From: Paludibacteraceae bacterium
GTDB lineage: Bacteria; Bacteroidota; Bacteroidia; Bacteroidales; Paludibacteraceae
Reading direction: 5' to 3'
Assembly (NCBI GenBank): GCA_024693065.1
Contig: JAILLP010000023.1
Location: 1 to 64,000, forward strand
Length of the DNA: 64,000 nt
Every line of letters begins with the position of its first letter. Positions within the stretch are counted from its first letter, which is position 1. Below the pieces are notes generated by a model. That model was given only the letters and a program-made list of their open reading frames with translations, searched no databases and was not told where the DNA came from. Positions 1-64,000 of this stretch are shown in pieces. The position numbers were made by a program, and so were the translations under genes.

Positions 1-300
1 TATTAGGAATCCTTCTCCGAGAGGATCTGTTTTCCTCATGGAGGCACGGAGGACACGGAGTTTTGTTGTGGTATTAGGGAATACTTCTCCGTGTACTTCT
101 ATTCTCCGAGAGGATCTGTTTTCCTCATGGAGGCACGGAGACACGGAGTTTTGTTGTGGTATTAGGGGATTCTTCTCCGTGGATTCTTATTCTCCGTGAG
201 GATCTGTTTCCCTCATGGAGGGCACGGATGCACTGAGTTTATTGAGGTATTAGGGTGGCCTTCTCCGTGGACTCCTTTCCTCCGTGATGGTTTCCCCATG
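1..300. repeat. Degenerate tandem repeat, about 88-bp unit
   Basis: The motif tattagg recurs at 1, 72, 160 and 248. Units two and three are 88 bp long. The first is 71 bp because it lacks the ccgtgtacttctatt stretch, and the last fades out near 300. Each unit carries ctccgtg/ctccgag on one side and cacggag, often doubled as cacggagacacggag, on the other. These are inverted complements, so a transcript could fold. The core tcctcatggagg is a short palindrome. There is no ORF through the array and no unique spacers. The left end may continue beyond the window. Confidence 0.85.
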
Positions 301-455
301 ACGCATGGAGTTTTTGCGGGCTTGTGGTTATCTTTTCAACAATGACGATATATGAATAGAAAGTTTGATCCCATTGTGAAAACGATAAAAAGATGGTGCG
401 TTTTATTTACTAACAATAAATGGTTATTTTTTTGTGTGTAATATGATCGATTCGA
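301..455. other. Short spacer with no recognisable element
   Basis: AT-rich spacer between the repeat array and the stop codon of the leftward lipoprotein gene. I see no clear hairpin terminator for that gene, so the repeat array itself may serve as its transcript end. Confidence 0.5.
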
Positions 456-1673
456 TTAGTATAACTCGCTTTGTATGATTTTTACAGGGACTGGCAACTC
501 TTTAGCCATCAATATATTGGCTATGTCTTCTGCTTCCTCTTTTGTGAAATTTCCCACGACTTCAAAGTGTCCGACCGTGATTTCGACGAGTATATGTGGA
601 TAAGAACATACATGTCCGTCCCATACGGTGGCGATTGTTTTACCTACGTTTTTCTTTGTTAATTCAGCTAAATCTTTCGCATCTTTATCGTCCTCAAGAC
701 TTATGTGGATGTGCCCGTCTGGTGATATCACTTTTGTCTTTGTGACTTGGTTGACGTCCATTGCCTTCCTCCCTTCGCTTTCTTGTGATGAAAGGGCAAT
801 CAGATTGAATATGTCCGATTCTTTACTGATGCTTTTGATTGCCCACGAAGGATATATGTTTGAAGGAATTATCTTTTTCTCCTTGGCTGTTTTAAGGTAT
901 TCTGAGATTTTTGCCGTGTCTTTTGCCATGGCCCAGCCAATAATGGGGTCATGGTATAAGGGATCTTTAGAATAAACGTCCGTGATTAGAAGTGCAAAGA
1001 TAGGGTTTATCTTTACGAGTTCTTCTTGAGTTATCTTTTCTGTCGCAGATGTTTGATTTTCAGATTCTTTTCCTGTTTCGTTGACGGCTACTATATTTTG
1101 TACGACTTCCTTCCCATCTGTGGTTTCCCATAACTCGAGATGTCCGGGTGTTTGAATCAACTTGAGGATACGTTCAGGGTCTCTTATGCCCTTCATCTGA
1201 ATGTGGATACGTCCTGCTGTTTCCGCCGCTTGAATGTCGGGATGCTTAACTCCGAATCTTTTTAGGCGGGAGCGCAGCACGTCCATCGTTTTTTCTGTTA
1301 CTCGCTTGACTTCCTCTTTTAGTATTTGGGATACTTGATCGTCTGATGAGGTGGCGTTGATTCTCTCTTTCATTTCCTGTGTGGAGAAAACAGTGTTTAA
1401 TGGAGAACCTGTTGCCTTGAAGGCTTCGGTAAAAAGGTCTACGAATTCGTTTTGCCGATTCTCTTGCATCTCTTCTGCCTTTATAATGGCTGATGTGAAG
1501 TTGGAATCGGTAGCATGTGCCTTTGCCATAGTTTTGAGTATATCTGGCACGGAGATGTCCATGACTACGTTCATGTCTTGAACTGGCATGTTGTTGGATG
1601 CCAATGAGTTGCATGAAACGAACCCTAGCGTGAACAGGGCGAAAAATAACATGGCGACTTTTATCTTTTGCAT
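456..1673 (-). CDS. Lipoprotein resembling the SecD periplasmic P1 domain
   Basis: 405 aa. A lipoprotein signal ends in GFVSC, with the lipidated Cys at residue 21. The mature part resembles the first periplasmic region of Bacteroidota SecDF along its whole length. It opens with MDISVPDILKTMA (about 38-50). The segment DVLRSRLKRFGV to GHLELWET (131-183) is the P1 base signature. The stretch from KTIATVWDGHVCSYP to VVGNFTKEEAEDIANIL and PVPVKII (about 345-401) matches the SecD segment just before its second membrane helix. The protein stops there, with no transmembrane segment after the signal, so it cannot be a translocase. It would be tethered to a membrane by its lipid. SecD P1 contacts emerging substrate during export; a role as chaperone, decoy or competitor is inference. 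It is transcribed alone, away from the rightward beta-helix gene. Confidence 0.75.
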   Translation of the reverse strand: MQKIKVAMLFFALFTLGFVSCNSLASNNMPVQDMNVVMDISVPDILKTMAKAHATDSNFTSAIIKAEEMQENRQNEFVDLFTEAFKATGSPLNTVFSTQEMKERINATSSDDQVSQILKEEVKRVTEKTMDVLRSRLKRFGVKHPDIQAAETAGRIHIQMKGIRDPERILKLIQTPGHLELWETTDGKEVVQNIVAVNETGKESENQTSATEKITQEELVKINPIFALLITDVYSKDPLYHDPIIGWAMAKDTAKISEYLKTAKEKKIIPSNIYPSWAIKSISKESDIFNLIALSSQESEGRKAMDVNQVTKTKVISPDGHIHISLEDDKDAKDLAELTKKNVGKTIATVWDGHVCSYPHILVEITVGHFEVVGNFTKEEAEDIANILMAKELPVPVKIIQSELY

Positions 1674-2165
1674 ATTCTTTCCTCGTGTTAATGAATGTTT
1701 TTTCGTGAACCTTTCATCGTATAAATATAGTCAATTATCTGAAATGAGTCAATCCACAATCGTTTTTTGATGTATTTTAGTTGATAGTGGTGGGGAAATG
1801 GTATCTTCTCTATGTAGTATGATTTTCATGTGCCTTCTTGCCCCGTATGTCCCTTTGATGGACTCTTAGCGTGTTTATTTATAGTTGTTCGCTAATGATT
1901 CTAAGGTATTTGCCATGCTTTTTGATCTTTGTTCAATAAAAATAAACAATATATTTTTCGTTTTTTTTATCTTTTTTTACCTTTGTACGTCAGTGATTAG
2001 TGGTGTTTCCGAATTCGATGAAATCGTGTGTAATATCCTAATTCTTTATTTATGGACTAAAGTGGTGATGTGAGATTATGATTTTCAGTTCGTATGCTTT
2101 AAGCGTTGTTACTGAATGTGTTATAAATCGCAAAACCTTATGTTAAAGATGGAAATTTAGTTGAT
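1674..2165. other. AT-rich divergent intergenic region
   Basis: 492 bp separate two divergent lipoprotein genes. It contains one good Bacteroidota -7 box on the plus strand (separate entry). The 62-codon ORF at 1885-2073 has no coding character. Nothing else was recognised. Confidence 0.6.
1978..1985 (+). promoter_or_regulatory. -7 box TACCTTTG for the beta-helix lipoprotein
   Basis: A perfect TAnnTTTG match in a T-rich tract, about 180 nt upstream of the start at 2166. A -33 TTG is not clear. If used, it gives a leader of roughly 170 nt. Confidence 0.4.
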
Positions 2166-3902
2166 ATGGGAAAAAATATAGTTCTTATTTTTGCGCCAAT
2201 AATGGTTTTGTTGGCATTTTTGGGATGTAGTGTGGATAATAATCCAATTGCAGAGGAGAGAACAGAGGCGGAGGCTGAAGTGCCGACCGATCTTTCTGAT
2301 AAGTTGATTCTAAACCGCCCGTATACCGACGGTAGTTATGGTTATGTGTTAGTCAACACTTCATCTTCTTTGGCTAGCCAGTTTACCCAAAAGAATACGA
2401 TTTATGAAATCCAGGATAAGATAGACCTAAACGGTGCCAGTTTCACGTTGCCGGCAAATGCGGTTCTGCGATTCAATGGTGGTAGCATTACTAATGGTAC
2501 AATTACCTTCGACAATACATATGTGGAGGGCTTGGTCAAGTTTACCGGTGTGACATTCAAAGGAACGCTTATCAATAAGGAGGTCGTTTTGTCATGGTTC
2601 GGTGCGGATGTGAGCAATAAGGACAATTCAACCATTATTAATCAGGTATTGGATGTTATTCCTGAAACGCTTGTCTTGGATGCGCTCTATCCGATTAATA
2701 AAAGTGTTGTGATCACCCATGGTGTGACGATCAGAGGTCTGGATTGGACAGAAAGCGTATATGCGAACATGTTCAATAATGCCGAGTATGGTATCCAGAC
2801 TAGTTCGAATATTACTGCGGTGAAGTTCTCTGAGAATGGAAAGGGTAGCTTGAACCTGTATGGTGTAAGTATCTTGGGTAATAAGAATCTCTATGGAGGA
2901 GGTAATCCTAACGATGGTCTTGAGACTTGTGGTATTTTCATGAAGACCAATGCAGGTTCATTGTCTGCCGTTATGGACTGTTCCATCGCAGGTTTCACCT
3001 ATGGTATTAAGGCGATAGGTGGATATATTGAGAAAATCAGGAGCACCTATTTTAGCCTTTGCCGTTTTGGTATGTATACGGTTTATACGTCTGATTTCAT
3101 CTGCCAAGATTGCCACTTCAATTCCAATATGCATAACTACAATTGGATAGATCGTAAGGTGACTGATGCCGATCCGAATGCGCTCCGTAATGTGGGTGGT
3201 GGTGTCAAAATAAAGAGAGTGGGTATGGTTCAATTCATCAACTGTAGATTCGAGTTCAACTTTATCCATTTCATTATAGATGAGGCGTCTACTATCGTAA
3301 ATGTTGAAAATAGTATTTTCGATGCCGCTGTGCATAGTTGTATTATGTTGTATAACGAGAACAATGCGAATAATATGATCGTTGCTTCGGAAATGTATAC
3401 TCCAAGTATCAACTGCATAAATATTTCGGGCAACACTTTCTCTCGTGGTGCTCGTTTGGAGAGATACCAGAATACTCCTTTGCCGGGATCTGCCATCATT
3501 TATGTCAGGGAGGGAAATAACCGGGGTATGAATTTCAATTTCTCCAACAATGTGGTGGTAGATAGTATCGAGGTGAATCAAGCTGTCTCTTCTTATGAGA
3601 AGACTATCTTCCGTATATACAATACAAGTAATAGTAGCGCAGGCGTGATTAATTCTAACGCAAACGATTTTAGCCATTGCAAGGCGGAGACTGTAGCTGC
3701 TGCGGTTACAGGTAGTACGGGCCGATTCACAATTAAGGATAATGGTAGTAATTTCGGAAACATTAGCCATCAGTTCCAGAATAACAGCGTGATTGACATA
3801 AAGAAAATGGAGGTGAATCCTGATGGGAAAATCGTCATTTGGAACACGCTGACGAATGGTAACACGGTGAGCAAGGACCTGATTATAGATCCTAATCAGT
3901 AA
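2166..3902 (+). CDS. Lipoprotein with right-handed beta-helix (pectate-lyase-like fold)
   Basis: 578 aa. The signal ends in LAFLGC, lipid Cys at residue 21. After a linker comes a segment typical of Bacteroidota beta-helix proteins (FTLPANAVLRFNGGSITNGTI, about 97-116). Then follow imperfect coils with FINCRFEFN, VENSIFD, ISGNTFSRG and FNFSNNVVVDS, as expected of parallel beta-helix rungs. Such proteins are usually polysaccharide lyases, hydrolases or adhesins at the cell surface. I see no catalytic signature that fixes a substrate, so enzyme activity is not claimed. The gene is monocistronic, ending at a strong shared hairpin with the convergent TonB receptor gene. Confidence 0.75.
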   Translation: MGKNIVLIFAPIMVLLAFLGCSVDNNPIAEERTEAEAEVPTDLSDKLILNRPYTDGSYGYVLVNTSSSLASQFTQKNTIYEIQDKIDLNGASFTLPANAVLRFNGGSITNGTITFDNTYVEGLVKFTGVTFKGTLINKEVVLSWFGADVSNKDNSTIINQVLDVIPETLVLDALYPINKSVVITHGVTIRGLDWTESVYANMFNNAEYGIQTSSNITAVKFSENGKGSLNLYGVSILGNKNLYGGGNPNDGLETCGIFMKTNAGSLSAVMDCSIAGFTYGIKAIGGYIEKIRSTYFSLCRFGMYTVYTSDFICQDCHFNSNMHNYNWIDRKVTDADPNALRNVGGGVKIKRVGMVQFINCRFEFNFIHFIIDEASTIVNVENSIFDAAVHSCIMLYNENNANNMIVASEMYTPSINCINISGNTFSRGARLERYQNTPLPGSAIIYVREGNNRGMNFNFSNNVVVDSIEVNQAVSSYEKTIFRIYNTSNSSAGVINSNANDFSHCKAETVAAAVTGSTGRFTIKDNGSNFGNISHQFQNNSVIDIKKMEVNPDGKIVIWNTLTNGNTVSKDLIIDPNQ

Positions 3903-3924
3903 TTAGTGTATATATTATAGAGAG

Positions 3925-3963
3925 AAGGGTTACGATATTTCCATCGTAACCCTTTCCTTTTTT
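3925..3963. terminator. Bidirectional intrinsic terminator
   Basis: Perfect 12-bp stem aagggttacgat/atcgtaaccctt (3925-3936 and 3943-3954) with a 6-nt loop, followed by tccttttttt. It lies between convergent genes and touches the stop codon of the leftward receptor. Confidence 0.85.
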
Positions 3964-5956
3964 AGTTCCTTTTGCTCCCTACATGAACATTTATTCCTAT
4001 CTGCCCGTAAAACCCGGCTTGTGCAACATTCCCAAAGTCGACGTATTTCTTGTTGAATAAGTTGTTGATGGTTGTGAATAGCTTGCCCCATTTCGTTTGG
4101 TAACTTATCTCCAAGTCTGATATGCAATAGGGCTTGTAAGGCTGCAGATTGCCTGTGCTAGTGTGGTTTTCGTATAGGATATAATTCCCAATTCTTTCGA
4201 TGAATCTAGTGTCTAATCGGATGATTAGTGCTTGGATGGGCTGTATGGTCACGTCCGTTGTTACCTTATTCCGTAGGTATTCTAGTGCGTACATTGATTT
4301 GTAGATGTAGACGTTATCCTTCCTTTTTTGCCAGATGTGTTGGTACCCCAGTCCGAATCGGACAGGTATCCGGGAGTTGAAGTCTGCCAGTTTTAGTTCT
4401 GCATGGTAACCGAATCCTGTGTTCCTCAGGCCAAAGTTGGCGGAGTGGTATGTGTCGTTAGAGGTGTACATCACCCAATCTATCATTTCTTTGCCAATGG
4501 TATGGTATATGAATCCTTCGTTGTAAAATCCCCTTCGATTGTGCTTGACGGTTAGTTGTCCTGTCGTCTTTTTCTCATTCTTCAGCCCGGTGTTGCCTGT
4601 GTTGACGGGACTCTTGTAAAAAAGGTCTGTGAAAGAGGGCATTCTGATGGCATTGTTCAGTGAAAGGATGATTAGTGTTCTTCCCCGCATGTAGGTGGTC
4701 TTGAAAAACGGCAGGAAGGCATGCCTGTGGTCGATGTCCTTAGCTTGTGTGTAGTGTAGCCCTGCGTCGAATCCCCATCTCTTTATCTTGTGTTGATGTT
4801 CTACGTGCATTTCAAAAGTTTCCCGTCCTTGGCTTTTCTTGTAATATTGATCGGATCCGAATATCTTGATTGAATCGATTTCGGGAAGACCTAAATTGGT
4901 GGAAAGGATCCTCTCGTGTCGGTAGTTGAGTTTGAGTGTGCTGACACCTTTCCCCCAATGTTTTTTCAGCTCGGGCGAGAAGAATAGTGAGTTTGTCCGA
5001 TGGTAGTTTTCCCCGAAATGTTCGTCTCTGACTAGTTGAAAATGATCGTAGTCTCTGCACCAACTAAACTGGACGGATAAGTTCACGGGGGTGGCGGTTT
5101 CTATTTTGGCGGAAGAGAGTAGCCTGTTGGTCCTTTCCCATTGGTTGTCGTATGAGGGGGAGTAGAATGTGTTCGCACCGAAGCTTTTTCTGCTATAACC
5201 TATCTGCCATTCAGTATGGATGGGCGAGTCGTTGGTTTGTCCCGTGTAGTAGAAATTCCCTGTCCTGAAATCACTGTTGATTGTCGCTCCGTCGGAACGG
5301 TAGAATGCGCCGTTGATGAGATGGGCATGCTTTGTTGTGTGTATGTTGATGATGTTGTCTACCCCGAAGGTGCCATTGAAACCTGCGTGTACAGTCGTTT
5401 CGTAACTGCTGTTGGTGTCAGGTTTCGCTACGATGTTGATGGCGTCGTTTTCTCCTTTACCTTCTGATATTTCTATTTGCTTGACTGCTCCGATTGATAC
5501 AGGGAAATTGGCAGATAGATGCCCTGTTTGTGGAGAGGAGATGTTAATGCCGTTCAAGTTGATCCTGCTTTGCTCGGGTGTGGCTCCTTTTATGGAGATG
5601 TCGGTTTGTATGCCGAATGCGCCACGTTGTCGGACGTCTACTTCTGGTACTTGTTTGAGCACGTCGTTGACGGATGGTTGGGGGGCTGTTTGAATCTCCC
5701 TCTTCTCGATAGCGTAGGTGAATACGTCGGGCCCGTTTATGCTGATGCCCTCTTTGACCGCAGTCACTTCTATGTCATCTAGGGTCTCGTAGTATACAGG
5801 GTCTTCTTCTTCCCGGGAGTTGCTGGATTTAGCGTCTGCGTTTGCGATGATGGCGACGCTGAGGACTCCGATGTTGATTACTTTGTGCAAGGAGCAGAAT
5901 ACCGCATACGGGCTATGACTGAACCTTTTCCATTTAATGATTTGTGAAAATTCCAT
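3962..5956 (-). CDS. TonB-dependent outer-membrane receptor
   Basis: 664 aa. The N-terminus (KWKRFSHSPYAVFCSLHKVINIGVLS) is the long, positively charged leader I associate with a Bacteroidota subgroup of BtuB/haem-like receptors rather than a classic signal peptide. A plug follows at about 60-170 (QPSVNDVLKQVPEVDVRQRGAFGIQTDISIKGATPEQSRINLNG is its core). The rest is a barrel ending in GFYGQIGINVHVG. No carboxypeptidase-regulatory domain precedes the plug, so this is not SusC type. The cargo (cobalamin, haem or another chelate) cannot be told from sequence. There is no SusD, periplasmic binding protein or ABC transporter gene beside it. It lies downstream of the S41 protease gene but is separated by a strong hairpin, so it probably has its own promoter. 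Confidence 0.85.
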   Translation of the reverse strand: MEFSQIIKWKRFSHSPYAVFCSLHKVINIGVLSVAIIANADAKSSNSREEEDPVYYETLDDIEVTAVKEGISINGPDVFTYAIEKREIQTAPQPSVNDVLKQVPEVDVRQRGAFGIQTDISIKGATPEQSRINLNGINISSPQTGHLSANFPVSIGAVKQIEISEGKGENDAINIVAKPDTNSSYETTVHAGFNGTFGVDNIINIHTTKHAHLINGAFYRSDGATINSDFRTGNFYYTGQTNDSPIHTEWQIGYSRKSFGANTFYSPSYDNQWERTNRLLSSAKIETATPVNLSVQFSWCRDYDHFQLVRDEHFGENYHRTNSLFFSPELKKHWGKGVSTLKLNYRHERILSTNLGLPEIDSIKIFGSDQYYKKSQGRETFEMHVEHQHKIKRWGFDAGLHYTQAKDIDHRHAFLPFFKTTYMRGRTLIILSLNNAIRMPSFTDLFYKSPVNTGNTGLKNEKKTTGQLTVKHNRRGFYNEGFIYHTIGKEMIDWVMYTSNDTYHSANFGLRNTGFGYHAELKLADFNSRIPVRFGLGYQHIWQKRKDNVYIYKSMYALEYLRNKVTTDVTIQPIQALIIRLDTRFIERIGNYILYENHTSTGNLQPYKPYCISDLEISYQTKWGKLFTTINNLFNKKYVDFGNVAQAGFYGQIGINVHVGSKRN

Positions 5957-6037
5957 AATGGTAAATAATTAAAAAATTAGTAATTGAAAAATATTATTAT
6001 TGGTTGATGATATACCTCTTTGTCGGATGATAACCAA

Positions 6038-6088
6038 TCAAAAGGAGGTGAAAGCAGGGATATGTCCCTTTCATTTCACCTCCTTTGA
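6038..6088 (-). terminator. Long hairpin terminator after the S41 protease gene
   Basis: Arms tcaaaaggaggtgaaa (6038-6053) and tttcacctcctttga (6074-6088) pair with one bulged A. An inner aggga/tccct extends the stem. It lies directly downstream of the leftward protease stop codon and separates it from the receptor gene. Confidence 0.75.
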
Positions 6089-6105
6089 TATGATTGACCT
6101 TTTAT

Positions 6106-7731
6106 TTACTCTTTTGTAGACATCCCTTTATTGTATAGGTTTTTGTCTTTTAGAGCTTCCACCCCTTTTAGGAAGATTGGATTTTCGTCATTCATGATTT
6201 GATAATACTCGCTTGTGTTCCATAAATCTCTGGCAATCATTGCTTTGAGTTGCTTCTTTATGAGCTCCTTGGACTGGTTGAATTGCTCTTCGTTGAATTC
6301 GACCTTTTCTTTTTCTCCTGCTTCAGTCACTTCTTTCAACTCTTGATCGGAGATTTCGAATGTCTGGTTATATTGGATGAACCCCGTCTCTTTTTTCTTG
6401 GCGTTATTTACATTGTACTTCTTTTCCAATGTGCTTCTGTTTTTGTCCAAATAGTTCAGGACGAAGTTGTTCAAGACATTTTTAGCGGCCAAATCACGAT
6501 GGTATTTCGAGTATTTGGTTGTGTCCAATGGAACGAACAAATCTGGCATGATGCCACCTCCTCCATATACGGGACGTCTTTTCTCTAACGTGAAATATTT
6601 CAGGGAATCGGGGAAGGATATGCTATCCTCATGCATCAATTCACCTCTGTTGTATCTCTCGATAAAGTCTTTGTCGTAGTCCTTCAGATTGTTCTTGTAT
6701 GGGCGTTGTACACACCTTCCCGAAGGAATGAAATATTGGGCGACGGTTAATCGGATTTGTGAACCGTCAGGGAGTGGAACAGGTTTCTGCACCAATCCTT
6801 TACCGAATGTCCTGCGTCCTACAATCAAGCCTCTATCCCAATCTTGAATTGATCCGGAAAGGATTTCGCTGGCGGAGGCTGAGCTTTCGTTGACTAAAAC
6901 GACAAGTTCCCCTTTTTCGAAACTAGGCTTTCCTGTGGTGTTGAATGTCTCTCTTGGCTGAGAAACGCCTTCGCTGTAGACCACTAACTTGTTAGGTGCG
7001 AGGACGGTGCTTGCCAATTGGACTGCTGTCTTCAGGTATCCTCCTCCATTGTCTTGCAGGTCGAGAATGAGGGATTTCATGCCTTTCGACTTGAGTTTGT
7101 CCATCGCTTCGGTATACTCCTGCAAAGTGGTCTCGCTGAATTTGTTCACCTTTATATATCCGATCTTATCGTCCACCATATATGCGGCGTCGATGCTGTA
7201 GATAGGGATTACATCTCGGATTATCTTGAACTCGATCAGTTCCTTCACTCCCCGTCTGAGCACTTTCACGTTGACGGATGTGCCTTTGGGTCCACGGAGC
7301 CTTTTCATGATGTCCGTGTTCTGCATGTTCACACCTGCGATGGTGGAGTCGTTCACGTAGACGATCCTATCGCCTGCGAAGATGCCCACTTTTTCGGAAG
7401 GACCACCTGATATCGTTTGGATAACCAATAGGGTGTCTTCCATCATTTGGAAGACCACTCCGATACCCTCGAACTTTCCATCGAGTGGTTCGTTCATTTT
7501 CTGTACCTCACTCTTAGGTATATATTTCGAGTGAGGGTCCAATTTCTCCAACATTCCGTTGATGGCGTTGTCAATTAGCTTTTCAGCATTGACGGTATCC
7601 ACGTAAAACCTATCGATGGCGACCACGGTCGTTTGCAGCTTTTGTAAGTCGCTATAGCTGACCGATGCGTGAGCGCATAGGAATACTCCTATCGCCAACA
7701 ATGTGGCAAACAATATTCTGGCTATCCTCAT
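6106..7731 (-). CDS. C-terminal processing peptidase, family S41
   Basis: 541 aa with an N-terminal signal sequence (MRIARILFATLLAIGVFLCAHA). A PDZ domain follows at about 80-165 (FEGIGVVFQMMEDTLLVI, GDRIVYVND). The S41 core shows the nucleophile loop SSASASEI (283-290) and the lysine of GRRTFGKG (Lys311), the Ser/Lys dyad of CtpA/Prc-like enzymes. The C-terminal 150 residues are helical and charged. These periplasmic proteases trim or degrade envelope proteins recognised by their C-termini. The gene lies 53 nt downstream of asnA in the same direction, so the two are probably cotranscribed from the asnA promoter. Confidence 0.92.
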   Translation of the reverse strand: MRIARILFATLLAIGVFLCAHASVSYSDLQKLQTTVVAIDRFYVDTVNAEKLIDNAINGMLEKLDPHSKYIPKSEVQKMNEPLDGKFEGIGVVFQMMEDTLLVIQTISGGPSEKVGIFAGDRIVYVNDSTIAGVNMQNTDIMKRLRGPKGTSVNVKVLRRGVKELIEFKIIRDVIPIYSIDAAYMVDDKIGYIKVNKFSETTLQEYTEAMDKLKSKGMKSLILDLQDNGGGYLKTAVQLASTVLAPNKLVVYSEGVSQPRETFNTTGKPSFEKGELVVLVNESSASASEILSGSIQDWDRGLIVGRRTFGKGLVQKPVPLPDGSQIRLTVAQYFIPSGRCVQRPYKNNLKDYDKDFIERYNRGELMHEDSISFPDSLKYFTLEKRRPVYGGGGIMPDLFVPLDTTKYSKYHRDLAAKNVLNNFVLNYLDKNRSTLEKKYNVNNAKKKETGFIQYNQTFEISDQELKEVTEAGEKEKVEFNEEQFNQSKELIKKQLKAMIARDLWNTSEYYQIMNDENPIFLKGVEALKDKNLYNKGMSTKE

Positions 7732-7784
7732 TTCTGTGCGTTGTTATTGTCTGTTTATAAATTCGTCAGTCTTCACCTCATGTT

Positions 7785-8822
7785 TTAGATGAGATGGATA
7801 TTGTGCTTTGCACATTCTTGGCGCATATCTTCTGGCCAAATGCTTGCCTGGATTTCTCCGACGTGCGCTTTCCTGAGGAAGAACATGCAGAGCCTTGATT
7901 GCCCGATACCTCCTCCGATGGAGAGTGGCAACGAACCTTCCAATAATCTCTTGTGGAAATAGAGCTCCTTCCTTTGCTCCTGTCCGGTCATTTCCAACTG
8001 CTTGAGCAATGCCTCTTTGTTGACGCGGATACCCATGGAGGACAACTCCATTGATTGCTCCAGAACGCTATTCCATACGAGAATATCTCCGTTCAAGCCT
8101 GGAAGCCCATCCTCTCCCGGCGTGGTCCAGTCGTCGTAGTCCGGTGCTCTTCCGTCATGGCGTTCTCCGTCGCCTAATGGTCCGCCGACACCCATCACGA
8201 ACACAGCCCCGTATTTTTTCACGATCTCGTTTTCACGCTCTTTCGGGGTTAGGGTAGGGTACATCTGACGAAGTTTCTCCGCATGGATGAAGAAAATCTT
8301 CTCAGGCAACATGGGTTTGATGCTTGGGTACATCTCGTACACCACGTACTCCGTGCGTACCATTACGGAATAGATACGGTTCACGATGCTTTTCAGGAAG
8401 TCGATGTTCCTTTCCTCCGCTGTCATGGTCCTCTCCCAATCCCATTGGTCCACGTAGAGTGAATGTAGGTTGCCGAGCTCCTCGTCCGAACGAATCGCGT
8501 TCATGTCGGTGTATAGTCCGTAGCCTGGCTCGATGTGGTATTCGCCCAACATCATTCTTTTCCACTTCGCTAGAGAGTGGACCACTTCCGCCTTTTGATC
8601 GCCTAAATCCTTGATGGGGAATGAAACCGCCCGTTCCACGCCGTTGAGGTCATCGTTGATGCCTTGGCCTTTTAACACGAAAAGAGGGGCGGTAACCCTC
8701 CTCAACCTTAATTCTGCGGATAGACTTCCTTGGAAGAAGTCCTTTATTTTCTTGATGCCGAGCTCTGTCTCCCTGGCATCTATCAACGGTTTGTAAACCT
8801 TTGGAATTCTAAGATAACTCAT
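7785..8822 (-). CDS. asnA: Aspartate-ammonia ligase (asparagine synthetase A)
   Basis: 345 aa from the start chosen here. It makes L-asparagine from aspartate, ammonia and ATP in the cytoplasm. The class II aminoacyl-tRNA-synthetase-like fold is recognisable from RETELGIKKIKDFF, SFPIKDLGDQKAEVVHSLAKWKR and the C-terminal GGGIGQSRLCMFFLRKAHVGEIQ. The track starts 25 codons upstream, but MSYLRIPKVYKPL is the usual AsnA N-terminus. The upstream extension also covers the promoter: a TATATTTG box lies 23 nt before this ATG. Length agrees with the family (about 330-350 aa). Confidence 0.97.
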   Translation of the reverse strand: MSYLRIPKVYKPLIDARETELGIKKIKDFFQGSLSAELRLRRVTAPLFVLKGQGINDDLNGVERAVSFPIKDLGDQKAEVVHSLAKWKRMMLGEYHIEPGYGLYTDMNAIRSDEELGNLHSLYVDQWDWERTMTAEERNIDFLKSIVNRIYSVMVRTEYVVYEMYPSIKPMLPEKIFFIHAEKLRQMYPTLTPKERENEIVKKYGAVFVMGVGGPLGDGERHDGRAPDYDDWTTPGEDGLPGLNGDILVWNSVLEQSMELSSMGIRVNKEALLKQLEMTGQEQRKELYFHKRLLEGSLPLSIGGGIGQSRLCMFFLRKAHVGEIQASIWPEDMRQECAKHNIHLI

Positions 8823-8844
8823 GATGTGCTTTTTTATTTTAATG

Positions 8845-8876
8845 CAAATATAGTAAAGTTTACAAAAATCGACAAA
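8845..8876 (-). promoter_or_regulatory. Promoter of asnA
   Basis: Read on the minus strand: -33 TTTG (8873-8876), 20-nt spacer, -7 TATATTTG (8845-8852). A full Bacteroidota-type match, placing transcription start about 15 nt before the asnA ATG. Confidence 0.75.
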
Positions 8877-8994
8877 TGAAGAAATAGTTTCGTACAAAAA
8901 AATATTAAAAATATAATATGGGTGTAAAAATGATAGCTATTTGTTTTGTGCCGTGACAAAAAGTTATTTTTCGATTAAAGAGGTGGACGAATGA

Positions 8995-9024
8995 TTGTTT
9001 TTTCGCAAAAAAGATGTAATTTTG
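8995..9024 (+). promoter_or_regulatory. Promoter of the tRNA-Arg gene
   Basis: -33 TTG (8995-8997), 19-nt spacer, -7 TAATTTTG (9017-9024), ending 16 nt before the mature tRNA. Confidence 0.75.
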
Positions 9025-9040
9025 CATTGCGAAAATCGAG

Positions 9041-9114
9041 GGCCCCGTAGTTCAGCTGTATAGAACGTCAGATTCCGGTTCTGAAGATCGTGGGTTAGAA
9101 TCCCGCCGGGGTCA
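9041..9114 (+). tRNA. tRNA-Arg, anticodon CCG
   Basis: Acceptor GGCCCCG pairs with CGGGGTC (one G-U pair), D stem GTTC/GAAC, anticodon stem TCAGA/TCTGA with loop TTCCGGT (anticodon CCG, reads CGG), T stem GTGGG/CCCGC, discriminator A. CCA is not encoded. Odd: the T loop reads TTAGAAT instead of TTCGAAT and the D loop reads AGCTGTATA instead of carrying GG, so the usual G19-C56 contact would be U19-A56. All stems are intact, so it is not a pseudogene. A terminator follows at once, so it is a single-gene unit. Confidence 0.95.
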
Positions 9115-9119
9115 CAATG

Positions 9120-9152
9120 CTGGAATCCATTCTTTTGGATTCCAGTTTTTCT
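9120..9152 (+). terminator. Terminator of the tRNA gene
   Basis: Stem ctggaatcc/ggattccag (9120-9128 and 9137-9145) followed by TTTTT. It begins a few nucleotides after the tRNA. The track ORF starting at 9117 begins inside this element, so that start is wrong. Confidence 0.85.
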
Positions 9153-9215
9153 TTTCTCCTCCTATGTTGTGCCTTCGCTTGGGGTGAATCCGACCGAAAT
9201 GTTTGCGCTATACGC

Positions 9216-9246
9216 TTGTTTTTTTCTCCTCTTTTTTATATATTTG
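9216..9246 (+). promoter_or_regulatory. Promoter of the NlpC/P60-like lipoprotein gene
   Basis: -33 TTG (9216-9218), 20-nt spacer, -7 TATATTTG (9239-9246). It lies between the tRNA terminator and the chosen start at 9321. Confidence 0.65.
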
Positions 9247-9320
9247 TTAATGCCGAACTTGCTTTTATGCCGTTTGGTATGTGTTTGTATGGATTGAATC
9301 ATTTAGAAAACCGGGAAGAT

Positions 9321-10094
9321 ATGAGGAGTATTATTGTATTATTTTTGGGAGGATGCATGGTGTTCACGGCTTGTTCGGACGGAAAGAATAAGGCGGCGGA
9401 GGCATCCAAGGCGGCTATCGAGTCCCTCAATTCGTCGGAAGAGCAGAAAACTGCGGATACTAATCTGACGGAAGTTTCAGAACCACAAAACGCTGAGGAT
9501 CTTCAAAGCCCTCCTGACGAGGATGTTTGGGCCGCCAAAGATGTGGTGGAAGATCCAGCTCCACAGGAGGAACTGTATAGCGAGAATGTTGTGGAAGAGA
9601 GTCAACAACCGACTGTGCGGGATAATGCTCCTTCTGAGAATGTTGTCTCTTCGGAGGTCTCTGACGCGGATTTGTCCAGTTTCTCCGAGAAGTTTGGTTT
9701 CACGGTGACATCGAGTGATGACCGTGAATTGTTCGCAGAGGTGGTTACTTGGTTGGGTACTCCTTACCTCTCGGCGGGAAATGATAAGAACGGGGCGGAC
9801 TGCTCCGGTTTCATATGTAGTGTTTACCAAACGGTGTATGACAAAAAATTGCCTCGTCGGACATGTGAAATCTATGATAAATGCAAAACTATCCCGCTCT
9901 CTGATGTGAAGGCGGGCGACCTTGTCTTCTTCCGCCCTGACGGGAAAATGGATGAGAAGCCTAATTATGCGGGTATTTATCTGAAGGATAATAAGTTCGT
10001 GATCGTTAGTTCTTCGAAGGGTGTGACTATCGCTGATATGGGGACCAACTACTACAAGAAAACGTTCGTATCCGCCGCACAGGTGCAGTATTGA
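9321..10094 (+). CDS. NlpC/P60-fold lipoprotein, probably catalytically dead
   Basis: 257 aa. The start at 9321 gives a clean lipoprotein signal (MRSIIVLFLGGCMVFTAC, lipid Cys18); the longer track ORF runs through the tRNA terminator. Residues 20-120 are an acidic, low-complexity linker. An NlpC/P60 domain fills 130-257: WLGTPYLSAG, then DCSGF with the nucleophile Cys161, then AGDLVFF. Active family members read HVGIYL and FIHAS here. This protein has YAGIYL (Tyr216) and FVIVS (Ile228), so both usual histidines are missing. NlpC/P60 enzymes cut peptidoglycan stem peptides. Binding without cleavage, or regulation of another hydrolase, is inference. Single-gene unit. Confidence 0.85.
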   Translation: MRSIIVLFLGGCMVFTACSDGKNKAAEASKAAIESLNSSEEQKTADTNLTEVSEPQNAEDLQSPPDEDVWAAKDVVEDPAPQEELYSENVVEESQQPTVRDNAPSENVVSSEVSDADLSSFSEKFGFTVTSSDDRELFAEVVTWLGTPYLSAGNDKNGADCSGFICSVYQTVYDKKLPRRTCEIYDKCKTIPLSDVKAGDLVFFRPDGKMDEKPNYAGIYLKDNKFVIVSSSKGVTIADMGTNYYKKTFVSAAQVQY

Positions 10095-10120
10095 TTGTCC
10101 ATGTGGCGATGGACCTAAAT

Positions 10121-10156
10121 AGGGAGGCTGGATGCCCAACGGTATCCAGCCTCCCT
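10121..10156. terminator. Bidirectional terminator between convergent genes
   Basis: Perfect 13-bp stem agggaggctggat/atccagcctccct with a 10-nt loop. The T tract is weak on both sides (agtctt rightward, tattta leftward). It serves the lipoprotein gene and the leftward rfb operon. Confidence 0.7.
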
Positions 10157-10230
10157 AGTCTTATCTCTCAAGCAAAGAATTATAATTCTTAACTCTTAAC
10201 TCATAATTGACTTCGTCGAACTGCCGTTTC

Positions 10231-11082
10231 TTAATTCTCTAGCAGTTTTATGCACTGTACCAGGGAATCCTTCCAGTAGGGAACGCTTACGCCTGCCTCC
10301 TTGATCTTCCGCTTGTTCAGCACGCTGTAGGCGGGTCTTTCCGCTGCGGTAGGGTATTCGAAGCTCTCGATGGCGTTCACCTTTGTCTTAAGTCCTGCGA
10401 CTTCGAAAATCGCCTTCGTGAAATCAAACCAGCTGATTACGCCTTCGTTGGAGAAGTGGTAGGTGTTGAAGCCCTTGAACCCTTTCTCCAGGAGTACCAT
10501 GATGGCATAGGCCAAGTCGGTCGCATAGGTAGGCGTTCCCACCTGATCGTACACGACGTTGAGCGACTCCCTCTCTTTCCCTAGCCGGAGCATTGTCTTG
10601 ACGAAGTTGTTGCCGTATTCGCTGTACAACCATGCGGTGCGGATGACGATGGCGTCGCATCCTGTCTTTTCCACCTCGATTTCCCCTTGGCGCTTGGTCT
10701 TGCCGTAGACACCGATGGGTTGGGTAGGGTCCGTCTCCTTCAAAGGAAGGCACGACTTCCCGTCGAATACGTAGTCCGTGGAGATGTGGACGAGTTTTGC
10801 GCCTACGCTTTTCGCTGCGAGGGCGAGGTTCTTCGGACCGTCCACGTTGATCTTTGCGGCTAATTCCTCGCAGCTTTCCGCTTTGTCCACTGCGGTGAAT
10901 GCGGCGCAATTGATGATGGCTCCGATATTTTCTTTTTTCACCAGATCCTCCAATAGCTGAAGGTTTGTGATATCGACCTCCGGCATGTCTGTGTACAGGA
11001 AGTGGTGGTGTGTGTAATTGCCTGCGATTTTGCGCACGGAGTTGCCTAGTTGTCCGTTGGCGCCTGTAACCAAAATGTTCAT
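10231..11082 (-). CDS. rfbD: dTDP-4-dehydrorhamnose reductase
   Basis: 283 aa. Last step of dTDP-L-rhamnose synthesis: NAD(P)H reduction of dTDP-4-keto-L-rhamnose, in the cytoplasm. Short-chain reductase fold: N-terminal GANGQLG nucleotide-binding loop, STDYVFDG, and the catalytic YGKTKRQGE (YxxxK). Normal length. Last gene of a leftward operon, 21 nt after rfbC, followed by a hairpin shared with the convergent gene. Confidence 0.96.
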   Translation of the reverse strand: MNILVTGANGQLGNSVRKIAGNYTHHHFLYTDMPEVDITNLQLLEDLVKKENIGAIINCAAFTAVDKAESCEELAAKINVDGPKNLALAAKSVGAKLVHISTDYVFDGKSCLPLKETDPTQPIGVYGKTKRQGEIEVEKTGCDAIVIRTAWLYSEYGNNFVKTMLRLGKERESLNVVYDQVGTPTYATDLAYAIMVLLEKGFKGFNTYHFSNEGVISWFDFTKAIFEVAGLKTKVNAIESFEYPTAAERPAYSVLNKRKIKEAGVSVPYWKDSLVQCIKLLEN

Positions 11083-11103
11083 TGCGATCTACAATCTATT
11101 TCC

Positions 11104-11652
11104 TTAATCGAATACTTCCGCATCTTTGAGGAAAGGATGTTTTTTGTCCTTTTCGGAAAGAAGCATTTGTTCTGCCGGTATGTCCCATTTGATGCCGATG
11201 GTCGGGTCGTTGAACATGATGCCGGCGTCCGCTTGTGGGGCATATACGTTGTCCACCTTGTAGGTGAATATGGCCTCCTGGCTCTTCACGAGAAATCCAT
11301 GGGCGAATCCTCTAGGGATGAAGAGTTGCTTCTTGTTCTCTTCGCTGAGTAGGACAGCGACGTGTTTTCCGAACGTCGGTGAGCTTTTCCTGATGTCCAC
11401 AGCCACGTCGATGACTTCGCCTTTGATGACCCGTACCAATTTTGCTTGGGAGAATTCTCCTTTCTGGTAGTGGAGACCTCTGAGTACACCATAGGAGGAC
11501 TTTGATTCGTTGTCCTGGATGAAGTTGATTTTTCCGATATGCTCCTCGAATTCGTTTTGTTTGAAGGCTTCCATAAAGTATCCTCGGCTATCGGAGAACA
11601 CTTTTGGCTCTATGACCCATACGCCTTTGATATTTTGTTCTGTAAAAATCAT
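11104..11652 (-). CDS. rfbC: dTDP-4-dehydrorhamnose 3,5-epimerase
   Basis: 182 aa, cupin fold. Epimerises dTDP-4-keto-6-deoxyglucose at C3 and C5. Signatures: the early segment SRGYFMEAFKQNEFEEH, the active-site strand LRGLHYQKGEFSQAKLVRV, and FIPRGFAHGFLV. Its ATG overlaps the rfbA stop codon by 4 nt, which suggests translational coupling. Confidence 0.96.
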   Translation of the reverse strand: MIFTEQNIKGVWVIEPKVFSDSRGYFMEAFKQNEFEEHIGKINFIQDNESKSSYGVLRGLHYQKGEFSQAKLVRVIKGEVIDVAVDIRKSSPTFGKHVAVLLSEENKKQLFIPRGFAHGFLVKSQEAIFTYKVDNVYAPQADAGIMFNDPTIGIKWDIPAEQMLLSEKDKKHPFLKDAEVFD

Positions 11653-12518
11653 TTTTGTTCCAATAAAGAAAGTATATATTGTCCGTAAAGCGTTTTGCTT
11701 AATCGTTCACCAGCTTCTCGGAGTTGTTCGTCCGAAATCCATCCGTTTCTCCATGCGATCTCCTCGATGCAGGCGATGTAGAATCCCTGTCTCTTTTGAA
11801 TGGTTGCCACGAAGTTGCCTGCTTCCAAGAGGGAATCGCAATTGCCAGTGTCCAACCAAGTGAATCCTCTCCCGAACTTTAGCATTCTTAGGGTTCCCTC
11901 TTCGAGGTACATTTTATTCAGGTCCGTGATCTCATATTCCCCACGGGCTGATGGTTTCAGCCTTTTCGCTTTTTCGGTTACAGTTTCGTCGAAGAAGTAA
12001 AGTCCAGGCACCGCATAATTGGATTTCGGGTTCTTAGGCTTTTCCTCAAGGGATATCACCTTGCCTGTCTCGTCGAATTCCGCAACACCATAGGCGGATG
12101 GGTCTTTAACATAGTATCCGAAGATGGTGGCTCCTTTTTTCTGCTGCGCCGCTGTGTGGAGCATCTCGGAAAAGTTTTGCCCATAGAAGAGGTTGTCTCC
12201 TAAAATCAGACATCCAGCCTCTCCGTTGAGGAACTCCGCACCCAAAACGAATGCCTGAGCCAATCCGTTAGGTTCGTTCTGTACGACGTAACTGAATTCC
12301 ATCCCGAAATCCTTGCCCGTTCCCAGCAGTTGCTTGAACATGGGTAAATCTCTCGGGGTTGAAATAATCAATACCTCACGTATGTTGGCTAACATTAAAG
12401 TCGAAAGCGGATAGTAAATCATCGGTTTGTCGTAAACCGGCATAATCTGCTTCGATATGGCCTTGGAAAGCGGGAATAGACGAGTGGCGCTTCCTCCCGC
12501 GAGTATGATGCCTTTCAT
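11649..12518 (-). CDS. rfbA: Glucose-1-phosphate thymidylyltransferase
   Basis: 289 aa. Makes dTDP-glucose from dTTP and glucose-1-phosphate. The N-terminal nucleotidyltransferase motif LAGGSATRLFPLSKAISKQ and YDKPMIYYPLSTLM are diagnostic; EKPKNPKSNYAVPGLYF is the sugar-binding segment. rfbB (the 4,6-dehydratase) is not in this operon and must lie elsewhere if dTDP-rhamnose is made. It starts 13 nt after the thioredoxin gene, so the four genes form one transcription unit. Confidence 0.96.
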   Translation of the reverse strand: MKGIILAGGSATRLFPLSKAISKQIMPVYDKPMIYYPLSTLMLANIREVLIISTPRDLPMFKQLLGTGKDFGMEFSYVVQNEPNGLAQAFVLGAEFLNGEAGCLILGDNLFYGQNFSEMLHTAAQQKKGATIFGYYVKDPSAYGVAEFDETGKVISLEEKPKNPKSNYAVPGLYFFDETVTEKAKRLKPSARGEYEITDLNKMYLEEGTLRMLKFGRGFTWLDTGNCDSLLEAGNFVATIQKRQGFYIACIEEIAWRNGWISDEQLREAGERLSKTLYGQYILSLLEQK

Positions 12519-12531
12519 TCCGTCTCCCGTC

Positions 12532-13017
12532 TTATTTTTTGTTTAAAAGAACAGTGTTGATGGCGTTTCTGATCTCGTCTTTAGGAAGTGCTCCTCTGCT
12601 TGCTTGTGGTTGTCCCTCTTTCGGAATGAATACAAGCAACGGAATGCTGGATGCGCCAAAATATCTTGCCAGTTCTTTTTCTTCGTCGATGTTGATCTTG
12701 TAGATGTATACCTGATCTTGGAACTCTTTTGAGAGATCATCGAGGAATGGCGAAATCATTCTGCAAGGGCCACACCAAGAGGCGTAGAAGTCAAGAACAC
12801 AAGGCTTGTCTCCCAAATAATTCCAACCTTCAGCGTCAACATTAATCACCAGTTTCTTGAATTCCTCACGATTTAAATGCTTCACCAAGGATTTCTGCTC
12901 CGTTTTTTGCTTTGCTTTCCCCTGATTGTTATTGTTTCCTCCGCCAGCGTACAAGCATGAAGATAATCCCAAAAGGAGGCACAAAATCGATGTCTTTAAT
13001 AAATTTTTTGTTCCCAT
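12532..13017 (-). CDS. Exported thioredoxin-family protein
   Basis: 161 aa. N-terminal hydrophobic signal ending in GLSSC (possible lipid Cys21) or processed after LYA; the two cannot be separated by eye. A lysine-rich linker leads to a thioredoxin domain with WCGPCRM (CGPC at 82-85) and the cis-proline segment SSIPLLVF. It probably acts as a disulfide reductase or exchanger outside the cytoplasmic membrane. Its place at the head of the rhamnose operon is odd: no functional link to nucleotide sugars is obvious, though both serve the envelope. Confidence 0.88.
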   Translation of the reverse strand: MGTKNLLKTSILCLLLGLSSCLYAGGGNNNNQGKAKQKTEQKSLVKHLNREEFKKLVINVDAEGWNYLGDKPCVLDFYASWCGPCRMISPFLDDLSKEFQDQVYIYKINIDEEKELARYFGASSIPLLVFIPKEGQPQASRGALPKDEIRNAINTVLLNKK

Positions 13018-13069
13018 TTCAAAATATATTTTTTCTTGTTTTTATCGTATGGACTAACTCTTTATTCTG

Positions 13070-13098
13070 CAAAGTTAATGTTTTTTTTCTATTCGCAA
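13070..13098 (-). promoter_or_regulatory. Promoter of the thioredoxin-rfbACD operon
   Basis: On the minus strand: -33 TTG (13096-13098), 18-nt spacer, -7 TAACTTTG (13070-13077). The -33 element sits inside a 13-nt palindrome, cgcaac-g-gttgcg (13095-13107), which could be an operator. Confidence 0.65.
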
Positions 13099-13194
13099 CG
13101 GTTGCGGTGCATGCTAATGTTAAAAAATGGAAAGAACGCCCTCCGAAATGTGAGAAAAACATTGGCGGATGTTTTACAACCTCTTTATATTGCA

Positions 13195-13202
13195 TATATT
13201 TG
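13195..13202 (+). promoter_or_regulatory. -7 box TATATTTG of ahcY
   Basis: Perfect TAnnTTTG match about 100 nt upstream of the ahcY start; the -33 region is only T-rich. The leader ends in an A-rich tract of aatagtaaa repeats (13271-13303) immediately before the ATG. I see no known SAH or SAM riboswitch. Confidence 0.55.
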
Positions 13203-13303
13203 TACCATGATTTTAATGATTCGAATATGTCTTGTTTCCTTCAGTCATTTCAATTGTTAGTGTGTATTAAAAATAGTAAATAGTAAATCGTAAAATAGTA
13301 AAT

Positions 13304-14722
13304 ATGAGTGATTCTTTGTTCTCATCCCTCCCGTATAAGGTTGCGGATATTAATCTGGCTGATTTTGGTCGTAAGGAAATAGAATTGGCTGAGATTGAAA
13401 TGCCTGGTTTGATGGCTCTTCGTGAAAAATATGGTAAGCAAAAACCTTTGAAAGGTGCTCGTGTATCGGGCTCTTTGCATATGACCATACAGACTGCTGT
13501 CCTCATTGAGACTTTGGTTGAGTTGGGTGCGCAGGTGCGTTGGGCAAGCTGTAATATTTTCTCTACCCAAGATCATGCGGCCGCGGCTATCGCTGCTGCC
13601 GGTGTACCTGTATTCGCATGGAAGGGCGAGACTCTCGCGGATTATTGGTGGTGTACGTTGCAGGCACTGAACTTCGGTGATGGGCTTGGTCCAAACATGA
13701 TTGTGGATGATGGCGGTGACGCTACTTTGATGATCCATTTGGGAGCCAACGGGGAGGATGATCCTTCTGTGTTGGATCGTAAGGCGGAGAGCGAGGACGA
13801 AATAGAGTTGCTTAACATTTTGAAGGAAGTCCGTAAGGCGGATGGCAAGTTCTTCAATAGGATGATTCCTTCGATAAAGGGTGTCTCTGAGGAGACGACG
13901 ACGGGCGTGCATCGTTTGTATCAAATGGAGAAGGAGGGAAGACTTCGTATCCCGGCGTTCAACGTGAATGATTCCGTCACGAAGTCTAAATTCGACAACT
14001 TGTATGGTTGCCGCGAGTCTTTGGCGGATGGTATCAAACGCGCCACCGATATTATGGTGGCCGGCAAGGTGGTTGTCGTTTGCGGATATGGCGATGTGGG
14101 AAAAGGGTGCGCACATTCCATGCGTTACTATGGCGCTCGCGTGCTGATTACCGAGATAGACCCTATCTGCGCATTGCAGGCCGCAATGGAAGGCTATGAG
14201 GTGGTTACCGTCGAGGATGCTCTTCCTATCGGGGATATTTATGTGACCACGACGGGTAACGTGGACATCATCACGGTGGAGCATATGGAGAAGATGAAAA
14301 ACTCGGCTATCGTATGTAACATAGGACACTTCGACAGCGAAATCCAGGTGGATAAGCTGAAGAAATATCCTGGCATCAAACGTAGGAACATCAAACCTCA
14401 GGTGGATCAGTTCTTCTTCCCTGACGGACATTCGATCATATTGTTGGCGGAGGGAAGGCTCGTCAACTTGGGCTGCGCCACAGGCCACCCTTCTTTTGTG
14501 ATGAGTAATTCGTTCACCAACCAGACTTTGGCGCAGATCGAGTTGTTCACTAAGAAGTATGAGGTGGGCGTTTATTGCTTGCCGAAAGAGTTGGATGAGG
14601 AGGTCGCTCGACTCCACCTTTCTAAAATCGGTGCGAAACTGACACGATTGACACCTGCGCAAGCCGCATATATTGGTGTCTCTGTCGACGGACCGTATAA
14701 ATCGGACATGTACAGATATTGA
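13304..14722 (+). CDS. ahcY: Adenosylhomocysteinase
   Basis: 472 aa. Reversibly hydrolyses S-adenosylhomocysteine to adenosine and homocysteine, clearing the product of SAM-dependent methylation. Signatures: [15 protein letters not shown] (substrate side), [18 protein letters not shown] (NAD-binding loop), [12 protein letters not shown], and the C-terminal PYKSDMYRY that contributes to the partner subunit's NAD site. Length is normal for bacterial enzymes. Monocistronic. The 446-codon ORF on the other strand (13322-14662) is a shadow. Confidence 0.98.
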
Positions 14723-14865
14723 TATTTGGGAGGAGGTGGTGAAAACTCACCTTCTCACTCACGTTTTAGGGTGCACTTCCTCGCTGTTTTGAGTCGAGAA
14801 TGTGATTTTAGGACCATAAATCGGGTGTTTTTTCGCTATTTGTGAAAAAAACGTCATCATTTTTA

Positions 14866-14895
14866 TTTGTTATTAACGATTTTTAAATAACTTTG
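14866..14895 (+). promoter_or_regulatory. Promoter of the outer-membrane barrel / radical SAM pair
   Basis: -33 TTTG (14866-14869), 18-nt spacer, -7 TAACTTTG (14888-14895), about 50 nt before the start at 14948. Confidence 0.65.
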
Positions 14896-14947
14896 TCGCA
14901 TTCAGAGGTATTTTCTGTTGAATAAAAAAGTAATTGTGTTATAGTCC

Positions 14948-15697
14948 ATGAAAAAGATAGTTTTTGCGCTTGCGACGTTGCTTTTGTTGACGTCAAATGC
15001 TTTTGCGGAGAAGGATGTTAAAGTCCGTTTCGGTTTGGAAGGCGGTTTTAATATGACCAAGTGGAATGGTGATCTGATGCCAAATTATGGAGTTTCTCCC
15101 GAGTTGATCGCTGCGACGGCTAGGATAGACGATGCAAGTGTTAGGCCTGGGTTCCATGCGGGTGCGTTGATGGATATCATCATCGAGAAACATTGGTCTA
15201 TTCAGCCAGAGGTGCTTTTCCAGCTTGAGGGCTCCGAAATCACAACTCCAGTAATTCCTGTGGAGGTGGAACAACAACAAGAAGGGTTAGAGGTAGAACC
15301 TCAACCAGCAGATCTTACAATTACGGAGAAGTATACGGCAGGGTATATCAGAGTTCCTGTTGTGTTGTATTATAACATCATGAATGTGGGCCCTGGTCAG
15401 CTGTCCCCAGGTTTGGGTGTATTCTTCGCTGGTGGTGTCTGTGGTTCGGGTAGCGAATCGGGACGCAATACCTTTGGCGTCGATGGTATCCTTGATGAGT
15501 TCGATTGGGGACCAACTGTGAAGATCGGATATGAGTTCCAGAATGTGGCGAGCGGTTTGTACCTGAATGCAGGTTTCTCTCAAGGTGTAACTACTTCCAT
15601 GTCGACTGGTTTTAATTTCACTGTCGGATATAAGTTCCAATACTGGAAGGGAATCAAACGTGCATACAACACGGGTATCTTGGAGTACAATCCTTAA
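14948..15697 (+). CDS. Outer-membrane beta-barrel protein (PorT-like)
   Basis: 249 aa with signal peptide MKKIVFALATLLLLTSNAFA. The mature part looks like a small eight-stranded barrel of the OMP_b-brl_2 type: VRFGLEGGFNMTKWNG, RPGFHAGALMDIIIEKHWSIQPEVLFQLEG, YIRVPVVLYYN, and a final strand GFNFTVGYKFQYWKGIK. One loop (about 100-125) is rich in Glu and Gln (VEVEQQQEGLEVEPQ). The precise role is unknown. The radical SAM gene begins 5 nt after its stop codon, so the two are cotranscribed. Confidence 0.8.
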   Translation: MKKIVFALATLLLLTSNAFAEKDVKVRFGLEGGFNMTKWNGDLMPNYGVSPELIAATARIDDASVRPGFHAGALMDIIIEKHWSIQPEVLFQLEGSEITTPVIPVEVEQQQEGLEVEPQPADLTITEKYTAGYIRVPVVLYYNIMNVGPGQLSPGLGVFFAGGVCGSGSESGRNTFGVDGILDEFDWGPTVKIGYEFQNVASGLYLNAGFSQGVTTSMSTGFNFTVGYKFQYWKGIKRAYNTGILEYNP

Positions 15698-15702
15698 TCG
15701 TA

Positions 15703-16539
15703 ATGCGCTTTAAGAAGATTTATGTTGAAATAACCAACCGATGTAATTTCAATTGCAGTTTTTGTTGCCCATCGGTAAGGGAAAAGAAATTTGTATCGCC
15801 GGAAGAGTTTTCGGCGATACTTTTTTCTATTAGGCCCTATACGGATTATCTCTATTTGCATGTTTTAGGGGAGCCTCTGCTTCATCCTCAGCTGGAGTCG
15901 TTGCTTTCTGAATCTCATAGGCAAGGCTTTCATGTTAATTTAACTACGAATGGCTCGTTGATCTCCCGTCGTCGGGATTTGCTAATCCATTCACCTATTC
16001 GCCAGTTTAACATATCTTTGCATGATGCGGAGGAGAATATTCCCCATTCCCAGTGGATGTCGTATCTGCAAGACATCTGCACTTTTGCGAATGATAAATC
16101 TTCCGATAGCTATTTCTCTCTTCGCTTGTGGAATCGGGTGAATGAGTCGGTTTCCTCCTTCAATCGTATGTGCGTTTCTTACATGTCGGATTTTTGGAAG
16201 GTGGATATGTCGGACGCTTTTTCTGCTCGGAACAAGAAATTGTCCGACCACATATTTTTTCAGAATGCCGCGCGCTTTTCATGGCCGGGCGAGAAAAAAC
16301 TGCAGATTCGTAAGCGGACCTGCTATGGGATGAGGGATCACGTGGCTATTTTGTCTGACGGAACAGTGGTGCCTTGTTGCCTCGATGCGAATGGTGTCAT
16401 GGCGTTGGGTAATGTTTTCTCGCAATCTTTCTCAGATATAATCTCTTCACAAAGGGCGCTAAATATATTGGAGGGCTTTCGTAGGGGCGAAGCGGTTGAG
16501 CCGTTGTGCGCCGATTGCGGTTTTTTTGTGGGCGAGTAG
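15703..16539 (+). CDS. Radical SAM/SPASM-type protein
   Basis: 278 aa. N-terminal radical SAM motif CNFNCSFC (CxxxCxxC; residues about 14-21) in a TIM-barrel context (YLHVLGEPLLHPQLESLL, VNLTTNGSLI). The C-terminal region has CYGMRDHVAILSDGTVVPCCLDANGVMALGNV and ends with LCADCGFF, a SPASM-like auxiliary iron-sulfur segment. Proteins of this architecture modify peptides or proteins or activate partners. No precursor-peptide gene is recognisable beside it; the closest partner is the barrel protein gene 5 nt upstream. Substrate unknown. Confidence 0.85.
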   Translation: MRFKKIYVEITNRCNFNCSFCCPSVREKKFVSPEEFSAILFSIRPYTDYLYLHVLGEPLLHPQLESLLSESHRQGFHVNLTTNGSLISRRRDLLIHSPIRQFNISLHDAEENIPHSQWMSYLQDICTFANDKSSDSYFSLRLWNRVNESVSSFNRMCVSYMSDFWKVDMSDAFSARNKKLSDHIFFQNAARFSWPGEKKLQIRKRTCYGMRDHVAILSDGTVVPCCLDANGVMALGNVFSQSFSDIISSQRALNILEGFRRGEAVEPLCADCGFFVGE

Positions 16540-16569
16540 CCATGGCGCTTCATAAAAACAGCATTGACT

Positions 16570-16600
16570 TTTGTAATTGTTCCATATATTTATATCTTTG
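16570..16600 (+). promoter_or_regulatory. Promoter of the barrel gene at 16623
   Basis: -33 TTTG (16570-16573), 19-nt spacer, -7 TATCTTTG (16593-16600). Its distance to the ATG at 16623 makes the track start at 16611 less likely. Confidence 0.7.
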
Positions 16601-16622
16601 TTAGTGATTTATGCTTAATGAT

Positions 16623-17309
16623 ATGAGACGCTTTCTATGCATTATATTTGGCCTCTTGGCTGGATGGACTGTTTCCGCATCTTCTATTGCAGAAATTGAG
16701 ATTGCCACGAAGGGACAAACATCTCTGGGTGTCGGTGTGGGTGTTCCTCCCTTCACTTCTGGTGCGGCTGCGGATATTCCGTGCTTTTCTTTGTCTGCTT
16801 CCGCTGGTATCGCAAGCGGTTTTATCACGAGTGAATTGTTCGGAAAAAATGGTGCGGTTGACTTGGGGGTCCAATTTTCTGTGTGTCATTACAAGGATGA
16901 GTTCGGGCTTTACAACACAAGGCAGCAGGTGAAGGTTTTCCAGGGTGGCGTGACGCTCCGCAGTGCTTTCCATTTCCAGTTTATGAAGTATTTCGACGCA
17001 TATGCGGGTGTGTGTGGCGGCTTGAATATTTGTGCGGAGAGTTTTATGGAGATTACGAAGTATTCGGAACAGTCTCGCTTTGAACATTGGAATGAGGTGG
17101 AGCCCAATACCTTCTCCCCGGTCGTGGGTGTCTATGTAGGCTCTAGATGGTTCTTTACCGATCATTTCGCATTGGGCTTGGAGGCTTCATATGATTTTTT
17201 ACGCACGGAAGATAATGCTTGTCTGGACGCTTACGGACAATCTCATTATGGAGGTTCCGCTTTGCCGATTATCTCAGTCTTTGCATCGTTCAAGTTGGGG
17301 GATAAGTGA
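16623..17309 (+). CDS. Secreted/outer-membrane protein, paralogue family of three
   Basis: 228 aa from MRRFLCIIFGLL (signal peptide ending near VSASS). Shares a framework with the genes at 23636 and 24313: a start like SLGVGVGVPPF, then ASGFITSELFGKNGAVDLG, then FHFQFMKYFDAYAGVCGGLNI, then SRWFFTDHFALGLEASYDF, ending in an aromatic strand. The alternating strands and final FKLG suggest a small beta-barrel. No known function. It is the most divergent of the three and lies about 6.3 kb from the other two. Possible weak terminator ggggcgataatcccc at 17407-17421. Confidence 0.75.
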   Translation: MRRFLCIIFGLLAGWTVSASSIAEIEIATKGQTSLGVGVGVPPFTSGAAADIPCFSLSASAGIASGFITSELFGKNGAVDLGVQFSVCHYKDEFGLYNTRQQVKVFQGGVTLRSAFHFQFMKYFDAYAGVCGGLNICAESFMEITKYSEQSRFEHWNEVEPNTFSPVVGVYVGSRWFFTDHFALGLEASYDFLRTEDNACLDAYGQSHYGGSALPIISVFASFKLGDK

Positions 17310-17650
17310 TTCTTTTCTCCCTGCTTGCTTATTGCCTGTTGTTTCGTTTGTGCGTGAACTGTGATTCTCTCGTGTTCCGTTTTTATTTTCAATTCATGAT
17401 TCGTGTGGGGCGATAATCCCCTTGCTTTGATTGATGTATATTAAGTAATACAATGTGTGGTGGAGATTTGTATGAAATGAATTTTGTGAGTTGAGAAATA
17501 TGTTTATCTTTGAGGAGTCGCATGAGATGATAATTACGTGGTGTTTTGTGTTACAATTTACACCGAAAGGGGGAAAGGGTAGGCGACTTCGTTAATAGGA
17601 TTTATTTTATAGAACATATAGTGTATTTATTAACTTAAAAATTTTAAGCA
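17310..17650. other. Intergenic leader region
   Basis: 341 bp: a small possible hairpin at 17407-17421, then a promoter (separate entry) and a leader of about 130 nt. The leader contains aaagggggaaaggg but no riboswitch I recognise. Confidence 0.5.
17483..17512 (+). promoter_or_regulatory. Promoter of the two-gene secreted-protein operon
   Basis: -33 TTTG (17483-17486), 18-nt spacer, -7 TATCTTTG (17505-17512). Confidence 0.6.
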
Positions 17651-18121
17651 ATGAAAAAGAAGGGTTTATTATTATTGACCGTAATGGGGTTGTGGGGGGC
17701 TGCGTTTGCTGACCCGTCAGTAGTGACAATTGAATTCAAGGATCTCACTAAAAAGTCTTTTGTGTTGGCGGACTCTCCGGTTTTCCAATACAGGAATGAT
17801 AGTCTTATTGTGAACGGAAGTGCATCTACCGCTTATCAGTTCGAGAAAGTTGCCAAATATTACTTCTCTGATGGAGGGGAACCTTCTGGTATACCTGCTG
17901 TTGCGGAGAACGAGGTGCGTGTGACCTATTTGGATAATCAACATATTCAGGTAGAAGGGCTTGCCGCGAATTCCCAGGTGGGTTTGTTCTCTATATTAGG
18001 ACAAAACATCGAGCGGAAGGTGTCGAAAGATGGAGAAGCCGTTCTCTTTACTCTGCCTGGCGCGAAAGGCGTCTATGTCTTGAATGTCGATGGACAGTCT
18101 GTTAAACTTATAAAGGAATAA
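17651..18121 (+). CDS. Small secreted protein with T9SS type-A-like C-terminus
   Basis: 156 aa. Signal peptide MKKKGLLLLTVMGLWGAAFA. The first half is a short beta-rich segment (VTIEFKDLTKKSFVLADSP, VAKYYFSDGG). The last 60 residues (LAANSQVGLFSILGQNIERKV to GVYVLNVDGQSVKLIKE) follow the pattern of type-A T9SS sorting domains, so export and cell-surface attachment are likely. It has no recognised functional domain. The next gene starts 3 nt after its stop, so both are made together. Confidence 0.75.
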   Translation: MKKKGLLLLTVMGLWGAAFADPSVVTIEFKDLTKKSFVLADSPVFQYRNDSLIVNGSASTAYQFEKVAKYYFSDGGEPSGIPAVAENEVRVTYLDNQHIQVEGLAANSQVGLFSILGQNIERKVSKDGEAVLFTLPGAKGVYVLNVDGQSVKLIKE

Positions 18122-18124
18122 TTT

Positions 18125-20035
18125 ATGAAAAAATATATACTTACTAGCCTGATAGTATTGATGTATATTGTCAGTGCTTCGGCATCACAAAAGTTGTGTT
18201 TGAAGGAGAGTGTGAATGGTGTGACCAAAACGTACATTCTGGATATTACCAAGCATGATACCATCTTCCATAATGATTCTCTCCGTCAGGTGCACATTAA
18301 AACGGGTAATCGGTCATCGTATCTGAAACAGGGGTTCTCTTTGGACGCTGTGAGTCAAATATCTTTCCTTGACAGTGAGAAAGCTAGTGGATCGATTTCC
18401 GCTTTGTCCGAATGTAAGCTGAAAGGGGAAACGCTCTTTGTGAATGATACGTTAGCTACTTATCAGTATATCGAGAAGGAAAAGACTTTGAAGCTCACGC
18501 TGTTCTACAACGGCGGTGATTGTTGCGCGGATTGGTTTGTGGATATGTTGCGTTCGGGCGATACCATCTCTCTCTTCCCTGGACAATACCGCACGGAGGA
18601 TCCTGAAAATCCGGGTGTATATTTGATGTGTGATTGTATGTGCGCTTATGACTTGACGATTCTTTTGTCGGATGTGGAGCCTGGCAAGTATCACTTCATC
18701 GCGGGCTTTGATAAAAAAGAGTTTGACATCGATTTGACCCAAGGTGCGTCTGGCGTTGTCCTTGATGGTCCAAGGGGTGTTTTCATGCAGAACAGTCCTT
18801 GTAAAAGTAATAATGATCTGGAAGAAGAGGCTCAGGCTTCAACGGAATCCAACGCTTACAGTCCACGCCATGGTTATGTGAAAGAATGGAAGGATGGCGA
18901 CACGTTGTTGACTTACCGATATGAGCCATTGGAAAACCTGATTCTCTTCGTTTCCCATGATGTGGAACTCAATTGCTGCGCCTCCATTAGTTCTGAGACG
19001 ATTGTGAGGAATGATACCATCTTCGTGAACTCGGTTGATTTGTCTAATGCTCCTTGCAATTGCAACTGCGTGTATGATGTCACTTCAAGAGTGGAGAACT
19101 TGAAAATTCCTCGTGGACATGGTGGTAGCTTGCTGCACTTTGTCGTGGATGGTGTTCCTTTGGATATCGAGGCGAAATATTTTGGCGAGGGCGAGGCAGT
19201 CAGTGGTGCTATCCTCTATGGTAGCCCAAGGGGTTATACACCAAAGCCTTCCACCTGTGGCGTCTCTTTCGAGGAGGAAGAGGGCGATCCTAAATTTGAG
19301 AAGTTGACTAGGAAACTGGAAAGCAGTGTGGACACGCTGGTATCCTATCGCTTTGATCCGCAGACTGGTAGTGGAACCGTTTACATGCATGATATGCCTC
19401 TTAGATGCTGCATCGAAGCTAGTTCCATCACAAAAGTGAAGGATAGTGTCGTATCCATCACTCCTGTAGAGATTGGCAACCCTTGCAGATGTATTTGCCA
19501 ATACAATATCACCACGATAGTGGAGAACTTGGGACGCAAGGTTTATCATTTTTCTATTCCTCGTGCATCGGAAACCATTGAGTTCGACGTTGATCTGACT
19601 CGGGACACTATCGTTGAGGGCGCTATCCTTAACGTGATCAGGGGTGTATTCAACCTTAGCAGCGAATGTAAGAAACAACGTGACCAGTTGTCTGAGGAGG
19701 AGATGCCGGTGACTTCTTCGGAAAAAGTTTATCCTAATAGGCCTGAAACGTTGGATACGTTAGTGTATTACCAATATTTCGATGGTCAAGTGTTCATCGA
19801 ATCTTATGGTCTGGAGCTCAACTGCTGCACAGACAAAGGCTCGGAGGTGGTGGCTCAGGGCGACACCATCATCGTCAATGCGACGGAAAGCGGAGAAAGA
19901 TGTAGATGCTTATGTATCTTCGATATTAGCACGAATGTGCTAGGTGTATCTAAGAAAAAATATCACTTCATCGTGGATGGCGTGGAGTTCGATGTCGATT
20001 TCTCTAAGGATTTGTCGGGCTTTGTGACGAGATAG
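18125..20035 (+). CDS. Secreted protein with four tandem CC...CxCxC modules
   Basis: 636 aa, signal peptide ending near VSASA. After a lead segment like that of its neighbour (TYILDITKHDTIFHNDSL), four modules of about 130 aa follow. Each has a Cys-Cys pair (133-134, 284-285, 428-429, 567-568) and then a CxCxC triplet (169/171/173, 311/313/315, 454/456/458, 593/595/597). The triplet is followed by YD(L/V/I)T-like and KYHFxVDGVxFDVD-like strands. The fixed five-cysteine pattern suggests disulfides or metal binding in each module. Single modules of similar pattern occur in small Bacteroidales lipoproteins as far as I recall; function unknown. Unlike its operon partner it has no T9SS tail. Confidence 0.8.
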   Translation: MKKYILTSLIVLMYIVSASASQKLCLKESVNGVTKTYILDITKHDTIFHNDSLRQVHIKTGNRSSYLKQGFSLDAVSQISFLDSEKASGSISALSECKLKGETLFVNDTLATYQYIEKEKTLKLTLFYNGGDCCADWFVDMLRSGDTISLFPGQYRTEDPENPGVYLMCDCMCAYDLTILLSDVEPGKYHFIAGFDKKEFDIDLTQGASGVVLDGPRGVFMQNSPCKSNNDLEEEAQASTESNAYSPRHGYVKEWKDGDTLLTYRYEPLENLILFVSHDVELNCCASISSETIVRNDTIFVNSVDLSNAPCNCNCVYDVTSRVENLKIPRGHGGSLLHFVVDGVPLDIEAKYFGEGEAVSGAILYGSPRGYTPKPSTCGVSFEEEEGDPKFEKLTRKLESSVDTLVSYRFDPQTGSGTVYMHDMPLRCCIEASSITKVKDSVVSITPVEIGNPCRCICQYNITTIVENLGRKVYHFSIPRASETIEFDVDLTRDTIVEGAILNVIRGVFNLSSECKKQRDQLSEEEMPVTSSEKVYPNRPETLDTLVYYQYFDGQVFIESYGLELNCCTDKGSEVVAQGDTIIVNATESGERCRCLCIFDISTNVLGVSKKKYHFIVDGVEFDVDFSKDLSGFVTR

Positions 20036-20061
20036 GTTAATATGTTTCCATAATTCTGATG

Positions 20062-20104
20062 ATGCCACGGGGGACGCAGTGACCCTCGTGGCATTATTTA
20101 CTAT
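20062..20104 (+). terminator. Probable terminator of the secreted-protein operon
   Basis: Stem atgccacg/cgtggcat with an inner ggg/ccc extension, followed by tattta; 26 nt after the stop codon. Confidence 0.65.
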
Positions 20105-20218
20105 TTAACTATTTACTATTTACTGTTTGGACGTTTGCGATTTACTATTTAGACGTTTGCGATTTGCTAATTGGGCTGTTTGGGATTTACTATTTAGCTA
20201 TTTACGATTTACTGTTTC
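20101..20218. repeat. Degenerate 22-23-nt tandem repeat
   Basis: Units begin at 20130, 20152, 20175 and 20197 (gacgtttgcgatttactattta and variants). They are preceded by ctatttaactatttactatttactgttt. The same atttactattta word appears in reverse complement just before ahcY (13271-13303) and in loose form near 56098-56117. Confidence 0.75.
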
Positions 20219-20280
20219 AGAGGCGGAAATGGTTGATCGTCTTTTGCCTCATCCCTATGAAAATGTTGGGGAATGTTCCT

Positions 20281-20319
20281 GGAAAAGGAAAGGGGATCGC
20301 CTTGCTTGGCAACCCCCTT
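20281..20319 (-). terminator. Terminator of the 36-codon gene
   Basis: On the minus strand aagggggttgcc / ggcgatcccctt forms an imperfect stem and is followed by tccttttcc. It starts 5 nt after the small gene's stop codon. Confidence 0.65.
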
Positions 20320-20323
20320 CGAT

Positions 20324-20434
20324 TCATTTCTTTTTAGCATCTATATGAGACGCTGACTCCTCAGCTGCCAAATAAGCAGCAATGTGTTTTGCTTTTTTCT
20401 CAACCTTTTTAGGCTTTTTCTCATTACCTTTCAT
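20324..20434 (-). CDS. Small lysine-rich protein, 36 aa (not in ORF track)
   Basis: Translates to a highly basic peptide beginning MKGNEKKPKKVEKKAKH and ending HIDAKKK, with a helical middle (IAAYLAAEESAS). A matching terminator follows directly. Upstream on the minus strand, TAACTTTA (20448-20455) is one base off the -7 consensus. Small Lys-rich proteins of this style occur in Bacteroidales as far as I recall; nucleic-acid or ribosome binding is only a guess. Support comes from the terminator and composition, not from a domain. Confidence 0.55.
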   Translation of the reverse strand: MKGNEKKPKKVEKKAKHIAAYLAAEESASHIDAKKK

Positions 20435-20696
20435 AATACTACCAATTTAAAGTTAAACATTTTGTTTTATTTAAACGGAGTTGCTCGGTTATGAAAAACA
20501 TAGCTGGGTAGCTCTTCGAAATGATTTTCGATCATAGTTGACGACCTTTGTCGTCATCTATATTAATACAAAAACCGTGCCAAACATTGAAATGAACTTT
20601 CTGTCCGCTTTCGTGCCATTCTGTCCGAGTGGTGTGACATGATTGGCTATTTTTTTGTAGGGTAGGGTGAAAATTGTTTGTCAGACGGTCACCGTA

Positions 20697-20718
20697 GAGA
20701 CGCAATGCATTGCGTCTC
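20697..20718. repeat. Perfect 22-bp palindrome (REP-like)
   Basis: GAGACGCAATGCATTGCGTCTC, flanked by accgta and atct. Elements of the form GTAGAGACGC...GCGTCTC are, to my recollection, dispersed intergenic palindromes in several phyla. No T tract follows, so a terminator role is unlikely. Confidence 0.7.
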
Positions 20719-20843
20719 ATCTGATGAAAATTAAATTGTTTTTGTGATGCTATATTGTCGATTCTTTGTAAATTGCCTTGATTATTGGTGAGAGATTTGT
20801 TTCTTCCTTTCCCTTTAAAAATGAATAGTTTAATTAATACAAT

Positions 20844-22760
20844 ATGGAAAATAAAGAAGTAGGATTCGTCCGCGTTGCCAGTGCTATCCCAGTGGTGGAG
20901 ATTGCCAATCCCAAGGTGAATGCCGACAGAATCATTTCGCTGATAGAAAAGGCGGCGCAAGAGAATGTCAAAATTGTATGTTTCCCGGAACTTTGTCTTA
21001 CGGGCTATACCTGTTCCGATCTTTTTTATCAACGTACTTTAATCGATGAGACGCAAAGGCAACTCCTTAGAATAAATGAGGCCGCTGGTCGGCATGGACT
21101 CTATGCCATTGTGGGGGCTCCCTACTATCGTGATGGTAAACTATATAATGCGGCTTTCGTGGCTGGTACGGGCGACCAGTTCTTCCATACGGAGGTAGAT
21201 AAACAATATTTGCCAAGCAACAATGAGTTCTACGAGAAACGTTGGTTCACTCCTGGATTCGGTGAGAAGAGGCAGATTTTTGAGACCGATGGACTAAAAT
21301 TCGGCATTGAGATCTGCGAAGACTTATGGATGCCGGCATCTCCAAGTGACGAGCTCTGTCTGGCGGGTGCGGAGATCATCTTCAACCTCTCTGCCAGTGA
21401 TGAACTGATTGGCAAGGAGGCTTACCGCCGTCAATTGGTGAAGCAGAAGTCTGCCACGAATGTGTGTGCCTACATCTATACGGGTTCTGGCTTCGGAGAG
21501 AGTAGTACCGACCTCGTCTTTTCCGGCACTGCCATCCTCGCTGAAAACGGTAGTCTGTTGGCCACGTCGGAACGATTCTCTTTCAAAGAACAGCTCACCA
21601 TTGCCGATATTGACGTGCAGCGATTGCAGGCGGATCGTCTGCGCAACTCCGCTTTCATCATCGGAAATCAGAACCCTAACAAGAAAAACGAAATAGAAAT
21701 CACTCATCTTGGGCCAATCTATCTATATGCCAATCCATCGGATGTGACTCGCACATTCGCACCTCATCCATTCGTTCCGCCAGAGGACGAGATGAAGACA
21801 CGTTGCAACGAGATCTTCTCCATCCAAGTGGGTGGCTTGGCAACGCGCTTGTATCACACAGGCATCCAGAAGGCGGTTGTGGGCATTAGTGGAGGTCTCG
21901 ACTCTACACTCGCACTGCTTGTGATGGTGAAGACATTCGATAAGCTAGGCCTTCCTCGTAAAAACATTGTCGGCATCACAATGCCTGGTTTTGGCACCAC
22001 TGGTCGCACCTATCACAACTCACTCAATATGATGAAGAGTCTGGGTATCTCGATCAAGGAGGTGGACATCAAACCAGCTTGCTTGCAGCACCTGAAGGAT
22101 ATTGATCATGACCTTTCCGTTTTGGATGTCACCTATGAGAACACACAGGCACGTGAGAGAACACAGATCTTGATGGATTATGCCAATAAGATTGGTGGAT
22201 TGGTGGTTGGAACGGGCGACTTGTCAGAGCTGGTGTTGGGTTGGGCAACCTACAACGGCGACCACATGAGTATGTATGCTGTCAACACATCGATTCCGAA
22301 GACATTGGTGAGATACTTGGTGAAATATGCGGCTCTTTATGAGATGGATGAGGCCGCAAAGGAGACGTTGCTGGATGTCTGTGACACACCCGTCAGTCCG
22401 GAACTTCTTCCTGCCGACGACAAAGGAGAGATCGCACAAAAGACAGAGGATTTGGTGGGACCTTACGAGCTTCACGATTTCTTCATCTACTACACCCTTC
22501 GTTTCGGTTTGTCGCCTACAAAGATTTTCTTTATGGCATGCAAGGCGTTTGAAGGTAAATATGATAATGCGACGATATTGAAGTGGATGCGCACGTTCTA
22601 TTGGCGTTTCTTCGCGCAACAGTTTAAGAGAAGCTGTATGCCGGATGGTCCGAAGGTTGGTAGTGTCAACCTCTCACCACGTGGCGATTGGAGAATGCCA
22701 AGCGATGCATCCAGCAAAATATGGATTGAAGAGGTGGAACGTTTAACAAAAAATATATGA
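20844..22760 (+). CDS. nadE: Glutamine-dependent NAD+ synthetase
   Basis: 638 aa, the usual two-domain length. The N-terminal nitrilase-type amidase (about 1-270) shows CFPELCLTGYTC (Glu) and FGIEICEDLWMP (Cys nucleophile), releasing ammonia from glutamine. The C-terminal synthetase has the ATP-binding SGGLDSTLAL loop and VGTGDLSELVLGWATYNGD. It catalyses the last step of NAD synthesis. The next gene overlaps its stop codon by 4 nt (ATGA). No strong promoter consensus was found in its 5' region. Confidence 0.97.
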   Translation: MENKEVGFVRVASAIPVVEIANPKVNADRIISLIEKAAQENVKIVCFPELCLTGYTCSDLFYQRTLIDETQRQLLRINEAAGRHGLYAIVGAPYYRDGKLYNAAFVAGTGDQFFHTEVDKQYLPSNNEFYEKRWFTPGFGEKRQIFETDGLKFGIEICEDLWMPASPSDELCLAGAEIIFNLSASDELIGKEAYRRQLVKQKSATNVCAYIYTGSGFGESSTDLVFSGTAILAENGSLLATSERFSFKEQLTIADIDVQRLQADRLRNSAFIIGNQNPNKKNEIEITHLGPIYLYANPSDVTRTFAPHPFVPPEDEMKTRCNEIFSIQVGGLATRLYHTGIQKAVVGISGGLDSTLALLVMVKTFDKLGLPRKNIVGITMPGFGTTGRTYHNSLNMMKSLGISIKEVDIKPACLQHLKDIDHDLSVLDVTYENTQARERTQILMDYANKIGGLVVGTGDLSELVLGWATYNGDHMSMYAVNTSIPKTLVRYLVKYAALYEMDEAAKETLLDVCDTPVSPELLPADDKGEIAQKTEDLVGPYELHDFFIYYTLRFGLSPTKIFFMACKAFEGKYDNATILKWMRTFYWRFFAQQFKRSCMPDGPKVGSVNLSPRGDWRMPSDASSKIWIEEVERLTKNI

Positions 22761-23467
22761 TCGTGAGAAAAGAATTGCTCATTCTGGCAACGGCTGTGTT
22801 AAGCGCTTGCGGCGGGGCGAACACCAATCAGGAGCAACGTTCGGAGACACTGAGTAAGGATCTTCCTGAAGACACGGTATTGGTAGTGAAGGAACTGCCT
22901 TCATTTACCTCTCCCGACCGCCAATTTATGGATGTGCGTGGCAACGTTTCCAAATTGTCTGTTCAGGTAAGTAATTGTGACTCTACTTGGAGTGGCAAGC
23001 TCGAACATGTGGAATGGATGGATAAGACATACACATTCGATCAAAAAGGTGTTGTTGTTTTTGATCCAAAGGAAAAAATCAGGCTTTCCCGCAACGACAA
23101 TGGACAAATCACAAAGAAGGAAGTCTATGTGGCGGACTTTGGCATTTATGTTTCCGAAGAGTATCTCTATAATGAACAGGGGATGTTGGACACGATGATT
23201 ATCAATGGGTTAGAATGCCATGGGAAAAAGTATTTCACGTATGACAATGATTTAGAATGTGTTTCCTCTGTTGAGCCCTCAATGGGAGAAGGCGAATATC
23301 TTTATACAGATGCCATGGAATATTTCAACATCGTGGAGTGGGATAGTTTGGGTAACTGGACAAAACGTCGTGTAACCACCGTTACCAAGTATTCTCAGGA
23401 CAGAAAGAAGATTGAGAAAGAGGAAAGTAAGTATCGTATAGAGACGAGAGAAATTTTTTATTATTAA
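22757..23467 (+). CDS. Lipoprotein of unknown function
   Basis: 236 aa with lipoprotein signal MIVRKELLILATAVLSAC (lipid Cys18). The mature part has strand-turn repeats reminiscent of YD-type repeats (EYLYNEQGMLDTMIING, YFTYDNDLECVSSV, NIVEWDSLGNWTKRRV). This resembles small Bacteroidales periplasmic lipoproteins that read as MORN/RHS-like text. It overlaps nadE by 4 nt and is translationally coupled to it, but no biochemical connection is apparent. Confidence 0.75.
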   Translation: MIVRKELLILATAVLSACGGANTNQEQRSETLSKDLPEDTVLVVKELPSFTSPDRQFMDVRGNVSKLSVQVSNCDSTWSGKLEHVEWMDKTYTFDQKGVVVFDPKEKIRLSRNDNGQITKKEVYVADFGIYVSEEYLYNEQGMLDTMIINGLECHGKKYFTYDNDLECVSSVEPSMGEGEYLYTDAMEYFNIVEWDSLGNWTKRRVTTVTKYSQDRKKIEKEESKYRIETREIFYY

Positions 23468-23576
23468 ATGTGATCCACACACGCTCGGAATTTGTGCTCA
23501 AAGTTAACGTTGAATTGATTCGTCCGCAAATTTTCCGCCCTTGATTCCGTGCGTTAGGATCATGCTTTGAAGCAAA

Positions 23577-23608
23577 TTTGTCCCATTCAAAAAAATGATG
23601 TACATTTG
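23577..23608 (+). promoter_or_regulatory. Promoter of the barrel-paralogue pair
   Basis: -33 TTTG (23577-23580), 20-nt spacer, -7 TACATTTG (23601-23608), 27 nt before the start at 23636. Confidence 0.7.
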
Positions 23609-23635
23609 CGCCATTAATTTTATAATCATTATAGT

Positions 23636-24235
23636 ATGAAAAAAGTGTTGTTTTTATTGATGGCTGTGCTTCCTTTCATGGGAGTCAGTGCATCGAATGT
23701 GAGCAAGATTGAGTATGCCAATGCTGGTGATTTCTCCCTCGGTATTATGATTGGTGTTCCTCCTCATAGCCATGCGAATATGCCTTCTATTTCTGTGGAT
23801 GGTATGTGGGGCTTGGCGGACGGATTCATCCACACGAAGACGTTCGGTGACAATGGTGCCATCGATTTGGGCGCATATATCGGATACTGTAACTGGACGG
23901 ATAAATTTTATGAGAGAGGTTATGAATTTAAGCATTCTTATTGGGAGTTGCCGATGGCTATCCGTTGTGGATTCCATTTCCAGTTCGTTCAGCATTTGGA
24001 CGTATATGCGGGTTTCCAAAGCGGTGTGGCAATTGTTCATTGGAGTGATACGCATGGTCCTGAGAAGGTCAGTGATGGCGATTGCAATGGTATCTTTGGT
24101 AACTATTTGGGCGCAAAATGGCACTTCACTGAGGGCTTCGGCGTGAAGGCTGAATTCTCGAGCGATTGGATCGGTAAGGGTGAGGAGCATAATAACATGC
24201 CTCCTTTCGCTGTTGGTGTGACGTTCAATTTCTAA
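23636..24235 (+). CDS. Secreted barrel-like protein, paralogue 2 of 3
   Basis: 199 aa, signal peptide ending at VSASN. Shares with its neighbour: SLGIMIGVPP near the start, WGLADGFIHTKTFGDNGAIDLGAYIGY, AIRCGFHFQFVQHLDVYAGFQSGV, AKWHFTEGFGVKAEFSSDW, and a C-terminal AVGVTFNF strand ending in Phe as in outer-membrane barrels. Function unknown. Confidence 0.78.
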   Translation: MKKVLFLLMAVLPFMGVSASNVSKIEYANAGDFSLGIMIGVPPHSHANMPSISVDGMWGLADGFIHTKTFGDNGAIDLGAYIGYCNWTDKFYERGYEFKHSYWELPMAIRCGFHFQFVQHLDVYAGFQSGVAIVHWSDTHGPEKVSDGDCNGIFGNYLGAKWHFTEGFGVKAEFSSDWIGKGEEHNNMPPFAVGVTFNF

Positions 24236-24312
24236 TCGGAGATATTTGTAAGTAATATATTGTTAACGGAATCCCTCGCTTGAGGGTGAGATGTGAAAAT
24301 TCGATTGTTATT

Positions 24313-24906
24313 ATGAAAAGGATTTTTTTATTGGTTATTTCCTTTTTGCTTGTCGGAAATATGATGGCAGGTAATGGAAAAGTGAGTGAAATTGGCGTCG
24401 TAAAACAGGGCGGTTGCAATTTGGGGTTTATGATCGGTGTGCCGCCAATTAATTACTACGAGAGTGGCGAACCTACGGATCCTACGATTCCTACGTTCTC
24501 GGTAGATGTTAATTGGGGCTTGGCTTCCGGATTCATCAAAACCAAGACTTTCGGTAACAATGGTGCTGTCGATTTGGGCGCATATTGGGGTATTGACCAT
24601 TATAAAGGCGTCTGGGATCGCGGAAGGGGAATGTTGCAGAACTCTATCTTGATCAGAGCTGCTTTCCATTTCGAGTTCGTGAAGAATTTGGATGTCTTCA
24701 TGGGTATCGCCAATGGTGTGAATATCTTCGGTTCCACGAATGACCATCCGGGATGGGACTTCGATGATTGCAAGTATGCCGGTGGTATTTACGGTGGTGT
24801 GAAATATTACTTCACGGATCATTTCGGTCTGAAGATCGAGTTCGGTTCTGACTGGAACGAGAAGAATCTTACGAATTTCGCAGGTGGTTTCACATTTAAG
24901 TTCTAA
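24313..24906 (+). CDS. Secreted barrel-like protein, paralogue 3 of 3
   Basis: 197 aa from MKRIFLLVISFLLVGNMMAG; the track start 11 codons earlier adds residues that do not fit a signal peptide. Conserved framework: LGFMIGVPP, WGLASGFIKTKTFGNNGAVDLGAYWG, AAFHFEFVKNLDVFMGIANGVNI, VKYYFTDHFGLKIEFGSDW, ending GGFTFKF. It differs from paralogue 2 mainly in the loops. It follows by 77 nt and is probably a tandem duplicate; a strong hairpin follows. Confidence 0.78.
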   Translation: MKRIFLLVISFLLVGNMMAGNGKVSEIGVVKQGGCNLGFMIGVPPINYYESGEPTDPTIPTFSVDVNWGLASGFIKTKTFGNNGAVDLGAYWGIDHYKGVWDRGRGMLQNSILIRAAFHFEFVKNLDVFMGIANGVNIFGSTNDHPGWDFDDCKYAGGIYGGVKYYFTDHFGLKIEFGSDWNEKNLTNFAGGFTFKF

Positions 24907-24969
24907 AAACTTAGATCGGACTATAGAGCTGGGAAGTGAATCCCTAGGCTTTAAATGATAGAAATAATG

Positions 24970-25003
24970 AAGGAGGGGCGAATCATCGTCCCTCCTTTTG
25001 TTT
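24970..25003. terminator. Bidirectional terminator
   Basis: Stem aaggaggggcga/tcgtccctcctt (24970-24981 and 24986-24997) followed by ttgttt, between convergent genes. Confidence 0.8.
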
Positions 25004-25024
25004 ACGCATGATGCGTTTGCTTGC

Positions 25025-26743
25025 TTATTCCACTAGGATCTTTATGCTCCTCTTTTCACCCTCTTGGCATATCTCCGCAATGATGATTTGTCCTTTGTAT
25101 ATACGTAGATCGATGGTTCCCCCCGAGTTGTTCGTTGACGCCGCAATGAGTTCGCCTTTTAAGTTGTAGAGAGTTGCCTTCTCGCTCTTGCGGAGGTGCA
25201 GTTGCCCGTCGCTCAGGTGGATGTAAGTCTCTTGTGGAGCGTCGTTCAAACCATTCCCTTTTCTCTCCTTGTAGACAAACCGTCCGATTTTGTTCGCTCC
25301 GAATGCCGCATCGTATTGTGCGGACGGATTGCCGAATTGTATGCAGTGGTAATTTTTGTCGCTCTTGTGGTCACCATATTCTGAGATTCGGATGAATAGC
25401 TCGTACGTGCCTTCCGTCATCTCTTGCGGAATCTCCAAGTGTGCGCTTAGGGTTGTTGTCTCCCTTGAAAGCCACTCCATGGGGTCGACAGGGTTTTTCG
25501 GAAGCACTTCGTGGCTCTCCGTCTCTCCCTTGAAGATGAACGAGACGATCGCTTTGCGGGTGAGGTTGCCGAACCCTACGTTCTCTATGCCCAGCGTCAC
25601 GTCGATGCCATTCTCTCCTGCCGGGGCGGTGTCGATCGTAGCGCTCCGAAGGATGAAGCGGTAGCCCAGGTGGTTCTCCACGTAGGTGTAACCATCCTTT
25701 CCGTTGTATTCGGGGTCGTCGCCATCGAAGGTGATCTCCTTCCATCCGAGGATGGTGGGTTGGTGCCATTCGTAGTTGAGGTAGGAGGTGTGGGTGCGGA
25801 AACCCTCTTGGGAGAGGTAGGCTGGGGTGTTGATTGGTTCGTCACCGTTGTAGTTGGCGACGAGCTCTCCGCCGTAGGGCGTGTGCTTCGAGTAGGTCTC
25901 GAGCCATTGCACCATCATCTCGCGGGTCATCTGATGTCCGCTTTCTCCCATGCCGATAGTGCCCAAGTCGCTGTAGGAGCCCAGATAGCCGTCGTTGTAC
26001 ATGCCGACGCGCAGGAGGGTGTCCCCTTTCGCCGCAAGGGCATTCTGGAACGCTTCCGAGTGGATGTCGAAGCCCGAGTAGTTGCCTCCCTTGTTGACAC
26101 CCAGCCAAACCGCCACGATGTCGGGACGGCGCACGCCGATCTTGATCTCTGGAGGGGTGCGTCGGAGCAGAGTCTGCAGCGCCTCCGCAATGTTCTCGTT
26201 GCTGCCCACGTTGCTGGAGTGCATCTCGCCCCAACTGCCGTACATGCCCAGCTCCACGAAGGTGATGACGTCCGTGTTGCGGGCGTAGACTTCTCCCAAC
26301 TGCTTCAGGTGACCGAGGATGACGGACTGCTCCGGGTCGCATTTGGTCGAGCCGTTGAACCAAGGGTCGTAGGCGAAGCGCACGATGGCTGTTTTCCCAC
26401 GTTGGCGCACGGCGTCCAGCGTCGCCTCGAATGCATCCAAGGCATCTTGGGTGAGTGGTCGGGAGACCCCGAAGGTGGTGTCGCCCGTCTCCTCGTTGAC
26501 GCTCAGCACCGCTTTGTCGGAGAATTCCGAGATGTCCATCCTGAGGTGGGAGATGTTGCCCCATGTGCTTGCTGGATGATTTCCTTCCGTCTTCAGATGT
26601 AGGCCTTGGGTTCGGTAGAATCCGATGCCGGGGTTCTCTAAGCTCTCTAAAGCGTCTGTGTAGTCCAATTCCTGCGGAACGGGTGCCGCATGGAGCGTTA
26701 AGCCTAAGAAAAGAAGGCCTGCGAAGGTGATGGTTCTTATCAT
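25025..26743 (-). CDS. Secreted DUF4874/DUF4832 protein with T9SS-like tail
   Basis: 572 aa, signal peptide MIRTITFAGLLFLGLTLHA. The N-terminal half matches DUF4874 in style (LENPGIGFYRTQG, LRMDISEFSDKAVLSVNEETGD, TAIVRFAYDP, ITFVELGMYGSWGEMHSS). The middle resembles DUF4832 (YNDGYLGSYSDLGTIG, ELVANYNGDEPIN, YLNYEWHQPTILGWKE, YVENHLGYRFILRSATI). The end (LRKSEKATLYNLKGELIAAS to RSIKILVE) follows the T9SS type-A sorting pattern, so it is probably exported to the surface. The layout suggests a glycoside-hydrolase-like barrel, but no activity is established. The gene is visibly more GC-rich than the array beside it, which produces long antisense ORFs. Confidence 0.75.
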   Translation of the reverse strand: MIRTITFAGLLFLGLTLHAAPVPQELDYTDALESLENPGIGFYRTQGLHLKTEGNHPASTWGNISHLRMDISEFSDKAVLSVNEETGDTTFGVSRPLTQDALDAFEATLDAVRQRGKTAIVRFAYDPWFNGSTKCDPEQSVILGHLKQLGEVYARNTDVITFVELGMYGSWGEMHSSNVGSNENIAEALQTLLRRTPPEIKIGVRRPDIVAVWLGVNKGGNYSGFDIHSEAFQNALAAKGDTLLRVGMYNDGYLGSYSDLGTIGMGESGHQMTREMMVQWLETYSKHTPYGGELVANYNGDEPINTPAYLSQEGFRTHTSYLNYEWHQPTILGWKEITFDGDDPEYNGKDGYTYVENHLGYRFILRSATIDTAPAGENGIDVTLGIENVGFGNLTRKAIVSFIFKGETESHEVLPKNPVDPMEWLSRETTTLSAHLEIPQEMTEGTYELFIRISEYGDHKSDKNYHCIQFGNPSAQYDAAFGANKIGRFVYKERKGNGLNDAPQETYIHLSDGQLHLRKSEKATLYNLKGELIAASTNNSGGTIDLRIYKGQIIIAEICQEGEKRSIKILVE

Positions 26744-26833
26744 GATCGTCGTATGTTAGTCCTGCGGAGGATATCAACCCTCGACGCATGGTCGTTATCA
26801 ATTCCCTAATGTACGGAAAATTTGCATTCCACG

Positions 26834-26864
26834 TTTGATTTTAGTGATTTAAATGCTATGTTTG
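26834..26864 (+). promoter_or_regulatory. Promoter of array genes 1-2
   Basis: -33 TTTG (26834-26837), 19-nt spacer, -7 TATGTTTG (26857-26864), 27 nt before the gene 1 start. Confidence 0.7.
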
Positions 26865-26891
26865 TGATGATAAGTACTTCAACAAACCCTT

Positions 26892-28967
26892 ATGGCAAAA
26901 AAACTTCTTCTCTTTATCGGTCTGCTTTCCCTCTTCGTGTGGAATGTTGAGGCTCGGAAGCGAAGTCCGTTCCGGTTGGAGAATGATTCCATCCTGCATA
27001 TCTGCTCAAATGTTCAGGAGCGGTATTATGAAGACATGTGCATCTCTCTAGAAATTGGCATGCCATTTTATTACACATCAGTTATAATTGATGAAGGGGT
27101 GGATTCCGCATGGGTTTATATTCCCTATGGATATGGTTCTACACCTCTTCCCGTAAGGTTGTTGAGCATTCCCTCCTCTTTGAAGTTCTTTATTTGGGAT
27201 GGTCCTTCTATAAAGAAAGTACAGTTGAATCCTAAGAATCCATACCTGCGTTGGAAGAATGGCGCTTTGTATAGCCGAGACATGAAGAATCTTTATTTTG
27301 GGCATTTGGAAGAAAATGGTGATTCCGTCTTTCAAGTACCTGAGACGGTGGAGAATATATGGGGAATCCCTGATGGTCATTTCTCGAAAGTCATCATTCC
27401 TGAGCGTTGTAAGAAGACTCCTGGTTATATCGATTGTGACACATTGATTATTCATTCAACTCATTCCCTGGATTGTTTGGATGACCATGTGATGTCGAAG
27501 CTTTCCTATCTGTACTGTCTCTCCGATTCTGTTGTGGCGCATATTTTGATGGAGGATTTATGGAAAAGTATCAGATGGAAGTTTGGACGTGATATTGATA
27601 TAGGAAAGATCCATTGTCCCAATTATGATATACGCAAGCGGGATACAAGTTGGATGCGGGAGAGTTATCGCCTGACTTGTGTCATGGAGGATGGTGACAC
27701 ATTGGTGGGAGTTGATACGATTTCTTCGGGAAGGAGTATTCAGTCGGTGATGATAGAGGGTATAGCGGACGAAAATGTGCGGTTTTGTAGGTATAATGAT
27801 ACCTATCACTTTTATGTCACCACGTATGACACGTTGTATCGTCTGCCATTGGAGGTCTTTGTGAAACCAAAGGAGCGGAAGCCTGAACCGAAATGTAGTG
27901 ATTTCGGCGAGGTGCGTGATTCCGTCTTCATCATTCGTGAGGGGGTGGATTCTTTGCCCTATTTGAGCAACAGGCCATCTTCCTTCCGGAAGGTGATTAT
28001 CCCGAAGTCAATGCGTTATATGGAAGGAGGTATCACCTGTGATAGTGTATTTATCTATTCCGACTCGTTACATGGAGCGTATTATATCGATGCGGATTAT
28101 TATTATGTGGAGAATGAGCAGCTCTATTTGTCGATTAAGCGATGGCTTATGAAGGATCGATCGGCTGTGGTCTATTCCCCCAATTATGGTATCCGCAAAC
28201 GAGACCTGTCGTTGCAGAAGAATACGAATCCTCCGATTTGGAAGGATGAACTAGGTAATGTTATTGATTTATCGAACCTCCGTCCCACAAACTATTGCGG
28301 CAAATATTTGCAGCTGACGATTGAAGGTATCAACCCTCGGAATTTGAGTGTTTCTTATGAATGGAAGGGTTATAAACGTAAGATGGTGTATAGTTGGAAA
28401 AAAGACAAAGATGGTTCAAAAAAGTTATTCTGGAGGTTGCCTGCTGCTGCGTATGGCGATTTGGAGTTGGAGTATGCGGTCTGGACGTATGACACTTTGC
28501 TGACCCTTCCGCAAAAGACGCAAATCAGGTATGTGAAACAAGATGGCTCTCCTTGGGGGGACGATTTTGACTCGATGGGATCGTGCCTCTATTATGTGCC
28601 GAGGGGAGAAACCTGTGAATCCTTGATGAAGTCGGGGAAGAAAATTAAGTGTTGGAAATCTGGGGATACGATACCTCGGCGGTATTTGAAACGGTTGGCC
28701 TTGGGCGCTTTGTATAAGAATGGAGAGTGTGGATCTATGGGTGGCAAAATCAACTACCTTTTGGATTGGAAAGACAATCGGAATTATCTCTATAATAGTG
28801 GACCATATACTTTGCACTTAGAAGATTTGATTCCTAAAAACCCTTTTGTGCAGATTCCTCCCAACCACCCTAGGGAGGTGTGGATGTTGGATATACGTCA
28901 ACTCGCTGATAATTGTTTTTGTCTTTGTAGGACTTGGCTCCCCATGCACTTTTACGTAGGCAGGTGA
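26892..28967 (+). CDS. Array paralogue 1: secreted bimodular protein with LRR-like segment
   Basis: 691 aa, signal peptide MAKKLLLFIGLLSLFVWNVEA. Two related modules. The first (about 60-330) has IIDEGVDSAWVYIP, LLSIPSSLKFF, NPKNPYLRWKNGALYSRDMKNLYF (BspA-type leucine-rich pattern), VPETVENIW, CDTLIIHSTHSL, YLYCLSDSVV, CPNYDIRKRDTSWMRES, and TYDTLYRLPLEVF. The second repeats much of this (IREGVDSLPYL, CDSVFIYSDSL, YYVENEQLYLSI, SPNYGIRKRDLSLQKN, IEGINPRNLSV, VWTYDTLLTLP). The C-terminus ends MHFYVGR. No enzyme motif and no T9SS tail. Known BspA-like proteins are surface adhesins; that role is inferred only from the repeat style. Confidence 0.75.
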   Translation: MAKKLLLFIGLLSLFVWNVEARKRSPFRLENDSILHICSNVQERYYEDMCISLEIGMPFYYTSVIIDEGVDSAWVYIPYGYGSTPLPVRLLSIPSSLKFFIWDGPSIKKVQLNPKNPYLRWKNGALYSRDMKNLYFGHLEENGDSVFQVPETVENIWGIPDGHFSKVIIPERCKKTPGYIDCDTLIIHSTHSLDCLDDHVMSKLSYLYCLSDSVVAHILMEDLWKSIRWKFGRDIDIGKIHCPNYDIRKRDTSWMRESYRLTCVMEDGDTLVGVDTISSGRSIQSVMIEGIADENVRFCRYNDTYHFYVTTYDTLYRLPLEVFVKPKERKPEPKCSDFGEVRDSVFIIREGVDSLPYLSNRPSSFRKVIIPKSMRYMEGGITCDSVFIYSDSLHGAYYIDADYYYVENEQLYLSIKRWLMKDRSAVVYSPNYGIRKRDLSLQKNTNPPIWKDELGNVIDLSNLRPTNYCGKYLQLTIEGINPRNLSVSYEWKGYKRKMVYSWKKDKDGSKKLFWRLPAAAYGDLELEYAVWTYDTLLTLPQKTQIRYVKQDGSPWGDDFDSMGSCLYYVPRGETCESLMKSGKKIKCWKSGDTIPRRYLKRLALGALYKNGECGSMGGKINYLLDWKDNRNYLYNSGPYTLHLEDLIPKNPFVQIPPNHPREVWMLDIRQLADNCFCLCRTWLPMHFYVGR

Positions 28968-29003
28968 TGTGGGATTATAAAAATAGTAGAAATAATCAAT
29001 CAT

Positions 29004-31127
29004 ATGGCAAAAAAACTTCTTCTCGTTATCGGTCTGCTTTCCCTCTTCGTGTGGAATGTTGAGGCTCGGAAGCGAAGCCCGTTCCGTTTGGAGAATGATA
29101 CCATCCTGCATATCTGCTCCAACCTCTCGGAGATGGATTGTATGGCTTACGGTGCGAGTGATAGAATTGATCAAAGTGATTCTCCTTCTGATTATTTTAC
29201 TACTTATCCCTATTGGCGCATTAAGAACATAGTGATAGACGAAGGGGTTGACTCTGTTTACTTTGGCTTGTATCTTATTTCGGCAAAGAGGCTGAGTATC
29301 CCTTCTTCGTTGAAATACTTGTATTTTTCTCAGGAAGTGCCTCCCGGATTGGAAGAGGTACGGTTGAATGCCAAGAATCCCTATTATCGATGGGAGAATG
29401 GCACATTGTATAATTGCGATAAGACCCAGCTCTATTTTATGCTGCCAAGTGCGGTGGATTCCGTGTTGCAATTCCCTGAAACGGTGGAACATGTATGGAA
29501 TCTTCCTGAACGCTATTACCCGAAAGACACGCTTTACTTGAAAGACCTTCCATCGAGACATTGGGAAGGATATTTGGAGCGTTATCCGAAAGACATTCAT
29601 TACTCGAAAATTGTCTTCCCAAGGCATTGTAAGAAATATCCGGAGTATCTTCCTTCTTGCGATTCATTGATCATTCTGTCGGAACATTGTCCGGAATGGT
29701 TGGAAGAGGTCGCGGAAAATGTTTCCTACCTGTACTGCCATTCCGATTCTGTCTTATTACATATCTTGCAGGAGAATGCAGGGCGTAGTACCCATACCCA
29801 TAGTACTGAATGGAATTTTAGAGATAAAGGAAAGTTCCATAGCCCCAATTATGATATACGCAAGCGGGATACGAGTTGGATGCGGGAGAGTTATCGCCTG
29901 ATTTGCGTCACGGAGAATGGTGACACGCTAGTGGGTGTCGATTCGATTCCATCAAATTGGCGACGCTTGGGAATTGAGGGAATAGCGGACGAGAATGTGC
30001 GATTCGACAATCAGGATGGTCGCTATTGCTTCTATGTCGCAACGTATGACACATTATATCGCCTGCCGTTGGAAGTTTATAAAAAACCGACGGAGTCAGA
30101 ACTTGAACTTATTGAATATAAATCTAAACCGAAATGGAGTTTTTATGGCGAGGTGAGGGACTCCGTGTTCACTATCCGTGAGGGGGTGGATTCTTTGTTC
30201 CGTATGTGGTGGAACGATCTACCTCCCCTTCAAAAGGCAATCATCCCGAAGTCAATGCATTATATAGAAGATCATATCACCTGTGATAGTGTGTTTATCT
30301 ATTCCGACTCGTTGTGTGGCGGATTGGGTTATAATACGTGGTATTTTATCGATGCGGATTATTATTATGTGGAGAATGAGCAACTCTATTTGTCGCTTAG
30401 ACGTTGGCTTAAGAGGGAAAGACGATCGGCCGTGGCCTATTCACCTAATGCGGATATCCGCAAACGTGATATGACATTGCAACAGAACATGAATAAACCA
30501 GTTTGGAAGGATGGAAAGGGCAATGAACTAATGGATATGACTTGTTGCTCCGCAAAGCTCATGGCTGGGTTACATTTTGAAATAGAGGGAATTAATCCTC
30601 AGAATTTATGGGCGTTTTCACAGAGAAAGAATATAGAAAATGGTGGCATAATCTACGAAATGGAGTATTCGGTTTGGACCTATGACACATTGTTGCCTCT
30701 CCAGCAAAAGGACACGCTCAAATTGGTGAAGCGGGACGGAACACCTTGGACGGGAGGGTACAATCGGAAGGAGTGTGTGCTATATTATGTTCCTAAGGGG
30801 GAGTCTAGGCTTTCGTCGTTAGAATCAAGGGATTCTATTCGGGTATGGAGGTCGGGTGATACGATTCCTCGTCGGTATGCAAACCGTTTGGCGTTTGGAT
30901 TCATACTCACAAACGGGGAGTATGATCCTTCGCTTGTTATAAAGTGTGGAGTGATATACTTGGACAAACGGAATTATTTCGGGAATGGAGAGTTAATTAA
31001 AGTTGACGATGGAATCTGGGAATCTCCGAGGCAGTACAAGGAATTATGGTTGGAACATGTTCTGGAATATAGCCCTAATTGTATTCCCAAGGTGTATCCT
31101 CCTATGCATTTCTACGTAGGCAGATAG
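29004..31127 (+). CDS. Array paralogue 2
   Basis: 707 aa, following gene 1 by 36 nt without a clear promoter, so probably cotranscribed. Its first 80 nt or so are almost identical to gene 1 (a few differences), giving signal MAKKLLLVIGLLSLFVWNVEA. After the shared RSPFRLENDTILHICSNLSEMD segment it follows genes 3 and 4 in its LRR-like part (IVIDEGVDSVYFG, VRLNAKNPYYRWENGTLYNCDKTQLYF). Both copies of the xPNxDIRKRD word are present. It ends PPMHFYVGR. The mosaic of similarities suggests recombination among array members. Confidence 0.75.
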   Translation: MAKKLLLVIGLLSLFVWNVEARKRSPFRLENDTILHICSNLSEMDCMAYGASDRIDQSDSPSDYFTTYPYWRIKNIVIDEGVDSVYFGLYLISAKRLSIPSSLKYLYFSQEVPPGLEEVRLNAKNPYYRWENGTLYNCDKTQLYFMLPSAVDSVLQFPETVEHVWNLPERYYPKDTLYLKDLPSRHWEGYLERYPKDIHYSKIVFPRHCKKYPEYLPSCDSLIILSEHCPEWLEEVAENVSYLYCHSDSVLLHILQENAGRSTHTHSTEWNFRDKGKFHSPNYDIRKRDTSWMRESYRLICVTENGDTLVGVDSIPSNWRRLGIEGIADENVRFDNQDGRYCFYVATYDTLYRLPLEVYKKPTESELELIEYKSKPKWSFYGEVRDSVFTIREGVDSLFRMWWNDLPPLQKAIIPKSMHYIEDHITCDSVFIYSDSLCGGLGYNTWYFIDADYYYVENEQLYLSLRRWLKRERRSAVAYSPNADIRKRDMTLQQNMNKPVWKDGKGNELMDMTCCSAKLMAGLHFEIEGINPQNLWAFSQRKNIENGGIIYEMEYSVWTYDTLLPLQQKDTLKLVKRDGTPWTGGYNRKECVLYYVPKGESRLSSLESRDSIRVWRSGDTIPRRYANRLAFGFILTNGEYDPSLVIKCGVIYLDKRNYFGNGELIKVDDGIWESPRQYKELWLEHVLEYSPNCIPKVYPPMHFYVGR

Positions 31128-31156
31128 TGTTTCCCGTAGTTGATGTATTATGTTGA

Positions 31157-31187
31157 TTGGTCAATACCCTTAAATATTCTATATTTG
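31157..31187 (+). promoter_or_regulatory. Promoter of array gene 3
   Basis: -33 TTG (31157-31159), 20-nt spacer, -7 TATATTTG (31180-31187). Confidence 0.65.
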
Positions 31188-31217
31188 TGATAAAGTATAA
31201 TTCGTCATCGTATCGTT

Positions 31218-33344
31218 ATGAGGAAAACACTTTTTTATCTTTTCGTTGTAATTTCATTTCTTTCCTTTGGGTCTGCCGAGGCCAAACAGAAGCATCCTTT
31301 TAGGGTGGAGAATGATACCATCCTGCATATCTGTTCGAACCTTTCGGAGATGGATTGCTGGTCTTTCAGTGCGTATGTAAATAATATTGATGACTGTATT
31401 TATTTTATTTTTCCTTATTGGCACCTTAAGAACATAGTGATAGACGAAGGGGTTGATTCTGTATATCTTGACATGGATCTGATTTCAGCAAAGAGGTTGA
31501 GTATCCCTTCATCGCTGAAAACCTTGTACTTCCCAGTTGTGCCTCCTGGATTGAAAGAGGTGCGATTGAGTCTCAAGAACCCCTATATGCGATGGGAGAA
31601 TAACGCATTGTACAACCAAGATAAGACTTGTCTCTATTTTATTCTACCCAATGAGGGGGATTCGGTGTTGCAAATCCCCGAAACGGTGAAACAGGTGTGG
31701 AACCTTCCTACCATATATTATTCGAAAGACATTGATAACCTGAGAGACCTTCCCTCTAAATGTTGGGAGGATTTTCGGGAACGTTATCTGAAATACCTTC
31801 GATATTCGAAGATTGTTTTCCCAAAGCAATGTGAAAGATATCCGGAACATATTCCTTCTTGCGACTCATTAATCATCCAGTCGGAGCATTGCCCGAAATT
31901 GTCAGAATATGATGTGGAAAGATCCTCTTACCTGTATTGTCTTTCCGATTCTTTCGTGACGCATCTTTTTATGAATGATTCGTGGAATCGTATCAGGGGA
32001 TATAAAGATATTATTGATAGAGGAAAGATTTATTGTCCCAATTATGATGTACGTAAGCGAGATACGAGTTGGATGCGGGAGAGTTATCGCCTAACTTGCA
32101 TCCTGGATAATGGTGATACATTAGTGGGGGTCGATACCATTCCTTCGGGAAGGTACATTGAGTCGGCGAAAATAGAGGGAATAGCGGATGAGAACGTGGA
32201 ACGCAGGAAGGAGGATGATGTCTATCGGTTCTATATCCCTACGTATGACACGGTGTATCGCCTGCCGTTGGAGGTCTATGTAAAACAAAAAAAAACAAAG
32301 TCAGATCCAGAGTCGAAATGGAGTGATTACGGTGAGGTGAAAGACTCCGTGCTTACTATTCGTGAGGATGTGGATTCTTTGCCGAATCTGCATGGTTCCT
32401 TCCGTAAAGTGATCATCCCGAAGCGTACGTGTTATTTGGAATGCTCCATCAAATGTGATAGTGCGTTTATCTATTCTGATTCGTTGGAGACTTTGTCTCG
32501 TTATGGGTCGAATGAAATTGATGCGAATTATTATTACGTGGAGAATGAGGAGCCCTATTTGTCGCTTAGATGTAGCCTTATTGAGAGTAAATCGACCGAG
32601 GTCTATTGCCCTCATGCGGATATCAGCAAACGAAATATGGAGTGGCAACAGAACTTGAAACCTATATGGATGGACAGAAATGGCAAAGTAACGGATTTGA
32701 CCTATCACCCCTTGACCTACAGAACATACCTGAAGGTGGTAGTTGATGGAATGAGGTTCAATTATAATTTATATGTGTTTGATTGCCAAAGGGACCGTTA
32801 TTTGCGTGGAGGTGTTTCTCAGCATGAATTTATAAATGATGGCAAAACCGCTGATCTGGAGTATGCAGTTTGGACCTATGACACCTTGTTACCTATCCAG
32901 CACAAAGACACGGTCAGATTGGTGAAGCGGGATGGATCACCTTGGGGGGTAGGTTACGAAAGGAAAGAGTGTGTGCTCTATTATGTTCCAAAGGGCGAAA
33001 CAAGAGAGTCAATATTAGAATCAGGGAAGCAGCCACTTCTGATATGGAGGTCGGGCGATACGATTCCTCGACGATATCTAAAACGTTTGGCGTTCGGATT
33101 CATACTTGAAAACGAGGATTGCAATCTTTCGGGCTCAATGTACTATAAAGTTATATATTTGAACAAACGGAACTATCTCGACGTTTGTTATAAAGAAAAA
33201 TTTCTGGTTGTAAATAAAAAGGATGGACCCTATTCTGGAATCATGAAAATCCCGAATTGGTACAAGGAATTTTGGTTCTCTGACTTGCAGGAATTTTATC
33301 CAGATCGAGGGCATCTTCCTATGCATTTTTACATAGGCAAGTAG
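31218..33344 (+). CDS. Array paralogue 3
   Basis: 708 aa, signal peptide MRKTLFYLFVVISFLSFGSAEA, a different leader from genes 1 and 2. The mature N-terminus rejoins the family at FRVENDTILHICSNLSEMD. Two modules as in the others: IVIDEGVDSVYLD, VRLSLKNPYMRWENNALYNQDKTCLYF, CPNYDVRKRDTSWMRES, TYDTVYRLPLEVY, then IREDVDSLPNL, YYVENEEPYLSL, CPHADISKRNMEWQQN, AVWTYDTLLPIQ. It ends PMHFYIGK. It has its own promoter. Confidence 0.75.
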   Translation: MRKTLFYLFVVISFLSFGSAEAKQKHPFRVENDTILHICSNLSEMDCWSFSAYVNNIDDCIYFIFPYWHLKNIVIDEGVDSVYLDMDLISAKRLSIPSSLKTLYFPVVPPGLKEVRLSLKNPYMRWENNALYNQDKTCLYFILPNEGDSVLQIPETVKQVWNLPTIYYSKDIDNLRDLPSKCWEDFRERYLKYLRYSKIVFPKQCERYPEHIPSCDSLIIQSEHCPKLSEYDVERSSYLYCLSDSFVTHLFMNDSWNRIRGYKDIIDRGKIYCPNYDVRKRDTSWMRESYRLTCILDNGDTLVGVDTIPSGRYIESAKIEGIADENVERRKEDDVYRFYIPTYDTVYRLPLEVYVKQKKTKSDPESKWSDYGEVKDSVLTIREDVDSLPNLHGSFRKVIIPKRTCYLECSIKCDSAFIYSDSLETLSRYGSNEIDANYYYVENEEPYLSLRCSLIESKSTEVYCPHADISKRNMEWQQNLKPIWMDRNGKVTDLTYHPLTYRTYLKVVVDGMRFNYNLYVFDCQRDRYLRGGVSQHEFINDGKTADLEYAVWTYDTLLPIQHKDTVRLVKRDGSPWGVGYERKECVLYYVPKGETRESILESGKQPLLIWRSGDTIPRRYLKRLAFGFILENEDCNLSGSMYYKVIYLNKRNYLDVCYKEKFLVVNKKDGPYSGIMKIPNWYKEFWFSDLQEFYPDRGHLPMHFYIGK

Positions 33345-33387
33345 GAATGTGATTTCCCGTTTTCGTGGAGAATCATTTTAATTTTAA

Positions 33388-33418
33388 TTGGGCAATAAAT
33401 TCAAATATTTTATATTTG
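33388..33418 (+). promoter_or_regulatory. Promoter of array gene 4
   Basis: -33 TTG (33388-33390), 20-nt spacer, -7 TATATTTG (33411-33418). The track start TTG at 33388 is this -33 element, so translation starts at 33448. About 25 nt upstream of that ATG are shared with gene 3 (acaattcgtcatcgtatcgtt). Confidence 0.72.
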
Positions 33419-33447
33419 TAAAGAGTACAATTCGTCATCGTATCGTT

Positions 33448-35529
33448 ATGAGGAAAACACTTTTTTATCTTTTCGTTGTAATTTCATTTCTTTCCTTCGG
33501 GTCTGTTGAGGCTAAGCAGAAGAGTCTCTTTAGGGTGGAGAATGATACCATCCTGCATATCTGCTCCAACCTCTCGGAGATGGACAGTTGGACCTTCTAT
33601 GAGCGTGATGAAAGTGATTGTCCTTATGATTATTTTATTTCCCCCTTATGGCACTTTAAGAATATTGTGATAGACGAAGGGGTTGATTCTGTTCATCTTG
33701 GCTTGTGTCTTATTTCGGCAAGGGAGCTGAGTATCCCTTCTTCGTTGAAATACTTATATCTCCCGGAAGTGCCTCCTGGCTTGGAAGAGGTGCGGCTGAA
33801 TGCAAAGAATCCCTATTATCGATGGGAGGATGGCACATTGTACAATCGTGATAAGACCCAGCTCTATTTTATGCTGCCAAGTGCGGTGGATTCAGTGTTG
33901 CAAATCCCTGAAACGGTGGAACAGGTATGGACCATCCCTGATCGCTGTTACCAGAAAGGTCTCTCCTTTAGTAGAATTTGGGAAGGATATCCGGAGCGTT
34001 CTCCGGAAGACATTCATTACTCGAAAATTGTCTTCCCCAAGCATTGTAAGCGATATCCGGAATATCATCCTTCTTGCGATTCATTAATTCTCCTATCGGA
34101 TTCTGCCGTGGCACATAGTACAATGGAGGCTTTATGGGGACGGGAATGTACATATGATGAAAAGTTCAGTTGCCCTAATTCTAGGTTCCATTGCCCTAGT
34201 GGTTATGTTGATTGCCCCAATTATGATGTACGCAAGCGGGATACAAGTTGGATGAGGGAGAGCTATCGCCTGACTTGCGTCACGGATGATGGTGACACGT
34301 TGGTGGGTGTCGATACGATTCCTTCGGGAAGGAGTATTCAGTCGGTGAAGATAGCGGGTATAGCGGACGAGAATGTGCGATTCTGCGAGAAGAATGGTCG
34401 CTATCGCTTCTATGTCGCCACGTATGACACGTTGTATCAATTGCCATTGGAGGTCTATGAAAAAACAAATTTGCCAGAGCCAAAGCTAGAACCGACATGG
34501 AGTGAATTCGGTGAGGTGAAAGACTCTGTGCTTACTATTCGTGAGGATGTGGATTCTTTGCCAGATTTGCGTGGTTCCTTCCGTAAAGTGATTATTCCGA
34601 AGCGTACACATTATTTGGAAGGCTCCATAAAATGTGATAGTGCGTATCTCTATTGCGATTCGTTAAAGAGCAGGTATTATCATATTGGTGTGTGTAATCT
34701 AATCGATGCGCGTTATTATTACGTGGAGAATGAAGAACTCTATTTGTCGATTAAGCGTTGGCTTATGGAGAAAAAACAATCTGCTGTGGCTTATTGCCCT
34801 CATGCGGATGTGCGTAAACGCAATATGACGTTGCAACAGAACACGAATAAACCTGTTTGGAAGGACATGAAGGGCAATGTGATAAAGAATTTCACGTATA
34901 ATCGTCCAATAAGGTATGGTGCTTTGTTGCGGTTGGAAATAGAGGGAATGGACCCCAAGGATTTATGTGTATTAGATCGAAGGAAACGTTTTTTGAGAAA
35001 ATATGATGGATCTTTTGTGATAGAATTAGAATATGATGGCAGAAATGCCGAGTTGGAGTATGCGGTTTGGACCTATGACACATTATTACCTCTCCAGCAA
35101 AAGGACACGCTCATACCTGTGAAGCGCGACGGAACACCTTGGGGAAAAGGATACGACATAAAAGAGTGTGTGCTCTATTATGTCCCTAAGGGTATGACCA
35201 GGCATACCTTGTTAGAATCGAAGGATTCTATTATGATGTGGAGGTCGGGCGATACGATTCCTCGTCGGTATGCAAACCGTTTGGCATTTGGATTCATACT
35301 TAAGAATGGGGAGTATAATTCTTCGGGTACAATGGTGTTTGATGTCTTATGGCTGGACAAACGGAAGTATTTTAGGAAAGAATATTTAATTAGTAGTGAC
35401 AACCGTGAAAGTGGAATCTGGGGAATTCCGAAGCAGTGTAAGGAGTTTTGGGTGAGAGGTATTAAGGAATATTGGCCGGATTGTATTGCAAGGGGGTATT
35501 CTTCTATGCATTTTTACGTAGGCAAGTGA
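33448..35529 (+). CDS. Array paralogue 4
   Basis: 693 aa from MRKTLFYLFVVISFLSFGSVEA. The leader and the DNA just upstream match gene 3 almost exactly, while parts of module 1 (VRLNAKNPYYRWEDGTLYNRDKTQLYFMLPSAVDSVLQ) match gene 2 closely. It carries the extra cysteine-proline words CPNSRFHCPSGYVDCPNYDVRKRD, which look like a local expansion of the CPN motif. Module 2: IREDVDSLPDL, CDSAYLYCDSL, YYVENEELYLSI, CPHADVRKRNMTLQQN. It ends SMHFYVGK. Confidence 0.75.
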   Translation: MRKTLFYLFVVISFLSFGSVEAKQKSLFRVENDTILHICSNLSEMDSWTFYERDESDCPYDYFISPLWHFKNIVIDEGVDSVHLGLCLISARELSIPSSLKYLYLPEVPPGLEEVRLNAKNPYYRWEDGTLYNRDKTQLYFMLPSAVDSVLQIPETVEQVWTIPDRCYQKGLSFSRIWEGYPERSPEDIHYSKIVFPKHCKRYPEYHPSCDSLILLSDSAVAHSTMEALWGRECTYDEKFSCPNSRFHCPSGYVDCPNYDVRKRDTSWMRESYRLTCVTDDGDTLVGVDTIPSGRSIQSVKIAGIADENVRFCEKNGRYRFYVATYDTLYQLPLEVYEKTNLPEPKLEPTWSEFGEVKDSVLTIREDVDSLPDLRGSFRKVIIPKRTHYLEGSIKCDSAYLYCDSLKSRYYHIGVCNLIDARYYYVENEELYLSIKRWLMEKKQSAVAYCPHADVRKRNMTLQQNTNKPVWKDMKGNVIKNFTYNRPIRYGALLRLEIEGMDPKDLCVLDRRKRFLRKYDGSFVIELEYDGRNAELEYAVWTYDTLLPLQQKDTLIPVKRDGTPWGKGYDIKECVLYYVPKGMTRHTLLESKDSIMMWRSGDTIPRRYANRLAFGFILKNGEYNSSGTMVFDVLWLDKRKYFRKEYLISSDNRESGIWGIPKQCKEFWVRGIKEYWPDCIARGYSSMHFYVGK

Positions 35530-35647
35530 AACTGAAATGCGGCATGTTTTTGCATCCCGGGCACTTGGACTGCGCGGATTTATTCGCTAATTCGGTTTTT
35601 TGTCTTTCTTTTTTGTAATTTCGTGGTTGTAACGATAATTGGATGAT

Positions 35648-36331
35648 ATGAAGAAAGTGATCGCATTCCTGCGCACGTTGCGGGAGAATAACAATACGGA
35701 GTGGTTCCATGCCCATCGGAAGGAGTACGAGGAGGCGAAGGATTCCTTTAGCCAGTTCGCCCGTCGGCTGATAGAGGAGACGGGACGGTTCGACGAGAGC
35801 GTGGCGGGTCTGGAACTGAAGGACTGCACCTACCGCATTAACCGGGACATCCGCTTCTCGGCGGATAAATCGCCTTACAAAACGCATTTCGGGGTCTTCA
35901 TCGCCCCCGGTGGCAAGAAGTCGGGTAGGGCAGGTTATTATTTCCACCTCTCCGTGGGTGGTGACTCCTACCCGGACGCGAATATGGTGGCGATCGGACA
36001 TTACTACTACGACAAGAGGGTGGTGGAGATCGTGCGGGAAGACTTGATGGACGAGCCTGAGAAGTTCGCCTCTTTTGTGCGGACAGGCGAGAAGGATGGC
36101 TTCGGACTCGATTACGAGGGTTCGTTGAAGAAACTGCCGAAGGAGTTCTCCGAGTGTAAATACCCTGATTATGCTAGGCTGAAGGTCTATTGCTTGTCTA
36201 AATTCATGTCCGAGGAGGAGGTGTCGGACCAAGAGGAGCTCCTCCAACATGTGCTGACGCTCTTCCGCCGCAACAAACCCTTCGTGGAATACCTGAATCA
36301 GGTGATCGATTATGTGAGTGAGGAGGATTAA
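35648..36331 (+). CDS. DUF2461 family protein
   Basis: 227 aa starting at the ATG 35648 (the track begins three codons earlier at a TTG). Family signature: FLRTLRENNNTEWFHAHRKEYEEAKDSF, YRINRDIRFSADKSPYKTHFGVFIAPGG, GYYFHLSVGGDSY, and a C-terminal EFLSKFMS-like region. Cytoplasmic; function of the family is not established. No signal peptide. An imperfect promoter box TAATTTCG lies at 35616-35623. The gene is GC-rich compared with the array upstream. Confidence 0.85.
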   Translation: MKKVIAFLRTLRENNNTEWFHAHRKEYEEAKDSFSQFARRLIEETGRFDESVAGLELKDCTYRINRDIRFSADKSPYKTHFGVFIAPGGKKSGRAGYYFHLSVGGDSYPDANMVAIGHYYYDKRVVEIVREDLMDEPEKFASFVRTGEKDGFGLDYEGSLKKLPKEFSECKYPDYARLKVYCLSKFMSEEEVSDQEELLQHVLTLFRRNKPFVEYLNQVIDYVSEED

Positions 36332-36344
36332 GACCTTGCGATGC

Positions 36345-36389
36345 GCTAAAAAATATGCCAGGACCGGTTATGGAAAACGATCCTGGCAT
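36345..36389 (-). terminator. Terminator for the small secreted protein gene
   Basis: Stem atgccagga/tcctggcat (36355-36363 and 36381-36389); on the minus strand it is followed by ATTTTTT. It may also stop rightward readthrough from the DUF2461 gene. Confidence 0.75.
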
Positions 36390-36470
36390 TGAAAAATGGA
36401 AACGAATACAAACGCAAAACAATCAGTTAATCATCCAGTTACTCAATTATTTACTCATTTACTCAGTCAA

Positions 36471-36746
36471 TCACTTTTTAGACGTATATTTCTGTAGCCT
36501 CACGAAATCCCCTCCGTCGGTGACGAAGAGACGGAAGGCCACAGCGTGTAGCTTATTATCGATGCAGAGGTAAGTCACTTCTCGCCAGGAGCTTCTTTGC
36601 CTGTTCTTCACCTCCACCAATTCATAGATGCAACCGTTGTGTTTCAACTCCTTCTTCTCGAAGTCCACACTCATACACTTTATGTCGAACGCATACGAAC
36701 TTAGGTATGCCACTGACAGAATTATTGTTAAAACTACTTTTCTCAT
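36471..36746 (-). CDS. Small secreted protein of unknown function
   Basis: 91 aa from MRKVVLTIILSVAYLSSYA (signal peptide); the track start adds three residues. The mature part, about 70 aa, is beta-rich with two cysteines (IKCMSVDF, HNGCIYELVEV) and a third in YLCIDNKLHAVAFRLFVTDGG. I do not recognise a family. A -7-like TAAATTTG lies upstream at 36831-36838 on the minus strand. Confidence 0.65.
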   Translation of the reverse strand: MRKVVLTIILSVAYLSSYAFDIKCMSVDFEKKELKHNGCIYELVEVKNRQRSSWREVTYLCIDNKLHAVAFRLFVTDGGDFVRLQKYTSKK

Positions 36747-36830
36747 AACCCACAAATTTTAGTTAATAGTATATATAAATTCACAACCAATGTAAGTCCG
36801 ACCGCTTGTCTTCCCTTTTGTTTGATATGA

Positions 36831-36838
36831 CAAATTTA
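36831..36838 (-). promoter_or_regulatory. -7 box TAAATTTG for the small secreted protein
   Basis: Matches TAnnTTTG on the minus strand about 85 nt upstream of the start; no convincing -33 element. Confidence 0.4.
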
Positions 36839-36960
36839 GGGTGCTAAACATAAATAATCTATCGTTATTTACGATTTTATTCTATGTTATCCATTGATAA
36901 AAACGATTGATTGAAGGTCGGAGATTCTATAATGCATATCATCATTCAGAGAAAAGGGGA

Positions 36961-37004
36961 TAAAAAAATGACGTACATCGTTGTTGAATAACGACATACG
37001 TCAT
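36961..37004 (-). terminator. Terminator of the oxidoreductase operon
   Basis: Stem atgacgta/tacgtcat with an inner tcgtt/aacga pairing; on the minus strand a run of seven T follows (36962-36968). It lies 20 nt after the last stop codon. Confidence 0.85.
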
Positions 37005-37023
37005 TTATAGGGGTGTGGTATCC

Positions 37024-37560
37024 TTACTTGATGATCTCCATGCCCTTCTTCAAGGCGGCCTCGTTCATTGGAATGAGGTGGTGGTGACGTTCAGGGAGTG
37101 TCTTCTTCAGACCCTTGAGAACGTTTTCGAGTTCAACGATAGGTCTGATTTTCAAGAATCCGCCGAGGAGGATCATGTTGAAGGACTTAGCCGCATTCAT
37201 TTCGATGCAGGCGTCCATCGCGTTGATCTTGTGGATATTGATATCCGTTCTCGTCGGTTCCGTCGTGATACCGTATGGATCATAGATCAATGTTCCGCCC
37301 GGTTTAACGGTCTTCTCGAACTTATCCAATGACTGTTGGTTCAGGATGATGGCCGTATCGTAGGAGTTTAGGATAGGAGAGCTAATCTTCTCATCGCTCA
37401 GGATGACGGTCACGTTAGCGGTACCACCGCGTTGTTCCGGACCGTAGGCAGGCATCCAAGTCACCTCTTTGCCCTGCATCAAACCAGAGTAGGCAAGAAT
37501 CTTACCCATGGAGAGAACGCCTTGTCCTCCGAATCCAGCTATGATAATTTCCTCTTTCAT
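37024..37560 (-). CDS. 2-oxoacid:ferredoxin oxidoreductase, gamma subunit
   Basis: 178 aa. Signature GFGGQGVLSMGKILAYSGLMQGKEVTWMPAYGPEQRGGTANVTVILSD is typical of the gamma domain. With the three genes upstream it forms a CoA-dependent oxidative decarboxylase that passes electrons to ferredoxin. Substrate (2-oxoglutarate, branched-chain 2-oxoacid or other) cannot be fixed by eye. Last gene of the operon, 11 nt after the beta subunit. Confidence 0.94.
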   Translation of the reverse strand: MKEEIIIAGFGGQGVLSMGKILAYSGLMQGKEVTWMPAYGPEQRGGTANVTVILSDEKISSPILNSYDTAIILNQQSLDKFEKTVKPGGTLIYDPYGITTEPTRTDINIHKINAMDACIEMNAAKSFNMILLGGFLKIRPIVELENVLKGLKKTLPERHHHLIPMNEAALKKGMEIIK

Positions 37561-37571
37561 TTCTTCTGATT

Positions 37572-38348
37572 TTATTGGTTAGCGTCTTTGTCAATTAAGT
37601 CACCGAGCGGGTATTGAGGGAACATGTTCTCCTCCATCCACTTGTTAGCCTTCTCAGGGGTGAGTTTCCAGCCCGAAGAGCAAGTGGAAACCACCTCCAC
37701 GACGTTAGCGCCGCCCTTGCCGTCCATGCAGTTCTCGAAAGCCTTTCTGATGGCCTTCTTGGTCTTGCGGACAGCCGCAGCGGTTTGCACGCTTTGGCGG
37801 GTCACGTAGCGGGTACCTTCCAAGTCTTTCAGTTGGTTGGTGATCTTCAGCGGATAACCATTCAATTTCACGTCACGTCCGTAAGGGCAGGTGGCGGTCT
37901 TCATGCCTTCGATGGTTGTAGGGGCCATCTGACCACCCGTCATACCATAGATACCGTTGTTGATGAAGATGATAGCGATGCTCTCGCCACGGTTGCAGGC
38001 GTGGATGGTCTCAGCCGTACCGATGGCGGCAAGGTCACCGTCACCCTGGTAGGTGAAGACCAGTTTGTTCGGGCGAAGGCGCTTGATGGCCGTTGCCAAG
38101 GCAGGCGCGCGGCCGTGCGCAGCCTCTTCCCAGTCGATGTCGATGTAGTTGTAGGCGAAAACCGCGCATCCCACAGGGGTGACACCGATCGTGTCCTCTA
38201 CTAAGCCCATCTCCTCGATAACCTCGGCGATCAGCTTGTGAACGACACCGTGGCTACAACCCGGACAGTAGTGCATTGGGTTGTCGTTCATGATATCCGG
38301 TTTCTTGTAAACCAGATTCTCGGGTTTTATGATATCTTCTAAAGCCAT
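37572..38348 (-). CDS. 2-oxoacid:ferredoxin oxidoreductase, beta subunit (TPP-binding)
   Basis: 258 aa. Holds the thiamine diphosphate site: GDGDLAAIGTAETIHACNRGESIAIIFINN is the GDG-X-NN motif. CPGCSHG near residue 28 and CSSGWKLTPEKANKW near the C-terminus are typical of short beta subunits without their own iron-sulfur domain. It starts 21 nt after the alpha gene. Confidence 0.95.
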   Translation of the reverse strand: MALEDIIKPENLVYKKPDIMNDNPMHYCPGCSHGVVHKLIAEVIEEMGLVEDTIGVTPVGCAVFAYNYIDIDWEEAAHGRAPALATAIKRLRPNKLVFTYQGDGDLAAIGTAETIHACNRGESIAIIFINNGIYGMTGGQMAPTTIEGMKTATCPYGRDVKLNGYPLKITNQLKDLEGTRYVTRQSVQTAAAVRKTKKAIRKAFENCMDGKGGANVVEVVSTCSSGWKLTPEKANKWMEENMFPQYPLGDLIDKDANQ

Positions 38349-38369
38349 TTTCTTTTTCGATTAAGTGAA

Positions 38370-39449
38370 TTACATCAATTTAGTCTTCACTGCGTTCACG
38401 ATCTCGTCTGGGGTGAAGACGATACCGCCCAAGCGTCCATAATGCTCAACAGGAACCTTACCGTTGACAGCCAAGCGAACATCCTCGACCATTTGGCCGG
38501 CGTTCAACTCTACGGACAACATGGCTTTCACCTTGTTGGCGTATTGTGCGATGACCTTGGTAGGGAAAGGCCACAGGGTGATCGGGCGAAGGAGTCCCAG
38601 CTTGATTCCCTCGGCGCGCGCCATCTCGCATGCCTTTTGGCAGATGCGGGCGGAGCATCCGAAAGCCACCAACAAGTACTCCGCGTCGTCGCAGAGGATC
38701 TCCTCGTAGCGTACCTCGTTCTCCTCGATCGTCTTGTATTTAGCTTGGAAGCGGAGGTTGTTCTGCTCCATCACCTCTGGTTTCAACTCCAGGGAAGTGA
38801 TGATGTTGTTCTTGCGGGACATCTTCCTTCCGGTAGCCGCCCAAGGACATTGTTTCTCAACCTCTTCGTCGGTTCTTCTTGGCTTGTAGTCAGGCAAAAC
38901 CACCTTCTCCATCATCTGGCCGATGACACCGTCCGCCAAGATGATCGCAGGGTTTCTGTATTTGAAGGCCAAATCGAAGGCCAATCCCACGAAGTCCGCC
39001 ATCTCCTGTACGGAAGCAGGGGCCAAAGCGATCAGACGATAGTCTCCATGTCCACCGCCCTTGGTGGTCTGGAAGTAGTCCGACTGGCTAGGCTGGATCG
39101 TACCCAAACCCGGTCCGCCACGCATCACGTTGACGATCAAGGCAGGCAACTCGGCGCCCGCCAAGTAAGAGATACCCTCCTGCATCAGGGAAACACCCGG
39201 GCTGGAAGAGGATGTCATGACTTTTTTACCTGTGGCGGCTCCACCATACACCATGTTGATGGAAGAGACTTCACTTTCTGCTTGTAGCACTACCATACCT
39301 GTCTCTTTCCAAGGCTCCACCTCCATGAGGGTCTCCATAACCTCGGATTGAGGAGTGATGGGGTAACCGAAGTAACCATCGCATCCGCAGCGGATCGCGG
39401 CGTGTGCGATCGCCTCGTTACCTTTCATTAATCTTACTTCTTCACTCAT
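38370..39449 (-). CDS. 2-oxoacid:ferredoxin oxidoreductase, alpha subunit
   Basis: 359 aa. Opens with LMKGNEAIAHAAIRCGCDGYFGYPITPQSEVMETLM. GKKVMTSSSSPGVSLMQEGISYLAGAELPALIVNVMRGGPGLGT is characteristic of VorB/KorA-type alpha subunits. It begins 7 nt after the ferredoxin gene. The long plus-strand ORF at 38442-39287 is its shadow. Confidence 0.95.
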   Translation of the reverse strand: MSEEVRLMKGNEAIAHAAIRCGCDGYFGYPITPQSEVMETLMEVEPWKETGMVVLQAESEVSSINMVYGGAATGKKVMTSSSSPGVSLMQEGISYLAGAELPALIVNVMRGGPGLGTIQPSQSDYFQTTKGGGHGDYRLIALAPASVQEMADFVGLAFDLAFKYRNPAIILADGVIGQMMEKVVLPDYKPRRTDEEVEKQCPWAATGRKMSRKNNIITSLELKPEVMEQNNLRFQAKYKTIEENEVRYEEILCDDAEYLLVAFGCSARICQKACEMARAEGIKLGLLRPITLWPFPTKVIAQYANKVKAMLSVELNAGQMVEDVRLAVNGKVPVEHYGRLGGIVFTPDEIVNAVKTKLM

Positions 39450-39456
39450 CTCTATA

Positions 39457-39684
39457 TTAATCTATTTTTGTTTTGTACACTGAAATACATCCATCCGGAC
39501 ATACGATTCCACAACTTGCGCAGCCTACGCATGCGTCCTCATTAGCCATGATGGCGTAATTGTAACCTTTCGCGTTAACTTGTTTGGACATCGCCAACAC
39601 GTTGGCAGGGCAAGCGACCACGCACAATTGGCATCCCTTGCATCTGTCTTTGTTAACCACAACAGCTCCTTTGATTTTAGCCAT
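39457..39684 (-). CDS. 2-oxoacid:ferredoxin oxidoreductase, delta subunit (2[4Fe-4S] ferredoxin)
   Basis: 75 aa. Two cluster motifs: CKGCQLCVVACP and CVGCASCGIVCP, each CxxCxxCxxxCP. It carries electrons from the TPP site to external ferredoxin. First gene of the delta-alpha-beta-gamma operon. An imperfect -7 box TAATTTCG lies upstream (39722-39729), divergent from the TamB promoter. Confidence 0.95.
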   Translation of the reverse strand: MAKIKGAVVVNKDRCKGCQLCVVACPANVLAMSKQVNAKGYNYAIMANEDACVGCASCGIVCPDGCISVYKTKID

Positions 39685-39721
39685 TTTTCTTACTGTTTAT
39701 TATGTCGTTTTTTAATAGTCG

Positions 39722-39729
39722 CGAAATTA
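39722..39729 (-). promoter_or_regulatory. Variant -7 box TAATTTCG of the oxidoreductase operon
   Basis: One base off TAnnTTTG, 38 nt before the ferredoxin start on the minus strand. The same variant occurs upstream of aspC and the DUF2461 gene. Confidence 0.45.
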
Positions 39730-39876
39730 CTCTTTTTTTCTCAAAAAAGGAAATTAAATTTTCTATGGCGTTTTCTTCCCTCTTTTTTACCCTTCTATTA
39801 ACGAAATTATTCGTTTTTTATATTTTATTTAACGCAATAGAGGCGTATAACTTCGTTATAAGTCGTGTATATGTGC

Positions 39877-39884
39877 TATCTTTG
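39877..39884 (+). promoter_or_regulatory. -7 box TATCTTTG of the TamB gene
   Basis: Perfect TAnnTTTG match 15 nt before the chosen ATG, implying a leader of about 9 nt. It lies inside the track ORF, which argues against the track start at 39702. Confidence 0.6.
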
Positions 39885-39899
39885 CATGATTATATTGGC

Positions 39900-42800
39900 A
39901 TGAAAAAGCTGACGTACATATTGCTGTCCATTTTTGGGGTGATTTCTTTGTTGCTCCTCTTGGCGTATGCGGCCCTGCAGAACGATAGGATCCAGCGTCG
40001 GGTGGTCTCCTCCCTGACGGAGAGTCTGTCGAAACAGGTGGGCAGTGAGATTGGTATGGACCATATCGATTGGTCTTTCCCGAACAGCTTTGTTTTGCAG
40101 AACGTCTACGTGCAGGATTTGCAGGGGGATACGATGCTCGCCTGGGATAGAGCCAAGGTGACGATCGAGTTGATGAAGCTTTTCTCCTCCACCATTTCGT
40201 TCCGTACGATACAGTTTTCAGGCATGAGGGCGAACCTCTCCATGGATTCGTTGCAAGTGCCTAATTTCCAGTTTTTTGTGGATGCTTTCAAACCAAAAGA
40301 GGAGGACGATTCGCTTTCTTGGCAATGGTCCATGAACATCGAATCGATCGCTTTTTCCCAGTGCGACGTCTCTTACCGGAATCCATACAAGAAGGATGTG
40401 GTAGGGAAATTGAATCCTAATAATCTGAGTGTGAGTGATATAAATGGACGTATTTATGTCAGTTCCTTCTCCGGTGATTCTGTTCATCTCTATGTGGACG
40501 AAATCTCCATGCAGGAGCAGTCGGGTTTGGTTGTGGATACGATTTCCGCGGTCCTTGATATCAATACGGACCGTATCTATGTGAAGGATTTTGTGCTGGC
40601 GACGCCCCGGAGTCATCTGCGTTTAGACCAGGTCTTGGTGAACCATGACCACTTTAAGGCGTTCGATGATCCTATGAATCGGCTTCGTGGCGTAATCAAC
40701 ATCGCTCCTTCTGTCTTGCATCCTGCCGATTTCTCTTCTCTGCACCCGCCGTTGGATATCCTCTTCGACGACGTTAAAATCAGTGGTTCGATTATGGGTT
40801 CGCCGAACGATATCCAGGTGAAGGGCATGAGTATAGCCTATGGCTCGGATACTAAGTTCATCGGCAGTGCATGGTTGCGGAATGTCTATCCGGACCCCAA
40901 GAATTTTTACATTGATGCGAATATCAACCGTCTCTCCTCTTCCTTGATGGAGTTGTCCGACATCCTTTATGTCGCCATCGATAGGGAGGTCATGCTCACT
41001 CGTTCGTTGGATTCGTTGGGAGCGGTCTCTTATCAAGGTGTGTTGAAGGGATCTTTGCAGGATTTGTTGGCGAAGGGCGTGATTTCTTCCGTGGCGGGTG
41101 ATATGAATGTTTCCGCAACGTTCCAATCGCCTGATTTCCAGTTGAACAGTTACAAGGCGGTGGGTGAGATTAGCGCAAAGGATTACCATTTGGCGGATAT
41201 CTTCGGGGCTTCGTCTGAGATCGGGGATGTGACGATGAACCTGAGCATTGGCCTGCATAAGTTGTCGGACCGTAACTTCGTGCTGGATGCGGAGGGTAAG
41301 GTGGACTCCATCACTTATAAGAATTATTGTTACGAGAATATTCGCCTGAATGGACGTTTCGACGGGGATGGTTTCGACGGTGAACTCATCATGAGCGACA
41401 AGAATGCGGAGGTGAATTTCTCTGGTAAGGCGGATTTCAAGAAACATGACATGCCTATCTACCATTTCTCCTCCCATGTGGACAAGTTGAATTTGAGCGC
41501 GACCCATCTTATCAAGAAGTATGATAATGCCAGCGTGTCGTTTGATGTGGAGACCAATGTGGTGGGTAACTCCATCGATAACATCGAGGGGTCATTCTCT
41601 CTGGACAATGTTGTCTTTGTTAACGGAAATAAAGAGTTGAACATCAATAACCTGAGTGTCGCCGCCACGGTGAGGGACGGTAAGCGTAGGTTAACCATCT
41701 ATTCCGACTACATCAATGGTAGCGTGGTCGGTCAATACCAGTTCTCCACGATAGGCAAGTGCTTCCATAACTTGGCGAATCGCTATTTGCCTTCCCTCGT
41801 GAAGGAGGAGCGTCTCACTCCTGAGAAGAAGCGTGTCAATGATTTCACGTTTGATTTTGTCGTCGACAACACGGAGCCTATCAATGATGCCTATGAACTG
41901 CCTCTTTCCATCTTGGAGGAGACGAGGGTGAGCGGTTTCCTGAATGATTCCACGAACAAATTCCGCGTGAGGGTGGAGTCGGACCAGTTGCAGTATGGTA
42001 ATAAGATATTGACCGATATGCTGCTTTTGGCGGAAAACCCGGGGGATAAGCTGAAGGCGATGATGCGTACCACCTGCCAGTCTGCCAGCGGACGTCGCAA
42101 CCCGTATTTCTTCTCGATCAATACCTTGACGGCTAATGATTCCTTGGACTTCAAATATTCCTTCAGCAATACGGGTGATGTGACCTACAGTGGTTCCTTG
42201 CTGGTCGGCGCACATTTCAAGGACTTCACGAAGGGAGAGGGCTTGATCGCTGATTTCAACATTAATCCGTCGTCCATCATCCTCAATGATGTGGAATGGC
42301 TGATCCATAAAAGTAAGGTGAAATTGGACAAGAAACGTTTGGAGGTGGATAGTTTCTATTTCAATCATGGCACCCAGTTCTTGAGCGTCAATGGTGTAAA
42401 TTCTTCTTCTTATGGGGATAGCATCAACGTCCATTTTAGTGATATGAAGTTGGATTATATCAGTGATATCATTGATAATAAGGATATTACTTTCGATGGT
42501 GTCTCTGATGGTGATGTCTTCTTGTTCAACGCCATGGAAGCTCCTCATTTCAATGGGGACCTTTACGTGTATGATGCTACCATCAACGGGTACACGATTG
42601 GTGACCTCTCCGTGAAGTCCTCTTGGTTGGAAAGACAGAAGTGCATCGGCTTCAAGTCTAAGCTATTGTCCTTGTATGATGATCAGTTGTACCGTTCCGA
42701 CCTGTTCGGTGGTGTCTATTTGGGCAACGATTCCCTCTATATTGAGGGTAACCTGAAGAATGTGGATTTGAAATTCCTCCGCCATTATCTGCGCAATGTG

Positions 42801-44498
42801 ATGCCGAACAATACGGGTACCGTCAGCGGTATCGTGAAGGCGTATGGTAAGTTCGGCCATATCGGTTTGGCTGGTACCCCGTATGTGCGTGACATGGCCT
42901 TCGATATTGATTACCTGAACACCTCCTATGTGTTGTCTGATACTGTCTATATGACACCGAACACGATTCGTCTGAACCAGACGGCCGTCTACGATGTGGA
43001 GGGGAATTATGCGGTGCTCTCTGGTCTGCTGTTGCACGATGGATTCCGTAATTTCAAGTATGCGTTCGACCTGAAGTGCGACAAGTTCCTCGCCTTGAAC
43101 ACGCAGGAGGAGGACAACGAGACCTTCTTCGGCAAGGCCTATGTGAAGGGTGGGGCGAATATCTCCGGTAATTCGGACAGAGTGAATATCAATCTGGATC
43201 TCGTAACCCAAAAGAACACGTTGCTGACGATTCCTGTGGAGGGTACCTCTTCCACCAAGGAGTGTAATTTTATCTCTTTCGTGGAGACGGAAGAGAATAA
43301 ACCCATGACGGAGAGGAGACGCGCTCAGCGTGAACGCTTGCGGAAGGCACGGGAGAAGGGGAACTCCTCGCCTACGGTGATTGCGGTGGACGCTAGGGTG
43401 GTGGCTACCCCGGATGCTCAGGTCCAGTTGATCATGGATGCGCAACAAGGCGACTTGATTCGTGCGTTCGGGTCGGGTAATTTGCACCTGACGTACAATT
43501 CAAGCGAGAATGATTTCAAGATGTATGGTAGTTACGAAATAGAGAAGGGTGATTACCTCTTCACGATCCAAAGCGTGATTTCAAGGAAATTCGATATCAC
43601 CAGCGGTAGTACGGTGAGCTGGACGGGTAACCCGTACAATGCGTTCATCGACATCCGCGCGCAGTATGGCTTGAACGCTTCCCTGACGGACATCATCGAT
43701 GACCCGCACTTGCGTTCCACCCCTACGCCTGTCCACTGCCTGTTGGACTTGACCGGAACGATTTCTCGCCCTATCATTAAGTTTGACATTGACCTGCCTA
43801 ACTCGGACGAGGATGTGCGCAGTAAATTGAAGAGTGTGATCAACACGGAGGAGGCGGTCAACCGTAATGTGGCTTCCCTTCTCGCATTGGGACATTTCTA
43901 CACGATGGACAAATCCACGCTCTCCAGCGTCACCACGACGGAGCTCTCTTCTGTGGGCTTCTCCACGCTCTCTTCTCAGCTTTCCAACTGGATCTCGAAG
44001 ATGAGCCGCGACATCAATATCGGTTTGAACTACAAACCGACCACCACGGCAACCGACGGTACGAGCGCTTCCAGTGAGTTCGACGTGGCGCTCTCTACCC
44101 AATTGTTCAACGATAGGCTTTTGTTGAACGGTAATTTCGGGTATAGGGACGAGGCGGATGAGGCCGCCAATATCTCGAACAGTATCGTGGACTTCGACAT
44201 CGAATATAAGCTGACTAAGTCTGGCCGTTTCAGGACGAAGGCGTTCAACCGCTCGAACAACAGCTACTTCAAACAGGCCGCCAACACGCAGGGCGTAGGC
44301 CTCGTATACCATGAGGATTTCGACACGTTCTCTGGCTTGATGAAGTCTTATTGGAGCAGTGTCAAGGGTGTCTTCAAGAAGGATGACGAGGAGGATAAGA
44401 AGGAGGACAAGAAGACGGATGGAAAGAAGAACGATCGGAAGGACGAAGAGCAGTCTGCACCTGTTAAAGGGGAAGGCTTGTTGGATGAAAACGATTGA
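39900..44498 (+). CDS. tamB: TamB-family translocation/assembly module protein
   Basis: 1532 aa from MKKLTYILLSIFGVISLLLLLAYAAL (single N-terminal membrane anchor); the track adds 66 unlikely residues across the promoter. The long middle is a repetitive beta structure of the AsmA/TamB type, with many alternating short strands. The TamB C-terminal domain is recognisable at roughly 1165-1330 (VVATPDAQVQLIMDAQQGDLIRAFGSGNLHLTYNS, GSYEIEKGDYLFTIQSVISRKFDI, ITRP-like GTISRPIIKFDIDLPNSDEDVRSKL). A charged tail of Lys/Asp/Glu repeats ends the protein. Family members span the periplasm to help outer-membrane protein insertion or lipid transport. No adjacent tamA/BamA-type gene is in the window. Confidence 0.9.
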   Translation: MKKLTYILLSIFGVISLLLLLAYAALQNDRIQRRVVSSLTESLSKQVGSEIGMDHIDWSFPNSFVLQNVYVQDLQGDTMLAWDRAKVTIELMKLFSSTISFRTIQFSGMRANLSMDSLQVPNFQFFVDAFKPKEEDDSLSWQWSMNIESIAFSQCDVSYRNPYKKDVVGKLNPNNLSVSDINGRIYVSSFSGDSVHLYVDEISMQEQSGLVVDTISAVLDINTDRIYVKDFVLATPRSHLRLDQVLVNHDHFKAFDDPMNRLRGVINIAPSVLHPADFSSLHPPLDILFDDVKISGSIMGSPNDIQVKGMSIAYGSDTKFIGSAWLRNVYPDPKNFYIDANINRLSSSLMELSDILYVAIDREVMLTRSLDSLGAVSYQGVLKGSLQDLLAKGVISSVAGDMNVSATFQSPDFQLNSYKAVGEISAKDYHLADIFGASSEIGDVTMNLSIGLHKLSDRNFVLDAEGKVDSITYKNYCYENIRLNGRFDGDGFDGELIMSDKNAEVNFSGKADFKKHDMPIYHFSSHVDKLNLSATHLIKKYDNASVSFDVETNVVGNSIDNIEGSFSLDNVVFVNGNKELNINNLSVAATVRDGKRRLTIYSDYINGSVVGQYQFSTIGKCFHNLANRYLPSLVKEERLTPEKKRVNDFTFDFVVDNTEPINDAYELPLSILEETRVSGFLNDSTNKFRVRVESDQLQYGNKILTDMLLLAENPGDKLKAMMRTTCQSASGRRNPYFFSINTLTANDSLDFKYSFSNTGDVTYSGSLLVGAHFKDFTKGEGLIADFNINPSSIILNDVEWLIHKSKVKLDKKRLEVDSFYFNHGTQFLSVNGVNSSSYGDSINVHFSDMKLDYISDIIDNKDITFDGVSDGDVFLFNAMEAPHFNGDLYVYDATINGYTIGDLSVKSSWLERQKCIGFKSKLLSLYDDQLYRSDLFGGVYLGNDSLYIEGNLKNVDLKFLRHYLRNVMPNNTGTVSGIVKAYGKFGHIGLAGTPYVRDMAFDIDYLNTSYVLSDTVYMTPNTIRLNQTAVYDVEGNYAVLSGLLLHDGFRNFKYAFDLKCDKFLALNTQEEDNETFFGKAYVKGGANISGNSDRVNINLDLVTQKNTLLTIPVEGTSSTKECNFISFVETEENKPMTERRRAQRERLRKAREKGNSSPTVIAVDARVVATPDAQVQLIMDAQQGDLIRAFGSGNLHLTYNSSENDFKMYGSYEIEKGDYLFTIQSVISRKFDITSGSTVSWTGNPYNAFIDIRAQYGLNASLTDIIDDPHLRSTPTPVHCLLDLTGTISRPIIKFDIDLPNSDEDVRSKLKSVINTEEAVNRNVASLLALGHFYTMDKSTLSSVTTTELSSVGFSTLSSQLSNWISKMSRDINIGLNYKPTTTATDGTSASSEFDVALSTQLFNDRLLLNGNFGYRDEADEAANISNSIVDFDIEYKLTKSGRFRTKAFNRSNNSYFKQAANTQGVGLVYHEDFDTFSGLMKSYWSSVKGVFKKDDEEDKKEDKKTDGKKNDRKDEEQSAPVKGEGLLDEND

Positions 44499-44544
44499 TC
44501 TAAAAAGACTAGTTGAACTGAATCAAATTAATAAATAACTGTTT

Positions 44545-45378
44545 ATGATAAGTATCATTACCGCAATTTTCAACCAGTTGCCCATGAATCGTATGTTCTA
44601 TGATTCTATTGTCAAGAACACCGATTCCGAGTTCGAACTCATTATCGTCGACAACGGCTCAACGGATGGAAGCATCGAGTTTTTTAAGTCGTTGGGGAAT
44701 AACGTGCGCGTGATTGAAAATGACGGGAATTACTCATATCCTTATTGTCAAAACGAGGGTATCAAGGTGGCGAGGGGGGATGTGTTCGCCTTCTTGAACA
44801 ACGATATACTCCTTTCTCCCCATTGGGACAGCCGTTTGCTGCAGATATTGGGCAAAGACGGTTACCATATCCTATCGCTCGCCAGCAACGATCGCATGGC
44901 GACGAAAGAGGAAACCACAAAGCTTTCCCGCCATTGGAAGCATGTCAAATATCCGTTGCAGTTCCTCCTCGGGCAAAGAAGTATCTCCTTGAAACTGATG
45001 ACGAAACTGTGCTATGGGCGTAATTGGACTAAGTTTTGCGAAGATGTATGGAACCGACATGGTTTGAATTTGAGGATAGGTTTTTCGGGGTCGGCTATCA
45101 TCATGGACAAACAGGGACTCGAAATAGTCGGTGGGGAATGGGACCCTCGGATCTATGCGGCCGATTTCGATATGTTCTTCCAGACAATGAAACTAAGCAA
45201 AGAAGGAAAGGACATCAAACCGTTGTCTATCGTAGGTGGCATCTTCCATCATCATTTCCGTCGCCTGACTTTCCATGAGAAGTTTCCTCCTTTTAAGGAT
45301 AATGATACGCTTATCAACATAAACCAGAAATGGCCCGAGGAGGAGTTGAATGAATACTCGGCTTTGATTAAGCGGTGA
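44545..45378 (+). CDS. Family 2 glycosyltransferase
   Basis: 277 aa, GT-A fold. Signatures: MISIITAIFNQLPMNRMFYDSIVKN, IIVDNGSTDGSIEFF (nucleotide binding), and FLNNDILLSPHWD (metal-binding DxD position). GSAIIMDKQGLEIVGGEWDP and FHHHFRRLTFHEKF form the acceptor side. Cytoplasmic or peripheral-membrane sugar transfer, probably in envelope glycan assembly. No other glycan gene is adjacent; it stands between tamB and the VIT protein gene. Confidence 0.88.
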   Translation: MISIITAIFNQLPMNRMFYDSIVKNTDSEFELIIVDNGSTDGSIEFFKSLGNNVRVIENDGNYSYPYCQNEGIKVARGDVFAFLNNDILLSPHWDSRLLQILGKDGYHILSLASNDRMATKEETTKLSRHWKHVKYPLQFLLGQRSISLKLMTKLCYGRNWTKFCEDVWNRHGLNLRIGFSGSAIIMDKQGLEIVGGEWDPRIYAADFDMFFQTMKLSKEGKDIKPLSIVGGIFHHHFRRLTFHEKFPPFKDNDTLININQKWPEEELNEYSALIKR

Positions 45379-45444
45379 TGTTTATTTGTAAAACAGGGAG
45401 ACATTTCTTATATTAGAACGGTAAATAAGTATCCGGTCAAGAAT

Positions 45445-48426
45445 ATGAAGAGAATAATTCCGTTTTTCGTGTCGCTGTCGCTTGCGACGGCAGGGGCTTT
45501 TGCCCAATTGGGTATCCCGACGATTAAATCATCCTCTGTCAATGGTAAGGACATTGAACTCAGGGATTTAAAGGTTAGTGTGGATGTGGTCGGGAATGTA
45601 GCCACTACCACATTCGACATGACATTCTACAACCCTACAACACGCACGTTGGAGGGTGAGTTCAATTTCCCTTTGGCGGAGGGGCAGACGGTCTCCCGTT
45701 ATGCGCTCGACATCAATGGTATACTTCGGGAGGGGGTTGTCGTCGAAAAGGAGAAGGGTAGAGTGACCTTCGAAAAAAAAGTGCGTGAGGGAGTTGACCC
45801 TGGTCTGTTGGAGATGACGGCGGGCAATAATTTCCGGACCCGCATATATCCTTTCTCTTCAAAAGGAACCCGCCGCGTGGTGGTGGCTTGTGAACAAGAA
45901 CTGACCTCCTCTAACGGTAAAAGGTTCTATAGTTTGCCCATGCAAACGGATTCGAAGATTGCGAACTTCACCCTTGAAACCAATGTCCGGAATGAACCAA
46001 ACGAGCCAGTTGTTTCCCAAGGTTCCATCAGTGGCGTCAAATTTAACTCTAAGGATCAAGGATTTGTGTCACAGTTGGTCCGCAAGAACATCACCTTGAA
46101 GAAGGGTCTCTTCCTGGAATTCCCGCAGTCGGATTTCCCGAAGATTTACACGGAGAATGCAGGTTTCGACACCTATTTCTACATCTATTCACCGGTAAAG
46201 CCTAAAAATGTTCTGGAGAAGGAGAAGCCGAGCGGGGTGACGGTGGTTTACGACGTCTCTTCTTCCTCGCAGGATAGGAATCTGGACAGGGATTTCGATT
46301 TCTTGGAGAGTTATGCCCAAGCCCAAGGCATATCGGATGTGCGCTTGGTGACTTTCAGCTACAGGCAACATCTCGATACGATGTGCAAGGTGAAGGATGT
46401 CCGGAAGATCATTCGCACCGATACCCCTACGTTCGACGGGGCGACTCAGTTGGGTTGTGTTGACCTCTCGAAATTTGGGACGGACGAAATCCTCTTCTTC
46501 TCGGATGGAATGGGCAATATAGGGAAGGACACCCTTTCGCCGGCGAAGGGATCGGTGATAACCGTTAATTCGAACCCTATGGCTGACCATAATTTCTTGA
46601 GGCTTGTCGCCTTGAAGAATGGTGGCACCTACGTCAACCTCTGTTCCTTGAACAATGCGGAGGCTGTGAATTTATTGACCCACCAGGAGTTCCAGTTCAT
46701 TAAGGCGAAGTATGACGCAGACCGGATCTCGGAGGTCTATCCTTCCGTGCCGACCCGTGTCATCGAGTCATTCTCCATCTCAGGAATCATGAAATCGAAG
46801 GAGGCGGATATCACCCTCTACTACGGTTTTGGCAATCGTGTGACGGACAGTGTGACTTGTCATGTCTCGGCCATTGATCCAGTCCGCGCCAACAATGTGA
46901 AACGAATATGGGCACAGAAAAAATTGGCGGAGCTGGATTTCGATTCGGAAAAGAATAAGCGGGAGATTATAGAATTGTCGAAACAATATGGCATCGTCAC
47001 CCGTAACACCTCGCTTATTGTCTTAGAGACTGTAAATGATTATGTGCGTTATGAGATAACACCTCCTGAAGAATTGATGGATCAATATCTTAGGATGATG
47101 GCTAGTAAACCGAAACCCGCCTCAAACGATACTTCCTATAGAACTGGCATTCTTGCCGTAAGAAAAGACTTCTTACAATGGTGGAATACTAAATATGACC
47201 CGAAGGCGAAACCACCTAAGGAATCCGACCTCGAACCGGTGGAAGAAATGGCCGTCATGGCAGATGAAATGCAAGTCGATGAAGATTCGGAGGAATATGA
47301 GATTTCTTCGGATTATGGCAGGCCGAGGAGAGAAGACCGGACGGGTTCTACTTCGCAAGTGCACGCCGAGGATCTTCGTGTGGCGCCTCAGGCAAGTGTG
47401 GATGATGCCTTGGCGGGTCGTGTTAGTGGAGTTATGGTTAGCTCTGCTGAATTATCGCGGAGAACTCCGCAACAGAGGAGTGGAGACGGCTCTTCTGCCT
47501 CATCCGCAGATGGTGGTGGAAATGCTTCTGTTCAGGTCCAGTATTGGAATCCTGATGTTCCGTATCTTTCCGAGCTGAAGTCTGTCAGGTCGGAGCAGAT
47601 GTATGACGCATATCTGAAAATGAAACCTAAATATGCCCAATCTCCATCGTTCTATTTGGATGTGGCGGAGTATTTCCATCGGGAGAAGCAGACTGACGCG
47701 GCGATTCGTGTCTTGTCCAACTTGGCGGAGCTGAAGCTGGAGGATGCGGAGGTGGCCCGTTCCTGCGCCAATAAACTGGTGGAGTTCAAATCGTATGAGT
47801 TGGCGGCTTCCGTCTATGAACGTGTGGCCAAGATGAGAGGCGAGGAGCCTCAGTCCTACCGTGATCTGGCGTTGGTCTACATTGAATTGGGACAATTGCA
47901 GAAAGCGGCTGACTTGCTCTATAAGGTGGGCTTCTCCAAGTGGGATAGCCGTTTCAGGAACATTCAGCAAATAGCCATCAACGAATTGAACGCCCTTATC
48001 GAGTTGAATCCAGACAAAATCGACACGTCAGCCTACGACAAGCGCTTGTTGGGTAATTGTCCTGTAGATATCAGGATTATCCTCACATGGAACACCAATG
48101 ATTGTGACATAGATCTTTGGGTGACCGATCCGAATGGTGAAAAGTGTTTTTATAAACATCCTTATACTGTTATCGGGGGTAGGCTCTCTGATGATATCAC
48201 GCAGGGATATGGACCAGAAGAGTTCTGCTTGACCAAGGCCGCCAAGGGAGAGTATCTGATTCAGGCGAATTATTACGGAACGAGCAACCAAAAACGATTG
48301 CAGCCGGTGGTGGTTCAGGCTACTATTTATACGAACTTCGGACGTCCGAACCAGGAGAAGCAGGTCCTGACGCTCCAGTTGGGCAATGCTAAGGATGTCT
48401 ATACGGTAGGAACGATAAAATTCTGA
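45445..48426 (+). CDS. VIT/vWA-domain exported protein with DUF2135-type C-terminus
   Basis: 993 aa, signal peptide ending near AGAFA. Domains in order: VIT (about 25-155; TTFDMTFYNPTTRTLEGEFNFPL, YALDINGILREGVVVEKEKGR); vWA-like region (about 240-420) with DVSSSSQ, a MIDAS-type DxSxS; QKKLAELDFDSEKNKREIIELSKQYGIVTRNTSLIVLE; an acidic linker; a short SusC-plug-like stretch (VDDALAGRVSGVMV, about 650-663); TPR-like helices (about 700-850); and a DUF2135 domain (about 855-993; RIILTWNTNDCDIDLWVTDPNGE). The signal peptide places it outside the cytoplasmic membrane. Role unknown; VIT/vWA proteins often bind partner proteins. A strong hairpin follows. Confidence 0.88.
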   Translation: MKRIIPFFVSLSLATAGAFAQLGIPTIKSSSVNGKDIELRDLKVSVDVVGNVATTTFDMTFYNPTTRTLEGEFNFPLAEGQTVSRYALDINGILREGVVVEKEKGRVTFEKKVREGVDPGLLEMTAGNNFRTRIYPFSSKGTRRVVVACEQELTSSNGKRFYSLPMQTDSKIANFTLETNVRNEPNEPVVSQGSISGVKFNSKDQGFVSQLVRKNITLKKGLFLEFPQSDFPKIYTENAGFDTYFYIYSPVKPKNVLEKEKPSGVTVVYDVSSSSQDRNLDRDFDFLESYAQAQGISDVRLVTFSYRQHLDTMCKVKDVRKIIRTDTPTFDGATQLGCVDLSKFGTDEILFFSDGMGNIGKDTLSPAKGSVITVNSNPMADHNFLRLVALKNGGTYVNLCSLNNAEAVNLLTHQEFQFIKAKYDADRISEVYPSVPTRVIESFSISGIMKSKEADITLYYGFGNRVTDSVTCHVSAIDPVRANNVKRIWAQKKLAELDFDSEKNKREIIELSKQYGIVTRNTSLIVLETVNDYVRYEITPPEELMDQYLRMMASKPKPASNDTSYRTGILAVRKDFLQWWNTKYDPKAKPPKESDLEPVEEMAVMADEMQVDEDSEEYEISSDYGRPRREDRTGSTSQVHAEDLRVAPQASVDDALAGRVSGVMVSSAELSRRTPQQRSGDGSSASSADGGGNASVQVQYWNPDVPYLSELKSVRSEQMYDAYLKMKPKYAQSPSFYLDVAEYFHREKQTDAAIRVLSNLAELKLEDAEVARSCANKLVEFKSYELAASVYERVAKMRGEEPQSYRDLALVYIELGQLQKAADLLYKVGFSKWDSRFRNIQQIAINELNALIELNPDKIDTSAYDKRLLGNCPVDIRIILTWNTNDCDIDLWVTDPNGEKCFYKHPYTVIGGRLSDDITQGYGPEEFCLTKAAKGEYLIQANYYGTSNQKRLQPVVVQATIYTNFGRPNQEKQVLTLQLGNAKDVYTVGTIKF

Positions 48427-48463
48427 CGAGTCATCCTTCCTCTTTGAATAAAAAGAATCCATA

Positions 48464-48502
48464 AAAAAAAACGTTTGTCAGAATTCTGGCAAACGTTTTT
48501 TT
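48464..48502. terminator. Bidirectional terminator
   Basis: Near-perfect palindrome aaaaacgtttgtcagaattctggcaaacgttttttt, one T/G mismatch, with A and T tracts on both sides; lies between convergent genes. Confidence 0.9.
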
Positions 48503-48561
48503 GATTAGCATATTATTTTAGAATTTGAGACTTGAGAATAGACCTGACATCAACACATCCC

Positions 48562-49314
48562 TTATTTTTTGCCAAAGGAAGGAATTTGGTTCATCTTCAG
48601 CGGTTTTATATTTTCGGGAGTAATCACAACGTCATCGTCTGCCGCAGATGTGACATTGTCTTGGTAAAATGAGACCATGTTGCCATTCTCGTCTATTCCA
48701 ACGTAACGGAATTGAAGGTCTACCCCTTTCAAATAACTGTTGTACGTACGCTCCGACACTACGATTTCGTCTCTTTTTTCTCCTGGATCCAATCTTTTGT
48801 CGGGGTTGTAGAAAAATATATCGTTACGCTCTTTTGGCTCATCTGATAACCATGGGAAGCAAGCGTATATCTTATAGGAGGTCTTGTTGATGAATTTAAA
48901 ATGCAAGTCGGTTCTACCATCTTCATCTGTACATAATCTGGGTTCTAATGCGCTTTTGTGGATTCTCATATAAGATTCATCTACAATGAGTTTTTTTGTG
49001 TTGCGATTTATTTCCACGTTCCAACGATAATATATGGAATCATTATCGCCTGTGAAAGTTAGGGTGTGTTTCCCCGAATTGGCGAATTTTATCTTGCCGT
49101 CGAATTTTTTTGTGTTGAATTCCAGGGCGGGTGAATTATATTGGTTTTTAATCCATATGCTTCCTTTATAGCCGGCATTGTGCCTGCCCGTGTCACGCTC
49201 TGTAACCCATGAACACTCTTTTAATGTTGTACCTGTTTTGTTTATGATTTTTACGTTTTGAGCCATTAAACTTGGGCTGAACAATAATAGCGTGAATATT
49301 AATTTGAATCTCAT
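48562..49314 (-). CDS. Secreted protein with two similar halves, unknown function
   Basis: 250 aa, signal peptide MRFKLIFTLLLFSPSLMA. The mature protein seems to be a tandem of two beta domains: the first starts VKIINKTGTTLKECSWVTE, the second LHFKFINKTSYKIYACFPWLSDEPKE (about residue 134). Both open with an INKT/S strand and carry a Cys followed by an aromatic. I recognise no family. It is transcribed away from the VIT gene and faces it across a shared terminator. Confidence 0.7.
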   Translation of the reverse strand: MRFKLIFTLLLFSPSLMAQNVKIINKTGTTLKECSWVTERDTGRHNAGYKGSIWIKNQYNSPALEFNTKKFDGKIKFANSGKHTLTFTGDNDSIYYRWNVEINRNTKKLIVDESYMRIHKSALEPRLCTDEDGRTDLHFKFINKTSYKIYACFPWLSDEPKERNDIFFYNPDKRLDPGEKRDEIVVSERTYNSYLKGVDLQFRYVGIDENGNMVSFYQDNVTSAADDDVVITPENIKPLKMNQIPSFGKK

Positions 49315-49383
49315 GATATGTATGTTTTTTGTTAGACAATCCTACGTTTTCTAAGTGATTTTAGTAATCGGTCTCTGGTTTTT

Positions 49384-50187
49384 TCAGACGAAGAAGTTCA
49401 TCCCCACGTGCCCATAGGAGATCTTCCCTTTGTACTCCTGCTTGAGTTGCGCGTATTGCTCGATGCCGGTGCAGTGGCAGGCGACGATCTCCTCGATCTC
49501 CAGCTGGTTCATCAGCTTTGCGATGTGGCTGATTTTGTTGGGCGATTCGTGCAGGGTGTGGAACCCTCCGATCACGAGGCGGATGGGCTCGCTGAAGTGT
49601 TCCTTCGCGCTTCGTATCGTGTTGACGATGCCACGGTGCGCGCAACCGCTCACGATGGTGATTTTCCCTTCGTGCCGTATGCAGATGTATTGTTCGTCCT
49701 CGAATTGGTCTTCCGCGCGATCTTCCCCCTTCTGAATCTCCATGTTGGTGAAGTGCGTTTCGTGCGGGTCGAAGAGTTTCACCTCCGGCATGACGAAGAT
49801 GCCGGGCAGTATTTCCGTGATCTCTGTGACCCTCCTGATGCGTGAGGCGTCTAATGCGTTTTGGCAAGGCAGTCCGATACATCGGTTGCCTGTGCCGTAG
49901 CGTACCACGTCGAAGCCCTCTTTCGCATAGACCGGTGCATGGTCGTTGTGGACCAGGAAGTGGGCCAGTCCGCCCGTGTGGTCATAATGTCCGTGGCTGA
50001 TGACGAGCGCTTGGATGGAGGATATGTCCACGCCTGCGATCTCCGCGTTGTAGGCGTAGAGGTCGGTTTGCCCCGTGTCGAACAAGATGTTTTGCCCCTC
50101 GTCAGTCTCGATGAGGAGGGAAAAACCCAGTTCGGCCTTCATCTTCGCTTGGAAGACCGTGTTCTCTGTCAATATCTTCAGTTTCAT
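49384..50187 (-). CDS. Metallo-beta-lactamase-fold hydrolase (COG1237-like)
   Basis: 267 aa. Metal motif SHGHYDHTGGL (HxHxDH) near residue 68, LFDTGQTD before it, TIVSGCAHRGIVNTIRSAKEHF and GGFHTLHESP further on. The arrangement matches the group annotated as dihydropterin/ribofuranosylaminobenzene-phosphate synthase-like in databases, whose true substrate in most bacteria is not known. No signal peptide, so cytoplasmic. It lies between two secreted-protein genes and has no obvious pathway partner. Confidence 0.85.
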   Translation of the reverse strand: MKLKILTENTVFQAKMKAELGFSLLIETDEGQNILFDTGQTDLYAYNAEIAGVDISSIQALVISHGHYDHTGGLAHFLVHNDHAPVYAKEGFDVVRYGTGNRCIGLPCQNALDASRIRRVTEITEILPGIFVMPEVKLFDPHETHFTNMEIQKGEDRAEDQFEDEQYICIRHEGKITIVSGCAHRGIVNTIRSAKEHFSEPIRLVIGGFHTLHESPNKISHIAKLMNQLEIEEIVACHCTGIEQYAQLKQEYKGKISYGHVGMNFFV

Positions 50188-50259
50188 GCCTTTTCGTTTT
50201 CTATGCGAATTTAATGTTTTTCCGCGAAATATAGGAATGAAGGACGTCTGGCGTCGGGG

Positions 50260-51345
50260 TTATAGCTGCAGTATGTGGATCGCAAGTTCTTTGACGCAAT
50301 GTCCGAGCAGCAGGCCTATGCCCAGGGATGCCACATTGGCCACAAGGGCGAAGCCCCATGCCTTCAGGATGTAGTGCTTGGCTTTCTTCTCCAGTGCGAA
50401 GGAGTAGATGATGCTCTCGACAATCCATACGATAGGTTCCACGACGATTAATAGGATAGCGAGGCTCATGGTCTGTCCATGGTGGGTGTTGGAGAAGATG
50501 CTGGAGTATAGAAGGATATTCATCAGTATGTTGGTGATGGCATTGGTCGCGGCTATGATGATCATGTCTCTTTTTGAACGGTAAAGGAACAACCATCCGA
50601 CACCCATCTCGACGATGACGGTTATGATCATCGATAGAAGGATAGTGATCCATTGCAGAGAGTTCGGGTATTTGGGAGCCATGTCCATTTCCGATTTTCT
50701 GACATTCACTATGTTAGGACTGATGTAATACCAGTCTGTGCTCGGTTTGTAAATGATAACATTCACACAGGTGTTTTCCCCTTTGTATTTGATGCGGCTT
50801 TCCCCTTTTGCCCGAATTAGCAGGGAAGTGTCGCACGCCTTGAATTTCTCTATGATTTCTGACCTTAAATTCTTCCCCTGTTTCTGAAAATCCTCTTCTT
50901 GACGCTCTCCGTCCTCATATGCTATGGTGATTTCGCTAAGATTCTCTGCCTCAGCCTCCCTCTCTGTTTTGTGCCAGCTATATTGTCCCCAGTACCAGCT
51001 ACAGTCTGGAATGGTGGAGGAATCCTTTCCCACGGCTTTGCTTAGGTCAATGACCAGAATGTCCCCGTCCATGTAGCAGCAACTCGGGCTAGAGATTTTG
51101 CCAGTGCTGTCTAGAGTTGAGAATGTCGTATCTTTTGTCTTGTAATCAGTCGGTTGGCTGAATGAGAAGTCTGAGACCACCTGATTCAAATCGTAGTAAC
51201 CGATTATATATTCCTCATTGTCATCGGGAACTATGATTACTTCCGGACTTATCGTAAACACATGGGGAGCTGGCATGTTTGCGGCGCATGTCAAACTCAG
51301 CAGAAGTAGGGAAGAAAGGAGTATTTGTTTCATGTGCTTCATCAT
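50260..51345 (-). CDS. Membrane protein with signal peptide and C-terminal TM bundle
   Basis: 361 aa. The track ORF starts 21 codons earlier, but a signal peptide begins at MMKHMKQILLSSLLLLSLTCAANM; Met at 51345, 51342 or 51333 are all possible. The soluble part (about 25-235) shows DGDILVIDLSKAVGKDSS and YDLNQVVSDFSF with charged stretches. Four or five transmembrane helices follow (LQWITILLSMIITVIVEMGVGWLFLY, MIIIAATNAITNILMNILLY, LAILLIVVEPIVWIVESIIYSFALE, ILKAWGFALVANVASLGIGLLLG). I recognise no family. A single transcript is likely; it lies downstream of aspC's terminator. Confidence 0.7.
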   Translation of the reverse strand: MMKHMKQILLSSLLLLSLTCAANMPAPHVFTISPEVIIVPDDNEEYIIGYYDLNQVVSDFSFSQPTDYKTKDTTFSTLDSTGKISSPSCCYMDGDILVIDLSKAVGKDSSTIPDCSWYWGQYSWHKTEREAEAENLSEITIAYEDGERQEEDFQKQGKNLRSEIIEKFKACDTSLLIRAKGESRIKYKGENTCVNVIIYKPSTDWYYISPNIVNVRKSEMDMAPKYPNSLQWITILLSMIITVIVEMGVGWLFLYRSKRDMIIIAATNAITNILMNILLYSSIFSNTHHGQTMSLAILLIVVEPIVWIVESIIYSFALEKKAKHYILKAWGFALVANVASLGIGLLLGHCVKELAIHILQL

Positions 51346-51380
51346 AGTTCTTTGGATTAAGCTTGGAATATGTTGTGATG

Positions 51381-51415
51381 AAAAAGAGGGTATACCATTG
51401 CGATACACCCTCTTG
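51381..51415 (-). terminator. Terminator of aspC
   Basis: Imperfect stem aagagggtat/atacaccctctt (51384-51414) with a two-base bulge; on the minus strand it is followed by TTTTTC. It also lies just upstream of the membrane-protein gene. Confidence 0.75.
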
Positions 51416-51436
51416 CTCTATCGTCGGAACATCCTT

Positions 51437-52633
51437 CTATTTCAGGACGTCCAATGCCTTTTTGATACGTTTGAACGCCTCGGTGAGGTTCTCCTCCGAA
51501 GTGGCGTAGGACATACGGATGCAGTTCGGAGCACCGAAGGCGCCACCGCCCACGCAAGCCACGTGGCCGTCCACCAAGAGGTACATGGCGAGGTCAGCCG
51601 CAGTTTTGATTACGTCACCCTTAGGCGTCTTCTTGCCGAAGTAAGAGTCGCACTCAGGGAAGATGTAGAAGGCGCCGTCCGGTTTGTTCACCTTGAAGCC
51701 GGAGATTTCGCCCGCCATCTTAACGACGAGGTCACGTCTGCGCTCGAAAGCCTGACGCATGGTCTCCACGCTGCTTTGGTCGCCCGTGTAAGCAGCCTCG
51801 GCCGCTTTCTGTGCGATGGAGCAAGGTCCTGATGTATATTGTCCTTGGAGTTTGTTGCAAGCGCTGGCGATCCATTTCGGAGCGGCCATCCAGCCCAATC
51901 TCCAACCCGTCATCGCATAGCCTTTGGACACACCGTTTATGATGATCACGTGGTCCTTCACCTCAGGGAATTGGGCGATGCTCTCGTGCTTGCCCACGTA
52001 GTTGATGTGCTCGTAGATCTCGTCGGCGAGGACGAACATATTAGGGTGTTTGCCGATTACCTCAGCCAATCCCTTCAACTCCTCTTTGGAATAAACGCTT
52101 CCGGTAGGGTTGGAAGGAGAGCAGAGGATCAACAATTTCGTCTTAGGCGTGATAGCCTCTTCCAATTGTGCTGGAGTGATCTTGAAGTTTTGCTCCAAAC
52201 CTGCCTTCACGATCACGTTGGTACCCTCGGCCAACTTCACCATTTCAACGTAGCTAACCCAGTAAGGGGCAGGGACGATCACTTCGTCACCAGGTCCGAC
52301 AAGGCTCATGATAGCGTTGCAGACCGCCTGTTTAGCACCGTTTGAGCATACGATTTGGCTTGGGTCGAAATCCAACCCGTTCTCTTTCTTCAACTTCTCC
52401 GCGATAGCTTTTCTGAGAGGCATGTAGCCTGGCACTGGGGAGTAGAATGAGAAATTGTCGTCGATTGCCTTTTGCGCAGCCGCCTTGATGTGCTTTGGGG
52501 TGTTGAAGTCAGGTTCTCCCACACTTAAGTTGATTACATCTATGCCCTGTGCGCGTAGCTCTTGGCTTTTTTGCGACATGGCAAGCGTCTCTGATGGCGA
52601 TAAGGCCGCTAAACGGGCTGATACTTGATCCAT
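51437..52633 (-). CDS. aspC: Aspartate aminotransferase, PLP class I
   Basis: 398 aa. Transfers amino groups between aspartate and 2-oxoglutarate. Type I-gamma-like sequence: N-terminal SARLAALSPSETLAMSQKSQELRAQG, SVGEPDFNTPKHI, CSPSNPTGSVYSKEEL, LADEIYEHINY, and the PLP lysine segment NGVSKGYAMTGWRLGW. C-terminal RMSYATSEENLTEAFKRI carries the substrate-binding Arg. Length is normal. Upstream on the minus strand is a promoter with a variant -7 box. Confidence 0.95.
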   Translation of the reverse strand: MDQVSARLAALSPSETLAMSQKSQELRAQGIDVINLSVGEPDFNTPKHIKAAAQKAIDDNFSFYSPVPGYMPLRKAIAEKLKKENGLDFDPSQIVCSNGAKQAVCNAIMSLVGPGDEVIVPAPYWVSYVEMVKLAEGTNVIVKAGLEQNFKITPAQLEEAITPKTKLLILCSPSNPTGSVYSKEELKGLAEVIGKHPNMFVLADEIYEHINYVGKHESIAQFPEVKDHVIIINGVSKGYAMTGWRLGWMAAPKWIASACNKLQGQYTSGPCSIAQKAAEAAYTGDQSSVETMRQAFERRRDLVVKMAGEISGFKVNKPDGAFYIFPECDSYFGKKTPKGDVIKTAADLAMYLLVDGHVACVGGGAFGAPNCIRMSYATSEENLTEAFKRIKKALDVLK

Positions 52634-52723
52634 TTTTTTCGTCTATTTTATAATTGTTTTCTTATGTATACTGTTTAATTTCAGTTTGTTAGACGTGCAA
52701 ACCTTGCACACCTAAATTAGGTG

Positions 52724-52754
52724 CGAAATTACGTCATTTTTTTGAACGAAACAA
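52724..52754 (-). promoter_or_regulatory. Promoter of aspC with variant -7 box
   Basis: On the minus strand: -33 TTG (52752-52754), 20-nt spacer, -7 TAATTTCG (52724-52731), about 90 nt before the aspC start. Confidence 0.55.
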
Positions 52755-52774
52755 GCGGTTTTCACTAAATATAT

Positions 52775-52805
52775 AAAAGAGGCGCAGAAAAAATTTCCGC
52801 GCCTT
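52775..52805 (-). terminator. Terminator of the CotH gene
   Basis: On the minus strand aaggcgc/gcgcctc stem (52799-52805 and 52779-52785) followed by TTTTAT; 43 nt after the stop codon. Confidence 0.75.
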
Positions 52806-52848
52806 CTGAAGTCTTTTTTTATTATTCCTGAAGTGAGAGTATAAATGT

Positions 52849-55800
52849 TTATTTTTTCAGGAATTTGAGTAAGCCCGACTTGTTATCTGTAATGATTTCT
52901 ATAAGGTACAAACCTCTTGGCCATGATGTGATTTCCAGAGAGAACTGTCGCTCTTTCGGGCGAAGGCATAGCCGTTGGTTGCCTGTCATGTCGTAGAATA
53001 TGACCTGTTCCATTGGCTCTGAGGCTTGAATGTGGATCTGTTGGCTGGCCGGGTTAGGGTAGAGGGAGAGCCTTATGAGGTCGGCGAGGGTGTTGCTCAC
53101 ACCGGTGGTGTCCTTCTCTCCGTTCTTCTTGCCAGGCGTAGGGTTGAGTTCCAACGGGTCGATTCCGTAGATGACCCAGTTCGACGAACTGTCTGTCTCT
53201 CTTGCGTAAGATTCGTTGGTCTGCAGGGCCACAAGCTCCACACAGTCGATATAGTCGGTGTCGTTGCGCAAGAGACAGATGGTGAAGAGGCTGTCCTTGT
53301 CGATGGCGAAGTTGAGGCTGGAGGGACCTATGAGGCTGTCGCCGTTCGCCCAAAGGACTTTGTGCTCTTTCGGCCGAATGATGGTTTGCTCGTAGCCTAC
53401 CGGAATCTTTGATTGGTGGAGCGTCGTCGTATCTGAGCCGACGATGGAAATGGTATAGTTCGCCAGATCATAGCTTTCCTCTCCGTAATTATAGATTTCG
53501 ATCCAATCCGAGTACTTCCCGTTAGGGCCAGGGTTCTTGGAGAGCGCATTGCTGGAGGAGCATATCTCGTTGATGACGAGCGTAGGCTTGCTCTCTGGCT
53601 TAGGTTCGCCGGCCGGTTTGAAGGTGGCCGTGATCTTTCCGCCGGAGCGTAGTTTGGTCACCAAGTATCCTGGCAGTTTGTTCCTTGGATCCAGTGTGTC
53701 GGAAGCGACTTCGCCGATCGTGTCGCAGGTGATGACCCATTTGTCCAGTTCGTAGCCTTGTGGCGGTATGGCGTTGAGCTCCAGTTCGTAATCGGAGAAG
53801 TACTTGCCGTTGTAGCTGGTGATGGGTTCTCCGTTGAAGTAGAGTTTCGCCTCCTTCATTTCGGATGCCAGTTGTAGGCTGACGGTGTCACCGCCCCCGA
53901 CATATTTTTGCAGATGGCCGTATATGTATTTGTGGCGGTTTAGTGCGAATGAGCGCATGGCGGAGGTCTCCTTTTCGCCTGTTGTTCCGTTAAAGGATAT
54001 CTGGTATTCCTTGTCCACAAGGGCCGAAATGCTGTCGAATACCGATTCGATTCGTTGTGGGGCGAATGTGGTGGAAAGGTGGATGAGGAATTTGGTCGTG
54101 AATTTTTTCCTGAAGAACCTGTTTGGGTACAGGCTTCTGAAAATGAGTGTCATCCATTTTGCTCTGTTGGCCCATTGCTTGGATTTTATTCCAGCGCACC
54201 AGTTTATCATGTTTTTAGAGGCTCCGCCCAAATATTCGTAGCCGGGAAGACCGAGTCCGAAATCTGTGTCGAGGAGGATCCATCGGAACTTGCCGTTCTT
54301 TTTTTCCTTCCAGATTTTTGTGTTGTTGCCTGGCCAATCGGTGTTGACGATGAATTGTTGGAACACTTGGTAGTCCACATATTCGTCCATGTCCATTCGT
54401 CCACAGGCCCTTTCGTACAGGGTGACGGAATCATTGGGGTTGGTGCTCTCCAACGTGTTTGTCAGGTCGTTGTAAGCGTTTTTGTCTCCTGTGCTTGCAC
54501 GGATACCTAACTGGTCGGATAGGGTGATGAGGTCGATATCCTCTTCGTCGATTCCGTAATTTGCCTCGATGTAGTCTGAGTTGGTTCGCTCGTTCAGGTC
54601 CATGAATCCTTGGTAGACTCCGTTGATGTAGTAGGCTACGGGCTGGAAGGCCTGGTAGTCGATGTTCATGCCGATGGCTAGCGTCTGCATCAATCCGTCC
54701 CTGAAACGCACACTGGAATAGGCGGTGCCTCCGTTCCGTAGGTATAGGTTGCTGTGGATGATATTAGGTTTGGAAGAGAAAAAATGGTAGTCGATGGAGT
54801 CTTTCCCTGTTTTGTTGCTTGCTTTGAGGGAGAGTGTTTTCAGCTTTTCTTTTCTGGAGCATCCTCCTTCTACCTTCGCTTCCAGTTCCTGGCAGACGAC
54901 CGTTTGCCCATCCACGATATATTCGAAGTTGACGGGACGCTTCCATTCTTGGTTGTAGTTGGCCTTGCCTGATGTGCAGTCTTTCTCTCCTCGTTTCCCG
55001 TTTTTCCCGGTGACGTAGATGCCCAGAGAATCATCGTAGAAGAATGAGGAATCCACGGTGATGGATACGACTGGTATGGAGAATCCTAGACTGTCATGCG
55101 CTTCGTCGTTTACGAGGTAGGTGGCTGTGGTTGTTTTGCTGGGTATCAGACTGTCTATGAATGCTTTTGCTCGTATGCTTGAGTTCTTGTCGATGTAGAT
55201 GGGCTCTGTGTAGGGGGTGCCATTCTCCAAGGTTGGTTCCGAACCGTTGGTGGTGTAGTATATGTTACCGTCTCCTTCGATGGAGAGTAGGAATGGCTCG
55301 TCCATGACGCCTCCCTTGTGGCTGAAGGTGGGAGCGGAGCATCTGCAAGAGTTGATGTCTTTGTATGCTTTCGTGTTCGGTAGTCCGGGTGTGGGTGACA
55401 TGTAGCCAATTCCTGCGTCGGTTCGCCCGAATGATAGGTTTACCTCCATCTTCTCGTAGTGGATGGAGTCTACGATTGTTCCTCCCTCGTAGAGTACGAT
55501 GGCTCCTCCGTCAGCGTCCAGTTTGTAGTCCGCGTGGGAGTCTTTCTTCGTGTCGTCCAACCAAAGGATGGTGTTGGGACCGATTTGCCAGTCTTTGTCC
55601 ACCCTCCATCTCCATCGTTCGATGAGGTTGCCTTTGACCGCCTGTTTGCCGTAGTGGATGATTAGGTATCCGTTCATGTTGACGGAGTCTTCGTCGGTGG
55701 TGAACTCGATGTAATTGGAAAAGTTGAAATTGTCCCTATTCATGAAGGACGAATAGTTGCACGTTGAAAGCTCGCTGATGGAAACTTTCGCAAAGGACAG

Positions 55801-55851
55801 TGACGCATAAAGAGCGGTGAAAACTGCCGAAATAACAATTCTTTTATACAT
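52849..55851 (-). CDS. CotH-domain surface protein with lamin-tail domains and T9SS sorting tail
   Basis: 1000 aa, signal peptide MYKRIVISAVFTALYASLSFA. Domains in order: N-terminal lamin-tail-like domain (about 22-165; ISELSTCNYSSFMNRDNFN, ending GYMSPTPGLPN); a chitobiase/FN3-like domain (FLLSIEGDGNIYYTTNGSEPT, about 180-250); CotH kinase-like core (about 260-650; VSITVDSSFFYD, RNGGTAYSSVRFRDGLMQTLA, YWINDQ-like YYINGVYQGFMDLNERTN, FRWILLDTDFGLG); a second lamin-tail domain (about 755-910; LVINEICSSSNALSKNP); and a type-A T9SS tail (SLYPNPASQQIHI, 930-1000). Known CotH of Bacillus is a protein kinase; here activity is inferred only. Export to the surface is likely. Confidence 0.9.
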   Translation of the reverse strand: MYKRIVISAVFTALYASLSFAKVSISELSTCNYSSFMNRDNFNFSNYIEFTTDEDSVNMNGYLIIHYGKQAVKGNLIERWRWRVDKDWQIGPNTILWLDDTKKDSHADYKLDADGGAIVLYEGGTIVDSIHYEKMEVNLSFGRTDAGIGYMSPTPGLPNTKAYKDINSCRCSAPTFSHKGGVMDEPFLLSIEGDGNIYYTTNGSEPTLENGTPYTEPIYIDKNSSIRAKAFIDSLIPSKTTTATYLVNDEAHDSLGFSIPVVSITVDSSFFYDDSLGIYVTGKNGKRGEKDCTSGKANYNQEWKRPVNFEYIVDGQTVVCQELEAKVEGGCSRKEKLKTLSLKASNKTGKDSIDYHFFSSKPNIIHSNLYLRNGGTAYSSVRFRDGLMQTLAIGMNIDYQAFQPVAYYINGVYQGFMDLNERTNSDYIEANYGIDEEDIDLITLSDQLGIRASTGDKNAYNDLTNTLESTNPNDSVTLYERACGRMDMDEYVDYQVFQQFIVNTDWPGNNTKIWKEKKNGKFRWILLDTDFGLGLPGYEYLGGASKNMINWCAGIKSKQWANRAKWMTLIFRSLYPNRFFRKKFTTKFLIHLSTTFAPQRIESVFDSISALVDKEYQISFNGTTGEKETSAMRSFALNRHKYIYGHLQKYVGGGDTVSLQLASEMKEAKLYFNGEPITSYNGKYFSDYELELNAIPPQGYELDKWVITCDTIGEVASDTLDPRNKLPGYLVTKLRSGGKITATFKPAGEPKPESKPTLVINEICSSSNALSKNPGPNGKYSDWIEIYNYGEESYDLANYTISIVGSDTTTLHQSKIPVGYEQTIIRPKEHKVLWANGDSLIGPSSLNFAIDKDSLFTICLLRNDTDYIDCVELVALQTNESYARETDSSSNWVIYGIDPLELNPTPGKKNGEKDTTGVSNTLADLIRLSLYPNPASQQIHIQASEPMEQVIFYDMTGNQRLCLRPKERQFSLEITSWPRGLYLIEIITDNKSGLLKFLKK

Positions 55852-56229
55852 GTCTGTTAATTAGTTTGTCAGGAAACATCCGCGAATATATCGCTTTGGA
55901 ATGAATTTACCAATGTAATCATCCGTGAATTGTTTCAAAATGTTTGGCAAAGAATGTTTGGCAAAGTTAGCATGAATAGTTCGAAAAAGGAAAGGACTTG
56001 TCCCATTATTTTTGCACATTGTAGGCTGTGGGCGAACTTCGGAAACCCGTGGAAAATAAGGCGGGTTTATATGCCCAATCTGTTGCTTCCCAATTATTTA
56101 TTATTTGACTATTTACGAATTGCCATTTCCCGTGGTGAAGAAGTGCTAAAAAGTGTGAAATGGTTTCATCTCTCTGTTTTTATGGCTATTTTTGTGGGTG
56201 AATAGGGTTGTTTTTAATCGTTTAATGCG
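55852..56229. other. Divergent intergenic region with tandem 14-mer
   Basis: 378 bp. It holds a perfect tandem 14-bp duplication (aatgtttggcaaag, 55939-55966) joined to a minus-strand -7 box TAACTTTG (55962-55969). On the plus strand TATTTTTG (56007-56014) is a possible -7 box for rnz, without a good -33. ORF 55930-56205 has no coding character. Confidence 0.55.
55962..55969 (-). promoter_or_regulatory. -7 box TAACTTTG of the CotH gene
   Basis: Matches TAnnTTTG on the minus strand, about 110 nt before the CotH start. A tandem 14-mer overlaps it on the downstream side. Confidence 0.5.
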
Positions 56230-57144
56230 TTGGAAAACGTTCAGTTACAGATATTAGGGGCAGGTTCGGCGGTGCCGACGAAGAAGTTTTCCCATCCTTC
56301 CCAGGTGCTTTCCTTGAGGGAGAAGGTCTTTATGATCGATTGTGGGGAGGGTACTCAGCATCAGGTGCGCCGCTTTGGGGTGCGTGTCTCCCGCCTGAAC
56401 CATATCTTCATCTCCCATCTCCATGGCGACCATTGCTTCGGGTTGGTGGGGCTTATCTCCACGTTGGACACCCAAGGTCGTACCGCTGACGTCTATGTCC
56501 ATTCCCATCCCGAGTTGGAGCAACTGGTGCGTCCGTTGATCGCATACTTCTGCAAGGGTTTGTCTTTCAATGTTCATTTTGTGCCCTTTTCACCGACAGA
56601 ATCGGAGGTGATATACGATGACAAGTCATTGTCTGTCAAGACATTTCCATTGAAACATTCGGTCCGTTCTTCCGGGTTTCTCTTCAAGGAGCATGAGAAG
56701 GAGAGGCATATTGACGGTGAAATGGTGAAATATTTCCATATACCCATCGCCCAGATTCCACTGATCAAGCGGGGGGCGGATTTCCTGACGGAGGAGGGCG
56801 AACTGATTCCCAACCGCCAATTGACGAGCGATCCGACTCCATCGAAGAGCTACGCCTACTGCTCCGACACGGCTTATACGGAGAAGTTCCTATCGCATAT
56901 CGAAGGGGTGGATTGCCTTTTCCACGAGGCCACTTTCCTGCATCAGGACTTGCCAGCGGCGAAGAAAACGATGCATTCCACCGCACTTCAGGCGGCTACC
57001 ATCGCAAAGATGGCGAATGTGAAAAGACTGGTCATTGGGCATTATTCCGCAAGATATGACGACCCGCTTCCTTTGTTGGAGGAGGCGAAAAGCATATTCG
57101 AGGCGACAGATTTCGCCGCAGATGGTAAAACGTTTATTTTTTGA
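56230..57144 (+). CDS. rnz: Ribonuclease Z (tRNA 3' processing)
   Basis: 304 aa. Removes the 3' trailer of tRNA precursors lacking an encoded CCA, as in the tRNA gene of this window. Motifs: ILGAGSAVPTKKFSHPSQVLSLREKVFMIDCGEGTQHQVRRFG, the metal site FISHLHGDHCFGLVGLIST (HxHxDH), HSVRSSGFLFKE, YCSDTAYTEKF, HSTALQAATIAKMANVKRLVIGHYSARY. It begins with TTG: in frame, a stop codon at 56215 lies only 15 nt upstream and no ATG or GTG intervenes. Normal length. Confidence 0.95.
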   Translation: MENVQLQILGAGSAVPTKKFSHPSQVLSLREKVFMIDCGEGTQHQVRRFGVRVSRLNHIFISHLHGDHCFGLVGLISTLDTQGRTADVYVHSHPELEQLVRPLIAYFCKGLSFNVHFVPFSPTESEVIYDDKSLSVKTFPLKHSVRSSGFLFKEHEKERHIDGEMVKYFHIPIAQIPLIKRGADFLTEEGELIPNRQLTSDPTPSKSYAYCSDTAYTEKFLSHIEGVDCLFHEATFLHQDLPAAKKTMHSTALQAATIAKMANVKRLVIGHYSARYDDPLPLLEEAKSIFEATDFAADGKTFIF

Positions 57145-57149
57145 TTGCC

Positions 57150-59714
57150 ATGAATACTTTCCTAACTATCCTTAGAAATTCAGGTGTCGCACTTCTCTTG
57201 TGTATGCTTGCTTGGATGGAGGCCTTCTCGGAGAAAACGGAGGTGGGGGGAGTCGTGCGCGATTCGCTTAGCAAGGAGACGCTTCCGTATGCGGCTGTCT
57301 ATTTCGAGAATACGGACGTGGGAACCGCTTGCGACAAGAATGGTACTTTTTCCCTATCCACCGAGAAATCAGGCTATTTGGTTTTCTCTATGATGGGGTA
57401 TAAGGATAAGAGATTTTATGTTAATGCGGATGGAAAGCGAAAGACGTTGAAGGTGGATCTGAATGAGGATGATATTTTTCTCGATGAGATGGTCGTGTCG
57501 AAACGCAAGAGGCAACGTTACTCCAAGAAAAACAATCCGGCGCTTGAACTGGTCCGTAAAGTCATAGAGAACAAGGATCGGATGTCTATTACTAACCATG
57601 CCTATTATCAGTGTGATAAGTATCAGAAGATTACGTATGCTTGGAATGGTTTCGAGGCTGGCAAGTTCGGACTGTTGAATAAACGCTTCGGCTTTTTGTA
57701 TGATCATATCGATACCACGCAGAAGGGACGTTCCATCCTTCCTCTCGGACTTCGTGAGGTGGCGTCGACAATCTATTGTCAGTCTTCCCCTGAGCGTCAG
57801 CGCACGGTTATTCATGCGAAAAAGTTCGATGGAATCGATGAATTACTTCCCCAGGATGGGGTACAGAATATGTTCGATGAGTACCTTAAGGGTGTGGATA
57901 TCTTTGAAAACGATATAGTCTTGCTTTCTACCCATTTCGTGAGCCCATTGTCTAATGTCGCCCCTGCCTTCTATAAGTTTTTCGCCTTGGATACGTTGGA
58001 AATCAATGGGGTACGTTGCGTGAACATCGCCTTCACGCCCCACACGACCGAGGCGTATGGATTTACCGGTAGTCTGTATGTGTCGTTGGACTCCTCTTGT
58101 ACGGTGAAAAGGGCGCATTTTAATTTGCCGAAGAATATCAATATGAACTTTGTCGAAAGCATGAGCTTCGATCAGGATTTCGATTATGCCCAGGATGGGA
58201 CATGTTTGCTCACAAAGGATTTTGTTAGTGCCGCGTTCTTTGTGCCTGCGGCTCCCCGGGTCTATGGAGAGCGACTGAACGCCTATCGGAATTATTCGTT
58301 CGAGAAGCCTGATTTGCCGGTCTTCGATTTCCCTGATCCAGTGGTGGATGAATCGTCCGCACACAAGATGACGGCCGCGGCGTGGGACACGTTGCGGTAT
58401 GCTCCACTTTCCGAGCAGGAGGCACGCACGAGTCTTTTGATGCGTGAACTACGTCATGTGCCGATCTATCGGTTTACGGAGGGCTTCGTGAAGATTTGCA
58501 CCAATAATTTCATACCGACGAAGAAGGAGGGTAGCCAATTTGACATCGGACCTGTATTTTCCATGATTTCAGCGAATGATTTGGAGGGTTTCCGTCTCCG
58601 TTTCGGGGGAGAGACGACCACTGCGTTCGACAAGCATTTCTTCCTCTCCGCTTATGCCGCGTATGGCTTTAAGGATAAGCGTCCGAAGGGTATGGGGTCC
58701 ATCGAATATTCGTTCAACGACAAGGAAAAATATCACGTGGAGTTCCCCGTCCATTCTTTGACCGTTTATTGCAAATACGACGTGGAAAAAGTGGGTGACG
58801 AGAACTACAGTACGGTGGGCGGTAATGCGATCAGTTCCTTGTTCAGCCGCTCGGACGACCGTGACGCCATCTATGCCAGGGTGGCTGGAATTTCGTACCT
58901 CCGTGAATATCATTCGGGCTTTTCCATGCGGGCGCAGTTCAACTACAAGACTTCGTATTCCACCTTCCTGACCAACTTTCAAAAATACGATGGAATGGGC
59001 GTTTTGTCCGACTGCGACAACTATTCCATGGGTGCGCTGAAACTTTCCCTCCGTTTTGCTCCGAAGGAGAAGTTCTATCAGTCTAGGCTGCATCGTTTCA
59101 CGTTGAACAAGGAAGTGCCGATTTTAACGCTTTCGCATTCCGTCGCTCTGGATGGATACATTGGTTCCGACTATACCTGCAATAAGACGGAGCTGGGGTT
59201 TGAGAAACGTATGTGGTTCTCCTATTTCGGTTATGTGGACCTGCTCCTGAAGGGGGTGAAGGTCTGGAATAAGGTGCCTTATACGTTGCTGGATATTCCG
59301 ATAGCTTCTTCTTCGTATTTTATTGATAATGAAGAGTTCAACCTGATGGACCCAGTTGAGTTCATCAACGACCAATCTCTCTCTTGGTACCTGACGTATT
59401 ATATGAATGGTCTTGTGCTGAATAGAATCCCGGTGATACGTAAGTTGCAGTTGCGTGAGGTCTTTTCGTTTAGGGGATTATGGGGCGGTTTGGATAAGCG
59501 GAATGACCCGGTCCGTTCGGATAATCCTGCGGGTTTGTTCGCTTTCCCGGCAGGTACGTATAGGATGGATGATCGTCCATATATGGAGGTGGGTGTTGGC
59601 GTGGAGAATATTTTCAAGGTCTTTCGTGTTGACTATGTGTGGAGGTTGACGTACAAGGAGCATGAGGATGTGGATAGGAGCGGTGTGCGCTTCGGAGTAC
59701 ATATTAATTTTTGA
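57150..59714 (+). CDS. DUF5686 / carboxypeptidase-regulatory-like outer-membrane protein
   Basis: 854 aa from MNTFLTILRNSGVALLLCMLAWMEAFS (signal peptide; the track start three codons upstream is a TTG that overlaps the rnz stop). A regulatory-like Ig domain follows (about 30-120; VGGVVRDSLSKETLPYAAVYFENTDVGTACDKNGTFSLS). Then a DUF5686 domain (KNNPALELVRKVIENKDRMSITNHAYYQCDKYQKI), and a long C-terminal region of barrel-like strands (SVALDGYIGSDYTCNK, VGVGVENIFKVFRVDYVWRLTYKEH, VRFGVHINF). Outer-membrane location is likely; role unknown. It begins 5 nt after rnz. Confidence 0.88.
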   Translation: MNTFLTILRNSGVALLLCMLAWMEAFSEKTEVGGVVRDSLSKETLPYAAVYFENTDVGTACDKNGTFSLSTEKSGYLVFSMMGYKDKRFYVNADGKRKTLKVDLNEDDIFLDEMVVSKRKRQRYSKKNNPALELVRKVIENKDRMSITNHAYYQCDKYQKITYAWNGFEAGKFGLLNKRFGFLYDHIDTTQKGRSILPLGLREVASTIYCQSSPERQRTVIHAKKFDGIDELLPQDGVQNMFDEYLKGVDIFENDIVLLSTHFVSPLSNVAPAFYKFFALDTLEINGVRCVNIAFTPHTTEAYGFTGSLYVSLDSSCTVKRAHFNLPKNINMNFVESMSFDQDFDYAQDGTCLLTKDFVSAAFFVPAAPRVYGERLNAYRNYSFEKPDLPVFDFPDPVVDESSAHKMTAAAWDTLRYAPLSEQEARTSLLMRELRHVPIYRFTEGFVKICTNNFIPTKKEGSQFDIGPVFSMISANDLEGFRLRFGGETTTAFDKHFFLSAYAAYGFKDKRPKGMGSIEYSFNDKEKYHVEFPVHSLTVYCKYDVEKVGDENYSTVGGNAISSLFSRSDDRDAIYARVAGISYLREYHSGFSMRAQFNYKTSYSTFLTNFQKYDGMGVLSDCDNYSMGALKLSLRFAPKEKFYQSRLHRFTLNKEVPILTLSHSVALDGYIGSDYTCNKTELGFEKRMWFSYFGYVDLLLKGVKVWNKVPYTLLDIPIASSSYFIDNEEFNLMDPVEFINDQSLSWYLTYYMNGLVLNRIPVIRKLQLREVFSFRGLWGGLDKRNDPVRSDNPAGLFAFPAGTYRMDDRPYMEVGVGVENIFKVFRVDYVWRLTYKEHEDVDRSGVRFGVHINF

Positions 59715-59872
59715 TTTTTTGCCGATTCCATCGTTGTTTTTAGATATGGGCGGGCAGATGTGCGTGCCATCTTGTGATTCCTTGATATTTTTTATGAGAA
59801 AATGATTCCTAATCATATCGCCCATTCCGATTAATTTGTTACTTTTACACTGACAACGTATAATCTATTGTT

Positions 59873-61897
59873 ATGGAAATGCTAAGGCTGATTAAGAACG
59901 ATTTGTGGTTGAAACCATACCAAGACGCTATAGTCGGTAGGTATAAGTATTATATGAAACGGCTCTCGGAATTGTGTGGGCCGTCCCAATCTTTGTCTGA
60001 TTTCGCTTCCGGCTACCTCTATTTCGGTTTGCACCATGAGGCGAAGAAATGGCTCTTCCGCGAGTGGGCGCCTAATGCGACCGCTATCTATCTTATCGGA
60101 GATTTTAATGGTTGGAAAGAGACGGAGGCATATCGCCTACAGCCCTTGAAGAATGGGGTGTGGCAATTGGAGTTGTCGGAGGAGTCCATGAAGCATGGCG
60201 ATTTGTATAAGATGAAGGTTTACTGGGAGGGTGGCTCTGGCGAACGTATTCCCGCATGGGCCAATCGTGTTGTCCAGGATGATGAGACGAAGGTGTTCAG
60301 CGCTCAGGTTTGGTCTCCTGATAAACCCTATAAGTTTAAGATAAAAAGATTCAAACCGTCCGTTTCACCGCTGCTGATCTACGAGTCGCATGTGGGTATG
60401 GCGGGCGAGGCGGAGAGGGTCTCCACCTACCGTGAATTCAAGGATAATGTACTGCCCCGCATCGTGGCGGACGGTTATAACTGCGTGCAGATCATGGCCA
60501 TACAGGAACACCCTTACTACGGGTCGTTCGGCTATCATGTCTCCAGCTTCTTCGCTCCTTCTTCCCGCTTCGGTACGCCTGACGAACTGAAGGAATTGAT
60601 CGATACCGCACATGAGATGGGTCTCTCCGTCATCATGGACCTGGTCCATTCCCATGCGGTGAGGAACGAGAACGAGGGCCTTGGGTGCTTGGATGGTACC
60701 CGCTACCAGTATTTCCACGAGGGAGCGCGTGGCGAGCATCGGCAGTGGGACTCTTACTGCTTTAATTACGCGAAGAACGAGGTGGTCCACTTCTTGTTGT
60801 CGAACTGTAAGTACTGGTTGGAGGAGTTCCATTTCGACGGATTCCGCTTCGACGGGGTGACCTCCATGATGTACTTGGATCATGGAATGGGTACCTCCTT
60901 CTCCGATTATTCGGATTATTACAGCCCTAATCAGGATGGTGATGCCATCTGCTACCTCACGTTGGCGAACCATCTGATCCATGAGGTGAACCCTCGGGCC
61001 ATCACCATAGCGGAGGATGTGAGTGGTATGCCTGGCTTGGCGGCTAAGATCAGTGATGGTGGTATGGGCTTCAACTATCGCCTCGCCATGGGCATCCCTG
61101 ATTTCTGGATCAAGATCATCAAGGAGTGCAGGGACGAGGATTGGAAGCCGGGTCATATCCTCTGGACCTTGACGAATAGGCGAGGGGACGAGAAGGTGAT
61201 TAGCTACGCCGAAAGCCACGACCAGGCGCTGGTGGGTGATAAGACGTTGATTTTCAGATTGGCGGACGCTGATATGTATTGGCATATGTCCCGTCTGTTC
61301 GATTCGTCGTACATGGTGGACCGCGCCATCGCTCTGCATAAGATGATACGGTTGATTACGTTGGCGACCATCAATGGTGGTTATCTGAACTTCATGGGCA
61401 ATGAGTTCGGTCATCCGGAATGGATCGATTTCCCTCGCGAGGGGAACGGTTGGTCGTATAAATATGCGCGTAGGCAGTGGCATTTGGTGGATGATACCGA
61501 CTTGAAATACAAGTATTTGGGTGATTTCGACAAGAAGATGATCAAGTTGGTGCGCGACTCCCGAAAGTTTGAGGAGTCTAAGCTGATTGAATTGTGGGAT
61601 AAGTCCGACGACCAGGTGTTGGCTTTCCGACGCAAGGACTTGGTCTTTGTTTTCAATTTCCATCCGTACAAGTCTTTCTCTGACTATGGTATCCTGACGG
61701 AGGCGGGAGAGTACGAGATGGTGTTGAATACGGATGACAAAGAATTCGGTGGATTCGGGCTTGTTGATGATTCCCAAAACCATCTAACGCTGCAGGGAGA
61801 TGCTCCCCGCCCGGATGGCAAGGAGTGGTTGTTGCTCTATTTGCCTTCCCGCTCGGCTTGTGTGTTGAGGCTGAGGGGGGCGGATGATAATGAATAG
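59873..61897 (+). CDS. glgB: 1,4-alpha-glucan branching enzyme (GH13)
   Basis: 674 aa, the eukaryote-like GH13_8 type. It introduces alpha-1,6 branches into glycogen. A CBM48-type N-domain (about 65-160; WAPNATAIYLIGDFNGWKE) precedes the barrel with QIMAIQEHPYYGSFGYHVSSFFAPSSRFG, VIMDLVHSHA, the nucleophile segment FDGFRFDGVTSMMY, acid/base TIAEDVSGMPG and SYAESHDQAL. An all-beta C-domain follows (KDLVFVFNFHPYKSFSDYG). It starts 158 nt after the upstream gene and precedes the NfeD gene by 17 nt; other glycogen genes are not in the window. Confidence 0.96.
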   Translation: MEMLRLIKNDLWLKPYQDAIVGRYKYYMKRLSELCGPSQSLSDFASGYLYFGLHHEAKKWLFREWAPNATAIYLIGDFNGWKETEAYRLQPLKNGVWQLELSEESMKHGDLYKMKVYWEGGSGERIPAWANRVVQDDETKVFSAQVWSPDKPYKFKIKRFKPSVSPLLIYESHVGMAGEAERVSTYREFKDNVLPRIVADGYNCVQIMAIQEHPYYGSFGYHVSSFFAPSSRFGTPDELKELIDTAHEMGLSVIMDLVHSHAVRNENEGLGCLDGTRYQYFHEGARGEHRQWDSYCFNYAKNEVVHFLLSNCKYWLEEFHFDGFRFDGVTSMMYLDHGMGTSFSDYSDYYSPNQDGDAICYLTLANHLIHEVNPRAITIAEDVSGMPGLAAKISDGGMGFNYRLAMGIPDFWIKIIKECRDEDWKPGHILWTLTNRRGDEKVISYAESHDQALVGDKTLIFRLADADMYWHMSRLFDSSYMVDRAIALHKMIRLITLATINGGYLNFMGNEFGHPEWIDFPREGNGWSYKYARRQWHLVDDTDLKYKYLGDFDKKMIKLVRDSRKFEESKLIELWDKSDDQVLAFRRKDLVFVFNFHPYKSFSDYGILTEAGEYEMVLNTDDKEFGGFGLVDDSQNHLTLQGDAPRPDGKEWLLLYLPSRSACVLRLRGADDNE

Positions 61898-61914
61898 TTT
61901 TTATCGATTAGGAT

Positions 61915-63300
61915 ATGAGGAAATTTTTAGGATTTTTATTGATAGGACTGGGCCTGATATTCTCCAGCTTCAGCTCTTTTGGTGCGAAAAAGTACCATGA
62001 AATCAAGATTTTTGACGAGATAGGCAGCACGAGCTGGATATATTTGAAGAATGGTGTGGCTGAGGCGCGGTCGCTTCATGTGGATGGCATCTTCCTCCAT
62101 TTGAATACTTACGGTGGATTGGTGGATTATGCGGACTCCATGCGCACGTTGATACTGAATTGTGAAATCCCAGTCTACGTTTTCATCGATAATAATGCGG
62201 CTTCCGCTGGTGCCTTGATTTCTATTGCGTGTGATAGTATCTATATGAGGTCTGGCGGCAATATAGGTGCGGCGACGGTGGTGAACGAGAACGGGGAGAA
62301 GATGCCGGACAAGTACCAGTCGTATATGCGTTCCACGATACGTTCCACGGCGGAGAGCCATGGGAAGATAAAGAAAGTCGTGAATGGTGATACGGTTGAG
62401 GCTTGGTTCCGTGACCCTCGCATCGCAGAGGCGATGGTGGACGAGCGGGTGGTGGTGCCTGGCATTGTGGATTCTACCCGTATCCTGACTTTCACGGCCA
62501 ACGAGGCTTGCCAGAATGGTTATTGTGAGGGTATTTATAACTCTATCCCGCAAATCATCGGTGAGGCTTTCCAAGTGGAGGATTATGAACTGACCTCCTA
62601 TAAGGCGACTGCCTTCGATAAACTGCTAGGTTTCCTGATGAACCCGGTATTCCAGGGTATATTGATTATGATTATCATCGGAGGTATCTATTTCGAGATG
62701 CAGACTCCGGGGATCGGTTTCGCCTTGTTGGCATCCATCGTGGCGGGTTTGCTCTACTTCGCTCCGCTCTATATGGATGGACTGGTGGATGTGTGGGAGG
62801 CGCTCCTTTTCCTGTCGGGTATTGTCTTGCTATTGCTGGAAATATTCGTGATCCCAGGCTTTGGCGTGGCTGGAATAATGGGTATCGTGTTTATCGTCGG
62901 CGGACTCACGCTGAGTCTTTTGCCTAATGATGCGTTTGATTTCGGAGGGGTCTCTTCGGGCTCGTTTATTACGGCTCTGGCCACGGTGCTTCTCTCTATG
63001 CTTGGCTCTTTCGCCTTGATTGTTTATCTCACGTCTAAAATTGGAACGGATGGGATGTTCAGACATCTGGCGTTGACTAAGTCGCAGGATAAGGAGGATG
63101 GTTATGTGAGCAATGATGTCTCGCTGAATGCGTTGGCGGGCAAGATAGGCGTGTGCCATACGGATTTGCGTCCTGCAGGTAAGGTGAACGTGGACGGGGA
63201 GATCTTCGATGCGGTGGCGGAGAACGGTTTCATCGAGAAAAACGAGGAGGTTGTGATCCGTAAGTATGAAATGGGACAACTGTATGTCTACAAGAAATAG
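61915..63300 (+). CDS. NfeD-type membrane serine protease (ClpP-class)
   Basis: 461 aa. Signal/anchor MRKFLGFLLIGLGLIFSSFSSFG. ClpP-like protease domain (about 27-220) with FIDNNAASAGALISI (Ser97) and Lys133 in MPDKYQSYMRS as the likely dyad. Four or so transmembrane helices follow (IMIIIGGIYFEMQ, ALLASIVAGLLYFAPLY, LFLSGIVLLLLEIFVIPGFG, ALATVLLSMLGSFALIVYL). The protein ends in an OB-fold NfeD domain (about 390-461; LNALAGKIGVCHTDLRPAGKVNVDGEIFDAV). These proteases usually act with stomatin-like membrane proteins; no partner gene is adjacent. It is probably cotranscribed with glgB and the M16 gene 9 nt downstream. Confidence 0.92.
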   Translation: MRKFLGFLLIGLGLIFSSFSSFGAKKYHEIKIFDEIGSTSWIYLKNGVAEARSLHVDGIFLHLNTYGGLVDYADSMRTLILNCEIPVYVFIDNNAASAGALISIACDSIYMRSGGNIGAATVVNENGEKMPDKYQSYMRSTIRSTAESHGKIKKVVNGDTVEAWFRDPRIAEAMVDERVVVPGIVDSTRILTFTANEACQNGYCEGIYNSIPQIIGEAFQVEDYELTSYKATAFDKLLGFLMNPVFQGILIMIIIGGIYFEMQTPGIGFALLASIVAGLLYFAPLYMDGLVDVWEALLFLSGIVLLLLEIFVIPGFGVAGIMGIVFIVGGLTLSLLPNDAFDFGGVSSGSFITALATVLLSMLGSFALIVYLTSKIGTDGMFRHLALTKSQDKEDGYVSNDVSLNALAGKIGVCHTDLRPAGKVNVDGEIFDAVAENGFIEKNEEVVIRKYEMGQLYVYKK

Positions 63301-63309
63301 AAGGGTATT

Positions 63310-64000
63310 ATGTCGATCAATAAGTTTGTGCTGGATAATGGGCTGAAGGTGGTGCACCTGATGGACACTACTTCGCCGATGGTGGTTATCAATACGTTGT
63401 ATGATGTCGGGTCAAAGGATGAACATCCTGACCATACGGGTTTCGCCCATCTCTTCGAGCATCTGATGTTCGGCGGTTCCGTGCATATCCCTTCGTATGA
63501 CGACCCTGTGCAGCGGGCTTGCGGTGAGGATAATGCCTGGACTTGCAGCGACTTCACGAACTATTACCTGATGCTTCCTTCGTGTAATGCGGAGGTGGGC
63601 TTCTGGTTGGAGTCTGACCGCATGCTGAGCCTCGATTTCAGCCAAAAGAGCTTGGATGTCCAGCGGAATGTGGTCTGCGAGGAGTTCAAGCAACGTAACC
63701 TCAACCAGCCTTATGGGGATTTGTCTCACTTGGTGCGGGGCATGGCCTTCAAGCAACATCCGTACGCTTGGCCGACGATCGGTAAGGAACTCTCCCACAT
63801 CGAGAATGCCACGCTGGACGAGGTGCGTTCGTTCTTCTTCTCGCATTATGCCCCGAATAACGCTATACTATCCGTTGTCGGCAATATCTCTTTCGAGGAG
63901 ACGAAGCGCTTGGTGGAGAAGTGGTACGGCGATATTCCCCGCAGGGATGTGCTGGTGCGCGCGATTCCGCCGGAGCCGAAACAGACCGAGCCTAGACGCT
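63310..64000 (+). CDS. M16-family zinc peptidase, N-terminal part (cut by window end)
   Basis: Open to the window end, so absent from the ORF track; 230 codons visible, from MSINKFVLDNGLKVV. The inverted zinc motif HLFEH (H47, E50, H51) lies in HTGFAHLFEHLMFGGS. The downstream Glu of the zinc site is in NVVCEEFKQRNLNQP, about residue 122. GNISFEETKRLVEKWYGDIPRRD is the typical end of the first subdomain. No signal peptide is seen. Full M16 proteins of this type are about 400-900 aa, so most of it lies beyond the edge. Confidence 0.93.
   Translation, partial: MSINKFVLDNGLKVVHLMDTTSPMVVINTLYDVGSKDEHPDHTGFAHLFEHLMFGGSVHIPSYDDPVQRACGEDNAWTCSDFTNYYLMLPSCNAEVGFWLESDRMLSLDFSQKSLDVQRNVVCEEFKQRNLNQPYGDLSHLVRGMAFKQHPYAWPTIGKELSHIENATLDEVRSFFFSHYAPNNAILSVVGNISFEETKRLVEKWYGDIPRRDVLVRAIPPEPKQTEPRR

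Follow-up and report, generated by a model that had tools for sequence, protein, structure and literature searches.

A free-standing SecD P1 domain on a predicted lipoprotein: a SecDF paralogue without transmembrane helices in two genera of Paludibacteraceae

We find that the gene at positions 456..1673 (minus strand) of the analysed window, i.e., a 64,000-nucleotide stretch of a Paludibacteraceae genome, encodes a SecDF paralogue that is cut down to its first periplasmic domain (P1); it is not a SecD. We consider this identity and origin, i.e., those of a SecDF paralogue without transmembrane (TM) helices, nearly certain. The complete explanation, in which the protein (orphan in the following) works as a passive periplasmic holdase, falls in our view a little short of probable. 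Sec biology has yet to settle what P1 does apart from its proton-driven cycle; the usual handles on P1 are laboratory fragments and P1 deletions. A natural P1-only protein, selected without the motor beside a full SecDF, would permit a direct test of this role. The orphan is also an example of how re-cutting of the first helix would turn a polytopic membrane protein into a lipoprotein. Searches of the open-licence literature brought up no paper on a SecD P1 protein that stands alone, nor on a system built on one; an earlier sequence-only reading of this DNA likewise knew of none.

Gene and domain content

The gene is covered by an ORF call as well as by Pfam, NCBIfam and profile searches. It comprises 405 amino acids plus stop without internal stops and encodes a lipobox signal peptide (FVSC21), followed by a near-complete SecD P1 (base and head), after which the protein ends. 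The type II signal peptide with its lipid-acceptor cysteine (residues 1-21, MQKIKVAMLFFALFTLGFVSC; 1611..1673, minus strand) is assigned based on PROSITE PS51257 (Cys21) and the family alignment with SecDF helix 1. The first P1 strand (MNVVMDIS) and the Bacteroidota helical insertion of P1 (about residues 34-110; 1344..1574, minus strand) are placed by the alignment with the genome's own SecDF and by the AF2 model. The base subdomain SecD_1st (PF21760, E 3.8e-10) spans residues 127-183 (1125..1295, minus strand) and the head subdomain SecDF_P1_head (PF22599, E 5.6e-15) residues 321-395 (489..713, minus strand). Both matches are above the Pfam cut-offs. NCBIfam SecDF models match with E-values down to 8.9e-76, restricted to the P1 part; the full-length cut-off is missed by far (255.7 of 1037 bits), which is normal for a single domain.

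When aligned with the own SecDF, the orphan shows 48% identity over residues 33-213 (E 4.5e-43) and 38% over 204-403 (E 2.1e-37), and the first match of a PDB sequence search is the P1 of Thermus SecDF (3aqo). The suggested similarity to SecDF is thus more than short chance matches. SecD-specific LEFWET and head residues are retained in the orphans, and no new fused domain was found in the orphan. SecD_SecF_C and Sec_GG, on the other hand, match the own SecDF only: the ORF ends right after P1, and the RND transmembrane helices, the proton-path residues and the P4/SecF half are all absent. Within the family, the linker that follows helix 1 in SecDF is gone, and the stop is found where SecDF runs on towards helix 2. 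The sequence-only reading had taken the whole mature protein for the large periplasmic domain. This holds for nearly all of P1 but not for its very start, i.e., the SecDF D1 motif LGLDLKGG, which directly precedes MNVVMEVS in the own SecDF, is absent from the window copy and 5 other aligned orphans; none is visible in the translation of the seventh (genome G371).

The AF2 model of the mature chain (pLDDT 87.4, pTM 0.81; first elements E12-20 and H22-76) shows the same order of elements as the own SecDF P1, which was modelled as a control. In a PDB fold search (E <= 0.001), the orphan retrieves SecDF entries only, with a TMt of 0.67-0.72 for 3aqo. The control retrieves SecDF entries as well as the SecD of the holo-translocon, with comparable values for 3aqo (TM 0.69-0.70). 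Large overall rmsd values are expected for both, because of the hinge between base and head and the Bacteroidota insertion. The initial proposal of a free-standing SecD P1 on a lipoprotein is right. 3aqo is a structure of this domain as well, obtained from an isolated construct; it is a laboratory fragment, whereas the orphan is natural, separately encoded, secreted, and equipped with an extra helical insertion.

Since the window starts with base 1 of its contig, only 455 bases remain beyond the 3' end of the gene. The missing downstream helices, which had been noted from the sequence, are indeed missing from these bases but are weak evidence taken alone. Within the window, positions 13-284 hold about three 88-bp repeats (TTCTCCG...CACGGAG), which are probably the reason why the assembly stops here. 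The location 456 bp off the contig end and beside a tandem repeat is what could speak for a broken normal secD, produced by sequencing or assembly. We assign virtually no probability to such an artefact: an intact SecDF of 1023 aa is encoded on a different contig of the same genome, so the orphan cannot be a SecD that was split or frameshifted, and independent assemblies of relatives show the identical gene form, which refutes the artefact in practice. The in-frame stop at the end of P1 and the signal peptide without the helix-1 linker argue in the same direction.

Signal peptide and anchoring

With the PS51257 pattern found at Cys21, the window orphan would be lipidated at this residue after Sec export. 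The strict PROSITE pattern fails in three orphans. Two of them, from genomes G002 and G371, carry a Lys8 that is too close for the strict pattern, while LTIGC and LTLGC fit otherwise. The third is one of the two orphans of genome G018 (contig C68). In this second G018 copy (L035:8964-10217, minus strand), a consensus lipobox is missing and the segment GCLFYLLCHQ still resembles helix 1; the copy is possibly a signal-anchored intermediate.

Downstream of Cys21, the window orphan reads CNSLASNN, without a surface-export signal (C-X-K-(D/E)2 or S-D-rich) as defined for Bacteroidota surface lipoproteins (PMC5080379). The anchor is therefore likely to face the periplasm.

The orphan signal peptides resemble SecDF helix 1, e.g., MQKKSITTLLFILLTLGCLSC compared to MQNKGIVKLFSVLLTLVCLFYLSF from the same genome. 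To quantify the resemblance, alignments to SecDF helix 1 were anchored at Met1 and compared with those of 330 hydrophobic N-termini as controls. Here, 6/7 orphans score higher than all controls. The window orphan is the exception, with 13/330 controls being as good, such that its likeness to helix 1 is not significant when taken alone. For the family, these alignments indicate that the signal peptide was derived from SecDF helix 1 by re-cutting. That is, the idea of a lipobox instead of helix 1 holds with respect to the lipobox, while the two segments appear homologous and no replacement took place. In outline, the cysteine of helix 1 would become a lipobox cysteine if LTLVC changed to LTLGC.

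Distribution, neighbourhood and promoter

We searched 101 related genomes and subsequently used an orphan profile on 358 genomes of the family. Among the matches listed, at least 7 complete orphans are found in 6 genomes (the window genome, G002, G004, G014, G371, and G018 with two), along with an additional fragment at a contig end of G003. Carriers make up 5/16 genomes of the window's genus and 2/4 genomes of another one (g4) among these matches; both genera belong to one family (Paludibacteraceae-type rumen MAGs). Among the matches listed, a complete P1 as lipoprotein, forming a clade of its own, is restricted to these two genera. Across the orphan's genomes, no conserved neighbour was found except secDF in G018 and G371. 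In these two, the orphan is located directly upstream of secDF, while G050 and G372 show an equivalent secDF setting without it. In G018, an ORF of 167 aa that likely encodes membrane helices (L046:11593-12096, minus strand) lies together with the orphan between a ybaK-like gene and secDF; it is missing in G050 and G372.

Most orphan copies are unlinked to sec genes. In G014 and G004, the orphan is flanked by dCMP deaminase and sua5-like genes; the corresponding place in G013 is taken by an rpsO-like gene. An S41 peptidase near these two copies was considered as a functional neighbour and rejected: it is part of the dCMP-deaminase locus, which G013 and other genomes possess without having the orphan. 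No phage, plasmid or viral contig was recognised as carrying a copy of this kind; full-length matches from a plasmid collection are about 33% identical, two of them annotated as SecDF. The copy from G371 (L128:5768-6916, minus strand) lacks about 80 residues of the helical insertion of P1. Since this gene is kept without most of it, the insertion is dispensable for gene retention.

Upstream of the window orphan, we identified a candidate -7 promoter box of TATATTTR type (TATATTTA; 1722..1729, minus strand) and, 20 bp before it, a candidate -33 TTG (1750..1752, minus strand), which is weak alone given an equally good match in 14% of random 250-bp stretches. A TATATTTR-type box precedes 7/7 orphans at a distance of 37-56 bp (e.g., TATATTCG for the G018 copy on C68), and secDF of genus g4 has one as well, about 70 bp upstream. 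By chance, TATATTT[AG] would occur in 27 bp of this window with a probability of about 0.0015. Given the box common to orphans and g4 secDF, the gene seems to have moved together with its promoter. An Rfam scan of the first 12 kb of the window gave a tRNA as its sole match. Divergently oriented to the orphan, positions 2166-3902 (plus strand) encode a 578-aa lipoprotein whose sequence resembles that of a right-handed beta-helix protein.

Phylogeny and selection

In a maximum-likelihood tree of 48 P1 domains, 7/7 orphans form one clade (100/100), placed with the SecDF of genus g4. A recent copy of the own SecDF as source of the window orphan was rejected (AU test, p 2.6e-49). Neither a single clade of g4 SecDF without the orphans (p 0.52) nor a position of the orphans as sister to all SecDF of the two genera (p 0.08) is rejected, and the placement is to be read with care because the orphan stem is long. 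Based on the tree, the orphan clade is put next to or inside the SecDF of g4, which gives a single origin, in a copy of secDF that is related to the one of the neighbouring genus. The three g4 orphans as a single clade are rejected (p 0.0064), which implies either transfer or duplication followed by losses. The same two options, the latter with many losses, would account for the presence at several chromosomal sites in two genera. We infer that the original duplication was a tandem one, just upstream of secDF.

Orphans evolve fast: their pairwise identity is 41-47%, compared to 66-80% among the SecDF of the two genera. For the closest pair (G014 vs. G004), omega is 0.395 (bootstrap 0.30-0.535), while the SecDF of the same two genomes yields 0.165 and its P1 0.211. 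Selection on the orphan is thus purifying but relaxed. Given the fast evolution and an omega about twice that of SecDF, part of the ancestral function may have been lost. Among 58 SecD-conserved positions, 30 are retained in at least 6/7 orphans, i.e., 19/29 after residue 250 compared to 11/29 before residue 185, which is a modest difference. Within the base, P161 is lost and I137 replaced by L in 7/7 orphans.

Possible function

The P1 of SecDF moves with the proton cycle (PMF-coupled) and presumably acts on the chain leaving SecYEG (review PMC8669966). The orphan has no proton-conducting helices and therefore cannot pull; it probably handles exported proteins without the motor. A passive holdase is the simplest reading. 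According to the comparisons above, secDF was duplicated and the copy lost everything after P1 as well as the D1 motif before it, helix 1 became a type II signal peptide, and the secDF-like -7 box was retained. In the holdase reading, Sec would export the product, which would then receive its lipid at Cys21 and be anchored towards the periplasm; there, P1 base and head, which in SecDF presumably grip the emerging chain, might bind unfolded or freshly exported polypeptides. It could hold these clients against back-sliding or aggregation, near the translocon or en route to the outer membrane, and would work beside the intact SecDF.

Periplasmic chaperones at the Sec exit, namely PpiD/YfgM and those of SurA type, are an analogy only: they have unrelated folds, and what they have in common with the orphan is the proposed mode of action, i.e., passive binding of emerging chains. 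Compared to SecDF/SecD, the orphan shares P1 base and head (in sequence and predicted fold), the homology of helix 1 and signal peptide (in the family), a similar promoter box, and descent according to the tree. It is without the TM helices after P1, the P4/SecF half, the D1 motif and the proton path. Furthermore, SecDF is polytopic and slower evolving, while the orphan is predicted to be lipid-anchored and evolves faster. A broader version of the holdase reading views the orphan as a lineage-specific, motor-free form of the substrate-gripping SecDF domain that captures Sec clients in the periplasm without proton coupling, its signal-anchor helix having been turned into a lipobox; P1 would then be a portable module for polypeptide binding, detached independently in several lineages of Bacteroidota. 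We regard this version as tentative and rather unlikely.

The main rival, still less probable, is a decoy P1 that binds SecYEG, YidC, SecDF or BAM and thereby tunes export, dampens SecDF or bridges Sec to the outer membrane. The secDF-like promoter box and the tandem with secDF in two genomes fit such a regulator or competitor. In E. coli, Sec-BAM membrane association depends on the SecD P1 domain (PMC7695460), and a P1 anchored to the outer membrane could play a part in it. However, conservation is lower at the base positions, which would contact the rest of SecDF, and the majority of copies is unlinked to sec genes. The roles suggested by the sequence-only reading, namely holding export intermediates, binding the translocon or acting as a dominant competitor, are all conceivable; the tandem itself fits a Sec-related origin and does not choose among them.

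The fast divergence and patchy distribution of the orphans, as well as the occurrence of other secreted P1-head proteins with extra or reduced parts in the phylum, could also indicate that the P1 scaffold was recruited for periplasmic binding unrelated to Sec, e.g., of peptides or ligands or in envelope-stress sensing. We consider this quite unlikely, given that the P1 architecture including LEFWET and the head residues is kept without any new fused domain. Even less credit goes to a decaying by-product of the secDF duplication without important function. It would account for the raised omega (0.395 vs. 0.165-0.21), the patchy presence and the internal deletion in G371, but in 7/7 copies the frame is open and both signal peptide and promoter box are present, omega is clearly below 1 (0.30-0.535), and the gene persists through dispersal across several loci in two genera.

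Shorter P1 proteins in the phylum

Shorter free-standing SecD-P1 lipoproteins are encoded in three genomes of the same family, each beside unrelated genes: G039 (285 aa; L048:8925-9782), G311 (277 aa; L142:3129-3962) and G307 (288 aa; L143:2603-3469), all on the plus strand. Secreted proteins that consist of little more than the P1 head are found at L139:3308-4192, L140:2944-3462, L141:2940-3380 and L144:2550-3365 (all plus strand). They stem from the distant Bacteroidota G414, G431 and G410 and, in a form with a different N-terminal part, from G307. Like the orphan, the members of both groups are secreted and TM-less and show a SecDF_P1_head match or similarity to a protein with one. Unlike it, they are shorter, without the Bacteroidota insertion, and match the orphan profile much more weakly, as compared by searches only. 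Stand-alone P1-head secreted proteins occur in 3/98 other genomes at the sampled depth, i.e., sporadically in the phylum. Those of G431 and G410 have neighbours in common.
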